This document shows, in pieces, positions 1 to 49,977 of a stretch of 49,977 bases of DNA. Position 1 is the first letter of the stretch. Every line of letters starts with the position of its first letter. The position numbers and the translations under genes were made by a program. Origin of the DNA: a virus. Under the pieces are notes generated by a model, which was not told the origin of the DNA, made no database searches, and saw only the letters and a program-made list of their open reading frames with translations. Location: positions 1 through 49,977 of IMG/VR virus record IMGVR_UViG_3300024903_000001; one strand, written 5' to 3'.

Positions 1-127
1 CCAAGCGCGCCGTCGAGCAGGCCGCTGAGACCTACCAGGGGCAGGCCACCCGCGCCGACTCCGTCGCCCCGACGCTCGAAGCCAACCGCGCCGATCTCCA
101 GCCGGTTCTCGGCGATCGTCTGCCATC
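1..127. repeat. Terminal direct repeat, left copy
   Basis: These 127 bases are identical to 49851-49977. The reading frame of the gene at 48926 continues without a break into the frame ending at 2090, so the two ends overlap and the sequence is circular or terminally redundant. A length of exactly 127 matches a k-mer size often used in short-read assembly, so an assembly overlap is more likely than a biological terminal repeat. Confidence 0.95.
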
Positions 128-2090
128 GCCCGGCGCAATGGCCGAAGACCCCGGTATCGTCAGGCTCGAGCGTCAGGTCGCCATGCAGGACAACGCGCCG
201 TTTATCCGGAGCGAGCAGGATTTCAACGCCGGAGTGCGCGATACGGTCGACAGCATCGCGCCCGATGGCGACCCGGCCAAACTGCAGGCGGCGGCGCAGG
301 CCGAAGCCGCGCGTCTCCGCGGTGAAACCCAATCCGCAAATGACGCCGCGCTGGCCGAGCGCCAGGCGCGCGTCGATACCGTCGAGGGCCGGCAGCAACG
401 CGTTAGCGAAATCCGCCAGGGTGATGTGGCCGAGCTTCCCGTTCCGCAGTATCCGGACACGCCCGACGCGGCGAAGGCCCGCGCCAGCACGTCGCTGGAC
501 AACGCCATCGTCGACCAGACCTACATCCCCGACCGGACGCAGAAGAATGCGCTTTATGCCGAGGGCGCCGATCCCAGCATGCCGATCGACACCCGGCCAA
601 TGGCAGAAGCCGCCGGCCGCGTCGCGCAACGGGTAGAGCAGCTCCCTGAATCTATCCGCCCCAACGCGGCCAACCCGGCGTTGGTTGAAGACATGCAGGG
701 CACGACGCAGCTCCCCTATGGCGCGGCGCAGCAGACCCGCATGCAGTTGGGGGAGCAGCGCAACGCGGCACGCGCCAGCGGAGAGTTCCAGCGCGCGGAC
801 AATATCGGCGAGATCCAACGGCCGCTCAACGAAGCGCTCGACGCGGCGAACCCGCAGGCATCGGCCAACTACCGCGAGAACTTCGCCCCGAAATACCGCG
901 ATGGGGGTGCCGTTGAGGATCTGACCCGAAAGGTCGATCGCAATGACCGGCCGGACCCGAGCCAGACCGCGGCGGCCGTCTCGAAGACGCCCGAGGACAT
1001 TGCCGGCGTGCGTCGCGTGCTGGATGAGTCGCCGGCGCGGCCGCAAGGCGATGCCGCCGCACGCGAGTTCCTCTATGCCGACATGGCGGAGAAGGGGCTG
1101 GTTGACAGCAAGAGCGGCGCCATTCGGCCCGACCGACTGCGTAACTGGCTGGCGAAGAACTCCAACCAGCTCGAAATGGCGCCCGGTATGCGCGCCGAGA
1201 TCGACGCCGTGTTGGCTCGCGCACAGAAGGGAGAGACCGTCTCCGATGGCCTGGCGCAGCAGATCAAGGCGTCCCGCGCCAAGCTCAAGGAGACCGAACG
1301 CGCCGCTGGCCGTAGCGAAAAAGAGACCGAGGACCGCATCAATAAAGGTGCGCTCGGCGCTGTGATCGATGCGGATCCCGACAAGGCCGTCGCCGCCGTC
1401 ATGAGCAACAGCCTCAATTCCGGCGGCCGCATGCGCGAGCTCGCCGGCTTGACCAAGAACGATCCGGAAGCTCGCGCCGGCCTGAAGGCCGCGGTGCGCG
1501 ACTTCATCATCGAGAAAGGCCAGACCACCGCAACGGAGAAGCTTCCGCCTGGCGATCGTCGCGGGCCGCTGTCACCGGCCGCCACACGCAAGCTCTTCAA
1601 CGAACACGAGAAGGTCTTGGCGGAGGTGTTCGACCCCGACGAGATGAACGCCATGCGCGTGGTCCAGAAGGCCCTGGACCTGCAGAAGACGGAGCAAGTC
1701 CGTGTCACGAGCGGCTCCGATACCATGCAGAAGATGGTGCAGAGCGGCTTCAACTCCTTCCGCGATAGCGTGCAAGGCAAAGCGGCCGAGGCCGTCATCC
1801 GGCTGAAATTCGGCATGCTCAAGGGTGGCGGACTGATCTCGACCGTCGGCCGCTACATGAACAACATGACGCCCGAGGACGGCAAGCGCGCGATGGAACT
1901 CATCCAGCGGGCGGCGCTCGAGCCGGAGATTGCCTTGATCCTGGCGTCGAAGAAGATCCCGCCGGGCTCGCCGCGCTACGCCAGCACGATCCAGAAATTC
2001 CTGGCGGCAGATGCCGGCGTCAAGTCGAGCCTCGAAGGCGATGATGAAGACCCGAAGCCGCTCGAGATGACCATCAAAAAACGACCTTGA
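3..2090 (+). CDS. Large internal virion (ejection) protein, C-terminal part
   Basis: This is the 3' part of the gene that starts at 48926 and crosses the contig junction. Joined, the product is about 1,004 residues and this part is about 695. It is the last and largest member of a cluster of internal virion proteins, like the large ejection proteins at the end of T7-type podovirus tail operons. The sequence is rich in Ala, Arg, Glu and Asp with long predicted helices. A more hydrophobic stretch near residue 860 of the joined protein (FGMLKGGGLISTVG) could interact with membrane. I see no transglycosylase motif here; that activity is in the separate protein at 31293. No start codon belongs to this fragment, and the in-frame ATG at 138 is internal. 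Role in DNA ejection is inferred from position and size. Confidence 0.8.
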   Translation, partial: KRAVEQAAETYQGQATRADSVAPTLEANRADLQPVLGDRLPSPGAMAEDPGIVRLERQVAMQDNAPFIRSEQDFNAGVRDTVDSIAPDGDPAKLQAAAQAEAARLRGETQSANDAALAERQARVDTVEGRQQRVSEIRQGDVAELPVPQYPDTPDAAKARASTSLDNAIVDQTYIPDRTQKNALYAEGADPSMPIDTRPMAEAAGRVAQRVEQLPESIRPNAANPALVEDMQGTTQLPYGAAQQTRMQLGEQRNAARASGEFQRADNIGEIQRPLNEALDAANPQASANYRENFAPKYRDGGAVEDLTRKVDRNDRPDPSQTAAAVSKTPEDIAGVRRVLDESPARPQGDAAAREFLYADMAEKGLVDSKSGAIRPDRLRNWLAKNSNQLEMAPGMRAEIDAVLARAQKGETVSDGLAQQIKASRAKLKETERAAGRSEKETEDRINKGALGAVIDADPDKAVAAVMSNSLNSGGRMRELAGLTKNDPEARAGLKAAVRDFIIEKGQTTATEKLPPGDRRGPLSPAATRKLFNEHEKVLAEVFDPDEMNAMRVVQKALDLQKTEQVRVTSGSDTMQKMVQSGFNSFRDSVQGKAAEAVIRLKFGMLKGGGLISTVGRYMNNMTPEDGKRAMELIQRAALEPEIALILASKKIPPGSPRYASTIQKFLAADAGVKSSLEGDDEDPKPLEMTIKKRP

Positions 2091-2097
2091 TCGCCTT

Positions 2098-2112
2098 GTC
2101 TCCTTATGCGAC
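2098..2112 (+). promoter_or_regulatory. Operator-like palindrome GTCTC-CTTAT-GCGAC
   Basis: This is one copy of the dispersed 15-bp element (consensus GTCKC-CTTTT-GCGAC). It lies in the 31-bp gap before the gene at 2122, so close that no normal Shine-Dalgarno sequence fits between it and the start codon. A binding protein here would block the lysis genes. The likely ligand is the XRE repressor at 3933 or the small regulator at 24003; this is inference. Confidence 0.5.
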
Positions 2113-2121
2113 ATTTGTCGT

Positions 2122-2460
2122 ATGAGGAAAAAGCGACATCTGGCGACACTCGCGATCCTGCTCGGTTTGTCGGGCTGTCACGGCGCTCCTGCCTTTGCGC
2201 ACTCCTGGTATCCCTGGGAGTGCTGCAGTTCAACCGACTGTTGGCCTATGGGCGATGACGCCGATGCGCGCGAGCCCGAACCGAAGATCGTCCCCGGCGG
2301 ATATCTGACCCACGACGGCATCTTCATCGCCGAGCGCGATACGCGCCCGAGCCGGGATGGCCGTTTCCATGTCTGCCGATACGGCGGCTTGAAAACCGCG
2401 GACGTGATCGCGCCCGCGCAGAAGCAGATTTGCCTGTTCGTCCCGCAGCCAACCTTTTGA
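2122..2460 (+). CDS. Small secreted protein, unknown function
   Basis: A 112-residue protein with a clear export signal: a basic N-terminus (MRKKRH), a hydrophobic stretch to about residue 18, and an AFA-H signal peptidase I site near residue 27. A lipobox-like LSGC lies just before that, so lipidation is an alternative. The mature part begins HSWYPWECCS and has several cysteines. Proteins with this HxWYPxECCS pattern recur in rhizobial genomes and their phages without known function. It leads the lysis cluster, ahead of a lipoprotein and the endolysin. The gap before it holds an operator-like palindrome and no strong ribosome binding site, so translation may be leaderless or weak. Confidence 0.75.
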   Translation: MRKKRHLATLAILLGLSGCHGAPAFAHSWYPWECCSSTDCWPMGDDADAREPEPKIVPGGYLTHDGIFIAERDTRPSRDGRFHVCRYGGLKTADVIAPAQKQICLFVPQPTF

Positions 2461-2470
2461 GGAGATCGCC

Positions 2471-2652
<182 letters not shown>

Positions 2653-2656
<4 letters not shown>

Positions 2657-3477
2657 GCCATGATAATTTCGATTTCGTCTTCGGCCAGTTGATCGGCCAC
2701 GAAGGCAAGCTCTCCACCGACAAGGCCGACCGTGGCAACTGGACGTCCGGCAAGATCGGTGTCGGCGAAATCTGTGGCTCGAAATACGGTGTCACCGGCA
2801 TCACGCTCGGCGCCTTCCGCCGGCTCGGCCGTTCGGCCAATCTGGCAGAGGTCTCCGCGCTCGGCGTCGACGAAGCCAAGCTGATCTTCAAGAAGCAGTA
2901 CTGGAACGCCGTGCAGGCCGACCGGCTGCCCAGTGGGCTGGACTATGCCGTCTCCGACTTCGCCTACAACAGCGGCGCGGGCAACGCGATTCCTCCGCTC
3001 CAGCGACTGGTTGGCGTTGCGGCCGATGGCTCGATCGGCGAGATCACCCTGGCTGCGATCGCCAAGCGCAGGGTCGGCCTTATCGACAAATATTGCGACG
3101 CGCGGCTCGCCTTTCTCAAGCAGACCTACGGCTGGTCGAAATACAAGAACGGCTGGACCCGTCGCGTTGCAGACGTCCGTGCGGCCTCCAAGCGCCTGGC
3201 GGGCTCTGTTCGACTGCCGGACGTTCCGTCGCCCCCAGCCATGCCGGGGGATCGCGCAGACCACGCCATCGACCCGAAGAAGACGGGGCAAGGCCGCGCC
3301 GGCATCATGGCCGGACTCGGCACTTTCGGTACGGCCGCGTCCGACGCCGCCGAGAAGATCGCCCCGCAGGTCGAAATGCTGGCCTCGCTGAAGTGGCTGT
3401 TCCTTGCTCTGACGCTCGTGAGCATCGGGATCGGCGCCTATCTGATGGTGGTCAAGATGCGGGAAGCGGAGACGTGA
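2653..3477 (+). CDS. Endolysin, GH108-type N-acetylmuramidase with C-terminal membrane segment
   Basis: A 274-residue peptidoglycan hydrolase. The N-terminus has the GH108 signature: LIGHEGKLSTD with the probable catalytic glutamate at residue 17. The peptidoglycan-binding half of the family follows at about residues 75-170 (YWNAVQADRLPSGLDYAVSD, then the NSGAGNAI region and a DGSIGEITLAAI motif). The C-terminus has one hydrophobic helix at about 246-268 followed by a charged tail, so the enzyme may be membrane-anchored. It overlaps the lipoprotein stop by 4 bases and the spanin start (3474) by 4 bases, a compact lysis operon. GH108 enzymes cleave the MurNAc-GlcNAc bond. Confidence 0.88.
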
Positions 3478-3710
3478 TCGGTTTCCTGCTCAGCCCGCTC
3501 GGCCGATACGTCATTCTGATCGCCGCCGGCGTTATCGCGCTCGGCGCCACCTACGCCTACGTCCGCCGCCAAGGGGCGGAGTCGGCCCGCCAGCAGATCG
3601 AAAAGGGAAACACCGATGCTCGCAATAAGGCTGACCAAGGCCGTGCTCGTAGCGAGCGCGACGCTGACACTGGCAAGCTGCGCGTCGATGACGGTTTCAA
3701 GCGAAACTGA
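3474..3710 (+). CDS. Rz-like inner-membrane spanin
   Basis: A 78-residue product starting at a GTG that overlaps the endolysin stop (GTGA). It has one N-terminal membrane helix (about residues 8-27, VILIAAGVIALGATYAYV) and then a charged, helical periplasmic domain rich in Gln, Glu, Lys and Arg. This is the topology of an i-spanin. A lipoprotein in another frame (3616-3822) starts within it, the classic Rz/Rz1 arrangement. Spanins fuse inner and outer membranes in the last step of lysis, and their presence fits a Gram-negative host. Confidence 0.75.
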   Translation: MIGFLLSPLGRYVILIAAGVIALGATYAYVRRQGAESARQQIEKGNTDARNKADQGRARSERDADTGKLRVDDGFKRN

Positions 3711-3822
3711 GTGTCGGATCTTCCGGCCCATTTCCTGGGACGACAAGGACACGGATCCGACCATCCGCCAGGTCAAATCCCACAACGCGGCCGGCGTCGG
3801 AGCGTGTGGGTGGAAGCGATGA
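3616..3822 (+). CDS. Rz1-like outer-membrane spanin lipoprotein
   Basis: A 68-residue protein embedded out of frame in the 3' end of the i-spanin gene and extending past it. It has a signal sequence (MLAIRLTKAVLVASATLTLA) ending in the lipobox LASC at about residues 19-22. The mature part includes CRIFRPISWDDKDTDPT and then IRQVKSHNAA, a tail found in many phage proteins at the end of lysis cassettes. Nested out-of-frame location next to a membrane-anchored partner is typical of o-spanins. A ribosome binding site (AAAGGGAAACACCG) precedes the ATG. Confidence 0.78.
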   Translation: MLAIRLTKAVLVASATLTLASCASMTVSSETECRIFRPISWDDKDTDPTIRQVKSHNAAGVGACGWKR

Positions 3823-3835
3823 TCGGACGACCTAC

Positions 3836-3895
3836 CCCGAAAATGGCGACAAAAGCGGCTTGACAATATCCCATATTGAGGCGCAAAGAGGCGAC
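3836..3895. promoter_or_regulatory. Repressor-gene upstream region with two operator-like sites and a TTGACA box
   Basis: The gap before the XRE gene holds minus-oriented copies of the dispersed operator at 3836-3850 (GTCGC-CATTT-TCGGG) and 3881-3895 (GTCGC-CTCTT-TGCGC). Between them are a TTGACA box at 3860-3865 and a small palindrome, AATATCCCATATT. I find no convincing -10 at the right distance. The arrangement suggests autoregulation of the repressor-integrase operon. Confidence 0.5.
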
Positions 3896-3932
3896 AAGGA
3901 ATACAGACATAGCTCCATAGGGAATAGCGAGA

Positions 3933-4337
3933 ATGCCCGATACCAAAATGACGCTGGAACAGACCCGGACTGTCTTCGCAACGAAGCTGGAGAACCTGCG
4001 CGCCGATCGCGGCTGGACGCAAACGGAGCTCGCCAAACGAGCCTCTCAATTCTCCGAGAAACCCATCACGCGCGACCGTATCAGCAAGTACTCCCTCGGC
4101 CTCTCGCTGCCGGGAAAGCCGCATCTGGCCGCCATTGCCAAGGCGCTCGGCGTCGAGCAAGACGATCTCCTCCCTTCCCGCGTCGTGCGAAATTCATCGG
4201 CACATCCGCTTCGGGCGACGCTCCTCGAGGACGGGATGGCGCAGCTCAACATCAACATGATGGTCCCCTGGGATCTCGCGGTGAAGATCGTGGCGATGAT
4301 TCGAGAGGCGACAGGAGGCGACAATGCCGCGGCCTAA
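3933..4337 (+). CDS. XRE-family helix-turn-helix repressor
   Basis: A 134-residue regulator. A helix-turn-helix of the Cro/CI (XRE) type spans about residues 15-72: KLENLRADRGWTQTELAKRA is the first part and ISKYSLGLSLPGKPHLAAIA the second, ending in KALGVEQDDLLP. The C-terminal 50 residues have no LexA-type protease motif, so control by RecA cleavage is not indicated. It is the first gene of the lysogeny operon and overlaps the integrase by 14 bases. It is the best candidate for the protein that binds the dispersed GTCKC-CTTTT-GCGAC sites, two of which lie just upstream. That assignment is inference. Confidence 0.82.
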   Translation: MPDTKMTLEQTRTVFATKLENLRADRGWTQTELAKRASQFSEKPITRDRISKYSLGLSLPGKPHLAAIAKALGVEQDDLLPSRVVRNSSAHPLRATLLEDGMAQLNINMMVPWDLAVKIVAMIREATGGDNAAA

Positions 4338-5370
4338 GCGCGCCGAGCCCCACTACCTGCAAGAACGAGCTGGCGTCTGGCAAATCTGCTGGTACGACGC
4401 CACGAGCCAACGCACTCGGCGCATGGGCCTTCGTACAAAGGACTATGACGAGGCGCTTGATAAATACGCCGTCTGGCGGAAGAACCCGCAAGCCATAGCA
4501 GTGGTTGAGGGTCGTGGCGAGGACATCTCGGTTACGCACGCGCTCGACGATTACTACAAGGAGCACGTCACCAAGAACGTGGCCGATCCTGTGCGCCAGG
4601 AGAACGCCATCCGCCACCTCAAGACCTTCTTCAAGGGCGGCCTGCTGCGCGCCGTCGACATCCCCGCCTGCCGCTCCTACGCCGACGCCCGCCGCTCTGG
4701 CCGCATCGGCGGTGGGGCGCGCCACAAGGGCGATCGCGCCAAGGGATCGGACAGCACCATCCGGCGGGAGCTCAACGTCCTGCAGGCGGCCTCTGAGCAC
4801 GCCCGGCGCTGGAAGCGCATCAAGGCGGAGAACATGCCGACCTTCGAGGCGCCTGCCGAGCACCGCGTCCAGCAGGAGATCGGCTTCCTGAGCGAGTACC
4901 AGATCGCCACGTTGATCTTCGAGGCGGAGGGCGCGTTGCGAGATTTCATCATCCTGGCGTATATGTGGGGGGCGCGGCGCGAGTCCATCGAGACGCTGCA
5001 CGTCGACCAGGTGAAGCCGACGCACGTCAACCTGCTCAAGAAGGGCGAGCGCCAGACGAAGAAGCGCAAGCCGATCGTGCCGATTTTCCCGGAGACCGCC
5101 GCGGTCCTGCGTCATCGCATGGCGACGGCCGAGGAGCGGGGCGGCTATCTGTTCAGCACGACGGTCGACTTCTACCGCCCGTTCAGCAAGCTCTGCGAGC
5201 GGTTCGAGATGCCTCACCGCCACCCGCACGTCTTGCGCCATTCCCGCGCAACGAACATGCTCATGGCCGGCGTCAGCATCTATAAGGTGGCGCGGTTGAT
5301 CGGCGATACGGTCAAGACCGTGGAGAGCACCTACGGCCACCACAGCGTCGAATTCTTGTTGGAGGGATGA
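4324..5370 (+). CDS. int: Tyrosine-family site-specific integrase
   Basis: A 348-residue tyrosine recombinase. The N-terminal 70 residues resemble an arm-binding domain, a SAM-like core-binding domain follows (residues 60-165), and the catalytic domain is C-terminal. Visible catalytic residues are Arg near residue 218 (WGARRESIETL), the HxLRH box near residues 301-305 (HVLRHSRATNML) and the nucleophile Tyr near 336 (ESTYGHHS). The usual LGH before the tyrosine reads IGDT here, a variant I recall from related alphaproteobacterial phage integrases. The start has a strong site (GGAGG, 5 nt upstream). It integrates the phage into the host chromosome; the complete tRNA-Glu at 6424 marks a possible attachment locus. 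Confidence 0.93.
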   Translation: MPRPKRAEPHYLQERAGVWQICWYDATSQRTRRMGLRTKDYDEALDKYAVWRKNPQAIAVVEGRGEDISVTHALDDYYKEHVTKNVADPVRQENAIRHLKTFFKGGLLRAVDIPACRSYADARRSGRIGGGARHKGDRAKGSDSTIRRELNVLQAASEHARRWKRIKAENMPTFEAPAEHRVQQEIGFLSEYQIATLIFEAEGALRDFIILAYMWGARRESIETLHVDQVKPTHVNLLKKGERQTKKRKPIVPIFPETAAVLRHRMATAEERGGYLFSTTVDFYRPFSKLCERFEMPHRHPHVLRHSRATNMLMAGVSIYKVARLIGDTVKTVESTYGHHSVEFLLEG

Positions 5371-5696
5371 GCATGAAAGGCTTTCGTAATATCGGTCTGA
5401 TGGATCGCCGGCGAGCACGCGCGATGGCGTTGGCTCATGCCGTGATGCAGGGCTTGCCCCGTGACATGGACCCGGACCGCTGGCGGCAGGATGTGCACGA
5501 GGCCATGCTGCGCGTCTTCTTGGCGGAGGGGGTCGAAGTCCTCAGCGACTATACCCGCAGCGAGATAGGGCTCCCTCCGCGCAATGCTGAAGGGTGGACA
5601 GCGCAAGAGGTCGCGGCGTGGGAGGCAAAGCTCCTTGACGCCATGATGCGGCCTCCGACGATGCCGATGTTTCCTCTTGCCCCGACTGCAAAATGA
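5367..5696 (+). CDS. Small hypothetical protein in the lysogeny operon
   Basis: A 109-residue protein whose ATG overlaps the integrase stop (ATGA). It is helical and mildly acidic, with several methionines and a Pro-rich C-terminus (PPTMPMFPLAP). No cysteines, no membrane helix and no motif that I recognise. Overlaps on both sides (integrase before, a small membrane protein after) indicate translation from the same message. A directionality factor is possible by position only; there is no sequence support for it. Confidence 0.65.
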   Translation: MSMKGFRNIGLMDRRRARAMALAHAVMQGLPRDMDPDRWRQDVHEAMLRVFLAEGVEVLSDYTRSEIGLPPRNAEGWTAQEVAAWEAKLLDAMMRPPTMPMFPLAPTAK

Positions 5697-5830
5697 CCAC
5701 GATATCGGAGATGTTTCGAGCGATCGGTGACACGCCTATCTTGGTCGCGCTTCTCTTCGTCGTCGGCATCCCGGTCATCCTGTGGGTCTATCGCGACCTC
5801 ATCAAATGGATCTTGTTTGGCAAGCGCTGA
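5693..5830 (+). CDS. Small single-pass membrane protein
   Basis: A 45-residue ORF starting with an ATGA overlap on the preceding gene. A hydrophobic helix spans about residues 16-33 (PILVALLFVVGIPVILWV) and is followed by a basic C-terminus (LFGKR), giving a simple membrane topology. Genes of this size in the lysogeny region of temperate phages can act in superinfection exclusion, but nothing here proves it. Confidence 0.6.
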   Translation: MTTISEMFRAIGDTPILVALLFVVGIPVILWVYRDLIKWILFGKR

Positions 5831-5859
5831 GCAGGAGCCTCTTTTTATTTGCCTTGGTT

Positions 5860-5874
5860 GTCGCCTTTTGCGAC
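5860..5874 (+). promoter_or_regulatory. Operator, perfect palindrome GTCGC-CTTTT-GCGAC
   Basis: This is the best copy of the dispersed element: two perfect inverted half-sites separated by CTTTT. It lies 20 bases before the gene at 5894, in the gap after the membrane protein gene. I used it to define the consensus. Confidence 0.65.
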
Positions 5875-5893
5875 GTTTTCAGAGGAGACTGAC

Positions 5894-6160
5894 ATGACCG
5901 CTCTTATCCTGGACGAAGCCGGCCCGATCACGCCGGAGTCATGGGCATGGTTTGAGAAAGCACTAGCAGAAGGGCGTGTGAAACAGACGATCTTCTCGCC
6001 AACGAAAACCGACCGAGAGAAAGCGATTCTTGCGGCTGCCGATCTCGTTGCTCGGCAGATCCTGTTGACGAGCAAAGGAACGCCCTACCTCTTGGACTCC
6101 AAACAGGCTCGACGGGCAATGCGAGCGCTTCTGAAAGCGCGAGAGATGCCCAAGCCTTGA
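5894..6160 (+). CDS. Small hypothetical protein
   Basis: An 88-residue protein with a good ribosome binding site (AGAGGAG, 6 nt before the ATG). It is helical and basic in its second half (ARRAMRALLKAREMPKP). No recognised domain. It is the last gene of the rightward lysogeny segment. A perfect operator copy lies before it and a strong terminator after it, so it may have its own repressed promoter. Confidence 0.65.
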   Translation: MTALILDEAGPITPESWAWFEKALAEGRVKQTIFSPTKTDREKAILAAADLVARQILLTSKGTPYLLDSKQARRAMRALLKAREMPKP

Positions 6161-6169
6161 AACGCGCCA

Positions 6170-6185
6170 GTCGCTCGAAAGCGAC
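6170..6185 (+). promoter_or_regulatory. Operator-like palindrome with 6-bp spacer
   Basis: GTCGC and GCGAC half-sites are separated by TCGAAA, directly after the stop codon at 6160. The wider spacer departs from the consensus, so binding may be weaker. A further GCGAC half-site follows within 8 bases. Confidence 0.4.
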
Positions 6186-6216
6186 AAAGCGACACGTAAC
6201 GATACACTGCGTAATG

Positions 6217-6255
6217 CGCCGTCTCCTTGCAAACCAAAGGAGACGGCGTTTTTAT
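6217..6255 (+). terminator. Rho-independent terminator of the lysogeny operon
   Basis: A 12-bp perfect stem (CGCCGTCTCCTT with AAGGAGACGGCG) with an 8-base loop, followed by TTTTTATT. This is one of the strongest hairpins in the window and ends rightward transcription from the repressor-integrase operon. The stem contains operator-like GTCTCC/GGAGAC sequence. Confidence 0.88.
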
Positions 6256-6286
6256 TGGGCGATTTCAAGGGTTTGGTTTTATGACC

Positions 6287-6331
6287 GTCGCCTTGTGTCT
6301 CCTTTCAATGTCTCTTGTCGCCCTCTCACGG
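6287..6331 (+). promoter_or_regulatory. Cluster of three operator half-sites before the tRNA
   Basis: GTCGC-CTTGT (6287), GTCTC-CTTTC (6297) and GTCGC-CCTCT (6317) lie in tandem in the gene-free stretch 6256-6423 between the terminator and the tRNA. A TAGAAT box at about 6362 could be the -10 of a tRNA promoter. I see no ORF with coding support in this gap. Confidence 0.4.
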
Positions 6332-6423
6332 CCGAAACCGCGAAAGCTAAGTGTTTGAAATAGAATAGGAAAACTGCTGTATCCCCACGTTTTGGCGCGT
6401 TACGACTGGCGCGCTACGGTTTT

Positions 6424-6498
6424 GCTCCATTCGTCTATCGGTTAGGACGCTGGCCTCTCACGCCGGAAAGAGCGGTTCGATTCCGCTATGGAGCGCCA
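6424..6498 (+). tRNA. tRNA-Glu (anticodon CTC)
   Basis: A 75-base cloverleaf. The acceptor stem is perfect (GCTCCAT with ATGGAGC), the D arm is GTCT/GGAC, and the anticodon stem is CTGGC/GCCGG with loop CTCTCAC. The T arm is AGCGG-TTCGATT-CCGCT, followed by discriminator G and an encoded CCA. It lies about 1 kb downstream of the integrase. It may supply a GAG-reading tRNA to the phage, or restore a host tRNA gene disrupted at integration; the full length and encoded CCA allow either. Its resemblance to rhizobial-type tRNA-Glu is from memory. Confidence 0.93.
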
Positions 6499-6620
6499 CA
6501 TCATCAAGTGCGTGTATCTCGTCCTCGCCAACCCCAATGCGAGCGCCAATGCGAGGCAGGTCGAGGTCGTCAAGGCGCTTCGCCTCTCCTTTGAAGATGG
6601 CCATGCATGCTCCAGACAAC

Positions 6621-6646
6621 AAAAAACCCGCCGGCTAGGGCGGGTT
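6621..6646 (-). terminator. Terminator of the tailspike cassette
   Basis: Read on the minus strand, AACCCGCC pairs with GGCGGGTT around a 6-base loop and is followed by a run of T (TTTTTT). It lies downstream of the minus-strand tailspike (7077) and its small partner (6880), so it ends that transcript before the tRNA. Confidence 0.85.
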
Positions 6647-6710
6647 GGGGTGGCGCGGTGGGGGCAAGGTAATTTATGATCGCGAATAGCACTCACGGGG
6701 GGAACCAGCG

Positions 6711-6920
6711 ATGAGCGATCTTGGTCTCTACGAAGTCTCAGTTTACGAGGGGCACGACGGGAAGGGAGGCCCGCTAGGCAACCCTATTCGCTCTTTCACG
6801 TCGGAGCTGATCTCCCGCGAAGGCTTGCGAGAGAAATGGGTTCCAGGCCTCGGCCTTAAGGTTGGAGAGATGGCCAAGTTCAAGAAGCTCGGGCCTTCCC
6901 CTGATCCTGACCGTCGTTAG
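6711..6920 (+). CDS. Small hypothetical protein on the strand opposite the tailspike cassette
   Basis: A 69-residue ORF, preceded by a purine-rich GGGGGGAA 6 nt before the ATG. The sequence begins MSDLGLYEVSVYEGHDGKGG and looks like a small beta-rich soluble domain. Its 3' end overlaps the convergent gene 6880-7068 by 41 bases. No family recognised. The ribosome binding site and sensible composition support it, but the convergent overlap lowers certainty. Confidence 0.45.
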   Translation: MSDLGLYEVSVYEGHDGKGGPLGNPIRSFTSELISREGLREKWVPGLGLKVGEMAKFKKLGPSPDPDRR

Positions 6921-7068
6921 CGGCGGCAGCGGAGCCTTCTTCCGCCGGGCTTGAAGCTGCCTTTAAAGATCGACGCATTTCCTCAATCTGAGATTTGAGG
7001 AGGATAATTTCGATCTTGGCGCGGCCGAGTTCTAACGCCACGAGATCGTTGGGGTTGAGCGTGTTCAT
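6880..7068 (-). CDS. Small coiled-coil protein after the tailspike
   Basis: A 62-residue product starting at the ATG at 7068, with GAGG about 6 nt upstream and 8 bases after the tailspike stop. A heptad-like helix spans residues 6-35 (LVALELGRAKIEIILLKSQI), then an Ala/Glu/Asp-rich tail. Small coiled-coil genes directly after a tail fibre or spike gene can encode assembly chaperones or fibre partners. That role is inferred from position only. Confidence 0.6.
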   Translation of the reverse strand: MNTLNPNDLVALELGRAKIEIILLKSQIEEMRRSLKAASSPAEEGSAAAANDGQDQGKARAS

Positions 7069-7076
7069 CTTGAACC

Positions 7077-8798
7077 TCAAGCGATGGTAGCGATTTTGCG
7101 CGTATTTCCGGCGCTGTCCTTGATGGTGATGTAGCCATTCACTGCGGCGTCGGCGTTGCTGGTCCACGTTCCGAACTTTACCGCGCCAGCCCCTTGCGGG
7201 GTCAGTACGAGATCGATGTTCGTCGCAGAGCCGGCTGCTTTGATTTGCGCCCCATCGCCTTCCGTCGCGAACAGATGGATATAGCTGTCGGGCGTGGGCG
7301 TCTCAGAATTGGCGAATAACATCGTCCCGGCCACGTTCTCAGTGTAGAACGAGACACCTGCGGTTGCATTGGTCTCCGCAAGGTAGGTCGAATCGAAGTT
7401 CACGCCCATGACCGGACGCACCGCGTCGCCAGTCAACCTTTGGAACGCGATTGATTGGCGCTCTTTCAGTCGCAGCGCGTGGCCTGCGCCGAGACCGTCT
7501 TGCCCCCGAAACGTGGCGGCGCGGAAGTCTATGCCGCATGTCCAATTGTTCGTCAGGTCGACTGCCGCATAGGGGTCGCGGTACAGGCCTTCAGCCTCCG
7601 TCCCGCCGGCAAACCGGATCAGCCTGCCGCCGGGCGCTATCGCATTTGCCTCGCCAAGGATCGCGTTATAGGTCCGGGCCGGATACCCGTCCGGGCCATC
7701 CTCGCTCGATTGCCCAAAAACCAGCGTGGCGAGGATATTGTACCCCGTTGAACCATCGGCTGGAAAATCCTGGTTTTCCGGCACGAGCTGAATACCGACT
7801 ACCCAAGGGTCGGGGCCTACCCGCGTGGCGTGATAGCCATAATCCTGGTCGCGGTTCTGAACGTTCAGTTCATAGCCGACGACCCCGTAGCCGTTGCCGG
7901 TGTCCGCTTTCGGCCCCATGAAGATATCCCAACGCCCGAAAGCGAAGGTTCCGTTTAACTCTTCCCACTGGGCGAGAATCGCGTCGGCGATGTCGGCGGT
8001 GAATGCCCCCCCAGGAGCGGGGTCAACTCGCGCGGCCGCCCTGTGGTTATGACGCTGACCGTAGCCTCCGTTATTGACGCCGTAAGTGCTTGTCTCGACG
8101 ACTGGGCCGACGTTGCTATACTGGGGGTCAGCGGGTGCGAAGTAGGCCTCGCGAGGGCCGGCCGTACGCATCTCTCGAATGCCGGAGACAGTAGCCGACC
8201 CTGAAACCTTCGCATCCCCAACCAGAACGAGCGTGAGCGCCCGCCCGCCGGCCTGCGCGACCGGGTCGACATAATGCGTGCCCGGCGTCTTGATGTAGAC
8301 GAAGCCGGGGTGTCCGGGCGGGATCGAGTCGAAGGCTGCCTGCCAGATGACCGCGTTAGCAGCAGCCTTGCTCGGGTCGTCAGGGATCGACCCGACGATC
8401 ATCACGCCATCGGTGCGGCGCTCAACATCAAGAGGCGTGGAGAGCTTGATGTTGTCGGACCCCGGCGTCGTGTCGGCCGCAAGTCGAGCGTCGATCTGCT
8501 GCTTCACGCCAAGCGGCGCCATCGCGACATTGCTGGCCGACGCCGCAACGGCGGTGGCCTCGTCGGCGAAGTCCAGCGCGACGAGCCCCGCAAGTGCCAG
8601 ATCCGGCGCCAGTGAGTCCCTGGTGACGATGCCGTTCCTGAGCGCGCCATCGTCCCGCTGGATCAGCTCGAGGTTATCAAGCGTCTCGTCGGAAGTGACT
8701 TTGACCGCATTGAGCTCGTTCTCGAGCCCCTCGGCCCACGTGGCTTTCGGCTGGCCGGAGAACGCGAACTGACGCTCGTAAGGGGTTGGCTGCGCCAT
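7077..8798 (-). CDS. Tailspike / receptor-binding protein, paralogous N-terminal anchor
   Basis: A 573-residue protein. Residues 1-68 (starting MAQPTPYERQF and containing RDDGALRNGIVT) match the N-terminus of the tail fibre at 32144 (MAQPTPYDRQF, RDDGALKNGVVT), so both attach to the same virion site. The rest differs completely. Residues 120-230 look like the start of a right-handed beta-helix (FDSIPPGHPGFVYIKTPGTH), and the remainder is beta-rich and Gly/Asn-rich as in spikes with glycan-binding or depolymerising activity. No catalytic residues can be named. The gene sits alone with a small coiled-coil gene between two minus-strand terminators, away from the virion operon. The ribosome binding site is GAGGAG, 11 nt before the ATG. 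Confidence 0.8.
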   Translation of the reverse strand: MAQPTPYERQFAFSGQPKATWAEGLENELNAVKVTSDETLDNLELIQRDDGALRNGIVTRDSLAPDLALAGLVALDFADEATAVAASASNVAMAPLGVKQQIDARLAADTTPGSDNIKLSTPLDVERRTDGVMIVGSIPDDPSKAAANAVIWQAAFDSIPPGHPGFVYIKTPGTHYVDPVAQAGGRALTLVLVGDAKVSGSATVSGIREMRTAGPREAYFAPADPQYSNVGPVVETSTYGVNNGGYGQRHNHRAAARVDPAPGGAFTADIADAILAQWEELNGTFAFGRWDIFMGPKADTGNGYGVVGYELNVQNRDQDYGYHATRVGPDPWVVGIQLVPENQDFPADGSTGYNILATLVFGQSSEDGPDGYPARTYNAILGEANAIAPGGRLIRFAGGTEAEGLYRDPYAAVDLTNNWTCGIDFRAATFRGQDGLGAGHALRLKERQSIAFQRLTGDAVRPVMGVNFDSTYLAETNATAGVSFYTENVAGTMLFANSETPTPDSYIHLFATEGDGAQIKAAGSATNIDLVLTPQGAGAVKFGTWTSNADAAVNGYITIKDSAGNTRKIATIA

Positions 8799-8832
8799 GT
8801 CGCCTAAATCTCCTCAAATTCAGACGACAGAC

Positions 8833-8847
8833 TACTACAAAGGCGAC
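8833..8847 (-). promoter_or_regulatory. Operator-like site upstream of the tailspike
   Basis: GTCGC-CTTTG-TAGTA on the minus strand, 35 bases before the tailspike start. One half-site is conserved and the other is degenerate. The flanking TTTTGTCGCC matches other copies of the element. Confidence 0.45.
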
Positions 8848-8848
8848 A

Positions 8849-8884
8849 AAAGAAAAAGCCCGGCGCGCGCAATGGCGGCCGGGC
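8849..8884 (-). terminator. Terminator at the end of the early/DNA-polymerase block
   Basis: On the minus strand, GCCCGGC pairs with GCCGGGC around a 13-base loop and is followed by TTTTTCTTTT. It lies downstream of the DNA polymerase stop (9029) and ends the long leftward early transcript before the tailspike promoter. The rest of the gap 8885-9028 shows nothing else. Confidence 0.85.
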
Positions 8885-9028
8885 GGAGTTCATTTTCCAG
8901 TGTGTCCGGTGGCTTTTTTGCGCCGACGTCAACCCGACGTGTTGGATGATTTCAGGAGAGGCTCTCCCCGTGCCTATGGTCGCCTGCCGCTATGGTCGAC
9001 GGCTCGACGTTTCCCGCGGAATGCGGAA

Positions 9029-11131
9029 TCACTTTTTGTAGCAGGGGCCTTCCCAGGCTTCCGCCGCTACCGGAAGGCCCGCCATCCATGGCTCGCCCTC
9101 CGTCAAAAACGCGCCGAACTCGTCGGCTGATCCAAAACCGATATCGGCCTCCGCGACGTTCTCATCGTGCACCGTCAGGCAGAGATCGTAGCCGGCGGCC
9201 TCCGCCCGCTTCATCCCGCCCGCCATGACGTCACGCGCCGCGGCCTGGACACCGTTCTGGAAGAGCAGCCCGCCATAGGCGCCCTGCTCGGACCACTTCT
9301 TGGTGAAGCTGTCGACGGCCCAGAAATAGAGCTTATCCTTGAAGACCGGCTCGCCATTCGAATTCTTGAATGGCGTCTCGGTCGAGCGCACCGACGGGAA
9401 GGCGTAGGCGATGACCCGGCCGGACGGCAGGCAGCAATGCAGCCACGAGCCAGCCTTGCGGTAGCGCAGCTTCCCCGCCGTCTGGAGCGTGCCAGGCTCT
9501 TTGACCGCTGCGATCGCTGCGTCCTCGACCGTGCGCCACATCGCAGCCGTCGCCGGGTTGGCCTTCCGCCAGGCGATCTTGATGAGCTCCGCCGTCGTCC
9601 AGCGGTCGTGAAAGACGCCCGACGCCTTGCCCCTGGCTATCCACGCATCCTCGGCGGCTTCGATCGCCTCCGGCGACGCGCTGGCGAGCACGGATTCGCG
9701 CGCATCCAGCAGGTCGAGCCCGTAGTTCTTCGCCATTTTGAGCAGCGCGCCAGCGCCACCGGCGAAGCCAAGGGCGAGAATCGCGACCTTGCCGACGTTG
9801 CGGCGCGGGTCGGCCTTGGTGATGACGCCATCCTTAACGCGATAGATGCCCGTCGCGGTGACGATGTAGATGTCGGGGCCTTCCTTGCGATCGGCGCGGC
9901 GGAATGCATCGAGCACATCATGTTGGCCACCGAACCACGCCGTCATGCGCGCCTCGATCTGGCTCAAGTCGGCGGCGAGCATCTTGCGGCCGGGCGGCGC
10001 CGCGATCATGCCACGGATAGCGTCGCTCACGACCGTCATCGCGGGGCCGTAGAGCATCTCGATGAGCTCGGCGTTCCCCTTCCGCAGGTCCGCGACGATA
10101 TCGTCCATCGGAGCGTCGACCGTCGGCCGAGGCAGGTTCTGTAATTGCGCACCCCTAGCCGCCCAACGGCCCGTCGACGCGCCGTGGAACTGCAGATTGC
10201 CGCGCATGCGGCCGTCGGCCTGCCGGCACGCCAGCAGCTTGCCGATCTTGGCGACGGAGGTCTTCGCACCTTCCTGCCGGATCTCCAGTGCGCGGCGCAC
10301 CGCGGGGCTCAGGTCGTCCCGCACCAGCAGCTCGGCGAGATCGTCCTTGGCGACGGAAGACGCATCTACGCCATGCTGGCGGCAGAACGCGGTGAGTTCG
10401 CCGACATTCGAGACGCCACGGACGGCCATGCCTGTGACCTGACGCATTTCCTGGTCAAGGCGCAGTTGCGTCTGCGCGACGACCTTCTGCGCCTGGAGGC
10501 AGAGGTTCTCATCGATGAACGTGCCGCGGTCATTCATGCGCTGGTCCAAGAACCAGAGTTCGAGCTCGGATTTCTTGAGCTGCGGCAGGATCGCGGCGAT
10601 GGCCTGCTCGGTTTTCACGTCGGTTACACAGTAGCTACCGAGCCGCGCGATCTTCTCGGCGTCATCATGCCAGTAGAGGCCATCCGGCCGCTCGCCCTTG
10701 CGCGCCTTCCTCGGACGGCAAAGTTGCAACATCACCCTCTTGCCGACGTCGTCCTTCGTGATCGGCAGCTTGAGCGCCGGCGCGGCCTGCTCCAGCTTGC
10801 CCGGCAGACCCATGGCGTAGGCCTGCGTCATGGTGCAGCGATACTGCTCGAGCTTCGGGACCGGCCAGCCGTATTTCGGGCCGAGCACCTGCCGGATGGC
10901 GAGTCTCTCGAAAGCGGCGTTCCAGGCCGAAACGAGGCCGCCGGCTTCGATGTGCCAGCGGACGCGATCGGGGCAGGGCTCGCCGGGCCGCCAGAGGGCG
11001 GGCTCCTCGTTGTCGAAGGCCCACGCGGCGCACCAGATGTCGGTCGTTTCGGAGTCGAAATAAATATATGCGTTGGTTTTCGTGAGGTCGCAGGCGGATT
11101 TTGTTTCGAAGTCGATGCGGAGCGTGCTCAT
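9029..11131 (-). CDS. Family A DNA polymerase with 3'-5' exonuclease domain
   Basis: About 700 residues. The N-terminal DEDD exonuclease begins with RIDFETKS (Asp7, Glu9), and further exonuclease motifs follow near residues 75 (AWNAAFERL) and 170 (YCVTDVKTE). The polymerase domain has motif A (DLSQIEARM, near 384), motif B ([13 protein letters not shown], near 449) and motif C ([10 protein letters not shown], near 654). This is the phage-type Pol I seen with primase-polymerase proteins. I chose the ATG at 11131, which overlaps by ATGA the stop of the alternate-frame ORF at 11128. A GTG at 11143, directly after the methyltransferase stop, is the alternative and adds four residues. It is the last gene of the leftward early block and replicates phage DNA. 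Confidence 0.93.
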
Positions 11132-12165
11132 GCCAGCATCCACTCAGCGGTCAAGGCAGGAGATGAAGGCGACCGCAGCTTCCGCGTTGATCGCGTTGCC
11201 GTAGCCGCGCAGGCGTCCCACTCGGGCGGGAGCCCCATGAGCCAGCGGGAATGTGCCGGGTTCAACTGGCCGCCACTTTCCATCCCGGCAGAAGAGCCAG
11301 TCAGCATCTCGCCAGAGACCGTTCGTCGGGCCGGGCCTGCGAGCGCCGTTACCGCCCCAAGATCCGGCCCCTTGTTCCGCATGGCTTCGATGATCGCCCC
11401 GGCGTGCGTCCGCACGCCCTTGTCCGCCAGCGCTGCCGTCGGCGTCGGCCAGCCCGATAACTGAACCTGATGGTCCAGCGTCGTCACCGACTGGCCGCAG
11501 GCCCGCCCCTCCTTGCGCTTCAGCGCCTGTTCCGGCGTCCCGCCCGGCGCCGAGGCGTTCGGCGTGCCCCAACCGGCCAATACCGCCGCATGATTGAGCG
11601 TGACATTCGGCGTCGTGAATGAGGGGGAAGGATGCCGAAGTGCGTCCGTCGTCGTCGTCGTGGGCCAGCCCGCCTGCCAGACCGCCCGGCCGAGCAGCGC
11701 GTTCTCCGGTACGTTCGGGTTGAACGATCCGTCCTTCCAATCTCGCGTCGTAGGCGTCGGCCAGGCCGACGCCTCGCTTTCCGACCCACCAGAGCCGTTG
11801 CCTGATGTGGGGCGCGCCGACGCCCGCAGCGCAGAGATCGACCGCCCCGCTGGCGTAACCCGTTCCTTCCAGGTCAGCTTGTACAAGGTCGAGCCAAGCG
11901 AGGCCGTCCTTGCTCGCAACCTGCTCACCAAGGACGACGTCAGGACGGCACTGGCTGATGAGCCAGTGGAAGTGTGGCCATAGGTGCCGCTCGTCAGTAA
12001 ACCCGCCGCCTTTGCCTGCCGCGCTGAAAGGCTGGCATGGGCAGCTTCCGGTCCAGACGGGTCGGCCGTCGGCCCATTCGGCGCGTCGAAGCGCATAGGA
12101 CCAGACGCCGATACCGGCGAAGAAATGGCACTGCGTGTAGGGTCGGAGATCGTCAGGTCGGACAT
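11128..12165 (-). CDS. Conserved out-of-frame ORF within the cytosine methyltransferase gene
   Basis: A 345-residue ORF in a different minus-strand frame, lying almost wholly inside the methyltransferase gene. It starts [10 protein letters not shown] with GGAG 9 nt upstream. Recognisable blocks are SGSxxSASA-like [56 protein letters not shown] and [15 protein letters not shown] recall this architecture from many phage and prophage hypothetical proteins, and its LMGLPxxW and WPTPT blocks occur in the C-terminal part of some phage cytosine methyltransferases. Its stop overlaps the polymerase start as ATGA, the coupling used throughout this operon. It may be a real dual-coded protein or a conserved shadow frame. 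Confidence 0.5.
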
Positions 12166-12274
12166 CGGCAATGCTCCGTTCGTCAACGTCGCCGGGCGCG
12201 ATATGGCCGGCGGAAATGAGGTTGCGCAGCCATTGGGCCGCATACGGGTCGAACTCGTTGTAGTAGGCCGTCAT
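11144..12274 (-). CDS. DNA (cytosine-5) methyltransferase
   Basis: A 376-residue enzyme with motif I FFAGIG (51-56), the catalytic PCQ loop (GSCPCQPFS, Cys80), an ENV-like GEQV (116-119), motif VIII QRLWW (159-163), and a C-terminal motif IX/X region ([20 protein letters not shown] near 350-370). The middle (170-310) is Gly/Ala/Asp-rich and low in complexity, as expected if another frame constrains it. It transfers a methyl group from SAM to cytosine C5, probably to protect phage DNA from restriction. It overlaps the GcrA-like gene by 4 bases (ATGA). The reading frame of the 345-residue ORF at 11128-12165 lies inside it. Confidence 0.9.
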
Positions 12275-12555
12275 GCGACACCGCGCTGAGCGAAGCTCTC
12301 GACGACGTCCTCACGCGGCCCGTCCGAGGACACCGACGTCTTGACGAACCCGCCACGCTTGGTCTCGCCGTTGAAGTTCTTCGCGCCAGGCACCCACGGC
12401 TCGGAGCGGCGGGGCATGTAGGCGAGCTTGCAGTGGCCGGCGCAGTACGGCTTGCCGGGCTGGCGGCGCTCGCCGCAGAAGCCGAAATCGGGACGTTTCG
12501 GGTCGCCGATCGGCCATTTGCAGTCGTCGGGGTTGAGGTCGATGAGGGTTTTCAT
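12271..12555 (-). CDS. GcrA C-terminal-domain protein (sigma70-interacting domain only)
   Basis: A 94-residue protein. Residues 4-45 (LIDLNPDDCKWPIGDPKRPD, then FGFCGERRQPGKPYCAGHCK) match the C-terminal domain of GcrA, the alphaproteobacterial cell-cycle regulator, with its Cys/His cluster. In GcrA that domain binds sigma70 domain 2, and the N-terminal domain binds DNA. Here the DNA-binding half is absent and the protein starts with the sigma-binding part. It overlaps both neighbours by ATGA (adenine methyltransferase before, cytosine methyltransferase after). A stand-alone domain could redirect or titrate host RNA polymerase. The family call is strong; the role is inference. Confidence 0.82.
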   Translation of the reverse strand: MKTLIDLNPDDCKWPIGDPKRPDFGFCGERRQPGKPYCAGHCKLAYMPRRSEPWVPGAKNFNGETKRGGFVKTSVSSDGPREDVVESFAQRGVA

Positions 12556-13133
12556 GCCAGCATCTCCTCTGCGGAGATCGGCGCCGGCTTAACCAAGGGG
12601 CGGGCAAGCGGCGGTGAGGTGCGATCCCACAGGAACCACGCGCAATCCATGGTCGGGGCGCCACGGCCGTCGAAGTCGAGCCGCCATGTCAGATCCCGGC
12701 GCGCGTAAGGCGCCCATCGGTCCCAGGTCTTGAGCCGGCTGGCGGCGTTCCAAAAGGAAGCCTTCAGGAGCAACGCGAGGTGTGCCGCACCGAGCTCGTC
12801 AGCACGTTCGATGAACTGTGCGGCGAGCTTGAAGGGCGGGTTGGTGATGATGACCTTGCGCTGTGGTCGTGCGATCTGCAGCGCAGTCGGGCCGAGAAAA
12901 TCCAGGATCTGGCCGAAACCTCTGTGGATCAAATCGGTGGCAACGACATCACGACCGGATGCCCGCAGCACTCGCGCCATGGCGCCGTCACCGCAGGCCG
13001 GTTCCCAAATGGTTTTCGGCCAATCCGCGATCAACGGGAGGAGCGCGATCGTCGCCTCGCGGGGCGTCGGGTAGAAGTCGTTCTCGCGCCGGTTGCCATT
13101 GCCGCCGGCGATCATCACACCGAGCGACGTCAT
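12552..13133 (-). CDS. Phage DNA adenine-N6 methyltransferase-like protein
   Basis: A 193-residue SAM-dependent methyltransferase. It has a phage-type DFYPTP lead-in (19-24), the SAM-binding motif WEPACGDGAM (43-52) and the catalytic NPPF motif (98-101) typical of amino-methyltransferases. A later WFLWDR block is also common in this phage family. Target sequence unknown; no separate recognition domain is visible. ATGA overlaps with the TSCPD gene before and the GcrA-like gene after show translational coupling. Together with the GcrA domain it could interact with GANTC methylation control in the host, but that is speculation. Confidence 0.82.
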   Translation of the reverse strand: MTSLGVMIAGGNGNRRENDFYPTPREATIALLPLIADWPKTIWEPACGDGAMARVLRASGRDVVATDLIHRGFGQILDFLGPTALQIARPQRKVIITNPPFKLAAQFIERADELGAAHLALLLKASFWNAASRLKTWDRWAPYARRDLTWRLDFDGRGAPTMDCAWFLWDRTSPPLARPLVKPAPISAEEMLA

Positions 13134-13465
13134 CGACCGCCCTCCGCAAGAACCGCGTCGAGCACCGCGCCGGCGACGCCTTGTGGCTTGCCGGCATCGT
13201 CCCTGGTCATGGCCGCTGCGAGCTCAGCGACGGAAGCTCCTCGCTGCAGCGCTATCGAGATGAGCGTCGCGCAATCCCGGCCGGCCGTGTCGAGCGCAGT
13301 TGTTACTTTGTTACAGGAGATGAAGACCTCCTTGGGCGCCGCGCTGCCTGGCGGGAAGCCGAGCGCGACGTCGTACCAGGTCGGCTTGTGGTGGTCCTCG
13401 GTGCCGGGGTGTACCACCTTGAAATTGAGTGCTTCGCGCCTGTTGGGCAGCTTTTCTCTGGTCAT
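13130..13465 (-). CDS. Stand-alone TSCPD-domain protein
   Basis: A 111-residue protein resembling the C-terminal TSCPD domain of vitamin-B12-dependent ribonucleotide reductases and its stand-alone phage relatives. Matching parts are the N-terminal RREALNFKVVHPG, the central PKEVFISCNKV, then ISIALQRGASVAELA and the closing PQGVAGAVLDAVL. No reductase catalytic subunit exists in this window, so it may act with host enzymes in nucleotide metabolism or do something else. I chose the ATG at 13465 because GGAGG lies 6 nt upstream. A GTG at 13498 would place the coding start across the operator. It overlaps the adenine methyltransferase by ATGA. Confidence 0.72.
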   Translation of the reverse strand: MTREKLPNRREALNFKVVHPGTEDHHKPTWYDVALGFPPGSAAPKEVFISCNKVTTALDTAGRDCATLISIALQRGASVAELAAAMTRDDAGKPQGVAGAVLDAVLAEGGR

Positions 13466-13481
13466 TGTCGCCTCCATCAAG

Positions 13482-13523
13482 AGCGCAAAAGGAGACACGG
13501 CGGACGAGCAAACGCCCGCCGTG
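13482..13523 (-). promoter_or_regulatory. Hairpin followed by operator upstream of the TSCPD operon
   Basis: On the minus strand an 8-bp stem (CACGGCGG with CCGCCGTG, 13523 to 13496) is followed directly by GTCTC-CTTTT-GCGCT (13496-13482), a near-consensus operator that also gives a short T-rich tail. This may be an attenuator or terminator between the GapR segment and the methyltransferase-polymerase segment, or a repressed internal promoter. Confidence 0.5.
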
Positions 13524-13530
13524 GTGGTTG

Positions 13531-13593
13531 TCAGCTCTCGCTGATGGCGAAGATGAAGAGCAGGCCGATGAGAGCTAGGATGAGCCAGCCCAT
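13531..13593 (-). CDS. 20-residue membrane peptide
   Basis: A 20-codon ORF whose ATG overlaps the GapR stop (TGATG). The product is nearly all hydrophobic (MGWLILALIGLLFIFAI) with a short acidic end (SES), a single membrane helix. Similar tiny membrane ORFs, each joined to a neighbour by a stop/start overlap, lie at 27197 and 27647, which supports real translation. Function unknown. Confidence 0.5.
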   Translation of the reverse strand: MGWLILALIGLLFIFAISES

Positions 13594-13841
13594 CACGCGA
13601 GCATGTCCAGGCTCGAAAGATAGAGGTCCATGATGGCCTCTTCCTCCTTCACGTCGTTGATGTCGCGCTTGCGCCGGGCGACGATCTTCCGGAGGATCTT
13701 CACGTCGTAGCCGGTGCCCTTGGCCTCGGCATAGACCTCCTTGATGTCGTCGGCGATTGCCGCTTTCTCCTCTTCGAGGCGCTCGATGCGCTCGACCAGG
13801 GACTTAAGCTGGCCGTCGGAGTTGTCGCCGATGTCAGCCAT
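13593..13841 (-). CDS. GapR-like protein (DUF2312)
   Basis: An 82-residue protein that matches DUF2312/GapR along its whole length: LVERIERLEEEKAAIADDIK, then EVYAEAKGTGYDVKILRKIV and the closing EEEAIMDLYLSSLDM. GapR is an alphaproteobacterial nucleoid-associated protein that clamps overtwisted DNA ahead of replication and transcription and helps gyrase. The phage copy has the usual length and lacks obvious defects. The start at 13841 overlaps the preceding Acb2-like gene by 8 bases. It may protect or organise replicating phage DNA. It also strongly suggests an alphaproteobacterial host. Confidence 0.88.
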   Translation of the reverse strand: MADIGDNSDGQLKSLVERIERLEEEKAAIADDIKEVYAEAKGTGYDVKILRKIVARRKRDINDVKEEEAIMDLYLSSLDMLA

Positions 13842-14088
13842 CGGTCTGGTCCTCCGGCAGACTGACGCGAGTCGGGCGGAAGATGGCGCGATTGAGCGCC
13901 ATGAAGCCCTGCTCGATATGCGTGCGGCCGACGGCGAGCCAGCGCTTGTCGAAAGCGTCATCGGTCGCGAAGAGATCGAGCATGCGGAGGATGCTTTCCT
14001 CCATCTGCTTGTTCTTGTTGACGAGGAAGACGTTGTCTTCGCTCTGCGGCTTGTACCCGGCGACGGGCAGCCCGGTGTGCGTGCTCAT
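13834..14088 (-). CDS. Acb2/Tad1-like cyclic-nucleotide sponge (DUF7681-type)
   Basis: An 84-residue helical protein. The pattern TGLPVAGYKPQSEDNVFLVN, then KQMEESILRMLDLF, DKRWLAVGRTHIEQGFMALN and RAIFRPTRV matches small phage proteins now assigned to the Acb2/Tad1 hairpin family. Family members are helical oligomers that sequester the cyclic nucleotide signals of CBASS (Acb2) or the gcADPR signals of Thoeris (Tad1) and so disarm abortive defence. Assignment is by recalled family resemblance. The ligand cannot be read from the sequence. Start at 14088 overlaps the preceding gene (ATGA) and has GGAGG 10 nt upstream. Confidence 0.72.
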   Translation of the reverse strand: MSTHTGLPVAGYKPQSEDNVFLVNKNKQMEESILRMLDLFATDDAFDKRWLAVGRTHIEQGFMALNRAIFRPTRVSLPEDQTDG

Positions 14089-14303
14089 AGGTATTGGTCC
14101 TCCATGCGTTTGACCTGCGCCCACTGACGGCCGGAAATCTTGGTATTCCGGCCGTGTGCGAAAACTCGACGGCACATGTCGTCGAGGAAATCCTGGTCCC
14201 ATTCGCCGAGATCCTGGTCATCAAGGCGTTTCAGGGTTCGTTCGAGGTCAGCGAACTCGCCGGCCGAAATAAGCGTCTTCTCGTCGTCGAAATAATCGCT
14301 CAT
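14085..14303 (-). CDS. Small acidic hypothetical protein
   Basis: A 72-residue protein, acidic at the start (MSDYFDDEKTLISAGEF) and mixed later (RNTKISGRQWAQVKRMEDQY). Predicted helices only, no known motif. It is placed between the ssDNA-binding protein and the Acb2-like gene and overlaps the latter by ATGA. A TTG nine bases upstream that overlaps the SSB stop is an alternative start. A helper in replication or recombination is possible from context only. Confidence 0.65.
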   Translation of the reverse strand: MSDYFDDEKTLISAGEFADLERTLKRLDDQDLGEWDQDFLDDMCRRVFAHGRNTKISGRQWAQVKRMEDQYL

Positions 14304-14308
14304 GGCGC

Positions 14309-14971
14309 TCAAGCCATCGGATCGTCGTTGGCGTCGAACAGCTCATCGGTCGAGCCGCCGCCTTCGATCGCCACCGTCTCGAACTCCTCATCCGCCGACG
14401 CGCGGACACCGCCACCGACGGGCTCGTCGTTGTCGAGGAGCTGGATGTTCCCCAGGCCGCACGAGATGCGCGGGCCGCCGCGGACGTGCTGCGTCGCGTA
14501 GACGTTGAGGGAGGCATAGGCCCACCGGCCGGAATAGACCTCGCTCGACTGCTCGCTCGGCACCTTGGTCTTGTCGGCGCGACGCACGTCCGGCGCACCG
14601 CGCTTGGCGTCGACGCTGAGCCGGATGAAATACTCGAAGGCGTCGGCGTCGAAGCCCATCTTCGGGTAGTCCTCGACCTTGAGGAAAGGCTTCTTCAGGC
14701 CCGAAATCTTCTTCTTGTAGTCCGGTCCCCACTTGGCGACCGCGCAGTCCTCGATCTTCTGCTGGAGGAACTTGAAATCGGTGCCCTTCGGGAAGACCAG
14801 CGTGAGCTGATACTTCTTGACGGGGTCGCCGTTCTTGTCGAGCTGCGGCGAGCCGTCGTCGTTGGTCTGCGCCGCCGGCGTGTAGACGTTCTGCGTGTAG
14901 GCCATCCTCGCCTTGGCCGACCTGATGGTGCCGGAAGTGGGAAGCAGGATGAACTGGTTTGCGTTGGACAT
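14309..14971 (-). CDS. ssDNA-binding protein, DUF2815 type
   Basis: A 220-residue protein of the DUF2815 phage family, a functional analogue of SSB/T7 gp2.5-like proteins with an OB-fold. Matching blocks are AKARMAYTQNVYTP near the start, KKYQLTLVFPKGTDFKFLQQ, and the SGRWAYASLNVYAT strand toward the C-terminus, followed by an acidic tail (DEEFETVAIE, DDPMA) of the kind used to contact replication partners. It would coat single-stranded DNA during replication and recombination. The ribosome binding site is GGAGAC, 9 nt upstream. An operator-like site lies at 14996-15010, upstream. Confidence 0.8.
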   Translation of the reverse strand: MSNANQFILLPTSGTIRSAKARMAYTQNVYTPAAQTNDDGSPQLDKNGDPVKKYQLTLVFPKGTDFKFLQQKIEDCAVAKWGPDYKKKISGLKKPFLKVEDYPKMGFDADAFEYFIRLSVDAKRGAPDVRRADKTKVPSEQSSEVYSGRWAYASLNVYATQHVRGGPRISCGLGNIQLLDNDEPVGGGVRASADEEFETVAIEGGGSTDELFDANDDPMA

Positions 14972-14995
14972 TTGGTTCTTGTCTCCTGTGGAGTT

Positions 14996-15010
14996 TGCTC
15001 AGAAAGCGAC
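14996..15010 (-). promoter_or_regulatory. Operator-like site before the SSB gene
   Basis: GTCGC-TTTCT-GAGCA on the minus strand, preceded by ATT. One half-site is good and the other degenerate. It sits in the 75-base gap between the coiled-coil gene at 15047 and the SSB start, consistent with an internal early promoter. Confidence 0.4.
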
Positions 15011-15046
15011 AATTTGGACGTGATTGCCCCGGCTTGGCGCAGCCGT

Positions 15047-15283
15047 CTATCTCTTGGTGGGCTTCCCGCCGATCGAGGCGAGTTGCGCTTTGAGCGCCTT
15101 GTTCTCGGTGCGGAGCTGATCGCACCTTCTGGAGAGCTCCCGATTGGATTGCTCCACCCGGTCGAGAGCTCCATCTTTCACCGCGAGCTGTCGGTGGACG
15201 TGCCGCAGCTCCTTCGCCAAAGAATCAGCGCGCGACAAACTTACTGACAGCGCGGCGTCCGTAGCGTCGAACGGGACCGACAT
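15047..15283 (-). CDS. Small coiled-coil protein
   Basis: A 78-residue protein. Residues 12-68 form a heptad-type coiled coil (LSRADSLAKELRHVHRQLAV, then LRTENKALKAQLASI) with a basic tail (GGKPTKR). No other domain. It lies between a small exported protein gene and the SSB gene. The start at 15283 follows the preceding stop by 5 bases and has only a weak ribosome binding site. Function unknown. Confidence 0.6.
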   Translation of the reverse strand: MSVPFDATDAALSVSLSRADSLAKELRHVHRQLAVKDGALDRVEQSNRELSRRCDQLRTENKALKAQLASIGGKPTKR

Positions 15284-15288
15284 GGCGA

Positions 15289-15489
15289 CTACTCGTAGAA
15301 CTTCAGGATGCCGCCTGCGGCATTGACGCAGATCGGGTCGCCGTCGAGCCTGGCGAAGGTGCCGTTCAGTTTCTTGCAGATGGCCGTGCCGAGCTTGGTT
15401 TCGGCCGTGTTGGCGCCGAACATGTTGCCTCCGGCGGTGGCGCCGCCACCAAGCAGGAGCCCGACGAGCGCGAGAACAGAGTAGTTCAT
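15289..15489 (-). CDS. Small exported protein
   Basis: A 66-residue protein with a hydrophobic N-terminus (YSVLALVGLLLGGGATAGG) that fits a signal peptide or anchor, then a small domain with two cysteines (AICKKLNGTF, DPICVNAAGG) that could form a disulfide outside the cytoplasm. The start overlaps the preceding stop (ATGA). Similar short C...C exported proteins occur in temperate phages of alphaproteobacteria as I recall. A role in surface change or superinfection exclusion is only a possibility. Confidence 0.6.
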   Translation of the reverse strand: MNYSVLALVGLLLGGGATAGGNMFGANTAETKLGTAICKKLNGTFARLDGDPICVNAAGGILKFYE

Positions 15490-15875
15490 GCCGTCACCTC
15501 TGCCTTCGCGTAGAGAACAGCTTGGAAAACAGCTACGCGATCGGCCTTGGCCAAAAGATTGAGCCGCTTGCAGACGCTCGTCGCCGCGCGATGCTTCTTC
15601 GCGAAAACCTTGTTGGACGTCACGATGAAGTTGACGTCATCGCGCCGCCACGACATGAAATCGGTTGCGGCGACCTGTTGATAGTGCTCCTCGCCTTCCC
15701 ATTTGAACTCGGCCGCGTCCAATTTATTGACGACACTTGCGACCATTTCCGGCGCCGACGGCACCAAAACGAGGAAATCTTGATCGGTATCGGTAGGCGC
15801 CGGCTCGCAGGTAACGCGAGAACCGCACGGTTCCACTTCGCACCCGAGCATTTTGAGCGTAGTCAATATCTGCAT
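15486..15875 (-). CDS. Conserved phage protein, possible nucleotidyltransferase fold
   Basis: A 129-residue protein of a type often seen in phage replication regions. Recognisable parts are TDTDQDFLVLV near residue 30, SWRRDDVNFIVTSNKVFAKK near 75-95 and RLNLLAKADRVAVFQAVLY at the end. The D-x-D-x-D arrangement early in the sequence suggests a minimal nucleotidyltransferase-like fold, but the catalytic set is not certain. Start chosen at ATG 15875, which overlaps the nuclease stop (TGATG) and has GGAGGT 7 nt upstream; a GTG three bases earlier is also open. Confidence 0.65.
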   Translation of the reverse strand: MQILTTLKMLGCEVEPCGSRVTCEPAPTDTDQDFLVLVPSAPEMVASVVNKLDAAEFKWEGEEHYQQVAATDFMSWRRDDVNFIVTSNKVFAKKHRAATSVCKRLNLLAKADRVAVFQAVLYAKAEVTA

Positions 15876-17200
15876 CACTTCACCTCCTCGAATTCATCCC
15901 CGCCGACAATGGCTGCGGGACGTGGGTCGCTCTCTGCGGCGAGCACCGTGCCGGACGACTCCTTCACGACGACCTTGACGCCGTCGATCTCCAGTGCGGC
16001 GAGCGCTGCGGCGCGCTCGGCCTTGTTCTTGCCCGGCAGCAGTGATTCCACCTTCGCGGGGCTCAGCAACTCCGGTTCCGACCAGATCGGCGGATCCTTA
16101 CCGAGCACGCTCTCGAGCGCGTCCGCGGCCATCGTCGTGTCATTCCACTTGCGCGTGGCGCGCTTGGCGACGAGCTTCAGCCCCTTCGGGATGCGGCCGC
16201 CCATGGCCTCGTCATGGGCGAAAGCGCGAAACGCCTTGCACCACTGCTCGACCTGCTCGATGAGCCCCCACTTGGCGCCGATCTGCTCGGGCGTCAGGTG
16301 GATGACCGGCGCCGGCGTCGCTTCGCCGAATGCATCGAAGTCGGCATCGACGACGTCCATGATAAAGTCTTCGCGGACTCGACAGGATGTCTGTCGTTTG
16401 CAGAATTGACAGTGCTCGCCGGCGAGGAGAAATTCGTCCTCCCATTGGCGCACGGCGGCTGGCTGTTTCTCGACCGGCACCTCTTTGAAGATGTGATCAA
16501 AGAGCGCCGCCGCATCCTCCGTGCGCTTGGCGCCGAGCTTGATGTCCGTCTCGAACTCGAAGAGGTCGAGCGGATCGGCCTCCCATGTCTTGATGGCGTC
16601 GCCGCCGGTGCGCGAGCGTGGCTGCACGACCGTCAGCCGGACCTTGTCGAGCTTGCGGTTGTGGTAGCGCTTCACGGCGCCGAGCGCATACAGCATGAGC
16701 TGCGTGTTCTCGCGCGGGTCGACGGCGCCATAGCCATATTTGAGGTCGACGACGTCGAGCGTGGCCGTCTTCTCGCAATAGGCCAGGAAGTCGCCGGTGC
16801 CACCATCGAGCCCGTCGCATTCGAGGTGCGTCAGGCTCAGCCACTGCTCGGCCTGCCACTCGGCGCCGTCCATCAGCTCGCGGCAGAAGTCGAGATATTG
16901 CTGCACGCCATCGACCATCTCGTCATCAATATAGATCGAGCGCTCGCCGAGTTGCTTGGGGCTGATCGGCTTGGACTGATCGAGGTTGGCGTAGAAGCCG
17001 GCATAGCTGTCGGCGTCGAGGCCCGTCTCGATGCACTTCTGCGCGAGCTCATGCGCGCCACTCCCTTCGTCGGCGAAGGGGGATGACGAGTCGGGGATGC
17101 CTGCTTGCATCCGGATGCTGCCAGGGCAGGCGAGCCAGCGCTTGCTGGCACTCGGGGACAGGCGGGCGTGGCCGCGTGCGGCGTGGGGCTGCGCGCTCAT
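15875..17200 (-). CDS. PD-(D/E)XK nuclease, DUF2800 (RecB/Cas4-like)
   Basis: A 441-residue protein of the DUF2800 family. The N-terminus has the family lead [17 protein letters not shown]. The nuclease core follows near residues 130-160 ([10 protein letters not shown], then [11 protein letters not shown], holding the Asp and Glu/Asp-x-Lys residues). Cysteines at the start (ACPGS) and the cluster [10 protein letters not shown] near residue 275 could bind an Fe-S cluster as in Cas4/AddB. The likely role is 5'-3' or end-processing exonuclease in phage recombination, working with the DUF2815 protein. Start at 17200 overlaps the previous gene by ATGA; the upstream in-frame extension to 17317 lies within that gene and is not used. 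Confidence 0.85.
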
Positions 17201-17577
17201 GCCCGGCCCTCCGCTTTGGCTATGGCGGCGTGGATTGCGGTGACATCCGCGCGATAGCGAAGAGACGGGTCCATTAGAGCGATGAGCAGCTTGCCCGCTC
17301 GCATGCCTTCGTCCCATTTCGCGTGGATCTCGGAGACGATGGTCTCAAGACCTTTGAGCGCAGCCAGCAAATCAGGCGCGGCGGCGATCAGGCGGGCGTT
17401 GGCGATCGTTTCGTCTGTCGGCGCTTGGCCATTCGGCGAGCAGTCCGCGATGACGCCATGGCCCGGCCCCTCTGGACCCCACACGCAGTCGGCATAGCCG
17501 CGACCATAGCTCATCGTGCCCGTAGACCCCCCGTCATCAAACTGATTCCAGGGGCCGGACGTGTGCTGCACACCCAT
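17197..17577 (-). CDS. Phage Ea22-like / HTxGPW-motif protein
   Basis: A 126-residue protein that starts with the [13 protein letters not shown] block and contains [19 protein letters not shown], a very common pair in phage accessory proteins (Ead/Ea22-like). The first half carries a small beta domain with GxG repeats, the second half is helical. Function is not established for the group. It overlaps both neighbours by short stop/start overlaps, so it belongs to the leftward early operon. Confidence 0.75.
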
Positions 17578-18326
17578 CAGAACACCGCCTTCTGCGTCGC
17601 GACCACGAACGCTTCGATCTGATCCGGCTGCAGCGCCTTCACCTGCTGCACGCCGAACGGGACGAGCGTCGCGGCGAGCTTGCGGTTGCCGGTGTCGACG
17701 TCCGGCGCACGGTCGAGCAGCGCACGGCCGGCGTTGCGGGCGTCCTGGGTGGTCCAGCCGACGGTCGGGTCTTCGGGCTCGATGACGACAGACGTATCGA
17801 GCGCAGTTCGCGCGGCTTCCTCGGCCGCCTTCTGCGCTAGGACCTGCTGCTGCTCAGCCCGCTCGGCCTCCGCAGCCGCCGCACGCAAACGCTCTGCTTC
17901 GACATCGGGGTGCTCGGCGGCGATGGCGTCTTCGATGTCGAGCTGCTCGGGCTCGGCGGCAGGCGACGGCTCCTCATCGATCACCGGAGCCTCCTTCCGC
18001 GGGCGACCGCGCTTCTTCGGAGACTCGGTCGCCGCGGCGGGGAATTCGACGCCATCGGCATCTTCCGCAGTGGTCTCGGCCTTCAGCGCACCATGCAGCG
18101 CGTCGACGATCTCGCCGGCGGTGACGTCCTCTTTGACGACGGTTCGGGCCGACGGCTCCTCGACCCGGCGCCAGATCGAATTCATCGCGCGATCGATACC
18201 GAAAGCATATTCGGGCGCGGTCATGCGATCTGCATCTTCCTTCCTTCGGGCCTCGGCCAGGGCGGTGCAGAACGCCGCGGCTGCGGTGAACTCTTCGGCC
18301 GAATGCAGGGTCATCTTGATATTCAT
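17577..18326 (-). CDS. Hypothetical protein with AT-hook-like motif
   Basis: A 249-residue protein starting MNIKMTLHSAEEFTAAAAFC, with a strong site (GGAGAG, 6 nt before the ATG). Its middle holds KKRGRPRKE (near residue 105), an AT-hook-like minor-groove-binding motif, followed by a long acidic, Ala/Glu-rich helix. The C-terminal 60 residues form a compact domain (TTQDARNAGRALLD, then KALQPDQIEAFVVATQ). It lies between the SNF2 helicase and the Ea22-like gene. DNA binding is plausible; exact role unknown. Confidence 0.65.
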   Translation of the reverse strand: MNIKMTLHSAEEFTAAAAFCTALAEARRKEDADRMTAPEYAFGIDRAMNSIWRRVEEPSARTVVKEDVTAGEIVDALHGALKAETTAEDADGVEFPAAATESPKKRGRPRKEAPVIDEEPSPAAEPEQLDIEDAIAAEHPDVEAERLRAAAAEAERAEQQQVLAQKAAEEAARTALDTSVVIEPEDPTVGWTTQDARNAGRALLDRAPDVDTGNRKLAATLVPFGVQQVKALQPDQIEAFVVATQKAVF

Positions 18327-18342
18327 TGTATTCTCTCCTCTT

Positions 18343-18357
18343 TGCGAAAAAGGCGAC
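18343..18357 (-). promoter_or_regulatory. Operator-like site between helicase and AT-hook genes
   Basis: GTCGC-CTTTT-TCGCA on the minus strand, 17 bases before the start of the AT-hook gene and just past the helicase stop. The first half-site and spacer match the consensus exactly. Confidence 0.5.
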
Positions 18358-18364
18358 ACGGAAG

Positions 18365-19660
18365 TCAAACGAAAAGCGCGCGGATGTCCTCGAGTTTTCG
18401 AGCGCAGGCGCGTTGGATCTGCTCATCGATCGAGCCGGCGATGGTGGCGAAGCGGACAGTGCAGGCGTTCTTCTGAGATATTCTGTGAATCCGCATAGCG
18501 GCCTGTTCGTTCGAACTCGGAACCCAATCCGACTCGACGAAGACCAGGTCGCTCGCGGCGGTCAGCGTTATGCCGGTCCCTGCGGCTTGAATTTGTCCCA
18601 CGAAGACGCGGACCAGTGGATCATTCTGGAACATGTCCACGGCAGCCTGTCGATCGGTGGTCGAGCCACTCACGATGACGACGCCTGTGATTTTGGCGAG
18701 CCCCTGGTAGAGGTTCTCGATCACCTCACGATGCTGCGCGAACAGCACAATCTTGCCCATGCCGCCGTCAAGCTGGTCCTTCACCCACTCGATGACAGGC
18801 GCGACCTTCGCCACGCCGGTCAGCCTTCTCAGCGTCGCGACGTGTGGTGCGATCGCCTTGAGAGCGGCGACGCCGCCGTCTTCGAGTGCCTTCTGGACTT
18901 CGCGCATCTGCGCAGCGACCTCATCCGCCATGTCAGGCGGGATCGTGATTTTGCCGGCGAGCGGGAGGACGTCGAAACGGATTGGTGGTAGCTCTGAAAG
19001 CACATCGCTCTTCTTCCTCCTGAGCACGAACGGCTTCATGCGCTCGCGCAGCTCGGGCAGGTTCTTGCCGCCGACGATCGTGTCGTGGCCGAGGTAGTTG
19101 CGCTCCATCTTGCAGTAGCGCATCGCGAACGGCCAATAGGCCACCGGCTTGCCGGTCTTGAGACCGATGAGGGCGTCCGGCATCACGGCGCGCAGCATCG
19201 GCCAGAGCTCGGACGGATTATTGGGCATCGGAGTCCCTGTCAGCAGGAAGACGTGCTTGGCCTTCTCGATCAGGCCGCCGACGCCGTCACACTTCTTGCC
19301 GAACACGGCCTGCGTGCGCTTCGTGTCGCGGGTCTTCAGCATGTGCGCTTCATCGCAGATGACGAGGTCGTAGCCTATCCCCATCAGGAACTCGAAGTTG
19401 CGGCCGCGCGCCATGTCGTAGCTCTCGACGCGCCAGAGGTGCTCGTCGTGACCTTTCCAGTCGAAGCGCTTGATCTCGCGGCGCCAGTTCTCGACCACGG
19501 AAGCCGGGCACAGCACCAACCGTTTCTTGGCTCCGACGGCAGCCGCTGCGGCGATCGCCTGCGCCGTTTTCCCGAGGCCGGGCTCGTCTGCCAGCAGCCC
19601 GCGGCCGGCCTTGGCCAGCCACTGCGCCCCGGAAACCTGGTACGGGAAGAGAGTTGTCAC
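18365..19660 (-). CDS. SNF2-family DEAD/DEAH helicase
   Basis: A 431-residue superfamily 2 ATPase of the SNF2 type. Motifs in order are Q-like LFPYQVSGAQWL (4-15), Walker A DEPGLGKTAQA (25-35), DEAH box ICDEAHML (near 103), motif III LTGTPMPNN (near 141), motif V AAGTGITLTAA (near 360) and motif VI NEQAAMRIHRISQ (near 388). Phages with primase-polymerase systems often carry this single-subunit helicase; it may remodel replication forks or anneal DNA. The start is a GTG that overlaps the previous stop (GTGA). Confidence 0.9.
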   Translation of the reverse strand: MTTLFPYQVSGAQWLAKAGRGLLADEPGLGKTAQAIAAAAAVGAKKRLVLCPASVVENWRREIKRFDWKGHDEHLWRVESYDMARGRNFEFLMGIGYDLVICDEAHMLKTRDTKRTQAVFGKKCDGVGGLIEKAKHVFLLTGTPMPNNPSELWPMLRAVMPDALIGLKTGKPVAYWPFAMRYCKMERNYLGHDTIVGGKNLPELRERMKPFVLRRKKSDVLSELPPIRFDVLPLAGKITIPPDMADEVAAQMREVQKALEDGGVAALKAIAPHVATLRRLTGVAKVAPVIEWVKDQLDGGMGKIVLFAQHREVIENLYQGLAKITGVVIVSGSTTDRQAAVDMFQNDPLVRVFVGQIQAAGTGITLTAASDLVFVESDWVPSSNEQAAMRIHRISQKNACTVRFATIAGSIDEQIQRACARKLEDIRALFV

Positions 19661-19863
19661 AGGTCGTCTCCGCCGATCTCACCATACTCGCCGGTGAACC
19701 AAACGGCGTGGGCATCCGCGTAAGTGTGGATGCGGGAGATCGTCCAGCTGGTATCCGGATCTTCGATCCGAAACGGCTTGTCCGCTGGGAACTGCTGGAG
19801 AAATGCGATGACCTCGCCGACCGTGGGGCGGTCCAGTCGCCTTCTTTCCTGCTCCATTTGCAC
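19657..19863 (-). CDS. Small hypothetical protein heading the helicase transcript
   Basis: A 68-residue protein (MQMEQERRRLDRPTVGEVIA, then FLQQFPADKPFRIEDPDTSW). The TVGEVIAFLQQFPxDxPF block resembles short phage proteins found next to replication genes. It is the first gene after the promoter at 19898-19930 and overlaps the helicase start. An AAGGAGAC site precedes the GTG/ATG region. Function unknown. Confidence 0.7.
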   Translation of the reverse strand: MQMEQERRRLDRPTVGEVIAFLQQFPADKPFRIEDPDTSWTISRIHTYADAHAVWFTGEYGEIGGDDL

Positions 19864-19897
19864 TGTCTCCTTATTCTCTATTCGTCAATCTACAATT

Positions 19898-19930
19898 AGC
19901 TACATAGGCGACAAAGGAGACGCGTGTCAA
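19898..19930 (-). promoter_or_regulatory. Early leftward promoter with operator in the spacer
   Basis: On the minus strand TTGACA (19930-19925) is followed by a 17-base spacer and CTATGT (19907-19902). The spacer contains GTCTC-CTTTG and overlaps GTCGC-CTATG, two operator half-sites. A repressor here would cover the promoter directly. Its flank CGCTTGACACGCG matches the promoters near 24006 and 29612. Confidence 0.65.
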
Positions 19931-19945
19931 GCGCCTGGTTCGGGG

Positions 19946-20500
19946 TTATTCGGCCTGCGCCCGTATGGCTGCGGCACGAACGCGAAGGTCTGCAACCGTG
20001 CCGGTGAGATCGTGCTTATCGCGGAAATACTCGCTGGCATATGCGCCCCAGCTTTCGATCTCGTCGATCGCCTCTGTCGTGATCGCGCGCAGATTATCGA
20101 TGTCCTGCTGATATCGGATCTGCTCGCACGGCGTACCCATCTGCTGGTCGAGAAGACGAACTAACTGTCCGGCCCGCTCCCTCTCCGCAGCGAGCGCGGC
20201 TTCTGCGGCTAGGGCGCGGGCTTCGAGGTCTTCAACGCGGTCGCTTTCGAGATAGTATCGGCGCTCGAATTCCTCAGTGTTGGCGTTTGCTTTCGCAAGG
20301 CACTTCCCTAGCCGCTCCTTCTCCCCCAGGATCGGGGCGAAGAGGGTCTCCGCCTTCTGTGCGAGCGCATAGGCACAGGCCCGCAGGGCTGCACCGTCCC
20401 GCGACGGAAGGTCGCGCCACGCGAATAGCTCGCGCTCGAACTCGTCAGCGATCCTGTACACGCCCGGCATCTCGGCAGTGGCTGCGTCAGCGCTCATCAT
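19946..20500 (-). CDS. Helical/coiled-coil hypothetical protein
   Basis: A 184-residue protein, mostly alpha-helical with a coiled coil over about residues 60-115 (KERLGKCLAKANANTEEFER, then LEARALAAEAALAAERERAG). The end (DLTGTVADLRVRAAAIRAQ) is also helical. No enzymatic motif. It overlaps the gene at 20497 by ATGA and is the last gene before the promoter region at 19898. Unknown accessory early protein. Confidence 0.6.
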   Translation of the reverse strand: MMSADAATAEMPGVYRIADEFERELFAWRDLPSRDGAALRACAYALAQKAETLFAPILGEKERLGKCLAKANANTEEFERRYYLESDRVEDLEARALAAEAALAAERERAGQLVRLLDQQMGTPCEQIRYQQDIDNLRAITTEAIDEIESWGAYASEYFRDKHDLTGTVADLRVRAAAIRAQAE

Positions 20501-20784
20501 AGATCCTCCGAATAGAGTTGATGCCCAAGCTGGGCGCCGGGGCGCGTCTGGCCAGACGCTTTCGCGATATCCAGAGCGTCGGCGCGCTCGACGAAGCGAT
20601 TGGCGCTCGTCATGAAGCCTTGGCCGCGCGAATTGCCTTCTGCGCTCTCGCCCATAAATGCAGCCAGCGCGAAGATATGGTGATGCCGGCGCGGTGCGGG
20701 CAAAGCCCAGAGACGGCCTTGTGCGTCCACAATCGCGACGCCAGTAATGCGCTCTGCCGCCTTCTCGTCCAGCTTATCGCTCAT
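20497..20784 (-). CDS. Conserved phage protein with HHH motif
   Basis: A 95-residue protein of a family common in phages of alphaproteobacteria. It has a beta strand with a GVAIVDAQGRLWALPAPRRH block, then a histidine run (HHHIF), QGFMTSANRFVERADALDIA and the closing LYSEDL. The QGFxTSxxRFxxRxEALxxA and LYSEDL blocks are the family markers as I recall them. Function not known. Overlaps both neighbours by a few bases. Confidence 0.7.
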   Translation of the reverse strand: MSDKLDEKAAERITGVAIVDAQGRLWALPAPRRHHHIFALAAFMGESAEGNSRGQGFMTSANRFVERADALDIAKASGQTRPGAQLGHQLYSEDL

Positions 20785-21043
20785 CGCGGGGCTCCAAGGC
20801 AGCGCGACCTGCGGGGGTGATGCCGTAGAACGTGCCGCCTATGACGCGGCCTTCATCGTCCTGACCGCCCCTGGCGATGTCCAACAGCCCCTGCAACCGC
20901 AGGCCCTTGATGGTCGCGCGGTGTTCTTTCGATACAGGGCCGCCGACCGCATAATGCGCGGGCACGTAGTCATAATCACCGACTGCGAGCACGCCCTGAA
21001 AGGATTGCAGCATTTCGTGTTCGGCCTTCGTCAGCTCACCCAT
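20774..21043 (-). CDS. Small hypothetical protein, possible winged helix
   Basis: An 89-residue protein starting MGELTKAEHEMLQSFQGVLA; a longer frame starting at 21097 lies inside the upstream gene. It contains VSKEHRATIKGLRLQGLLDI and a closing TFYGITPAGRAALEP, the pattern of a winged helix-turn-helix C-terminus (T-x-x-G-R-xAL). It overlaps the Tad2-like gene by 8 bases. A DNA-binding role is possible but not shown. Confidence 0.6.
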   Translation of the reverse strand: MGELTKAEHEMLQSFQGVLAVGDYDYVPAHYAVGGPVSKEHRATIKGLRLQGLLDIARGGQDDEGRVIGGTFYGITPAGRAALEPRDER

Positions 21044-21560
21044 GGGTGTCTTCCTCCTTCGGCATGGCGGGGCGGGAGGGGGATTTTGAGTGCGCATCCG
21101 CGAGACCTGCGGGGCTGTTCTCCAGAATCTCCCAATCGCTCGCCACCATGTCGCAGCCAGATGGCGTGTAAGGACCGACCGTTCCGTCCCTCATCACCAT
21201 GACAATGACACCGTTGGAGAAACCTTCGACAACGCGCATCTCGATATGAGATGGCCTGTTCCAGTCCCTTCGGCTTGCCCGGCCACCACAGAGAACGGCC
21301 TGCATGGCTGCATCGAAGCAACCGTCCCAAGGGTTGACGACTACGCGCGGTGCATGAGCTTCCAGAGCGCCAACGACGCGCTCTAGCATCAGAAGCGGAA
21401 CCGTGAGGGTGGCCTGCTCTTCGCCGTCGCCCTCGGTCTCGCAATCGCTGATGCCTAGCTTGCGGCGGTTATCGCAGCGGACGCGTAATCCGATGACATC
21501 GGCACGCATCTCGTTAGGCTCTGGCCGGAGCCGCGCGGATGCCACATCAGATCCTCTCAC
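21036..21560 (-). CDS. Tad2-like (DUF2829) anti-Thoeris candidate
   Basis: A 174-residue protein. Residues 85-150 match the DUF2829/Tad2 domain: CFDAAMQAVLCGGRASRRDW, a beta region (HIEMRVVEG, VIVMVMRDGTVG), then PYTPSGCDMVASDWEIL. Tad2 proteins of phages bind the cyclic ADP-ribose signal made by Thoeris TIR proteins. The extra N-terminal 80 residues (with CDNRRKLGISDCETEGDG) are not part of the usual short Tad2 and may be a separate small domain or a read-through of an older gene. It overlaps neighbours by ATGA. Domain call by recalled pattern. Confidence 0.68.
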   Translation of the reverse strand: MRGSDVASARLRPEPNEMRADVIGLRVRCDNRRKLGISDCETEGDGEEQATLTVPLLMLERVVGALEAHAPRVVVNPWDGCFDAAMQAVLCGGRASRRDWNRPSHIEMRVVEGFSNGVIVMVMRDGTVGPYTPSGCDMVASDWEILENSPAGLADAHSKSPSRPAMPKEEDTHG

Positions 21561-22678
21561 GACTTCCTCCCCTCGGTCGCGGGCGCTAGGGCGGCGGACA
21601 AGATCGCCTTGACTACATCGCCCGCAGTTGGCTGCGGCTTCTCGCCATCAAACGCCGGGTAGAGTTTGACCCACGCTGCGCAACCAGCGTCGATCATTGC
21701 GTCGGATATCTCCACCGTGGCGGGCGCGGGATGCGCGGCTAGAGCGTCAGCGGCCTCGTCTGCGATGCGCTGCCCCCACACGTTGCGAGCCTCGGGGCAA
21801 TCCCGGATGATCTCGGCAAGGAAGTTCGCGCGCGCCTCGGTTTCCTTGGCGATGCGCTTCCAATCCTGTCCCTCCCCCGCAGGGCCGGCAGAGGGCGAGA
21901 GGGCGGCGGCAATGGTCGACAGATGCTTGTGAGCATCATGCGCCGCAAAATTGGATCGCCCGTCGCTATGTTCAGCCGAAGTCTTCATCGCGCGCTTGGC
22001 GGCAGCTAGATTTTGCTCCACCCAACGCAACGCCTCCCGCACATCCCCGCCCGCAGGCTCAGAGGCGGGCTTGGCGAGTAGCTGTTCGGCCCGCCACATC
22101 AACGAACGGTGGGCGCTCGGGATATCGCCGTCTCCGATATCATGGCCGTAGCGGTTCATTGCCGCGACCATCTCCGTGAGGACAGGGCGCCAATCGCCCC
22201 CATCCTCAGACCCGCTCGTCGGAGCCGGGGTGGCGTCGCTGGCGAGGGCGGCGAGCGCTTTTCGGATCGCCCGTTTGGCGTGGTAAATGCCGATGTCGGC
22301 AGTCTCGAAGCCAGGGACTTCGCTGGCGTCGATGTTGAGGCCGTCGAAGATGTCGGCGCCCAACGTGCGGCAAACAGCCCTGCTGTCTTCCAGCGTCTGT
22401 CCAACGAGCATCCCGCGCCAGCAATAGCCGATTTCAAATGCGAGATGGAGGGCCGCTTCCCGCACCCCGCTCGGTGACGCAGGCGAGGCGGCAGGGGATG
22501 GGGAGGCGGTGAGGCGGCCTATCAGCGCGACAACATCTCGACTGAACTCAGGGCCGGATGCTACGTCGAGGTAGATGTCGCCCCTTGCGTGCGCTTGGAG
22601 GACGCCTGTCACAGCCTCGATTTCAGCAGGCGTCGGTCGGGCCAACGGCCCCTGCGCGGAGGTTGAGGGGGTGGTCAT
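21557..22678 (-). CDS. Large accessory hypothetical protein, mosaic of phage early modules
   Basis: A 373-residue protein starting MTTPSTSAQGPLARPTPAEI, overlapping RuvC by ATGA. It seems a mosaic of short helical modules often found in phage early proteins: REAALHLAFEIGYCWRGMLV, MVAAMNRYGHDIGDGDIPSA, REALRWVEQNLAAAKRA and a closing AMIDAGCAAWVKLYPAFDGE. Linkers are rich in Ala, Pro and Ser. The last module (ISDAMIDAGCAAW) resembles segments in many phage hypothetical proteins. No enzyme motif. Function unknown. Confidence 0.6.
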   Translation of the reverse strand: MTTPSTSAQGPLARPTPAEIEAVTGVLQAHARGDIYLDVASGPEFSRDVVALIGRLTASPSPAASPASPSGVREAALHLAFEIGYCWRGMLVGQTLEDSRAVCRTLGADIFDGLNIDASEVPGFETADIGIYHAKRAIRKALAALASDATPAPTSGSEDGGDWRPVLTEMVAAMNRYGHDIGDGDIPSAHRSLMWRAEQLLAKPASEPAGGDVREALRWVEQNLAAAKRAMKTSAEHSDGRSNFAAHDAHKHLSTIAAALSPSAGPAGEGQDWKRIAKETEARANFLAEIIRDCPEARNVWGQRIADEAADALAAHPAPATVEISDAMIDAGCAAWVKLYPAFDGEKPQPTAGDVVKAILSAALAPATEGRKS

Positions 22679-23139
22679 GGGCGGGGCTCCTGTTGGCACA
22701 GCCACAGTGCGATCGCGTCGGCGTGGTTGTCGTCGACCACCTCGAAGCCGAGCTCCCGCATCGCCGCCATCATCGCCTCCTTGTTCGCGTTGCCCTTGCC
22801 GGTGGCGTGTTTCTTGATAACGCCGACCGGAACGCCGTCATAAGGAACAGGGGGCGATTGCTGCTCGCACCATTCCTGCAGCGTCATCATCAACCCGCCG
22901 AAAATATGGGCAGCATCGACGCCTTTATGCGCCCTGACGCCTTCGAAGAAGACTTGCCGGATGCAGAGCGCCGCGTGAAGCTGGTCGAGCTTCTGACGGA
23001 ATTTGACGGCGCGCATCCCGCCACCCTGAAACTTACCAGGCTTCAGGCTCCAAGTGCCGGAGACGAGCGCATCGCGCCTGTCGCCGACGCAATAGCCGGT
23101 CGTCGTGCCAAGGTCCAAAGCCAGGGTGGTCATAGGCAT
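22675..23139 (-). CDS. RuvC-like Holliday junction resolvase
   Basis: A 154-residue RNase H-fold endonuclease. The first acidic residue is in ALDLGTTTGYC (residues 7-17), the second in FFEGVRAHKGVDAAHIFGGL (Glu near 65), and the C-terminal pair in DNHADAIALWLC (near 137-148). The VGVIKKHATGKGNANKEAMM block is typical of phage RuvC-like proteins. It would resolve branched DNA before packaging. Two start ATGs lie two codons apart; GGGG upstream suits either. A short intergenic palindrome precedes it. Confidence 0.88.
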   Translation of the reverse strand: MPMTTLALDLGTTTGYCVGDRRDALVSGTWSLKPGKFQGGGMRAVKFRQKLDQLHAALCIRQVFFEGVRAHKGVDAAHIFGGLMMTLQEWCEQQSPPVPYDGVPVGVIKKHATGKGNANKEAMMAAMRELGFEVVDDNHADAIALWLCQQEPRP

Positions 23140-23183
23140 AGTCCCCTTTTATTCTGAAGGTATGAGGCGTTAAATTCTTATGC

Positions 23184-23201
23184 CTAGGATCATGGTCCTA
23201 G
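23184..23201. promoter_or_regulatory. Palindrome CTAGGA-TCATGG-TCCTAG
   Basis: A 6-bp perfect inverted repeat with a 6-base spacer, in the 100-base gap between the RuvC gene and the gene at 23241. It differs from the dispersed operator and occurs once. It may be a binding site of a different regulator or a hairpin in the leftward transcript. Confidence 0.4.
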
Positions 23202-23240
23202 CGTCTGACAGAGGGAGTCAGCAGTTGCGCGCTCGGGCGC

Positions 23241-23864
23241 TTAGTCGACGTGGACGAGGGTCTGAGGATAGTGCCAGGACTCGCCAGACTGGTCCCACAG
23301 AACGCAGACCTTTGAGCCCCCGCCGAGATACGTCACCTTCCCTCTTTCGGGTTCGAAATCAGAGACGGTTGCTTTTAGGTCAACGCGATCGCCGACCTTG
23401 AACGGCCGCGGCGCGACCTCCGGCTCGATCAGACGAGAGGTATCGAGAGGCGGCTCGGCATGGTGAAGTCGAACTCCGCCGGATGGCCAAGACATCGTCC
23501 CCTCGACATAGTCTCCGTTCTTGAAGGCCGGCTCGGCTTTCTCCCGCACCAACACCACGGCCGACGCCGCGTAGACGATAGCGCCGAGCAGTTCGTTGGC
23601 AGCGGCCTCGGTCTCGCCGCGGGCCGCCATGCCGAGGGCCTCCTGGGCCTTCTTCATCACCTGCCCGGCGGCGAAGCCGGGGCCGACCATCCGGCCGATC
23701 TCGAGGATCGGTTGCTTGTCGAAGGGCTTGTCGTTGGCGTGGCGGGCGTTGCCCTTGCCCTCCGCCGACTGGCGATACGCCTCATCCAGCACGCTCTGAA
23801 GCGCGGCGTAATCGCCGCTCTGCCTCCTGCCGCCAGCCTTCGCATTCATCGCCGCATCACTCAT
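23241..23864 (-). CDS. Conserved phage early protein
   Basis: A 207-residue protein. I chose the ATG at 23864 because AAGGAGG lies 7 nt upstream; in-frame ATGs at 23903 and 23957 would add 13 and 31 residues. The N-terminal half contains YAALQSVLDEAYRQSAEGKG, KPFDKQPILEIGRMVGPGFA and GQVMKKAQEALGMAARGE, a block common in rhizobial-type phages. The C-terminal half is a beta-rich domain (FKVGDRVDLKATVSDFEPER, then GKVTYLGGGSKVCVLW), SH3- or KOW-like. A 14-codon ORF (MIAVRRVYAPGNGA) upstream ends on the ATG at 23903 and may be a leader. Function unknown. Confidence 0.65.
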   Translation of the reverse strand: MSDAAMNAKAGGRRQSGDYAALQSVLDEAYRQSAEGKGNARHANDKPFDKQPILEIGRMVGPGFAAGQVMKKAQEALGMAARGETEAAANELLGAIVYAASAVVLVREKAEPAFKNGDYVEGTMSWPSGGVRLHHAEPPLDTSRLIEPEVAPRPFKVGDRVDLKATVSDFEPERGKVTYLGGGSKVCVLWDQSGESWHYPQTLVHVD

Positions 23865-23965
23865 CAGATCCTCCTTCTCATCCGCCGCATCCCCGTTGCT
23901 CATGCGCCGTTCCCTGGCGCGTAAACCCTCCTCACCGCAATCATCTGTCGCCTCCATGTCTCGTT

Positions 23966-24011
23966 GTCGCCCTGATACGTTTCATGTATCCTCAGACGCT
24001 TGTCAAGCGAC
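23966..24011 (-). promoter_or_regulatory. Early leftward control region with palindrome and TTGACA box
   Basis: On the minus strand TTGACA lies at 24006-24001 within CGCTTGACAAGCG, itself a palindrome, and overlaps a GTCGC half-site. A second palindrome, GATAC-GTTTCAT-GTATC, is at 23974-23990, with GTCGC-CCTGA at 23966 on the plus strand. I cannot place a clear -10. It lies directly after the regulator gene at 24003 and before the early genes. Confidence 0.45.
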
Positions 24012-24254
24012 ATTCGTAGAAGGCGACGGAATTTCTTCGCGGGCCATGAACGTCGCCACCTTGACCAGGGTGTCGAGGCGGAAGTTCCGGCCGGCGCGCA
24101 GCAGGCGCACGAAATCCACAGAGCCGTAGGCTTCCAGCGAGTAACGGGTCTGCGACAGGCCCGACGCCTCTAGGTGCTGCTCGACCAGTGCCGGGAAGCC
24201 TTCGAGTCCCTCCTTCAGCGCCTTCGCGGCCTCCTTGATCTGCTCTTCCGTCAT
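24003..24254 (-). CDS. Small helix-turn-helix regulator (Cro-like candidate)
   Basis: An 83-residue protein. The order LVEQHLEASGLSQTRYSLEA, then YGSVDFVRLLRAGRNFRLDT and LVKVATFMARE matches a small helix-turn-helix group common in alphaproteobacteria and their phages (T-G-x-S-x-T-x-F...D-x-x-F-V-x-x-L-R-x-G-R). It is divergent from the primase-helicase gene across a 100-base region with paired operator sites, the position of a Cro- or CII-like switch protein. GGGAGAAG precedes the ATG. The short direct repeat TCGTAGAAGGCGAC flanks it at 24014 and 24321. Confidence 0.68.
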   Translation of the reverse strand: MTEEQIKEAAKALKEGLEGFPALVEQHLEASGLSQTRYSLEAYGSVDFVRLLRAGRNFRLDTLVKVATFMAREEIPSPSTNVA

Positions 24255-24301
24255 CGTCTTCTCCCGCGCCGATCCATCATCGACGTAGACAAGCTACGCC
24301 G

Positions 24302-24336
24302 TTGTCGCTTAGATAGTCAATCGTAGAAGGCGACAA
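24302..24336. promoter_or_regulatory. Divergent control region with inverted operator pair
   Basis: TTGTCGC on the plus strand (24302-24308) and GCGACAA (24330-24336) form an inverted repeat over 35 bases between the divergent regulator (24254) and primase-helicase (24357) genes. Each arm is one operator half-site set (GTCGC-TTAGA and GTCGC-CTTCT). A dimer or tetramer bound here could control both genes. Confidence 0.55.
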
Positions 24337-24356
24337 ACGCCTTACAAGGAGACCCC

Positions 24357-26408
24357 ATGGCAGACGAAACTCTCCGCAGCCAGGCGGTCGCCCTGGCAAA
24401 GCAAGGCCGTCGCGTTTTTCCGTTGCTGCCGAACGGCAAGACGCCGGCAGTCGAAGGGGGAGTTACCAGGGCCTCGTCCGATCCTGAGCGGGTACGCCGC
24501 TTCTGGTCCGAGGCTTTCAGCGAAGATCCGCTGGACTACAATATCGGCATCGCAACGGGCGATGGCCTGGTCGTTCTCGACGTCGACAATAAAGGCGGAA
24601 AGAACGGATCGCTCTCTCTGGAATCACTTGAACTCAGGAACGATGATCTGCCGGTGTCCTTCACCGTTAGTACGCCGACGCATGGTCGCCATGTGTATCT
24701 TGCAATGCCTGATGGCGCTTATGTCCGAAACAGCGCTTCGAAACTCGGCGAAGGGCTCGATATCAGGGGCGATGGTGGCTACGTCGTCGGCCCAGGGTCG
24801 ATTATCGATGGAAAACGCTATGAAATTGAAAACGTAACAAATGATGCATTATCGCCCCAATGGTTCACCGACCTGGTCACGAGCGCAAGGCCAGTCAAGG
24901 CGGATAACGTCGAAACGCTCGGTGGTGTTGACGAAGCGATCGCGGCAGCAAGGGCGAAGCAATGGCTCAAGAACCACGCCGAGCTCTCCAGAGAGGGCGA
25001 TGGTGGCGACACCGCGGCTTATCGCGTCGCCGCCAGGGTGATGGACTTCGGGCTTTCGCCCGACGACGCGCTCGATCTGATGCTCGATCACTGGAACGAC
25101 AGATGCGAGCCGCCGTGGGAACCGGAGCAGCTCGAGGTCATCGTCAACAACGCGGCGCAGTACCGCCAGAAGCCGATCGGCGCCGACAGCGCTGACGTCG
25201 AGTTCGATGTGGTCGAACTGGCGAAAGACGACCTCGGCCAAACCGAGGGCGTTGACGACATGCCCGTCACATCAGGCAACAACCCGTTCGAATACCAGAG
25301 CGCCAGGTCCGCGTCGGCGATGGCGCTGACGCAGAGTGCCAAACCGCTCATCGAAGGGCTGCTCGACCAGGGCGCCATGAGCATGCTCTACGCGCCGCCG
25401 GGCGCCGGCAAGACCTTCGTCACGATCGATTGGCTCTACCACATCGCCGCGGGCAAGCCATGGGCCGGCAGGAAGGTCGAGAAGGGGCTTGCGGTCCACC
25501 TCGCGGCCGAAGGCGGCGGCGGCGTGCGCAAGCGATACAAGGCCTACGACGTGACCTATGGCTGCGCCGAGGATCTGCCGCTCGTGCTGATCTCGGTCTC
25601 CGCGGACCTTCGATCGAACAAGGTCGACTGCAAGAGGCTGATTGCCACGATCAGGGCGGCCGAAGCGGAATTTGGAATGCCATGCGCGATCCTCGCCATC
25701 GACACGCTCTCCAGGGTGCTCGCCGGCGGCGACGAGAACAGCTCGGTGGACGGTGGTGCGCTCGTGAAGAACATCGACGAGGTGCGTGCGGCCATCAAGG
25801 CGCACACCATGCTGATCCACCATACAGGCAAGGCGGAGGGGCGCGGCGCACGCGGCTGGTCGGGCTTCAAGGCGGCGCTCGACACTGAGCTCGAGATCAA
25901 GGACGGGGCGATCCATGTGACCAAGCAACGCGACCTCGAGTTCGCGGAGGCGATCCCCTTCTCGTTGAAGAGCGTGGACCTCGGGCTTGATTCGAACGGC
26001 AATGCGGTGACGTCGGCCGTGGTCGAGATCGGGTCTGCGATGGAGGATTTCGACAGCGTGCTGACGGACCGCGAAGCCGAGGTACTCGATGCCCTGACGG
26101 CCGCGGCGCAGACTAAGTACGGCACGGAGTACAAGGTCGGCAACAAGGCGCAGCCGGTCTCGACGACGGAATGGCGCGTCGCCTGGCAGGCTAAAACCGG
26201 CGAGATTGATAATTCGGAAGAAATTCCCGAAGGAATTAATTTGCCACAAAGCAGCCATAGTTCGAATGGTTCGGCGACCAATCAAGGCTCGCCCCGATTG
26301 GTCGAGAAACCAATCGAGCGTCACAATCTCGCCAACTTTCGAATGGCTCTCGCCCAAAAAGGATTTATCTTACAAACCAAGCGTTCTCAATGGGTTAGAA
26401 TTATTTGA
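24357..26408 (+). CDS. Primase-polymerase / RepA-like helicase fusion
   Basis: A 683-residue replication protein. The N-terminal prim-pol domain (1-200) has PLLPNGKTP, the metal-binding LDVDNKGG (near 75-82) and THGRHVYLAMPDG. A primase C-terminal-like domain follows (200-290). The RecA/AAA_25 helicase part has Walker A YAPPGAGKTF (near 345), Walker B AILAIDTLSRV (near 446) and HHTGKAEGRGARGWSGFK. The last 60 residues are coded by the start of the iteron region. It would synthesise primers and unwind DNA, feeding the family A polymerase. The ribosome binding site AAGGAGA is 5 nt upstream. It is transcribed opposite to the early block. Confidence 0.92.
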   Translation: MADETLRSQAVALAKQGRRVFPLLPNGKTPAVEGGVTRASSDPERVRRFWSEAFSEDPLDYNIGIATGDGLVVLDVDNKGGKNGSLSLESLELRNDDLPVSFTVSTPTHGRHVYLAMPDGAYVRNSASKLGEGLDIRGDGGYVVGPGSIIDGKRYEIENVTNDALSPQWFTDLVTSARPVKADNVETLGGVDEAIAAARAKQWLKNHAELSREGDGGDTAAYRVAARVMDFGLSPDDALDLMLDHWNDRCEPPWEPEQLEVIVNNAAQYRQKPIGADSADVEFDVVELAKDDLGQTEGVDDMPVTSGNNPFEYQSARSASAMALTQSAKPLIEGLLDQGAMSMLYAPPGAGKTFVTIDWLYHIAAGKPWAGRKVEKGLAVHLAAEGGGGVRKRYKAYDVTYGCAEDLPLVLISVSADLRSNKVDCKRLIATIRAAEAEFGMPCAILAIDTLSRVLAGGDENSSVDGGALVKNIDEVRAAIKAHTMLIHHTGKAEGRGARGWSGFKAALDTELEIKDGAIHVTKQRDLEFAEAIPFSLKSVDLGLDSNGNAVTSAVVEIGSAMEDFDSVLTDREAEVLDALTAAAQTKYGTEYKVGNKAQPVSTTEWRVAWQAKTGEIDNSEEIPEGINLPQSSHSSNGSATNQGSPRLVEKPIERHNLANFRMALAQKGFILQTKRSQWVRII

Positions 26409-26555
26409 TTTAATCTCGATTGGTCCCGATTGGTCCCGATTGGTCGCCGATTGGTCTGACAAACCCATCTTTTTCCCTTCGATTGGTTCCCCCCGCTACA
26501 CTTAGGTAGCGGGGAACCAATCGGGGAAGGGCGCCACATCCAGAAAGCCAATCGG
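26277..26555. other. Putative replication origin: CGATTGGT iterons and cruciform
   Basis: The 8-mer CGATTGGT occurs at 26295, 26417, 26427, 26437, 26448 and 26480. Its complement ACCAATCG occurs at 26309 and 26516, with near matches at 26277 and 26548. The copies at 26417-26444 are spaced 10 bp apart, one helical turn. The 26480-26499 and 26506-26523 arms form a long hairpin (two-base bulge, loop ACTTAG). The stretch is AT-rich compared with the rest. It lies just downstream of the primase-helicase, the usual place for an origin bound by such a protein. The gap 26409-26639 has no gene. Confidence 0.65.
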
Positions 26556-26639
26556 CCAACTGAAAACACCGACAGGATCGAAAATGAAATCCCTGGCAAA
26601 ATCGCCTATTTATTTTAATTCGCACCGCGGCGGTGGGGC

Positions 26640-27215
26640 ATGAGCGACGACGGCCTGATCGATGAGGTTACGCGAGCCATCCTACTGGCTGAAGCCGCGA
26701 GGCGCCGCGCGAGGATGGAGGCCAGGACGGCGAAGCTGCGAGCCGAGCTCTATCCGACGGAGCAGGAGAAGGTTCACAAGGCGAGCATTGCCGCGCGTCG
26801 CGCCATGGCGGCGAAGGGCGAGCCAAAAGGGCGGTGGGGTGAGAGCGATCGTGACCGGGCCTTACTGGCGCTCGAGAGCGGCGAGTGGATGGCGCATAGC
26901 GACATCGGCAAGCGGGCGGGGATGACGACGCAGCGGGCGCAATGGGTGATGGCGCATTGCAACCGACATGGGTTGGTCGAGCGCGTCGAAAATGCGGATT
27001 ATGCCGGCAAGCCCCCGCCGAATGCGCCTGTGAAGGAACAGCCAAAGTTCCTATGGCGTCTCACGAGGGCAGGGAAGGCCGTGTGCGGCGATATCCAGGC
27101 TCAGCGGGGGGAGGTCAAGCCGGATAAGGGCGCGGCCGCTCTACGGGCTCGCAGCGAGCGGCTGAAGGCGCAAAAGAAAACCCGCCTCGCGGCGGGCTAT
27201 CTCAGGAGCATGTAG
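26640..27215 (+). CDS. Winged helix-turn-helix protein
   Basis: A 191-residue basic protein after the putative origin. Residues 1-60 are a charged helix (ARRRARMEARTAKLRAELYP). Residues 65-150 form a winged helix-turn-helix (ALLALESGEWMAHSDIGKRA, then TTQRAQWVMAHCNRHGLVER, ending FLWRLTRAGKAV) of the MarR/phage-Rep type. It may bind origin DNA or act as regulator. The last 40 bases overlap a minus-strand terminator. The ribosome binding site is weak (GGTGGGG). Confidence 0.7.
   Translation: MSDDGLIDEVTRAILLAEAARRRARMEARTAKLRAELYPTEQEKVHKASIAARRAMAAKGEPKGRWGESDRDRALLALESGEWMAHSDIGKRAGMTTQRAQWVMAHCNRHGLVERVENADYAGKPPPNAPVKEQPKFLWRLTRAGKAVCGDIQAQRGEVKPDKGAAALRARSERLKAQKKTRLAAGYLRSM
27171..27196 (-). 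terminator. Terminator of the small-gene cluster
   Basis: On the minus strand CCCGCC-GCGA-GGCGGG is followed by TTTTCTTTTG. It directly follows the last small gene (27197) of the leftward cluster and lies within the 3' end of the convergent gene at 26640. Confidence 0.85.
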
Positions 27216-27280
27216 GCGATCCAGAACAGGAAGGCCGAGGTTGTGAGGAAGCGGATGAGGCAGGATGCGGCTGCTATCAT
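27197..27280 (-). CDS. 27-residue membrane peptide
   Basis: A 27-codon ORF beginning with an ATGA overlap on the preceding gene. The product (MIAAASCLIRFL, then a helix SAFLFWIAYMLL ending in R) is a single membrane helix. It lies directly before the terminator, so it is the last gene of the transcript. Unknown function. Confidence 0.5.
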   Translation of the reverse strand: MIAAASCLIRFLTTSAFLFWIAYMLLR

Positions 27281-27474
27281 GCCGCGCCCTCGAAGCGGAA
27301 CCGACCGCGGCGTTTGACGATCGTCATACCCTCCAGAACCTTACCATCGCGTTGGCGGATAATTTGCCAAGTATCGACGCCGATCGGCGCGAGCACCATC
27401 GGCGTGCCGCAGTAGAACTTCAGAACGCTCTCGCGAATAGCTTCGAGCGTCGGAGCGGTTGCGAGTAGCATCAT
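27277..27474 (-). CDS. Small hypothetical protein
   Basis: A 65-residue protein (MMLLATAPTLEAIRESVLKF, then YCGTPMVLAPIGVDTWQIIR). A helix followed by a beta-hairpin and a basic end (KRRGRFRFEG). Stop/start overlaps on both sides (ATGA) support translation. No family recognised. Confidence 0.6.
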   Translation of the reverse strand: MMLLATAPTLEAIRESVLKFYCGTPMVLAPIGVDTWQIIRQRDGKVLEGMTIVKRRGRFRFEGAA

Positions 27475-27650
27475 GACGCCCTCGCTGCAGCTCGCGTCCA
27501 GTTCATGGCGCGCATGGTGACGCTGCGATGCGCGGGGCTCAACCGGTTGGCGTGCGTCAAGGCGCGCTTGAGGGCGATCAGGGCGGCGCGGGGGTTGTCC
27601 AGAAAGAGGTGGATCTGCGCGGTGCGGATCGAGGCTTGAAATTCATTCAT
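27471..27650 (-). CDS. Small helical hypothetical protein
   Basis: A 59-residue ORF with ATGA overlaps at both ends. Sequence features are a helix-turn-helix-sized pair of helices (IRTAQIHLFLDNPRAALIAL and LSPAHRSVTMRAMNWTRAA). Basic overall. It could bind nucleic acid; no recognised family. Confidence 0.55.
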   Translation of the reverse strand: MNEFQASIRTAQIHLFLDNPRAALIALKRALTHANRLSPAHRSVTMRAMNWTRAAARAS

Positions 27651-27760
27651 GACCGGCGCCTTTCATATTCTCGAGCAGACAGGACGTGGTTGACGGTGAC
27701 ACCGGCGAACAGGATCAGCATCCAGCCGATCGCGAGGCCGGCGAGGGTTTCGGGGCTCAT
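27647..27760 (-). CDS. 37-residue membrane protein
   Basis: A short ORF (MSPETLAGLAIGWMLILFAG begins it) with one membrane helix at residues 5-26 and a charged cytoplasmic tail (AREYERRRS). It starts 3 bases after the preceding stop and its own stop overlaps the next ATG. One of three tiny membrane genes in the leftward accessory transcripts. Confidence 0.55.
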   Translation of the reverse strand: MSPETLAGLAIGWMLILFAGVTVNHVLSAREYERRRS

Positions 27761-27762
27761 GT

Positions 27763-28158
27763 CTAGACCGCCTGGATGACGGTGAAGCCAGCATCGCGCA
27801 CGGCGTCATCCCAGCGCTTGCCACCGTCCAAGGATGCGGCATCAATGAAGGCGGCGCGGTCGAATTTGTCGCGCCCCACAATGTCGTCTGGAAGGCGCAG
27901 CGCCGCGCTTGCGACGCTTGCGGAATCCTTATCGTAACCGCCACCGTTGGCGACCCCCTTTGCCAGCGGCGCACCAAGCCAATGAACGAAGGCCGTTGTG
28001 CGGGGGCCAGATGCGCCCCGCTTGATTGCGACCTTGGCAACGCAAACCGGATCGCCCTTGTCGTCTGTGCTGCGACCGAGCACGACATAGGTCGCGACGT
28101 GCGAGAATGCGTTCTCGAACTGATTGTAGACTAGGCCGGCGTTGGTGCGCTTTGTCAT
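27763..28158 (-). CDS. Hypothetical protein
   Basis: A 131-residue protein starting MTKRTNAGLVYNQFENAFSH. The first half is a beta-rich segment (VATYVVLGRSTDDKGDPVCV, then AKVAIKRGASGPRTTAFVHW), the second half has RFDRAAFIDAASLDGGK-like acidic helices (FIDAASLDGGKRWDDAV). No known domain. It belongs to the leftward cluster of small genes that follows the promoter near 29612. Confidence 0.6.
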   Translation of the reverse strand: MTKRTNAGLVYNQFENAFSHVATYVVLGRSTDDKGDPVCVAKVAIKRGASGPRTTAFVHWLGAPLAKGVANGGGYDKDSASVASAALRLPDDIVGRDKFDRAAFIDAASLDGGKRWDDAVRDAGFTVIQAV

Positions 28159-28238
28159 TGGAATGAGCTTTCCCGTTCGCGCTGGCCATGCCGAGCGCGT
28201 TGCTTGTTGGGGTGAAGGTTTGGAAGGGGCGTTGTTTG

Positions 28239-28610
28239 TTAGGTTGTCAGCGGTGTTCCATCGCGGACATAGAGACCGTCATAATCAACGCCAAGGTTGT
28301 TAGCGCTTTCGGCCGCCTTTTGTTCGTCCGTGTAGTACAACCAGGACCAACCAGCTCCTTCGGGCGCCTTTACACGAAATGCTACCGGCCGCTTGCGCAG
28401 CTTGAGCGCGGGTGCATACGCCATCACAGGGCGCACCCACACATGGACGGGCTTTGTGACGCGAGAACTAAGTTCTCGGCCATCGCCGTCTTGCCATGTG
28501 TAGCAAATCGGCGATGTTTTCTTGCAGATGGAAGAGAACGTTTCGGAGTTGCTGAACTCGAAGTGGCGACCGACAGGAAGGTCGCAGAAGCGAATGTCCG
28601 GCTTGCTCAT
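28239..28610 (-). CDS. Hypothetical protein
   Basis: A 123-residue protein beginning MSKPDIRFCDLPVGRHFEFS. The N-terminus (F-x-D-L-x-V-G-x-x-F-E-F) resembles short phage and plasmid proteins that start with a small beta domain. Later segments (VWVRPVMAYAPALKLRKRPV, EGAGWSWLYYTDEQKAAESA) show aromatic, mixed composition. No catalytic motif. An 80-base gap without a gene follows it. Confidence 0.6.
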   Translation of the reverse strand: MSKPDIRFCDLPVGRHFEFSNSETFSSICKKTSPICYTWQDGDGRELSSRVTKPVHVWVRPVMAYAPALKLRKRPVAFRVKAPEGAGWSWLYYTDEQKAAESANNLGVDYDGLYVRDGTPLTT

Positions 28611-28617
28611 GACGTCC

Positions 28618-28737
28618 TCACTTGCCGGCGGCGCTGGAGAGCAGATAAGCCTGCTTGCCGAACATGGTGGCCGCTTTGCGGGCCTGCGAACGGATGCGCT
28701 TGGGCGCGTCCTGTCTCCTGCGGGGTTCGATCTTCAT
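28618..28737 (-). CDS. 39-residue basic protein
   Basis: A small, very basic ORF (MKIEPRRRQDAPKRIRSQAR then KAATMFGKQAYLL) with a good site GGAGAT 8 nt upstream. It lies between two genes of the cluster with a hairpin before it. Likely nucleic-acid binding by charge; unproven. Confidence 0.5.
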   Translation of the reverse strand: MKIEPRRRQDAPKRIRSQARKAATMFGKQAYLLSSAAGK

Positions 28738-28790
28738 GGGCTGTATCTCCTATTTTGCTATGGATTGGGCTTGAAGCTTGGCGCTTCGGT

Positions 28791-28812
28791 TTGGGCGCAG
28801 TGACGCGCCCAA
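28791..28812 (-). other. Intercistronic hairpin TTGGGCGC/GCGCCCAA
   Basis: An 8-bp perfect stem with a 6-base loop between the genes at 28823 and 28618. A second small stem (GAAGC...GCTTC) follows at 28772-28788 and recurs almost exactly at 29064-29081. No T-run, so it is more likely an mRNA processing or stability element than a terminator. Confidence 0.5.
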
Positions 28813-28822
28813 GGCCGAAATG

Positions 28823-29044
28823 TCAGGCGTTGCTAATCACGACAGAGACGACTTGAACGGATTCGCCGGTTTCGCGGTCGATCAGCTTGCGGCCAATCTT
28901 TCGACGCTCTCCGATTGCGTAGTTCTCGGCGGCGCCCATGCTGCGAACACCATGGATCTTGGTCGAGCCATCTGCGTAAGTCGTGATGACGTTCAATACG
29001 ATGGGCCGAGCCAGTTGGGCGGCGATGAAGGCGTCGGTGTCCAT
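28823..29044 (-). CDS. Small hypothetical protein
   Basis: A 73-residue protein starting MDTDAFIAAQLARPIVLNVI, with AAGGGAATAG upstream. The beta-rich middle (TYADGSTKIHGVRSMGAAEN) and the end (GRKLIDRETGESVQVVSVVI) suggest a compact small domain. The 15 bases before its start are identical to those before the gene at 29530. Unknown function. Confidence 0.6.
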   Translation of the reverse strand: MDTDAFIAAQLARPIVLNVITTYADGSTKIHGVRSMGAAENYAIGERRKIGRKLIDRETGESVQVVSVVISNA

Positions 29045-29117
29045 TTGCCTATTCCCTTGTGAGTGAAGCTTTGGCGCTTCGTGCTGCGTCGGATTGGACC
29101 GGCGCAGTGTCGAAGAG

Positions 29118-29333
29118 TCAGGCCGCAGTGGCGTCGTCGGCTTCGATCCAGAGCCGGGCGCCGCAGTCGAGGGGCTTGTGCGGCGAGTAGACGACACGTG
29201 CTGCGCCGATTAATTGGACCTCATGAGCGTATTCACGCTGGCGGCCGCGGCGGATGATAAGCGGGGGAAGATTCTCCCCCGTCTTGGTGTTGCGGGCGAT
29301 CGTCTGCCGGTTGACGTGCACAATCACGCTCAT
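29118..29333 (-). CDS. Small hypothetical protein
   Basis: A 71-residue protein (MSVIVHVNRQTIARNTKTGE, then NLPPLIIRRGRQREYAHEVQ). The pattern is that of small phage proteins with a conserved V-x-R-Q-T-I-A-x-N segment whose function is unknown. It starts within an ATGA overlap on the gene at 29330. Basic first half, acidic end (WIEADDATA). Confidence 0.6.
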   Translation of the reverse strand: MSVIVHVNRQTIARNTKTGENLPPLIIRRGRQREYAHEVQLIGAARVVYSPHKPLDCGARLWIEADDATAA

Positions 29334-29530
29334 CCGACGTACTCGTGCTCGGCGTCGTAACGGATGCGGGGCTGGCACAACTCGCACTCGCCGTTACGTT
29401 CATCTGCCGTGTACTTGCGCTGCACATAGCGCTCGGCCTCGGCGCGGGACTGGAAGGTTTTGATCTCGACGTCCCAGCGATCCATTTTGGGCCGGTCTTC
29501 GCAGACGGTGAAGGTGTCCTGCTTGCGCAT
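29330..29530 (-). CDS. Small protein with CxxC motif
   Basis: A 66-residue protein, the first gene of the leftward cluster after the promoter at about 29612. It contains FQSRAEAERYVQRKYTADER and GECELCQPRIRYD; the CELC pair could bind zinc together with another residue or partner. The AAGGGAATAGGC leader is repeated before 29044. Unknown function. Confidence 0.62.
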   Translation of the reverse strand: MRKQDTFTVCEDRPKMDRWDVEIKTFQSRAEAERYVQRKYTADERNGECELCQPRIRYDAEHEYVG

Positions 29531-29587
29531 GTGCCTATTCCCTTGTGTGGTCGGCGGGGGGGCGTCTCCCTTTCGACAATTGGAGAA

Positions 29588-29636
29588 TGCGACAAAGGAG
29601 ACAGCGCGTCAAGCGCTATTTTGCACAAAAAGCGAC
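29588..29636 (-). promoter_or_regulatory. Leftward promoter with operator sites, between the small-gene cluster and terminase
   Basis: On the minus strand TTGACG (29612-29607) lies within CGCTTGACGCGC. GTCTC-CTTTG (29602-29593) follows in the spacer and CATTCT (29589-29584) is the -10 at 17 bases. A second operator copy, GTCGC-TTTTT-GTGCA (29636-29622), lies upstream toward the terminase gene. Spacing and sequence match the promoter at 19898-19930. Confidence 0.6.
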
Positions 29637-29671
29637 AAGGCGCTAAAGTCATTGAAACAAGGAGGATTTCC

Positions 29672-30187
29672 ATGACCAAGCCGCCAGCCTTACGCGATCT
29701 CCTGCCGGAGATGACGGACAAGGAAGATGATTTCGTTTTGAATTTCGTCCAGTTCGGAGACGCGATCAAAGCCGCTGAAGCTGCAGGCTACGCGCAAGCG
29801 GGGATACAGGGGCGACAGATCGCCAGGCGCCCGCGTGTGGCTGCCGCGATCCGCATCGAGACGACGCGCCGTATGCAGCACATGGCGCCCGTTGCACTCA
29901 CGGTTTTGGACAAGATTATGCGCGACGAGAAGGCGCCGGCAGGCGCTCGAGTAGACGCTGCAAAGACGATTCTCGATCGAGCCGCGTATGTTTCGGACCC
30001 GAAACGATCCGACCGTTCGGACGAGGTCAAGCCGCTCGCCGAATACAGCGTCGCGGAGCTCGAGCGCCTAGTCGAGCAGCTCGAGGCTCAAAGGGGCGCG
30101 GCTGCGCTGGATGTGACGCCCGATTCAGGGGTTAGCGCGCCGTTGTTACGCGCCAATGACGATCAACCCATTGATCCGCTTGAATAG
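29672..30187 (+). CDS. Terminase small subunit
   Basis: A 171-residue DNA-packaging protein. The N-terminal half has the helix-turn-helix seen in small terminases (FVLNFVQFGDAIKAAEAAGY, then AQAGIQGRQIARRPRVAAAI). A central helix follows (LTVLDKIMRDEKAPAGARVD, AAKTILDRAAY) and an acidic end (SVAELERLVEQLEAQRG). It would recognise the packaging site and load the large subunit. Start at 29672 has a strong AAGGAGG site. The large subunit is 5.2 kb away at 35402, an unusual separation. Confidence 0.78.
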   Translation: MTKPPALRDLLPEMTDKEDDFVLNFVQFGDAIKAAEAAGYAQAGIQGRQIARRPRVAAAIRIETTRRMQHMAPVALTVLDKIMRDEKAPAGARVDAAKTILDRAAYVSDPKRSDRSDEVKPLAEYSVAELERLVEQLEAQRGAAALDVTPDSGVSAPLLRANDDQPIDPLE

Positions 30188-30243
30188 TCTTCGCCTAGTG
30201 AAGGCGCGAACCGGCCCCGCTCGACCCCGAAAAACCGGGTTCG

Positions 30244-30261
30244 ACCCCCTGGGGAGGGGGT
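30244..30261 (+). other. GC hairpin in the gap after the small terminase gene
   Basis: ACCCCCT and AGGGGGT pair around GGGG with no T-run. The gap 30188-30490 has no gene. It contains this hairpin, a short AT-rich stretch (about 30300-30330) and the promoter-like sequence at 30359. Its position next to the terminase gene makes it a candidate packaging or cos region; nothing proves it. Confidence 0.35.
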
Positions 30262-30358
30262 GGCCCGCGGTGCATCCGGACGCCGGAGCCTGACCGCTAA
30301 ATTTTGCAAATTTCAAAAGTTTTTGGACTATCACCGCGAAGTTCGCATCCGATCCGGC

Positions 30359-30401
30359 TTGACGGTTGTCTCCTTTCGTGCAAAATGTCTCCCAATGCGG
30401 C
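30359..30401 (+). promoter_or_regulatory. Rightward promoter with operator half-sites
   Basis: TTGACG (30359-30364), a 16-base spacer with GTCTC-CTTTC-GTGCA (30368-30382), then CAAAAT (30381-30386). A second half-site, GTCTC-CCAAT-GCGGC, is at 30387-30401. The layout repeats that of the leftward promoters, with the operator in the spacer. Confidence 0.5.
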
Positions 30402-30490
30402 GATAGGCGGAGGCTGCGAACCTCTTCCAAAACTCGATTAAAAGCCGTTGACGCGGCGCCTATCCCGCAGCGGTTTCCAGGGAGCACCAG

Positions 30491-30709
30491 ATGCACGCCA
30501 GCACGCATGAATACCTGAAGCCAACCGAGTTGCAGGTCGAGAAGATGGCTCGCGTCCGCGCCGCGGCGAAGGCTTTCAACGACGTGCTCGATGCCGAGCT
30601 GCCGGATGGCCCCGACAAGACCTTCGCCATTCGCGCGCATCGCTCCAACGCGATGTGGTGCAATGTCGCGATCACGCGGCTGGCGGACGGCACTCCGCGC
30701 GACGACTGA
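30491..30709 (+). CDS. Second Acb2/Tad1-like small protein
   Basis: A 72-residue helical protein. The sequence HEYLKPTELQVEKMARVRAA, then AKAFNDVLDAELPDGPDKTF and AIRAHRSNAMWCNVAITRLA fits the T4 Vs.4-like branch of the Acb2/Tad1 hairpin family (Y-x-P-T...R-x-A-A-K-A...P-x-G-x-D/E-K...A-M-W-x-N-x-A-I). That group binds cyclic nucleotides of CBASS or Thoeris. It is distinct from the Acb2-like gene at 13834 in sequence and location. Call by recalled pattern. It overlaps the next gene by one base. Confidence 0.65.
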   Translation: MHASTHEYLKPTELQVEKMARVRAAAKAFNDVLDAELPDGPDKTFAIRAHRSNAMWCNVAITRLADGTPRDD

Positions 30710-30885
30710 TGACCAACCCGGCTCACAACGCGCTCCACGACGTGCATCTCTTCGACCATCTGGCCGAGAAGCATCGCAACCGGGTTCGGCAGGCCGCGCA
30801 GCAGTCGGACGCTGAACCGATCGAAGATGCCATTTGGCATGAAATCCCGCAAATCATGCCACCGGCCGACTTGGAGGACAAATGA
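30709..30885 (+). CDS. Small hypothetical protein
   Basis: A 58-residue protein (MTNPAHNALHDVHLFDHLAE, then KHRNRVRQAAQQSDAEPIED). The start overlaps the preceding stop (TGATG) and the stop overlaps the next ATG. Helical and His-rich at the start, acidic at the end. No recognised family. Encoded in one transcript with the Acb2-like protein and may be a partner. Confidence 0.6.
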   Translation: MTNPAHNALHDVHLFDHLAEKHRNRVRQAAQQSDAEPIEDAIWHEIPQIMPPADLEDK

Positions 30886-31106
30886 AGAAGCGCAAGAAGC
30901 TGGCGGAGATCAGGGCCGACGTCGCCGCGGTGACGCGGGCCGATACGATCGCCGAGGTCTGCCGCGTTCTGAAGTGGCACCTCAAGGAAACTGACCTGGC
31001 GGAGAAGCTCTACCTCTCGATGACGTCCGGAGAGAAGCACCCGCAGCATCCGCCCGTCGGCGTGATCTCGTACTACAGCGGTTTCGACGAAGTCCGATAT
31101 CTTTAA
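30882..31106 (+). CDS. Small hypothetical protein
   Basis: A 74-residue protein with a basic start (MKKRKKLAEIRADVAAVTRA), a helical middle (EVCRVLKWHLKETDLAEKLY) and a loop-rich end with EKHPQHPPVGVISYY. Overlaps the previous gene by ATGA. It is the last gene before a structured intergenic region and terminator. Unknown function. Confidence 0.6.
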   Translation: MKKRKKLAEIRADVAAVTRADTIAEVCRVLKWHLKETDLAEKLYLSMTSGEKHPQHPPVGVISYYSGFDEVRYL

Positions 31107-31179
31107 CCGAGAAGAGGGTTCCTTCTCTGGCCAGCGTGGAGGGTCAGGGCATACAAGACCGGAACGGGCCTCTTCTCGG
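31107..31179 (+). ncRNA. Candidate structured RNA element
   Basis: Directly after the stop codon at 31106, CCGAGAAGAGG (31107-31117) pairs perfectly with CCTCTTCTCGG (31169-31179). GTTCC (31118-31122) pairs with GGAAC (31161-31165), and the inner 38 bases can fold further (CTGGCC with GGTCAG). There is no T-run at its end and no ORF inside. It may be a small RNA, a processing structure or a leader. The real terminator follows at 31225. Confidence 0.45.
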
Positions 31180-31224
31180 GAGCGTCATGATACCCGCATT
31201 CCGGTCGACTTCCGCAAAGCCTGA

Positions 31225-31267
31225 GAGCCTCTGATCGATTGCACCGGTCAGGGGCTCTTCGCTTTTG
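31225..31267 (+). terminator. Terminator before the transglycosylase gene
   Basis: GAGCCTCTGA pairs with TCAGGGGCTC (one G-T pair) around a 13-base loop, followed by TTCGCTTTTG. It ends the terminase-small-subunit transcript. The operator at 31267 begins directly after the T-rich tail. Confidence 0.8.
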
Positions 31268-31281
31268 TCGCCATTTGCGCT
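31267..31281 (+). promoter_or_regulatory. Operator-like site before the transglycosylase gene
   Basis: GTCGC-CATTT-GCGCT, 12 bases before the ATG at 31293 and directly after the terminator. Both half-sites are recognisable, with one mismatch cluster in the second. Confidence 0.5.
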
Positions 31282-31292
31282 AAGCTGTCTCC

Positions 31293-32048
31293 ATGGTCGA
31301 TATCAGCGAAATCATCAGAGGCTCGTTCGCCAAGTACGGATTGGACCCGAGCGTTGGCCTCAAGATCGCGAATATCGAATCGCGGATGAACCCGCGCGCC
31401 AAGAATCCCGTCTCGAGCGCCGGCGGCCTGTTCCAGTTTATCGACAGCACCGCGAAGCACTACGGCCTGGCAGACCGCTACGATCCGGCCCAGAGCTCGG
31501 ATGCGGCGGCCCGACTGACCAATGACAACCGCAACCTGCTCCGGCAGAAGCTCGGTCGCGATCCAACCCCCGGTGAGCTGTACCTGGCCCATCAGCAGGG
31601 TGGCGGCGGCGCGCTCAAGATCCTGCAGAATCCCGACGCGCCGGCGTCGTCCCTGGTCGGCACGAAAGCCGTCATCCAGAATGGCGGAAGCCAGGGGATG
31701 CTGGCGCGAGACTTCGCGAGCCTTTGGCAGGCGAAGCTCGACGGCACGAAACCGCCCGTTTTCGGCGGCCAGGCAGCTCCCGCGCAGCCGATGGCGCCGC
31801 AGGAAGCGCAGACCGCGGCCGCGATGCCCGCTCCAGCCCCATCCGCGGCCGAAGAGCCCAGTTTGGCGAACGCGTTCACCTCCGCGCTGAGCCAATTCGC
31901 GGCCAGCCAGCAGCAACAGGCGCCCCAAGTCGCCGCGCAGCCGCAAATGCCGTTCCAGCAGCCGCAGATGGCGATGAAAAAGCCGGATTTGGCCAAAATT
32001 CTGGCGGGTACGAGTTCGCCACTCCTGATCGGCAAGCCTGCCGCCTGA
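31293..32048 (+). CDS. Virion-associated lytic transglycosylase
   Basis: A 251-residue protein. Residues 10-130 form an SLT-type transglycosylase domain: GLKIANIESRMNPRAKN with the catalytic Glu near residue 30, the SSAGGLFQFIDSTAKHYG glycine-rich motif, and ELYLAHQQGGGGALKILQ further on. The rest is a low-complexity Ala/Pro/Gln linker with a short end helix. It would open the peptidoglycan locally during DNA ejection; a separate small SLT protein replaces the fused domain of T7 gp16. It is the first gene after the terminator at 31225. Confidence 0.85.
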   Translation: MVDISEIIRGSFAKYGLDPSVGLKIANIESRMNPRAKNPVSSAGGLFQFIDSTAKHYGLADRYDPAQSSDAAARLTNDNRNLLRQKLGRDPTPGELYLAHQQGGGGALKILQNPDAPASSLVGTKAVIQNGGSQGMLARDFASLWQAKLDGTKPPVFGGQAAPAQPMAPQEAQTAAAMPAPAPSAAEEPSLANAFTSALSQFAASQQQQAPQVAAQPQMPFQQPQMAMKKPDLAKILAGTSSPLLIGKPAA

Positions 32049-32060
32049 TTTGTTGCCTTT

Positions 32061-32089
32061 GTCGCCTTTATGGCTTAGATTAGGGCGAC
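32061..32089. promoter_or_regulatory. Inverted operator pair before the tail fibre
   Basis: GTCGC-CTTTA-TGGCT on the plus strand (32061-32075) faces GTCGC-CCTAA on the minus strand (32089-32080). Together they form a 29-base inverted repeat similar to that at 24302-24336. It lies in the gap between the transglycosylase and the tail fibre, 55 bases before the ATG. Confidence 0.5.
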
Positions 32090-32143
32090 AATTGGCGTCG
32101 TCCTGCCGTCTCGCCTCCGGCTCGCAATCGCGAAGTGGCCCCG

Positions 32144-33532
32144 ATGGCGCAGCCGACCCCCTACGATCGCCAATTCAGTTTTCAGGACTTCCAGGCGCAG
32201 GAACCGACGACCCCGCTTCCCGGCGATGAGGTCGACGGCGAGCTCAATTCGGTCAAGGTCACGCTCGATCAGACACTGGTCAATCTGGCGAAGATCCAGC
32301 GTGATGACGGCGCGCTCAAGAACGGCGTTGTTACGCAGGACAGTCTTTCCGACAGCCTGTCGATCGGATTTACCTACCGCGGCACATGGGTGAGCGGGGT
32401 CAACTACCTCATCAGCGACGGCGCGTCGGTCGGATCGACCTTCTATAAGGCCAAATCGTCCCATCTCTCGTCAGGCGCCAATCAGCCCCCGAACGCAACC
32501 TTCTGGGATCCGATCGCGGATTTCACACCGCTGGCAATCGGCGTCGACAGCATCTTCACCGCGGCAATACAGGACGGCGCGGTAACGGAGCCCAAGCACG
32601 CGACCGGCGGCGTGTCGACGAGAGCGCTGGCCGACTCCGGCGTGACGGAGCCCAAGCACGCGACCGGCGGCGTGTCGACGAGAGCGCTGGCCGACTCCGG
32701 CGTGACGGAGCCCAAGCACGCGACCGGCGGCGTGTCGACGAGAGCGCTGGCCAACAACGCCGTTACCTTTGCCAAGACGCAGGACATCGCCACGGCGCGG
32801 CTGCTCGGCCGTACGACCGCGAGCACTGGCGATATAGAGGAGCTGACGGCTGACGCCGCGGAAGGCCTTCTGGGTGCCGCCACAGCGCGACTTTTCCCGG
32901 CCGGTTCGGCGTCCGCGCCCGGCATATCGCCCGTCGGCGACAGCAGTACGGGGATGTGGGCGCCCGCTGCCGACACGATCGCGTTCTCGGCGGGTGCGGC
33001 CGAAAAAACCCGTGTCGATTCCTCAGGGGTAAAGATCGGGACAACAGCGCTTCTGGACGCGGGTGGCGTTCTGCAGGTCTCAGGCCTCACAACACTCTAC
33101 AACACCACGGGCTTAACCCCGCTATTCATCACCAACCCAGGCTCGGGCTCGCAAACGCTCGTGGCCTTCCGCCAGGGCGGCCCCGCCAGCACGGTGGGGT
33201 CCATTGTCGTCTCCGGCGGCACTGGCACCGCCTACAACACCTCGTCCGACTATCGGCTGAAGGAAAACGTCGCCGCCCTCGACCTCGCCGAGGCGAAAGA
33301 AACGGTCGCGGCCCTGACGCCACGGCGCTTCAACTTCATCGCGGATCCCGGAACGGTGGTCGACGGCTTCCTCGCGCACGAGGTCAACGAGGCCGCACCG
33401 AACGCTCACGCCGTCACCGGCGAGAAGGACGGCGAGGAGATGCAGGGCATCGACCCGAGCAAGCTGATCGCGACGCTTACCGCGGCGCTGCAGTGGGCTA
33501 TCCGCGAAATCGAATACCTCAAGGCGAGGTGA
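32144..33532 (+). CDS. Tail fibre with C-terminal S74 chaperone domain
   Basis: A 462-residue receptor-binding protein. Residues 1-70 are the virion anchor shared with the tailspike at 7077 (MAQPTPYDRQF, RDDGALKNGVVTQDSL). A chitinase-like carbohydrate-binding stretch follows (TWVSGVNYLISDGASVGSTF). Residues 147-206 consist of a tandem 20-residue repeat in three copies. The C-terminus is an S74 intramolecular chaperone, with SDYRLKENV (probable catalytic Ser/Lys) and FLAHEVNEAAPNAHAVTGEK, which trimerises the fibre and then cleaves itself off. Start at ATG 32144 by alignment with the spike; a GTG at 32135 is upstream. Confidence 0.87.
   Translation: MAQPTPYDRQFSFQDFQAQEPTTPLPGDEVDGELNSVKVTLDQTLVNLAKIQRDDGALKNGVVTQDSLSDSLSIGFTYRGTWVSGVNYLISDGASVGSTFYKAKSSHLSSGANQPPNATFWDPIADFTPLAIGVDSIFTAAIQDGAVTEPKHATGGVSTRALADSGVTEPKHATGGVSTRALADSGVTEPKHATGGVSTRALANNAVTFAKTQDIATARLLGRTTASTGDIEELTADAAEGLLGAATARLFPAGSASAPGISPVGDSSTGMWAPAADTIAFSAGAAEKTRVDSSGVKIGTTALLDAGGVLQVSGLTTLYNTTGLTPLFITNPGSGSQTLVAFRQGGPASTVGSIVVSGGTGTAYNTSSDYRLKENVAALDLAEAKETVAALTPRRFNFIADPGTVVDGFLAHEVNEAAPNAHAVTGEKDGEEMQGIDPSKLIATLTAALQWAIREIEYLKAR
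32582..32760 (+). repeat. Three tandem 60-bp repeats in the tail fibre
   Basis: The 60-base unit occurs three times (32582, 32642, 32702). Copies 1 and 2 are almost identical and copy 3 diverges only in the last bases. Each unit codes for VTEPKHATGGVSTRALADSG. Near-perfect DNA identity, including synonymous positions, shows recent duplication, so the number of units may change the shaft length. Confidence 0.95.
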
Positions 33533-33541
33533 GGTGCTGGC

Positions 33542-33847
33542 ATGACAAATAACGGCCAGCTCCACGAAGTTTCGCTGAAAATCGGCGAATTGCTCGCGAA
33601 TGTCGAGCAATTGGCGCAGGCGAACCATTTCGCCCGCCGCGACAGCGCGGCGATGCAGAAGAAGCTCGACCAGGTCGTTACCGACGTCGGCCAGCTCAAG
33701 AACGACGTCTCGGACATGAAGCCGAGTGTGCAGCGCTACAACTCCGATCGCAGCAGGATCATGGGCGGCGTTGCCGTCGTCGGCAGCATCTTCGGAGCCG
33801 CAGCCAGCTTCGGCCTGGCGTGGGTGAAGAAGGTCTTCGACGTCTGA
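33542..33847 (+). CDS. Single-helix membrane protein, holin-like candidate (DUF1515-like)
   Basis: A 101-residue protein. Residues 1-65 form a long helix/coiled coil (LHEVSLKIGELLANVEQLAQ, then LDQVVTDVGQLKNDVSDMKP), and one membrane helix follows at about 74-95 (IMGGVAVVGSIFGAAASFGL) with a short end. This matches the DUF1515-type phage proteins of alphaproteobacteria, which I recall as unassigned or holin-like. It lies after the tail fibre and its stop overlaps the next ATG. It could be a holin acting with the lysis genes at 2471-3822, or a virion component. Confidence 0.6.
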   Translation: MTNNGQLHEVSLKIGELLANVEQLAQANHFARRDSAAMQKKLDQVVTDVGQLKNDVSDMKPSVQRYNSDRSRIMGGVAVVGSIFGAAASFGLAWVKKVFDV

Positions 33848-35079
33848 TGGCGGCGCCCCCGATTCCAGACGAGCAGCTTCAGGCCGCAGTCGACGCATTG
33901 GCTACCCACGGAACACAGATCGCCGCAGCAGCGGCGCTGAAGATGTCCCGCCAAGGCCTACAGAACCGACTGCAGCGCGCCGCCGAGCGTGGGTTAATGG
34001 GCGTGGCGCCAGTGCTGCCGGGCTTCGCGATCAAGAGCGTCGCCAGCAAGGCCCCCGACGGCGCATGGGTCAAGCAGACCAAGGCCCCCGGCGAGGTCTT
34101 CGCGCTTCCTGCATGGCACTCCATCAAGGGCGTCTCGGCGCTAGTCGATGGCGAGGACCGGGTCATCCAGAAATGGGTGAAGACCGATCGCGAGAGCACC
34201 GCGCAGCACGAAACGCTGCGCGCCGCGTTCGAAGCGCTCAAGGAAGAGTTGCCGCGCGAGGTGCCCGTACCACCGCCGGCGCACTCCATCACAGAGCTGC
34301 TCAATCAGTTCACGATCACCGACAATCACTTCGGGATGCTAGCGTGGAAAGAGGAGAGCGGGGCCGATTACGACCTCCAGATCGCTGAAAAACTATTGCT
34401 GGACTGGTTTTCCGCCGCGATTGAGCTCGCGCCCAACGCCCACACGGCGGTTCTGGCACAGCTAGGCGACCTTCTGCACCATGATGGCCACGAGAGCGTC
34501 ACACCGGCGCACCGCAATGTGCTGGACGCAGATAGTCGGTTGCAAAAGGTCATTCGCGTGGTCATTCGCACGATGCGGAAGGTGATCCGGATGCTGCTGG
34601 CGAAGCACGCGCGTGTGCACATCATCATGGCCGATGCCAACCATGATCCGGCGTCCGGCGCTTGGCTGCGGGAGATGTTCGCAGCTTTCTTCGAGGACGA
34701 GCCCCGCGTCACCGTCGACGCGACGGCGAGCACCTACTACGTCTATGAGTGGGGCGACGTCTCCCTGTTCTACCACCACGGCCACAAGCGCAAGGTCGCC
34801 GATGTCGACACGGTCTTCGCCGGCAAGTGGCGCGAAATCTACGGCCGGACGAAATTCAGCTACGCGCACCTCGGCCATCTCCATTCCGACGAGTTGAAGT
34901 CGACCAACCTGATGAAGGTCGAGCGGCACGAGACGCTCGCGGCGCCTGACGCCTACGCGGCCAATGGCGGCTGGCTGTCGGGCCGCTCGGCCAAGGTCAT
35001 TTCCTATCACAATCGGCTCGGAGAAGTGTTTCGTAGCACTCTTTCGGCCGAAATGGTGTCGGGCTGGAGGGTCGAATGA
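33847..35079 (+). CDS. HTH-calcineurin-like metallophosphoesterase
   Basis: A 410-residue protein. Residues 8-60 form a helix-turn-helix (LQAAVDALATHGTQIAAAAA, then LKMSRQGLQNRLQRAAERGL). The rest is a calcineurin-like phosphoesterase with the metal ligands in TDNHFG (near 160), GDLLHHDGH (near 208), ADANHD (near 260), HHGHKRK (near 315) and HLGHLHSD (near 347). Proteins of this two-part design occur in phage packaging regions and are probably DNA or nucleotide phosphoesterases. It lies between the fibre and the large terminase. ATGA-type overlaps link it to both neighbours. Confidence 0.75.
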   Translation: MAAPPIPDEQLQAAVDALATHGTQIAAAAALKMSRQGLQNRLQRAAERGLMGVAPVLPGFAIKSVASKAPDGAWVKQTKAPGEVFALPAWHSIKGVSALVDGEDRVIQKWVKTDRESTAQHETLRAAFEALKEELPREVPVPPPAHSITELLNQFTITDNHFGMLAWKEESGADYDLQIAEKLLLDWFSAAIELAPNAHTAVLAQLGDLLHHDGHESVTPAHRNVLDADSRLQKVIRVVIRTMRKVIRMLLAKHARVHIIMADANHDPASGAWLREMFAAFFEDEPRVTVDATASTYYVYEWGDVSLFYHHGHKRKVADVDTVFAGKWREIYGRTKFSYAHLGHLHSDELKSTNLMKVERHETLAAPDAYAANGGWLSGRSAKVISYHNRLGEVFRSTLSAEMVSGWRVE

Positions 35080-35405
35080 CTGACTTCAAGAAAGCGGCCA
35101 CGGGTCTACTCAAAGTCGCGACGATGACCGCCGACGAATTGGCTTCGCGCAAGGGCGAAGACGATATGTTCGTCAAGATCAAGCGCAACAGCGAACGTCT
35201 GTCCAACTGCTCGGGCCACGATTTCGAGCCGCAGCCGGACTGGCGGTCAAAAGGGTGGGGCATGCTTGACCGAACGGTCCACTGCCGCGCCTGCGGAGGC
35301 GACATGAAGATCGGGGCTGCGCACGATTACCTGCGAGGTTTCGCGCACGGCTCCGGCCAAGACTTGAAATCTATCACCGCGTCGATTTGGCCGCCAGAAT
35401 CATGA
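35076..35405 (+). CDS. Small protein with zinc-finger-like cysteines
   Basis: A 109-residue protein with a cysteine (NCSGHDFEPQPDW) and later CRACGGDMKIG. The Cys-His and CxxC set could bind zinc. It overlaps the phosphoesterase stop and the terminase ATG (ATGA at both ends), and so belongs to the packaging operon. No family recognised. A small DNA-binding accessory to packaging is possible. Confidence 0.65.
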   Translation: MTDFKKAATGLLKVATMTADELASRKGEDDMFVKIKRNSERLSNCSGHDFEPQPDWRSKGWGMLDRTVHCRACGGDMKIGAAHDYLRGFAHGSGQDLKSITASIWPPES

Positions 35406-37042
35406 CCGCCGCGCTCCAGGCTCAGATCAACACGGCCAAACGGCTCATCGCGGTCAAGGCCGCGCGCAAGAGCCTCTATGCCTTCATGAGACTGCTCCTC
35501 GCCGACGAGCTCGACCCCGACAACCCTGATCTGTCCGAATACAAAGACACGGCCCACGGCCGGCTGCTCTGCGACATCGTCGAGAAGGTCGAGTGCGGGA
35601 AGATGAAGCGCGTCGGCGTGGCGATCCCGCCGCAGCACGGCAAGACATGGCACCTCTCGACCTACGGGCTTGCCTGGATCATCGGGCGCAATCCGCGCGC
35701 GAAGCTCATCATCGCCACATACAACGAGACCCGTGCCTCGGAACTCGGCGAAGAATTCCGTAAGATCGTCAATTCGCCGGCGTATCAGCAGTGTTTTCCC
35801 GATGCGGTGCTCGAGACGGGCTCGCAGTCGAAGACCTCGATGGCGACGACGCGCGGCGGCAAGATTTTCTTCGTCGGCATCGGCGGCACGATCACCGGCC
35901 GCGGCGCGCATTATTTCTTCATCGACGATCCGATGAAGGGCGACGAGGACGCGCAGAGCGACCTGTTCCGCGAAAAGCTCTGGTCGTGGTTCTTCTCGGT
36001 CGCCTATTCCCGCGGCGGCAACAGGACCGCGATCGTCATCATTCATACCAGATGGCATGCCGATGATCTCTTGGGCCGCCTCTGCGACGAGGACCACCCG
36101 GAGCGCAACAAGCGTTTCGCCGGCCTCAAGGAGGACTGGCAGTACCTCAACATCCCCGGCGTCATCTACGACGAGCCACTGGCGAAGAGCCTCGGCCTGA
36201 CGCTCACGGTCCAGACGGACCCGAAGATTGTCGCCGCCTTCGGCGCAAAACCCGTCACGGCGCTGTGGGAGGAGGAGAAAAGCCTCGCACATTATGTCCC
36301 TTGGCGGATGGCCGAACCCCGCACCTTTTCGGCCCTGGTCATGGGCAACCCGTCGGCGATCGACGGCGACTTCTTTCACCGCGAATGGATCGTCCCCTAC
36401 GAGGTCGAGGATCTCCCGCCGCGCGAGGAGCTCGAGGTCTACGGGGCGTCGGACCATGCCGTCTCGACCAAGGCGGGGCGCGATTACACGGTGCTCGGCT
36501 GCGTCGGCGTCGACAAGTACGACAACATCTGGATCCTGCCCGATCTCGTTTGGGATCGCATGCAGACCGACCGCACGGTCGAGGAAATCCTGCACAATAT
36601 GCGGGCGAATGACCCCGCCTACTGGTGGATGGAGTCGGAGCTGATCTCGAAATCGTTCGGCCCGTTCCTGCAGAAGCGGATGGAGGAAGAGCGCGTTTAC
36701 GTCCCGATCGACGCGGTGACGCCGTCGAAGGACAAAGCGCTCCGGGCACGATCGATCCAGGGCCGCATGCAGATGAAGAAGGTGCGCTTCCCGCGCACGG
36801 CACCATGGTTCGAGGACGCCAAGAGCCAGTTGCTCAAGTTCCCCGCCGGCGCGAACGACGACTTCGTCGATTGGCTCGCCCATATCGGCATGGGCCTGAT
36901 GAAACAATACAAGCCGTCGCAATCGGGCGACAAATCTGCTACAAATAACGCTCCGACCGGATCGATCGGCTGGCTGTTGAACCAGTCGAAGATCGAGAGC
37001 GAGCGGCGGAAGTTGACAGCCAAGAGGGCGGCGGGATGGTAG
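35402..37042 (+). CDS. terL: Terminase large subunit
   Basis: A 546-residue packaging ATPase-nuclease. The Walker A variant is IPPQHGKTWH (near 78-86), Walker B FFIDDPMKGDEDA (near 170-182), and a coupling motif IIHTRWHADDLLG (near 213). The C-terminal RNase H-like nuclease begins with ASDHAVSTKAGRDYTVLGC (near 352) and continues to NDDFVDWLAHIGMG with acidic residues. It powers DNA translocation into the procapsid through the portal encoded next. Start at 35402 by ATGA overlap; the frame is open to 35387. Confidence 0.93.
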   Translation: MTAALQAQINTAKRLIAVKAARKSLYAFMRLLLADELDPDNPDLSEYKDTAHGRLLCDIVEKVECGKMKRVGVAIPPQHGKTWHLSTYGLAWIIGRNPRAKLIIATYNETRASELGEEFRKIVNSPAYQQCFPDAVLETGSQSKTSMATTRGGKIFFVGIGGTITGRGAHYFFIDDPMKGDEDAQSDLFREKLWSWFFSVAYSRGGNRTAIVIIHTRWHADDLLGRLCDEDHPERNKRFAGLKEDWQYLNIPGVIYDEPLAKSLGLTLTVQTDPKIVAAFGAKPVTALWEEEKSLAHYVPWRMAEPRTFSALVMGNPSAIDGDFFHREWIVPYEVEDLPPREELEVYGASDHAVSTKAGRDYTVLGCVGVDKYDNIWILPDLVWDRMQTDRTVEEILHNMRANDPAYWWMESELISKSFGPFLQKRMEEERVYVPIDAVTPSKDKALRARSIQGRMQMKKVRFPRTAPWFEDAKSQLLKFPAGANDDFVDWLAHIGMGLMKQYKPSQSGDKSATNNAPTGSIGWLLNQSKIESERRKLTAKRAAGW

Positions 37043-39210
37043 ACGATACCCTGGACATGAAGCCCGCTCCCGCGGCTTACGGCGCCATGGCGCCGAAAGA
37101 GCGTTCGGACGACGCCAAGCCCGAGGTCGATCCCGCTCGCGCGAAACTCGTCGCGGAGTGGTTGAAGCGTGCGAAACGCGCCCGCGCCCATTGGGGCAAG
37201 GACGTCTTCAAGCGGATGGACGAATGCCAGCAGCTCGCGTCCGAGGGTGCTGCGAGAGATTGGGTCGAGGCCGGCAACTATGTCGTCCCCGTCATCGTCA
37301 GGCACATCAACCAGGCCGTCGCGCAGCTCTACGCCAAGAACCCGAAAGCCGTTGCCAAGCGCAAAAAGCGCCTGATGTATACGCTTTGGGACGGGCGTCC
37401 TGACTCGCTCCAGGCCGCGATGGAAGCCGCGAACCCACAGCCACCGGTGGATCCTTTGACGGGCATGCCGCTACCCGGCCCGACAGACCCGGTTACCGGC
37501 GCGCCGATGGCGCCGGAGCCCGACCCGAACGCGATCGCGCTGATCGAGGAGATCGCCGCCGTTCGCGAGCAGAATGACATGATCGACCGGATGGGGAAGA
37601 CGCAAGAGCTCCTCTGGTCGTATTTCACGACCGAACAGTCCGGCGGCTTCAAGCAGCAGGTCAAGGCCGCGATCAGGCGCACGAAGGTAAACGGCGTCTC
37701 CTGGTGCAAGTTGGTCTTCCAGCGCGAGCTCCAGCCCCGGCCGGAGATCGGTGCGCAGATCGACGACACCACGCAGCAGATCGCGAGGCTGGAGCAGCTC
37801 GGCCGCGAATCCGATGAGGGCGAGACCGCGGAGGACAGCGCCCGCATCGAGGAGCTGCGCCTGCTCCTGCAGCAGATGCAGAACCAGGAAGCCATCGTTG
37901 TGCGCGAAGGGCCTGTCTTCGACTGGCCGCGATCGAAGGACATGTATCCCGACGAGAAGTGCCGCCACCTGAAGACGCTGTTCGGCGCGCAGGCGCTGTT
38001 TCACGAGTTCATGCTGACGACCGACGAGGTCGAAAGCATCTACGGCGTCGATGTCTGCGGCAGCTACACCGAGTTCAAGGGCGACGACCGCGACGACGAT
38101 GAAAAGGGCGTTCGCCCGAGCGCCAACGACGACAACACCAGCAAGGGGCTGGCGCGCGTCATCGAGGTGCAGGACAAGCGCAACGGCCAGTTCCTGACGA
38201 TCTGCGAGGGCTATCCGGACTTCCTCAAGGAGCCGGCCGAGCCCGATGTGCGGCTCGAGCGCTTCTTCACGGGCTTCCCGTTGGTCTTCAACGAGACCGA
38301 GAACGAGAAGTGCATCTACCCGTCCTCGGACGTCTGGCTGATGCGCCACCTGCAGTTTGAGTATAACCGCAAGCGTGAGGCGCTGCGCGAGCACTGCATC
38401 GCGGCCGCGCCGAACTACGTCGCGCGGAAGGGCGCGCTCGACAAGACCGACAGGTCGGCCCTCCAGGGGGCGAAAGCGCACGAGGTCATCGAGGTCAAGA
38501 CCGCCGTCAACGAAGACCCGAGCGCCGTCGTCAAGCGGCTGGAGAAGGCCAACATCGATCCCAACCTCTACGAGGTCGAGCAGGTCTTCTCTGACATGCA
38601 GCGCGTCTCCGGTGCGCAGGAAGCCAACCTCGGCGGCACCAGCGACGGCACCGCGACAGAGAGCACGATTGCCGAGCAGAGCCGCACCGTCTCGCTCAGC
38701 GAGAACGTCGATGATCTCGATGAGTGGCTGTCGGACATCGCCGCGGCGACCGGGCAGCTCATGATGCTGGAGATGACCAAGGAGACGGTCCAGCAAATCG
38801 TAGGCCCCGGCGCCGTCTGGCCAGACATGCAGGCCAGCCGCGAAGAGATCGCGATGGACCTCCTGCTCGAGATCAAGGCCGGCTCCAGCGGCCGGCCGAA
38901 CGCGGCGGCCGAACTCGCCAAGCTCGAACGAGCGATGCCTTATATCGTCCAGATGCCGGACATGAACCCCAAGGTCTTCGCCAAACGTTACCTCGAGCTG
39001 CTTGATATCGACGTGGAGGACGCCTTCGTCGAGGGCCTACCGTCGATCACCGCGATCAACGCGATGATGGCGAAAGGCGGCGTCCAGGCGGGCACTGGCG
39101 ACCCGGCAACGGACCCGAACGCGCAGGGGCAACAGGGCGGTCAGAACGCCGCGCAGCAGCCCGGCAGGCAGGCAGGCCCGCAAGCTGCGTTCCCGACAGG
39201 AAACGCTTGA
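37036..39210 (+). CDS. Portal protein
   Basis: A 724-residue protein with the position and size of a podovirus portal. Matching elements are the early WLKRAKRARAHWGKDVFKRM region, NYVVPVIVRHINQAVAQLYA, the stem-related RREALREHCIAAAPNY-like segment (KREALREHCIAAAPNYVARK) and a C-terminal Gln/Gly-rich tail (about 690-724). It overlaps the terminase stop by 7 bases. It forms the dodecameric DNA gate at one capsid vertex and binds the tail adaptors. A promoter overlaps its stop codon. Confidence 0.88.
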   Translation: MVDDTLDMKPAPAAYGAMAPKERSDDAKPEVDPARAKLVAEWLKRAKRARAHWGKDVFKRMDECQQLASEGAARDWVEAGNYVVPVIVRHINQAVAQLYAKNPKAVAKRKKRLMYTLWDGRPDSLQAAMEAANPQPPVDPLTGMPLPGPTDPVTGAPMAPEPDPNAIALIEEIAAVREQNDMIDRMGKTQELLWSYFTTEQSGGFKQQVKAAIRRTKVNGVSWCKLVFQRELQPRPEIGAQIDDTTQQIARLEQLGRESDEGETAEDSARIEELRLLLQQMQNQEAIVVREGPVFDWPRSKDMYPDEKCRHLKTLFGAQALFHEFMLTTDEVESIYGVDVCGSYTEFKGDDRDDDEKGVRPSANDDNTSKGLARVIEVQDKRNGQFLTICEGYPDFLKEPAEPDVRLERFFTGFPLVFNETENEKCIYPSSDVWLMRHLQFEYNRKREALREHCIAAAPNYVARKGALDKTDRSALQGAKAHEVIEVKTAVNEDPSAVVKRLEKANIDPNLYEVEQVFSDMQRVSGAQEANLGGTSDGTATESTIAEQSRTVSLSENVDDLDEWLSDIAAATGQLMMLEMTKETVQQIVGPGAVWPDMQASREEIAMDLLLEIKAGSSGRPNAAAELAKLERAMPYIVQMPDMNPKVFAKRYLELLDIDVEDAFVEGLPSITAINAMMAKGGVQAGTGDPATDPNAQGQQGGQNAAQQPGRQAGPQAAFPTGNA

Positions 39211-39237
39211 CGTCGTTGTCTCCTTTTGTGACTATAT
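39207..39237 (+). promoter_or_regulatory. Capsid-operon promoter with operator
   Basis: TTGACG (39207-39212) within CGCTTGACG overlaps the portal stop codon. The spacer carries GTCTC-CTTTT-GTGAC (39218-39232), and CTATAT (39232-39237) is a good -10 at 19 bases; ACTATA at 18 bases is also possible. It drives the scaffold and capsid genes. Confidence 0.6.
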
Positions 39238-39279
39238 GCACAGCGCGGAAGAATACGTTCCGCTCGTAAGGAGACGTGA

Positions 39280-40308
39280 ATGTCGGAATCGTCACCCGAG
39301 CAGGACGGCGTACTGATCTCGCCGGACACCAATCTGGACGCAACCACCGCTGCCGAGTCGTCCACGGAAGCAAACCAGGGCGCACAGAAGTCGCCTTCGG
39401 AGCTCGTTTTCGAGGCTCTGGAGATGACCGAAAAGGAGAGCTCGCCCGACTCTGAGCAGGATCCGAACGATCCGGCTGCCCCCCAAGAAGGCGCCGAGGC
39501 GAAAGCCGAGGACGCCGAAGCCGCTCCTAAGGCCGAATTGGGGGAAATCACCCCCGAAGAGCTGAAGAAGTACGGCCCGAAGACGCAAGAGCGGATGCAG
39601 CAGCTCCTCGCTCAGCGCCACGAAATCCGCACCGAGTTGGAAGCCATCCGGCCGAAGGCTCAGCAGTTCGAGGCGCTCGAGGAATTTGCGGCCACAAGCC
39701 GCATTTCGATGTCGCAGGTTGGGGAGGCCATCGAGTTGGCCGCCCTGGCCAACGGGAACAACCCCGAAGCGGCGCTCGATAAGCTGATCCCGATCGTCCA
39801 GCAGTTGATGCAGACGACCGGCCGCACTCTGCCCGACGACATCAAGGAGCGCGTGCGCCTTGGTTACATCGGCGAGGAGGAAGCAAAGCGTCTCGTTCGA
39901 TCCGAAGCCGATGCGAAACGGGCCTCTGAGGCCGCGACGCGCGAGCGGGAAGAACGCGAGTCCCAGGCGGAGGCCAATCGCCTCGCAAACCTGAAGACGA
40001 TGTCGGAGACCACAGCGGCGGATTGGGAAGCAAGTCGGAAACGGACGGACCCGGATTGGCAGTCGAAGCAGTCACGGTTCGGCGAGCTCATCAAGGTCGA
40101 GGTTTACGAAAACGGGTTCCCACAGTCGAAAGAGGCCGTCGTCAAGATGCTGAATGGCATCGCGACCAAGGTCGACGCCGACTTCGCCCGCTTCAGCGCC
40201 AGGCCGCGAGAAGTTCGACCGATCACCGGAGCTGCCTCGACGAAGGCGAGCACCGAGCCGAAGTCCTCCAAGGAGGCTGCCTTGATGGCGCTCGGGTTCG
40301 ACCTCTGA
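39280..40308 (+). CDS. Scaffolding protein
   Basis: A 342-residue, acidic, mostly helical protein directly before the capsid gene. The N-terminal 90 residues are Glu/Ala/Ser-rich and disordered, followed by long helices (TPEELKKYGPKTQERMQQLL, REREERESQAEANRLANLKT). The end (SSKEAALMALGFDL) is a short helix, typical of scaffold C-termini that contact the capsid. AAGGAGAC lies 5 nt before the ATG. It directs procapsid assembly. Confidence 0.8.
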   Translation: MSESSPEQDGVLISPDTNLDATTAAESSTEANQGAQKSPSELVFEALEMTEKESSPDSEQDPNDPAAPQEGAEAKAEDAEAAPKAELGEITPEELKKYGPKTQERMQQLLAQRHEIRTELEAIRPKAQQFEALEEFAATSRISMSQVGEAIELAALANGNNPEAALDKLIPIVQQLMQTTGRTLPDDIKERVRLGYIGEEEAKRLVRSEADAKRASEAATREREERESQAEANRLANLKTMSETTAADWEASRKRTDPDWQSKQSRFGELIKVEVYENGFPQSKEAVVKMLNGIATKVDADFARFSARPREVRPITGAASTKASTEPKSSKEAALMALGFDL

Positions 40309-40328
40309 CTTGAGGCGAGACCCCGTCT

Positions 40329-41375
40329 ATGTCCACTTTCACCACCGAACAGGTCCAGAACGTCGCCAACAGCGTCCTGGATTTCTACATGAAGAAGGGC
40401 ACGCCCCTGGATCAGCACATCCAGGACAAGCCGCTGCTCTCCCGCATGATGAAGAAGCAGCAGTCCATCCCCGGCGGCAAAGGCCGTGTCGAGATGGCTG
40501 TCGTCATGGAGACCGTGTCGCAGCTCGAATCCTTCGAGTACGACGACTCGGTCAGCTACACCTCGCCGGCCAAGAACCGCCGGGTGTCGGCTCCCTATCG
40601 GCTGTTCCACATCGGCACGCAGGTGACGATGCATGAGCTGCTGCATGACGGCATCAGCGTCACCGACTCCACCACCGGCAAGAACAAGTCGGACATCTCC
40701 AAGCGCGACGCGATCTCGCTCTGGAACATCTTCGACGGCAAGATGCGGGACCAGGAGGAAGGTTTCCTCTATGGCCTCAACCGCAAGTTCTGGCTGGACG
40801 GCACGCAGGGTCCGCTCGAGTTCCCCGGCGTCACCGCCTGGGTCGTCGACAACCCGGCTGCGGCCACCGTCGTCGGCGGCATCGACCAGGCCGCGAACGC
40901 CCGTTGGCGGAACCGCGCCAATCTGGCGATCACGCTCGGTGACGTCACCGGCGCCTCGCAGGCGGTTCTCCGCACGCTGGACGTCGAACTGCCGCAGCTT
41001 CGTCGCTACGGCGGCAAGCCTTCGGTTGGCTTCGCCGGCGCCGACATGATCGATCGGTTCAAGGCCGAACGCCGTGCCAAGAGCGATTACTCGCAGACGG
41101 GCGCGACCGGCAAGAAAGACCTGTCGGTCGGCGACGTCGAGTTCGACGGGATCCAGATTTACTACGATCCGACCCTCGACGATCTCGGCTACGCCAAGCG
41201 CCTCTACATCCTCGACGAGAGCGAAATCTATCCGTTCGTCGTCGATGGCGAAGACAAGAAGAAGCACACCCCCGCCCGTCCCGAGGACAAGTACACCTTC
41301 TATTCGGCCTACACCTGGGTCGGTGGAATGATCGCTCGCCGCCGTAACGGCTGTGGCGTGTACGCGTTCGCGTGA
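40329..41375 (+). CDS. Major capsid protein
   Basis: A 348-residue protein downstream of the scaffold. It starts MSTFTTEQVQNVANSVLDFY and has the SYTSPAKNRRVSAPYRLFHI, FLYGLNRKFWLDGTQGPLEF and RRYGGKPSVGFAGADMIDRF blocks found in podovirus-type capsids of the HK97 fold. The end YTFYSAYTWVGGMIARRRNG is also typical. Length and position fit. Ribosome binding site GAGGCGAG is about 10 nt upstream. Confidence 0.88.
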   Translation: MSTFTTEQVQNVANSVLDFYMKKGTPLDQHIQDKPLLSRMMKKQQSIPGGKGRVEMAVVMETVSQLESFEYDDSVSYTSPAKNRRVSAPYRLFHIGTQVTMHELLHDGISVTDSTTGKNKSDISKRDAISLWNIFDGKMRDQEEGFLYGLNRKFWLDGTQGPLEFPGVTAWVVDNPAAATVVGGIDQAANARWRNRANLAITLGDVTGASQAVLRTLDVELPQLRRYGGKPSVGFAGADMIDRFKAERRAKSDYSQTGATGKKDLSVGDVEFDGIQIYYDPTLDDLGYAKRLYILDESEIYPFVVDGEDKKKHTPARPEDKYTFYSAYTWVGGMIARRRNGCGVYAFA

Positions 41376-41402
41376 TCTGAAACGCAGAGAGGTCACACGA
41401 CA

Positions 41403-42263
41403 ATGTCCTTCAAGAACATCACCACGACCCTGGCTTCGGCGGTTGCCACCAGCGGCACGTTCACGGTGGCGTACCCGACCAATACCAACTCGGGCACGTT
41501 CTTCGGCGGCACGAAGCACAAGCTGTTCGCTCTGCAGACGCTCTATTCGGCGCCTGCGGACTTCACCCTGGCCTTCGGCGCCTCGAGCATCACCGTCACC
41601 TGGCTGAAGAGCACCACGCTCCCGGCCGGCACGGCGATCGCTCTCCAGGCCGATATCCTCGGTCAGGGCGACGATTTCGACACCGATCCCGGCGACGCGG
41701 TCAATATCTCGTTCGCGACGCCGGTCATCATCAACCTCGGCGCCCCGGTTGCGGCGGCCTCGGCGGGCTTGTCCGCTTCGGCCTCCATCGGCGCCGCGGG
41801 CTCGGCCGTGTTGCTCACCACGACCCTCGACGTTCCCCGGAACGTGGTCGGCGCGTGGACGACCAACTCGAATGTCGTCGTCACCGGCAAGGACGTCTAC
41901 GGCAGGACCGTGGTCGAATCCGTGACCAGCGCTGCGGCCTTCACCGGCAAGAAGGCGTTCAAGACGATCACCTCGATCACCTCGAGCGCCGCGATCACCG
42001 CCGCCACCTTCGGGTGGGGCGATGTGCTCGGCCTACCCATCTGGCTCCCTTCGACCGGCTTGGTCATCAAGGAGCTCCAGGATGGCGCCGCCCCGACTGC
42101 CGGCACGATCGTCGCCGGCGTCACCGCTACGGCCACCGCCACGACCGGCGACGTCCGCGGCACCTACGACCCGAACGCCGCGGCGGACGGTTCGAAGTCC
42201 TTCGGCCTGATCGCCATGGTCCCGAATCCCTCGGATCTCGGCGGAAGCCAGTTCGCGGGCTGA
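41403..42263 (+). CDS. Capsid decoration / head fibre-like protein
   Basis: A 286-residue protein right after the capsid gene, rich in Ala, Thr, Ser, Gly and Val, with predicted beta-strands throughout (SGTFTVAYPTNTNSGTFFGG, then TVTWLKSTTLPAGTAIALQA). The C-terminal part has a Gly/Asp motif (GDVRGTYDPNAAADGSKSFG). Composition and location fit a decoration or head-fibre protein; no exact family. A perfect 10-bp hairpin follows. Confidence 0.65.
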   Translation: MSFKNITTTLASAVATSGTFTVAYPTNTNSGTFFGGTKHKLFALQTLYSAPADFTLAFGASSITVTWLKSTTLPAGTAIALQADILGQGDDFDTDPGDAVNISFATPVIINLGAPVAAASAGLSASASIGAAGSAVLLTTTLDVPRNVVGAWTTNSNVVVTGKDVYGRTVVESVTSAAAFTGKKAFKTITSITSSAAITAATFGWGDVLGLPIWLPSTGLVIKELQDGAAPTAGTIVAGVTATATATTGDVRGTYDPNAAADGSKSFGLIAMVPNPSDLGGSQFAG

Positions 42264-42271
42264 TACGACAA

Positions 42272-42297
42272 GAGAGCCGGCGCTTAAGCCGGCTCTC
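42272..42297 (+). terminator. Hairpin between head and tail genes
   Basis: GAGAGCCGGC pairs perfectly with GCCGGCTCTC around GCTTAA. No T-run follows on the plus strand (ACCCCTCCC), so it may be a partial terminator or RNA-stability element that sets the high capsid:tail expression ratio. Confidence 0.6.
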
Positions 42298-42327
42298 ACC
42301 CCTCCCTGAAACTGGAGATCCGACAGC

Positions 42328-42702
42328 ATGAAGCTGTTTTCCTGCAAGGTCCGCCTCAAAGGCAACGCCCTCGACGAGGTTCGCAAGAGCAACGTGACGT
42401 CGGCGGAGATCACGCTGCTCAATGTCGCCCATGACGTCGATGATGTCGTGGAGAGCGGCAACGCCGATCGTTCGGTGACTCAGGAGCGTGAGAGGCTGGA
42501 GGCGGTCTATGGCGAGCGTGCAGTTCTCAGCGTGTTCGGCGCGCCGAAGGCCGCCATCGGCGACGAGATCGAAGCGGATAGCGGCGAACCCGCACCGCGC
42601 AAGGCTCGCCGCACGCGCGAGACCGTGGAGACCTCCGACATGGCTGCGGCCGCCTTCGCGGCCTCCGCCGCTTCCTCGGCGCAAGCCGACGCTCTCGCCT
42701 GA
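42328..42702 (+). CDS. Hypothetical protein between capsid and adaptor genes
   Basis: A 124-residue protein (MKLFSCKVRLKGNALDEVRK, then SNVTSAEITLLNVAHDVDDV). The first 60 residues form a small domain known next to capsid genes in many phages; the C-terminus is an Ala-rich, charged tail. Good site (GGAG, 11 nt upstream). A structural or assembly factor by position. Confidence 0.65.
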   Translation: MKLFSCKVRLKGNALDEVRKSNVTSAEITLLNVAHDVDDVVESGNADRSVTQERERLEAVYGERAVLSVFGAPKAAIGDEIEADSGEPAPRKARRTRETVETSDMAAAAFAASAASSAQADALA

Positions 42703-42715
42703 ATCGGTTGATACG

Positions 42716-43414
42716 ATGGCCCGCGGCACGTCTCTGCTCGAACTGGTCCAGATGCTCAGAAATGAGCTCGGTCGCTCGACAAGCGTTGCCGTGGGCGTCG
42801 ACGATGTCCCACGCCTGAAATACCAGATCAACAAGGCGTATGCTCGCCTCTACGACAAGTATGACTGGCCGCATCTTCAGCAGGAGCCGGTCAAGATCGA
42901 ACTGGCCGCCGGCCAGCGCTACTATGACCTGCCGGCAACGCTCGATTTCGACCGCATCAGCGAAATCCGCATCCAGTGGAACGCGCGGCCGCATATCGCG
43001 ACGCGCGGCATTTCGCTCGACGATTTCAATTCCTGGGATTCCAATGCCGATGAGCGCTCGAGCCCTGTCCTGAAATGGGATGTGCGGCGCGTGGTCGGCG
43101 GCACGGTCGAGCAGCTCGAGGTCTGGCCGATCCCGGCCGACAACGAGCAGGAAATCCATTTCATCGGAACGTCCAGCGCGCCACGCCTGGTGCGCGATGC
43201 CGACCTCTGCTTGATCGACGACTACCTCGTTGTCCTCGACGCCGCGGCCGCGACGGCCACGAAGAAAGAGGACAAACAGATTTTCAAGGCCGAGATGGCC
43301 GATCGCCTAGCTGACCTCCGCGCCAACGCAGCGAATAGTTTCGAGCCCATCCGGCTCGGCCTGCCGAGTGACCGGACCCCCGACTACAAGCACGTCATCG
43401 TGCGGGTGCGTTGA
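42716..43414 (+). CDS. Head-tail adaptor / tail tubular protein A (T7 gp11 / P22 gp4-like)
   Basis: A 232-residue, mostly helical protein. The pattern LLELVQMLRNELGR near the start, LKYQINKAYARLYDKYDWPH (W-P motif), YYDLPATLDFDRISEIRIQW and a C-terminal helix is that of tail tubular protein A or head-to-tail adaptors of podoviruses. It would form the dodecameric ring below the portal. It lies directly before the large tail tube B-like gene, the T7 order. Confidence 0.78.
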   Translation: MARGTSLLELVQMLRNELGRSTSVAVGVDDVPRLKYQINKAYARLYDKYDWPHLQQEPVKIELAAGQRYYDLPATLDFDRISEIRIQWNARPHIATRGISLDDFNSWDSNADERSSPVLKWDVRRVVGGTVEQLEVWPIPADNEQEIHFIGTSSAPRLVRDADLCLIDDYLVVLDAAAATATKKEDKQIFKAEMADRLADLRANAANSFEPIRLGLPSDRTPDYKHVIVRVR

Positions 43415-43415
43415 G

Positions 43416-45491
43416 GTGAGTTACCTCTCAATTTCAGATTGGAAATTCGGGATGGATCGCAGGCGCCCGCGCGTGTCCGGCATCCCCGGAACGCTCTGGA
43501 ACCTGAAGAACGCCCACATCACGCGCGGCGGCGACATCGAGTCGATGAAGAAATTCGTCTCGACCTACACGCTCCCCGAAGGCACTTTCGGGCTCGGCCA
43601 GGTCAACGGTCAGCTTTGGACGTTCGGCTCGGCCGATCTCGCCGCCAGCATGCCGTCGGGCATGCAGTATCAGCGGCTGCAGGACCCCGCCGGCGGCGCG
43701 ATGACGCGCATCCTCAAGAACAATACCTTCGAGCGCAAACACTATGTCGTGGCTGAATACGCCAACGGCGCGATCCATCACTTCTATGACGGCGTGCGGG
43801 TGGCGGATTGGGACGCGGTTGCCGACGGCAATACCGACGTCAATACCCTCGCGACGTACATGGCCGCGAAGGTCAACGCCTCCACGGAGGTTGAAGCCAC
43901 GAGCTCCGGCCCGAGCGTGCGGCTGACTGCTATCGTCCCAGGCGTCCCATTCACGGTCGTGACCGGGGCGGCCAATGGCGCCGGCGTGAACGATCAGACT
44001 TTTACGGTCACCCCCATCCAGGTCAATGTCGCGCCCGTTGCGGAGGTCCGCGCCAGTGGCAGCGTCACGATAACCGGAGGCTCGACGGACCCCGGTGTCA
44101 ACACCATCTCGCAAATCACGGTTGACGGCGTCAGCCTCCTTTCGGCGCCGGTCAATTTCATCGGGTCGAACAACGCTACCGCCAACGCCCTGGCAGTCGC
44201 GGTCAACAATTCCTCCTTGATGAGTGGCTACTTCGCCAGCACAGCAGGCCCGATCGTGACGATCCGAGCCGCGGTTGGAACCGGCGCCACCCCCAACGGG
44301 GATGTAGTGAGCGTCACCGCCGCCGGTGATGTCACGACATCGACTGCCGATATCGCGGGCGGCGTCACGAAGGTCACTGCAGTCGGGCAGATCACCGAGG
44401 TCACCTTCGGCGGCACGTTCGAAGCCGACGACATTTTCACGCTCACCATCAACGGCGTGGCCTACGTCGCGACTGGCCGGGCCGCGGGTCATGGCACATT
44501 CGCCTTCGTCTACAAAGGGCGGGAAAACGTCACCGCTGGTTCGCTTCTGCAGTATTCCGAGCTCAACGATCCCGATGATTTCTCCACCGGTAGCGGCACC
44601 GCGACGGGAACTGGCTCCATCAGCCTGGCGAGCGATTCCGAAGGCTCCGAGCGTCTGACGGCGATCGCGATCTACCAGAATTCGCTTGCCATCTTCAGCC
44701 GCAGCCAGATCAGGACCTACAGCATCAACACAGATGCGACACAAAATGCCTACGAGCAGACGATCGAGAACACCGGCACCTTCGCGCCGAACTCCGTCGT
44801 GGCCTACGGCAACATCGACGTCTTCTATCTCGACATCACCGGGATCCGCTCGATCCAGTCGCGCGACGTGACCAACGCGCCTGTCGTCGACGACGCCGGT
44901 TCAGCGATCGATACCTTCGTCCAGGAATGGATGGCGGGGCTCAGCGACGACATCGCGGAGAGTGCGGTCGGCGCGATCGAGCCGATCGACGGCCGCTTCA
45001 TGCTGGCAATCGGGGGGCGCATCTACGTCCTGTCATATTTCCCCAAGGCCAAGATCACGGCGTGGTCGTACTACGAGCCGGGCTTCACCGTGACGGACTT
45101 CCTACGCGTCCGCGACCGGCTCTATGCCCGTGATACGGACACCATCTATCTCTACGGAGGGCGCACGGGCCAGGAATACCCGGCCGCCGGCGAGACGCCG
45201 ATCGATGCGGATATCCCGTTCGCCAGCGCGCAGACCATCGCGACCTTCAAGAAGTGGACGGGATTCGACATGGCCTGCTCCGGAGTTTGGCACGTCAACC
45301 TGTTGCCGGACCCGAATGATGAGACCAAGATCATCGAAATCGGCAACATCTCGAAAACGACCTATGGGCTGGAGGATATCGCCGTGATCGGCAACGCGCC
45401 GATGTTCGCGATGAGTCTGACCTGCGCTTCCGGCGGCAAGGCGACGTTGTCCAACATGGCTTTCCACTACGAAGCGGAGAGGGCCGGATGA
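43416..45491 (+). CDS. Tail tubular protein B-like (T7 gp12-like)
   Basis: A 691-residue beta-rich protein beginning at a GTG one base after the previous stop. Sequence parts include DRRRPRVSGIPGTLWNLKNA near the start, many Gly/Thr/Ala-rich strands (residues 170-370, with Ig-like or bacterial surface repeats), then SLAIFSRSQIRTYSINTDAT and LDITGIRSIQSRDVTNAPVV. Size, position between adaptor and ejection genes, and the beta-propeller-like second half fit the tail tubular protein B/nozzle of podoviruses. An inserted domain at 170-360 is rich in Thr/Ala and absent in minimal homologues. Confidence 0.75.
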   Translation: MSYLSISDWKFGMDRRRPRVSGIPGTLWNLKNAHITRGGDIESMKKFVSTYTLPEGTFGLGQVNGQLWTFGSADLAASMPSGMQYQRLQDPAGGAMTRILKNNTFERKHYVVAEYANGAIHHFYDGVRVADWDAVADGNTDVNTLATYMAAKVNASTEVEATSSGPSVRLTAIVPGVPFTVVTGAANGAGVNDQTFTVTPIQVNVAPVAEVRASGSVTITGGSTDPGVNTISQITVDGVSLLSAPVNFIGSNNATANALAVAVNNSSLMSGYFASTAGPIVTIRAAVGTGATPNGDVVSVTAAGDVTTSTADIAGGVTKVTAVGQITEVTFGGTFEADDIFTLTINGVAYVATGRAAGHGTFAFVYKGRENVTAGSLLQYSELNDPDDFSTGSGTATGTGSISLASDSEGSERLTAIAIYQNSLAIFSRSQIRTYSINTDATQNAYEQTIENTGTFAPNSVVAYGNIDVFYLDITGIRSIQSRDVTNAPVVDDAGSAIDTFVQEWMAGLSDDIAESAVGAIEPIDGRFMLAIGGRIYVLSYFPKAKITAWSYYEPGFTVTDFLRVRDRLYARDTDTIYLYGGRTGQEYPAAGETPIDADIPFASAQTIATFKKWTGFDMACSGVWHVNLLPDPNDETKIIEIGNISKTTYGLEDIAVIGNAPMFAMSLTCASGGKATLSNMAFHYEAERAG

Positions 45492-45937
45492 CCCTCCGAG
45501 CGCGCCCGGCCAGTTTGATGCATGTGATGGCGGTGCTTGACCGCCCGTCGCGGGTAACCGCCGCGGAGATCGACGCTGCGGGGTACACGAACTGGTCCCT
45601 GCTCAAGGCGATCCGCATGCAGATAGCGGAGGGCGAAGCGACAGCGGTCAGCCAGGACGGCGTCACGCTTTTCGTCGTCGGGCACTATCCCGATCCATTG
45701 CGCTCGCGCAATCGGATCATGTGGTTCATCGCGGCAGAACAATGGTTCGATCTCGGCGCGCGCAGCGTGCTCTATGGCCGCCGCTTCATGCGGAACCTTC
45801 GGAAAGCCCATCCCGGCAAAACCTTCACCTGCATCTCCTGGTCTAAGCACCCGGAGCTAGCCCGTTGGTTCGCCTTCCAGGGCTTCGCTCTGGAGGAGCG
45901 CGCCGGCCAGGCGTCTGTCTTCAAAAACGTTGGATAA
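45488..45937 (+). CDS. GNAT-like / T7 gp13-like internal protein
   Basis: A 149-residue protein. The second half (IMWFIAAEQWFDLGARSVLY, then FTCISWSKHPELARWFAFQG) fits the acetyltransferase-like (DUF2833-type) proteins next to T7-like ejection genes, as in gp13. It overlaps the tail tube gene by ATGA and is followed by operator sites and the first ejection gene. Whether it has enzyme activity is not visible. Confidence 0.6.
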   Translation: MTLRARPASLMHVMAVLDRPSRVTAAEIDAAGYTNWSLLKAIRMQIAEGEATAVSQDGVTLFVVGHYPDPLRSRNRIMWFIAAEQWFDLGARSVLYGRRFMRNLRKAHPGKTFTCISWSKHPELARWFAFQGFALEERAGQASVFKNVG

Positions 45938-45964
45938 TAAGGCGACATCTGCTACATTGGCGAC
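45932..45964 (-). promoter_or_regulatory. Two operator-like sites before the ejection genes
   Basis: On the minus strand GTCGC-CTTAT (45946-45937) and GTCGC-CAATG-TAGCA (45964-45950) lie 18 bases apart in the gap 45938-46023. The stretch ATCTGCTAC between them is similar to one inside the terminase gene near 36932. No clear promoter elements. Confidence 0.4.
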
Positions 45965-46023
45965 AAGCGGACGTTCTCTCCCGGTTTCGCCGCGCCGGAT
46001 TTAGCCGAAGACGAGAACGCCCC

Positions 46024-46725
46024 ATGTGCCTCCAACCGAGTGGTAAAGCGCAGCGACAGGCGCAGATGGCCGAAGCAGCGGCTGCCGAGCGACTCAAAGC
46101 CGAGCAGGACGCCATCGCAGAGCAGCAACGCCAGCAGATGCTGCAGGCGGAGGCTGAGCGAAAGGCCAACATCCAGAGTGGCAATTCGACCATCGATGCC
46201 ACCTTCGGCAATTTCAACGACGACTATTTCGGCAAGGTGCGCGACGCCCACGCGGGGGTTTATAACCCGCAGATCGATGACCAGTTCACCAAGGCGAAGG
46301 ACAAGCTCATCGCGTCGCTTGCCGGCCGTGGCGTGCTCAGTTCGTCGGTCGGAGCGCAGGCGATCGGCGACCTGGAGAAACGCGCCGGTGACGAGCGCGT
46401 CCGTGTCGGCAACGAGGCCATGGCCTACGCCAATTCGCTGAAGTCCAAGGTCAACGAAGCCAAGAATAACCTGTACGCACAGAGCGCGGCCGCCGCGGAC
46501 CCGAATGCCATCGCGCGCTCCGCCACCGGCGAGGCGACCTCGCTGGCGCAGCAGGGCGCGGCCACGCCGACGCAGCCGCTTTCCGACGTCTTCAGCTCGT
46601 TCCTCACGCCATTCATCTCAGCGGCGACGGCGTCGCAGAACTCGGCGCAGGGCTCGAGGAAGCTCATCAACGGCACCCTGGCGCCAATCAGTTCGGGATC
46701 CGGGTCCGGCTCGGTCGTGAGGTAA
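46024..46725 (+). CDS. Internal virion protein (first ejection protein)
   Basis: A 233-residue protein beginning MCLQPSGKAQRQAQMAEAAA. The N-terminus is a long charged helix (AERLKAEQDAIAEQQRQQML), and the C-terminus is Ala/Ser/Gly-rich with a hydrophobic stretch (SDVFSSFLTPFISAATA). It lies between the gp13-like gene and another MC-starting protein. It is likely one of the DNA-ejection proteins inside the capsid. No RBS of high quality is visible. Confidence 0.65.
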   Translation: MCLQPSGKAQRQAQMAEAAAAERLKAEQDAIAEQQRQQMLQAEAERKANIQSGNSTIDATFGNFNDDYFGKVRDAHAGVYNPQIDDQFTKAKDKLIASLAGRGVLSSSVGAQAIGDLEKRAGDERVRVGNEAMAYANSLKSKVNEAKNNLYAQSAAAADPNAIARSATGEATSLAQQGAATPTQPLSDVFSSFLTPFISAATASQNSAQGSRKLINGTLAPISSGSGSGSVVR

Positions 46726-46731
46726 TCGACC

Positions 46732-47490
46732 ATGTGCTTCGATGCAGTAAGTCTTGGGGGCGCCCTGATCGGCGGCGGTATCAGCGCCGCCGGGTCCGCG
46801 GCAGAGAATCGCGCCAAGAACCGCGACGTCCGGACGACCGCCTATGCCAATATCCAGCAGATGGAGCAGGACGCGGCTGTCGCGAAACTGCGCAACAAGA
46901 TCCTCAATGAATACTCCGGGCGGCAGAAGGAGTTCACCGCGCAGAACCAGGAAGCCTTCAAGGGTGGAGTCGGTGGATACGCCGCGCCGGCCATGGAGGA
47001 ATCGCGCGCTGGCGCTGAAACCGGCCGCAACGAATTTCTGACCAAGCAGATCGCTGGCATCCCGCAGACGGAAGTGACGCTGCGCGACTCCGACTCGCCC
47101 GCGGTGCGTAGCGAGCTCGCCAGGAAGTTGAGCGAAGCGGCTGCAGGCGCCACGGCCGGCGCTGGCCGCGCCGCCAAGCTCGGCTCCTACGGCGATAGCT
47201 GGACGACCGCCGGTGAAGGCGCGCAGGACAGCGCCCGTAAGATCGACACCACGAATAATTTCGCTCGAGGCGAAATCTCCATGATGCCGGCCGATCAGGA
47301 CATGCAGGAGTTCATCCTGCGCAAGCCGATCGTCAAGGCCGGCGCCAATCCAAATAACCCGGCCGGCACGCTGAAGGGGCTCGGTTCGCTCGTCGGTTCG
47401 CTGGCGGGCGCCTACGGTAAGCAGGCCGGAACGGGCCTGATGCAGGGGGCGCATCAGCTTCTCGGAACCGGACGCGGAGGGCTCTTCTGA
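46732..47490 (+). CDS. T7 gp14-like internal virion protein
   Basis: A 252-residue protein starting MCFDAVSLGGALIGGGISAA, like the MCW... start of T7 gp14, followed by a membrane-active Gly/Ala helix and a long charged helix (ENRAKNRDVRTTAYANIQQM). The end is Gly-rich. In T7, gp14 forms the outer-membrane part of the ejection channel. The stop overlaps the next ATG (TGATG), in a tight ejection operon. Confidence 0.72.
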   Translation: MCFDAVSLGGALIGGGISAAGSAAENRAKNRDVRTTAYANIQQMEQDAAVAKLRNKILNEYSGRQKEFTAQNQEAFKGGVGGYAAPAMEESRAGAETGRNEFLTKQIAGIPQTEVTLRDSDSPAVRSELARKLSEAAAGATAGAGRAAKLGSYGDSWTTAGEGAQDSARKIDTTNNFARGEISMMPADQDMQEFILRKPIVKAGANPNNPAGTLKGLGSLVGSLAGAYGKQAGTGLMQGAHQLLGTGRGGLF

Positions 47491-48926
47491 TGGTCAACAT
47501 CATCGGCCGCCGCGTCGGCATCCAGGAGGTCGGCGCCCCCGCTCAGTCCGAAAGCGATCTCGGCAAAGTTTTTGCTCAGCTCGGCAAAACGCTGGGAGCC
47601 GATCGGCTCACGGCGGAGTACAAGCGGCAGGCGACAACGAAGCTCGCCGACGAGAACGAGGCACGTAAATTCGCTGTCGATAGCGTCGATGAGAGCGGCA
47701 ACTTCACGTCGCCTCGTGCGGCGTCGATCTCCGCAATGCTCAGCGCGATCGACCCTGCGAAACTGGGTCGCATGCGCGCGCTCGAAGGCTACCGCACGGA
47801 GGGCATCGACTCGCAGACCGGCCAGCGGGCGTCCGCCGGCCTCGGCGAGTACAACGCCACGCCAGAGCACCAGCGCCGCGCGCTGGACAATTCATTGGTG
47901 CTCAAGGACCGAGAGGAAGCCACGAAGACGGCCCTGGCCGCGAACCTGCCCGAGACGGTGCTGCGGCCCGGTCCCGATGGCTCCATGGTCCCAACCATCG
48001 TCCCGCGCAGCGAAGCCTACGGCGCCCCTGCAGTCCAGTCGACCGACCAGGTCAAGGCCGGCGTGCAGCAGAAGCTCATGCCGACGATCCCGCAGGAGCG
48101 CCAGCAGGACTTCGCCTTCGGCGCGCAGAGCCCCGGCGAGCTTGGCGTGGCTTCGGTCGGCGGCAAGACTGTGCCCGCATTCGCTCGCCCCGGCGGCTTC
48201 TTCGCCGTGCAGGGAAACCAGTCGATCGAAGGCACCGTTGATGGATTCGGCAAGGTTGCCGCGACCAGCTCCGATGCCATCAAGCCTGCCAGCGGCGACC
48301 AGAGCGCCCTGCTCAACCGTCGCGTGGCCGCGCGCACCGCTGCGGCGTCGATCGACAACCTCGACAAGCTGCTGGCAGCGCCCAACGCCGGCGCCGCCGT
48401 CGGTTTCATCGGCAAGAGTGCATCGATCTTCAATGACATCCGCGCGCAGACGGAAGCCGCCGCGAAACTGCTCTCGCCGGGTGGGTTCGCGGAGGAGGCC
48501 AATGCCCCAGGGGTCAAAGCGGCCGTCGATGGCGCTATGACCCGGCTGTTCTCCGATGGGAGTTTCAACCAGAAGGCACAGGCGCTCGGCATCGATAACG
48601 TCGTCCTGCGTTCCCAGATCATGGATCTGGCGTACACGATCGCCAAAGCGAAAGACCCTCGGGGCGCCATGTCCAACCAGGACATCACTCGTGCTTCCGA
48701 AATCCTTGGCGGCGCGCTCATGGACCCCGTCGCCGGCCGTCAGGTATTGGCGGGCGTTCGCGCGCAGATCCTGGAGAGCCAGAATATCTTCGAGCAGGAG
48801 TTCGAGCGGATGTATCCCGGCAAGGGCGGCCAGCCGACGAGCCCGGCGCCGGCGGCCGCCGGCGGACCCCAGCCACCGGACGCGCAGCTGGCCCCGTCGC
48901 TCAAGCAGAAATATGGGCTTGAGTGA
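47490..48926 (+). CDS. T7 gp15-like internal virion protein
   Basis: A 478-residue protein in the position of T7 gp15, between gp14-like and the giant last gene. It begins MVNIIGRRVGIQEVGAPAQS, is mostly helical and Ala-rich (RRVAARTAAASIDNLDKLLA, AKAKDPRGAMSNQDITRASE) and ends in a Pro/Ala-rich linker. It probably forms the periplasmic part of the ejection tunnel. Overlaps with both neighbours indicate one transcript. Confidence 0.7.
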   Translation: MVNIIGRRVGIQEVGAPAQSESDLGKVFAQLGKTLGADRLTAEYKRQATTKLADENEARKFAVDSVDESGNFTSPRAASISAMLSAIDPAKLGRMRALEGYRTEGIDSQTGQRASAGLGEYNATPEHQRRALDNSLVLKDREEATKTALAANLPETVLRPGPDGSMVPTIVPRSEAYGAPAVQSTDQVKAGVQQKLMPTIPQERQQDFAFGAQSPGELGVASVGGKTVPAFARPGGFFAVQGNQSIEGTVDGFGKVAATSSDAIKPASGDQSALLNRRVAARTAAASIDNLDKLLAAPNAGAAVGFIGKSASIFNDIRAQTEAAAKLLSPGGFAEEANAPGVKAAVDGAMTRLFSDGSFNQKAQALGIDNVVLRSQIMDLAYTIAKAKDPRGAMSNQDITRASEILGGALMDPVAGRQVLAGVRAQILESQNIFEQEFERMYPGKGGQPTSPAPAAAGGPQPPDAQLAPSLKQKYGLE

Positions 48927-49977
48927 TGGCGGACGTGGAGCGCATCAAGCGCAACATCCAGAAGATGATCGACCTCGGCGCGCCCGAGGCGGAGATCGAC
49001 CAGTATGTCGCGGAGGAAGGCACGACGCCGGAGGCGCTTCGTGCGGCCCCGGTCGTGCCCGTCGCACCGCAAGGGCTGGCCGACCGCCAAGATCCCATGC
49101 GGCAGGAGCCGATGCCCGAGCCCTCCTTCATGGAGCGCGCCGGCAAGAACTTGCGCTTCGGTGCGCAGGCCGCAGCGGAAGGACTGGCCGGTATCGCTGG
49201 CTTCCTACCGGATGCTGCAGCCGCCGCGACCAATGTCGGCATCCTCGGCGTCAACAAGGTCGCCGGAACGGAAATCCCTTATCTCGGTGCGCCGTCCGAA
49301 TCGATGAAGGAAGTTCTCGTTCGGCCGGCATTCGATGCATTAGGCGGCTCCGTCAATCCCGAAGGGCTCAAGACGACCGACCGCATGCTGTTCGAAGGTG
49401 TTGGCGCTGCCACTGGCGCGGGCGCCGGCGGGCTCGCCCTGCTCGGCCGAGGTATCCAGCGCGGCGGACAACTTGCCGCGCAGAAGCTCGCGGGTGAGAA
49501 GATCCTCCCGAAATTATTCGACGCCACGGCCAAAACCTACGCAGAGGCACCTATCGCCACGGTCGGCAGAGATGCAATCGCTGGCTTCGGCAGCGGTACG
49601 GCACTCGGGGCGTCGAAAAACCTGCCAGAAGAAATTCGCGGCGCTGGCGGCGGCGCAGGCGGTGTGATCGCGGATGTCTTCTCTTCGCTGCTCGGAGGTG
49701 TCGGCGCCGTTGGCGCGCAGAACGTCGGCGCGCTGGCGCTACGCTCTGGCGAGAAAACCATCGGGTCCGTTCCATTCCTGGGGAAGCGCCTCAATTGGAA
49801 CAGCGCGGACAACACGCCCGGCCTCCACGACGAGAACCTCAATCCCTATTCCAAGCGCGCCGTCGAGCAGGCCGCTGAGACCTACCAGGGGCAGGCCACC
49901 CGCGCCGACTCCGTCGCCCCGACGCTCGAAGCCAACCGCGCCGATCTCCAGCCGGTTCTCGGCGATCGTCTGCCATC
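48926..49977 (+). CDS. Large internal virion (ejection) protein, N-terminal part
   Basis: This is the 5' part of the gene that crosses the contig junction and ends at 2090 (joined about 1,004 residues). The ATG overlaps the preceding stop (TGATG). The first 45 residues are acidic (DLGAPEAEIDQYVAEEGTTP). Gly/Ala-rich hydrophobic stretches follow (GLAGIAGFLPDAAAAATNVG; VGAATGAGAGGLALLGRG; AGGVIADVFSSLLGGVGAVG), which could insert into membrane, as expected for a T7 gp16-type ejection protein without the transglycosylase domain. The last 127 bases are the overlap with the window start. Confidence 0.8.
   Translation, partial: MADVERIKRNIQKMIDLGAPEAEIDQYVAEEGTTPEALRAAPVVPVAPQGLADRQDPMRQEPMPEPSFMERAGKNLRFGAQAAAEGLAGIAGFLPDAAAAATNVGILGVNKVAGTEIPYLGAPSESMKEVLVRPAFDALGGSVNPEGLKTTDRMLFEGVGAATGAGAGGLALLGRGIQRGGQLAAQKLAGEKILPKLFDATAKTYAEAPIATVGRDAIAGFGSGTALGASKNLPEEIRGAGGGAGGVIADVFSSLLGGVGAVGAQNVGALALRSGEKTIGSVPFLGKRLNWNSADNTPGLHDENLNPYSKRAVEQAAETYQGQATRADSVAPTLEANRADLQPVLGDRLP
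49851..49977. repeat. Terminal direct repeat, right copy
   Basis: Identical to 1-127. See the left copy. The coding frame through it is the same in both copies. Confidence 0.95.

Follow-up and report, generated by a model that had tools for sequence, protein, structure and literature searches.

To our knowledge, long conserved overlaps between genes on the same strand are rare, and few are known in which both frames have a clear function. In M.AquI, a tandem-split methyltransferase encoded by two genes, the second gene carries the recognition part together with motif X. M.EcoHK31I recognises YGGCCR, and its beta gene is nested within the alpha gene in a different frame. This two-polypeptide C5 methyltransferase bears motifs I–VIII and X on the larger subunit and motif IX on the smaller one, and its predicted recognition domain has been assigned to the larger subunit (PMC3404938). 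Compared by this published description, the viral locus analysed here may resemble M.EcoHK31I in having motifs I–VIII and X on the large chain and a proposed motif IX on the small chain. However, the recognition domain of M.EcoHK31I is predicted in the large chain, whereas here the middle of the large chain is unconstrained and predicted to be disordered, and the putative recognition modules lie in the nested frame. Furthermore, enzyme activity has been reported for M.EcoHK31I, whereas the present pair is known from sequence and models. When EcoHK31I-like restriction-modification loci were sought in E. coli genomes and plasmids, all loci inspected were prophage or phage-like, and no report of nested phage methyltransferases was found in the open-access literature searched.

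The window, i.e., the whole stretch of DNA analysed (positions 1–49,977 of IMGVR_UViG_3300024903_000001), contains two minus-strand frames, f1 and f2, that share approximately 1 kb. The first-pass annotation had described two open frames over this kilobase, one of them a C5 methyltransferase, as well as a GGAG ahead of the f2 start and an ATGA in which the f2 stop and the DNA polymerase start codon overlap. The coordinates and the matches of f1 to Pfam PF00145 (E 5e-10) and PHROG 363 (E 1e-86) confirmed the former, and the latter two elements were found in the sequence as described. The features of the locus are as follows.

11144–12274, minus strand: f1, proposed alpha subunit, a C5 cytosine methyltransferase with motifs I–VIII and X (PF00145, PHROG 363, AF2 model)
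11128–12165, minus strand: f2, proposed beta subunit, in the +1 frame of f1 (openness, dN/dS 0.25–0.59, PHROG 1008 and 31772)
12174–12177, minus strand: Shine–Dalgarno GGAG of f2, within Arg-Ser codons of f1 (start-site counts)
12163–12165, minus strand: start ATG of f2, spanning the f1 codons GAT GTC (start-site counts)
12032–12121, minus strand: f1 motif I (FAGIG) to catalytic motif IV (PCQ) (sequence, alignment)
11786–11815, minus strand: f1 motif VIII region (sequence, alignment)
11315–11794, minus strand: middle region, f1 unconstrained and predicted disordered, f2 constrained (dN/dS of both frames, f1 pLDDT)
11335–11763, minus strand: four f2 modules with WPTP, WPTT or WGTP as their first residues, putative modules for target recognition (alignment, single-chain homology)
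11206–11274, minus strand: f2 block, proposed motif IX (near-invariant in 132 f2 proteins)
11189–11218, minus strand: f1 motif X (alignment; followed by the C-terminal helix)
11128–11131, minus strand: ATGA, shared by the f2 stop and the start of a family A DNA polymerase (sequence; PF00476 downstream, E 1e-13)

The f1 gene encodes 376 aa (ATG at 12274, TGA at 11144), and f2 encodes 345 aa (ATG at 12165, TGA at 11128), with GGAG 8 nt upstream of its ATG. An alternative upstream ATG at 12243, where the frame is still open, would give an f2 of 371 aa; the start at 12165 was favoured because of its Shine–Dalgarno site and the homologues. The f2 stop overlaps the DNA polymerase ATG at 11131–11129, and the f1 ATG likewise overlaps the stop of the ORF upstream. 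That 94-aa ORF (12271–12555, minus strand) matches the C-terminal part of GcrA, a cell-cycle regulator of alphaproteobacteria (PF07750, E 6e-18). A further 193-aa ORF (12552–13133, minus strand) with FYPTP and NPPF looks by eye like phage adenine methyltransferases and had no Pfam match; in a related plasmid (L551), an adenine methyltransferase gene is located directly upstream of a nested f1/f2 pair. In a megablast search with positions 1–25000 of the window, the best matches listed, which came from phages of Pseudomonas, Edwardsiella and Aeromonas at about 81% identity, all fell on the methyltransferase locus at 11174–12274, a concentration that dual coding would favour.

Besides the PF00145 domain, f1 contains motifs I, IV, VI, VIII and X of the C5 cytosine methyltransferases, as assigned from the alignment. 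The AF2 model of f1 comprised a mostly confident catalytic core (residues 1–170) that matched M.HaeIII and M.HhaI (E about 1e-7), a stretch of very low confidence that lacked secondary structure (residues 176–324) and, after motif X, a confident C-terminal helix (pLDDT about 90). With pLDDT < 50 over most of residues 176–324 and a dN/dS of 0.92 in the middle region, f1 appears to have neither a target-recognition domain of its own nor motif IX. The f2 product matched PHROG 1008 (E 7e-34, residues 10–327) and PHROG 31772 (E 3e-34). These two families are the f2 family, which is thus already annotated, both under the label "DNA methyltransferase"; the label omits that the family is the second frame of PHROG 363. 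The "Mte8-like protein" of K1 phages also belongs to the f2 family, and the records of K1G and PhiXhv-28 annotate both frames, whereas only one frame is annotated in most other records examined. Searches with f2 profiles against Pfam and PDB sequences gave no convincing match. The AF2 model of f2 alone had low confidence (pLDDT 64) except for a helix and hairpin at residues 70–117, and it had no matching fold among solved structures. The alignment used for structure prediction was built without the rows from the annotated phage collection.

The openness of f2 was examined at 85 methyltransferase loci, namely the window, the 80 best viral loci by homology to f1, and N15, Haboob, epsilon15 and BcepC6B. 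Locus counts from the viral collection are samples of best matches and give prevalence as a lower bound. Homology to f2 was found in the +1 frame at all 85 loci, and the frame was open at nearly all of them. In total, the +1 frame contained 293 stops against 517 expected from shuffling of synonymous codons within each gene, whereas the control +2 frame contained 1352 against 1291 expected. For the window gene alone (GC 0.67), the openness of the +1 frame was only moderately unlikely under the same shuffling (p = 0.017). In larger locus sets, f2 was broken at L010 and L128, f1 at L068, L184/L260, L296 and L312, and both at L358; other apparent frame breaks were artefacts of ORF choice. The f2 of N15 is shorter than the others. 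In Pseudomonas phage PMG1 (L371, 1300–2280), f1 is apparently frameshifted just before the f2 start, f2 is intact, and the record annotates f2 only. At L085 (2435–5725) and L080 (2610–4214), the f2 ORF continues in frame downstream (1096 and 534 codons, respectively), possibly as a fusion. No truly stand-alone f2 gene was found, a tandem split being the only separate form encountered.

Selection on each frame was estimated by classing changes according to their effect in both frames (a simplified OLGenie approach) in 112 independent pairs. These pairwise estimates (kappa 2, uncorrected for multiple hits) gave dN/dS values of 0.15 for f1 and 1.04 for f2 upstream of the f2 start, which served as an internal control. 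The corresponding values were 0.23 and 0.59 in the N-terminal overlap, 0.92 (0.78–1.06) and 0.25 (0.20–0.30) in the middle region, and 0.39 and 0.34 in the C-terminal overlap, and the bootstrap intervals of f2 in the overlap excluded 1. In the middle and C-terminal regions, changes that were synonymous in f1 and altered f2 had about one fifth the rate of changes synonymous in both frames. Among close pairs (93%–99.9% identity), changes at the three f1 codon positions accounted for 15%, 5% and 80% upstream of the f2 start, the pattern of a normal gene, and for 58%, 25% and 16% in the middle region, where they fit a gene whose frame is f2. In the wrong-frame (+2) control, NN/NS exceeded 1 in all regions; SN/SS was below 1 but less low than in the true frame, with few doubly synonymous sites behind these values. 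The dN/dS of f2 and the codon-position pattern indicate that f2 is protein-coding and that the middle of f1 is unconstrained. The frame f2 is conserved and under purifying selection beyond that imposed by f1 (0.25 and 0.34, against 1.04 in the control). Free f1-synonymous variation that places stops in f2, which the first-pass annotation had named as evidence against a second gene, was not seen, and f2 stays open.

The start site of f2 bears its own mark of selection. The Arg-Ser codons of f1 spell GGAG at 130 of 244 loci (0.53), where the codon use of each gene predicts 0.16. The f1 Asp codon is GAT, which provides the ATG of f2, at 211 of 250 loci, compared with 37% GAT in the rest of these genes; both counts ignore the relatedness of the loci. 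The start codon and Shine–Dalgarno sequence of f2 are under selection. Together with the openness of the +1 frame and the dN/dS values, this supports true overlapping genes, one of the options considered in the first-pass annotation.

The single-chain enzymes of actinophages offer a closer view of what f2 may be. In Mycobacterium phage Rita gp76 and its relatives, LLPTP modules, the block LAPAFSEWMMGWPAGWV and motif X all share a single frame, and most of the variation in the module region falls on the third codon position. Rita gp76 shares with the present locus a C5 catalytic domain, PTP modules, a motif IX-like block and motif X, whereas Papez gp46, another single-chain actinophage enzyme, has the catalytic domain, the motif IX-like block and motif X without PTP modules. 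Unlike the nested pair, both are one chain in one frame, with a +1 frame that is not open along the gene and with normal codon variation. In Gordonia phage Float294, the same recognition and motif IX segment forms a tandem second gene. Float294 gp62/gp61 therefore resembles the present locus in having two genes, the second with the recognition part, but its second gene also carries motif X, and the genes overlap by only 14 bases. This tandem-split methyltransferase is found at L468 (883–2116), where the second gene consists of recognition modules, the motif IX-like block and motif X.

Using hhalign, f2 profiles matched the single-chain segment with E values of 6e-8 and 9e-13. PHROG 1008 matched all three layouts, i.e., nested f2, Rita residues 196–388 (2e-61) and the second gene of Float294 (5e-51). 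On the strength of these profile matches, f2 is homologous to that part of single-chain methyltransferases which covers target recognition and motif IX. The near-invariant f2 block aligns with LAAAFxEWMMGWPAGWV directly before motif X of the single-chain enzymes, and it was assigned to motif IX because of this position. Its match to motif IX of M.HhaI was marginal (E 0.06 and 0.015) and in the expected register.

The nested arrangement extends to a second clade. In L374, a podovirus methyltransferase of this distant clade, the +1 frame also contains WPTP modules and the block GGQLNPLWVEWLMGFPPEW. Searches with the +1 frame of L374 gave at least 80 further loci and those with its f1 at least 10 more, and at nearly all distant-clade loci with the f2 motif a methyltransferase was present in the preceding frame. 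Across 76 genes of this clade, with GC down to 0.41, the mean longest +1 run was 274 codons against 128 expected, whereas the +2 control was 65 against 68 expected. The selection pattern was repeated, with middle-region dN/dS values of 0.94 for f1 and 0.36 for f2 in 19 independent pairs. Compared between the clades, the f2 profiles gave a match at E 1e-29, part of which is due to shared f1 motifs. Furthermore, five of eight annotated phages taken from weaker f1 matches share the nested layout, and their hosts are Paenibacillus, Acinetobacter, Vibrio, Bacteroides and Lactobacillus. The nested layout thus appears to occur in many unrelated phages and to be unannotated or misnamed in most records examined.

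Given that f1 has no recognisable recognition domain or motif IX and that f2 is homologous to that segment, the two frames look like subunits of one enzyme. The locus very probably encodes a two-subunit C5 methyltransferase written in two overlapping frames. In such an enzyme, f1 (alpha) would provide SAM binding and catalysis (motifs I–VIII) as well as motif X. The beta subunit, f2, would be translated from the same mRNA, starting at its own internal Shine–Dalgarno sequence and ATG within the f1 coding region, and would contribute motif IX and the WPTP modules for target recognition. The two subunits would then assemble into one active enzyme. The f1 stretch between motifs VIII and X may result from the coding of f2 there and be accepted as a flexible linker. 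The probable ancestor of this arrangement is a single-chain enzyme of the kind seen in some actinophages, whose segment for recognition and motif IX would have moved into the +1 frame. We infer the translation of f2, the assembly of the heterodimer, the location of specificity in f2 and the direction of evolution. The overlap proposed in the first-pass annotation thus stands, although the unconstrained middle of f1, the homology of f2 to a recognition and motif IX segment and the resemblance of the two frames to two subunits had gone unnoticed.

Alternatively, f1 might be a self-sufficient methyltransferase and f2 an independent protein with an unrelated role, e.g., in counter-defence. The absence of an assignable fold in f2 alone would suit such independence, and the link between f1 and f2 has been drawn from sequences and predicted structures; however, f1 has no ordered recognition domain or recognisable motif IX, and f2 is homologous to exactly the segment missing from f1, which makes this reading very unlikely. 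Similarly improbable is a programmed frameshift, in which ribosomes would move from f1 to f2 after motif VIII to yield one fused chain and f2 would have no start of its own. Such a shift would restore the single-chain order of motifs I–VIII, recognition part and motif IX, but the fused product would be without motif X, which is in f1. Moreover, f2 is constrained upstream of any shift point (dN/dS 0.59 and 0.37 in the N-terminal overlap) and its GGAG and ATG are selected; these two observations disfavour a frameshift fusion and equally speak against the frameshift-linked methyltransferase variant suggested in the first-pass annotation. That f2 is a widely annotated shadow frame, an untranslated by-product of conserved methyltransferase motifs read in +1 in GC-rich DNA, is extremely improbable and was rejected on the +1 stop counts, dN/dS and the wrong-frame control, since, even though f1 motifs force part of the f2 conservation in the N-terminal overlap and the window gene on its own departs only moderately from expectation, f2 rather than f1 is constrained in the middle region with f1 codon position 3 the least variable, the f2 start and Shine–Dalgarno sequence are selected, +1 frames are open even at GC 0.41–0.50, and segments homologous to f2 lie in frame in single-chain enzymes.

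With the two-subunit enzyme as the preferred reading, both frames of a long overlap can be explained as parts of one enzyme, and an extant single-chain form is available for comparison. The origin of overlapping genes and the cost of dual coding could therefore be studied directly at loci of this type. In many records containing this type of methyltransferase, half of the enzyme may be missing or wrongly named, and reading the f2 modules as recognition modules yields a prediction of where many phage methyltransferases carry their sequence specificity. We see a roughly even chance that a large class of phage C5 methyltransferases consists of obligate two-frame heterodimers of single-chain ancestry, with interchangeable WPTP specificity modules in the nested subunit. 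If so, module recombination would re-target the enzyme while leaving the catalytic frame intact, and the single-chain ancestral form would still be extant.
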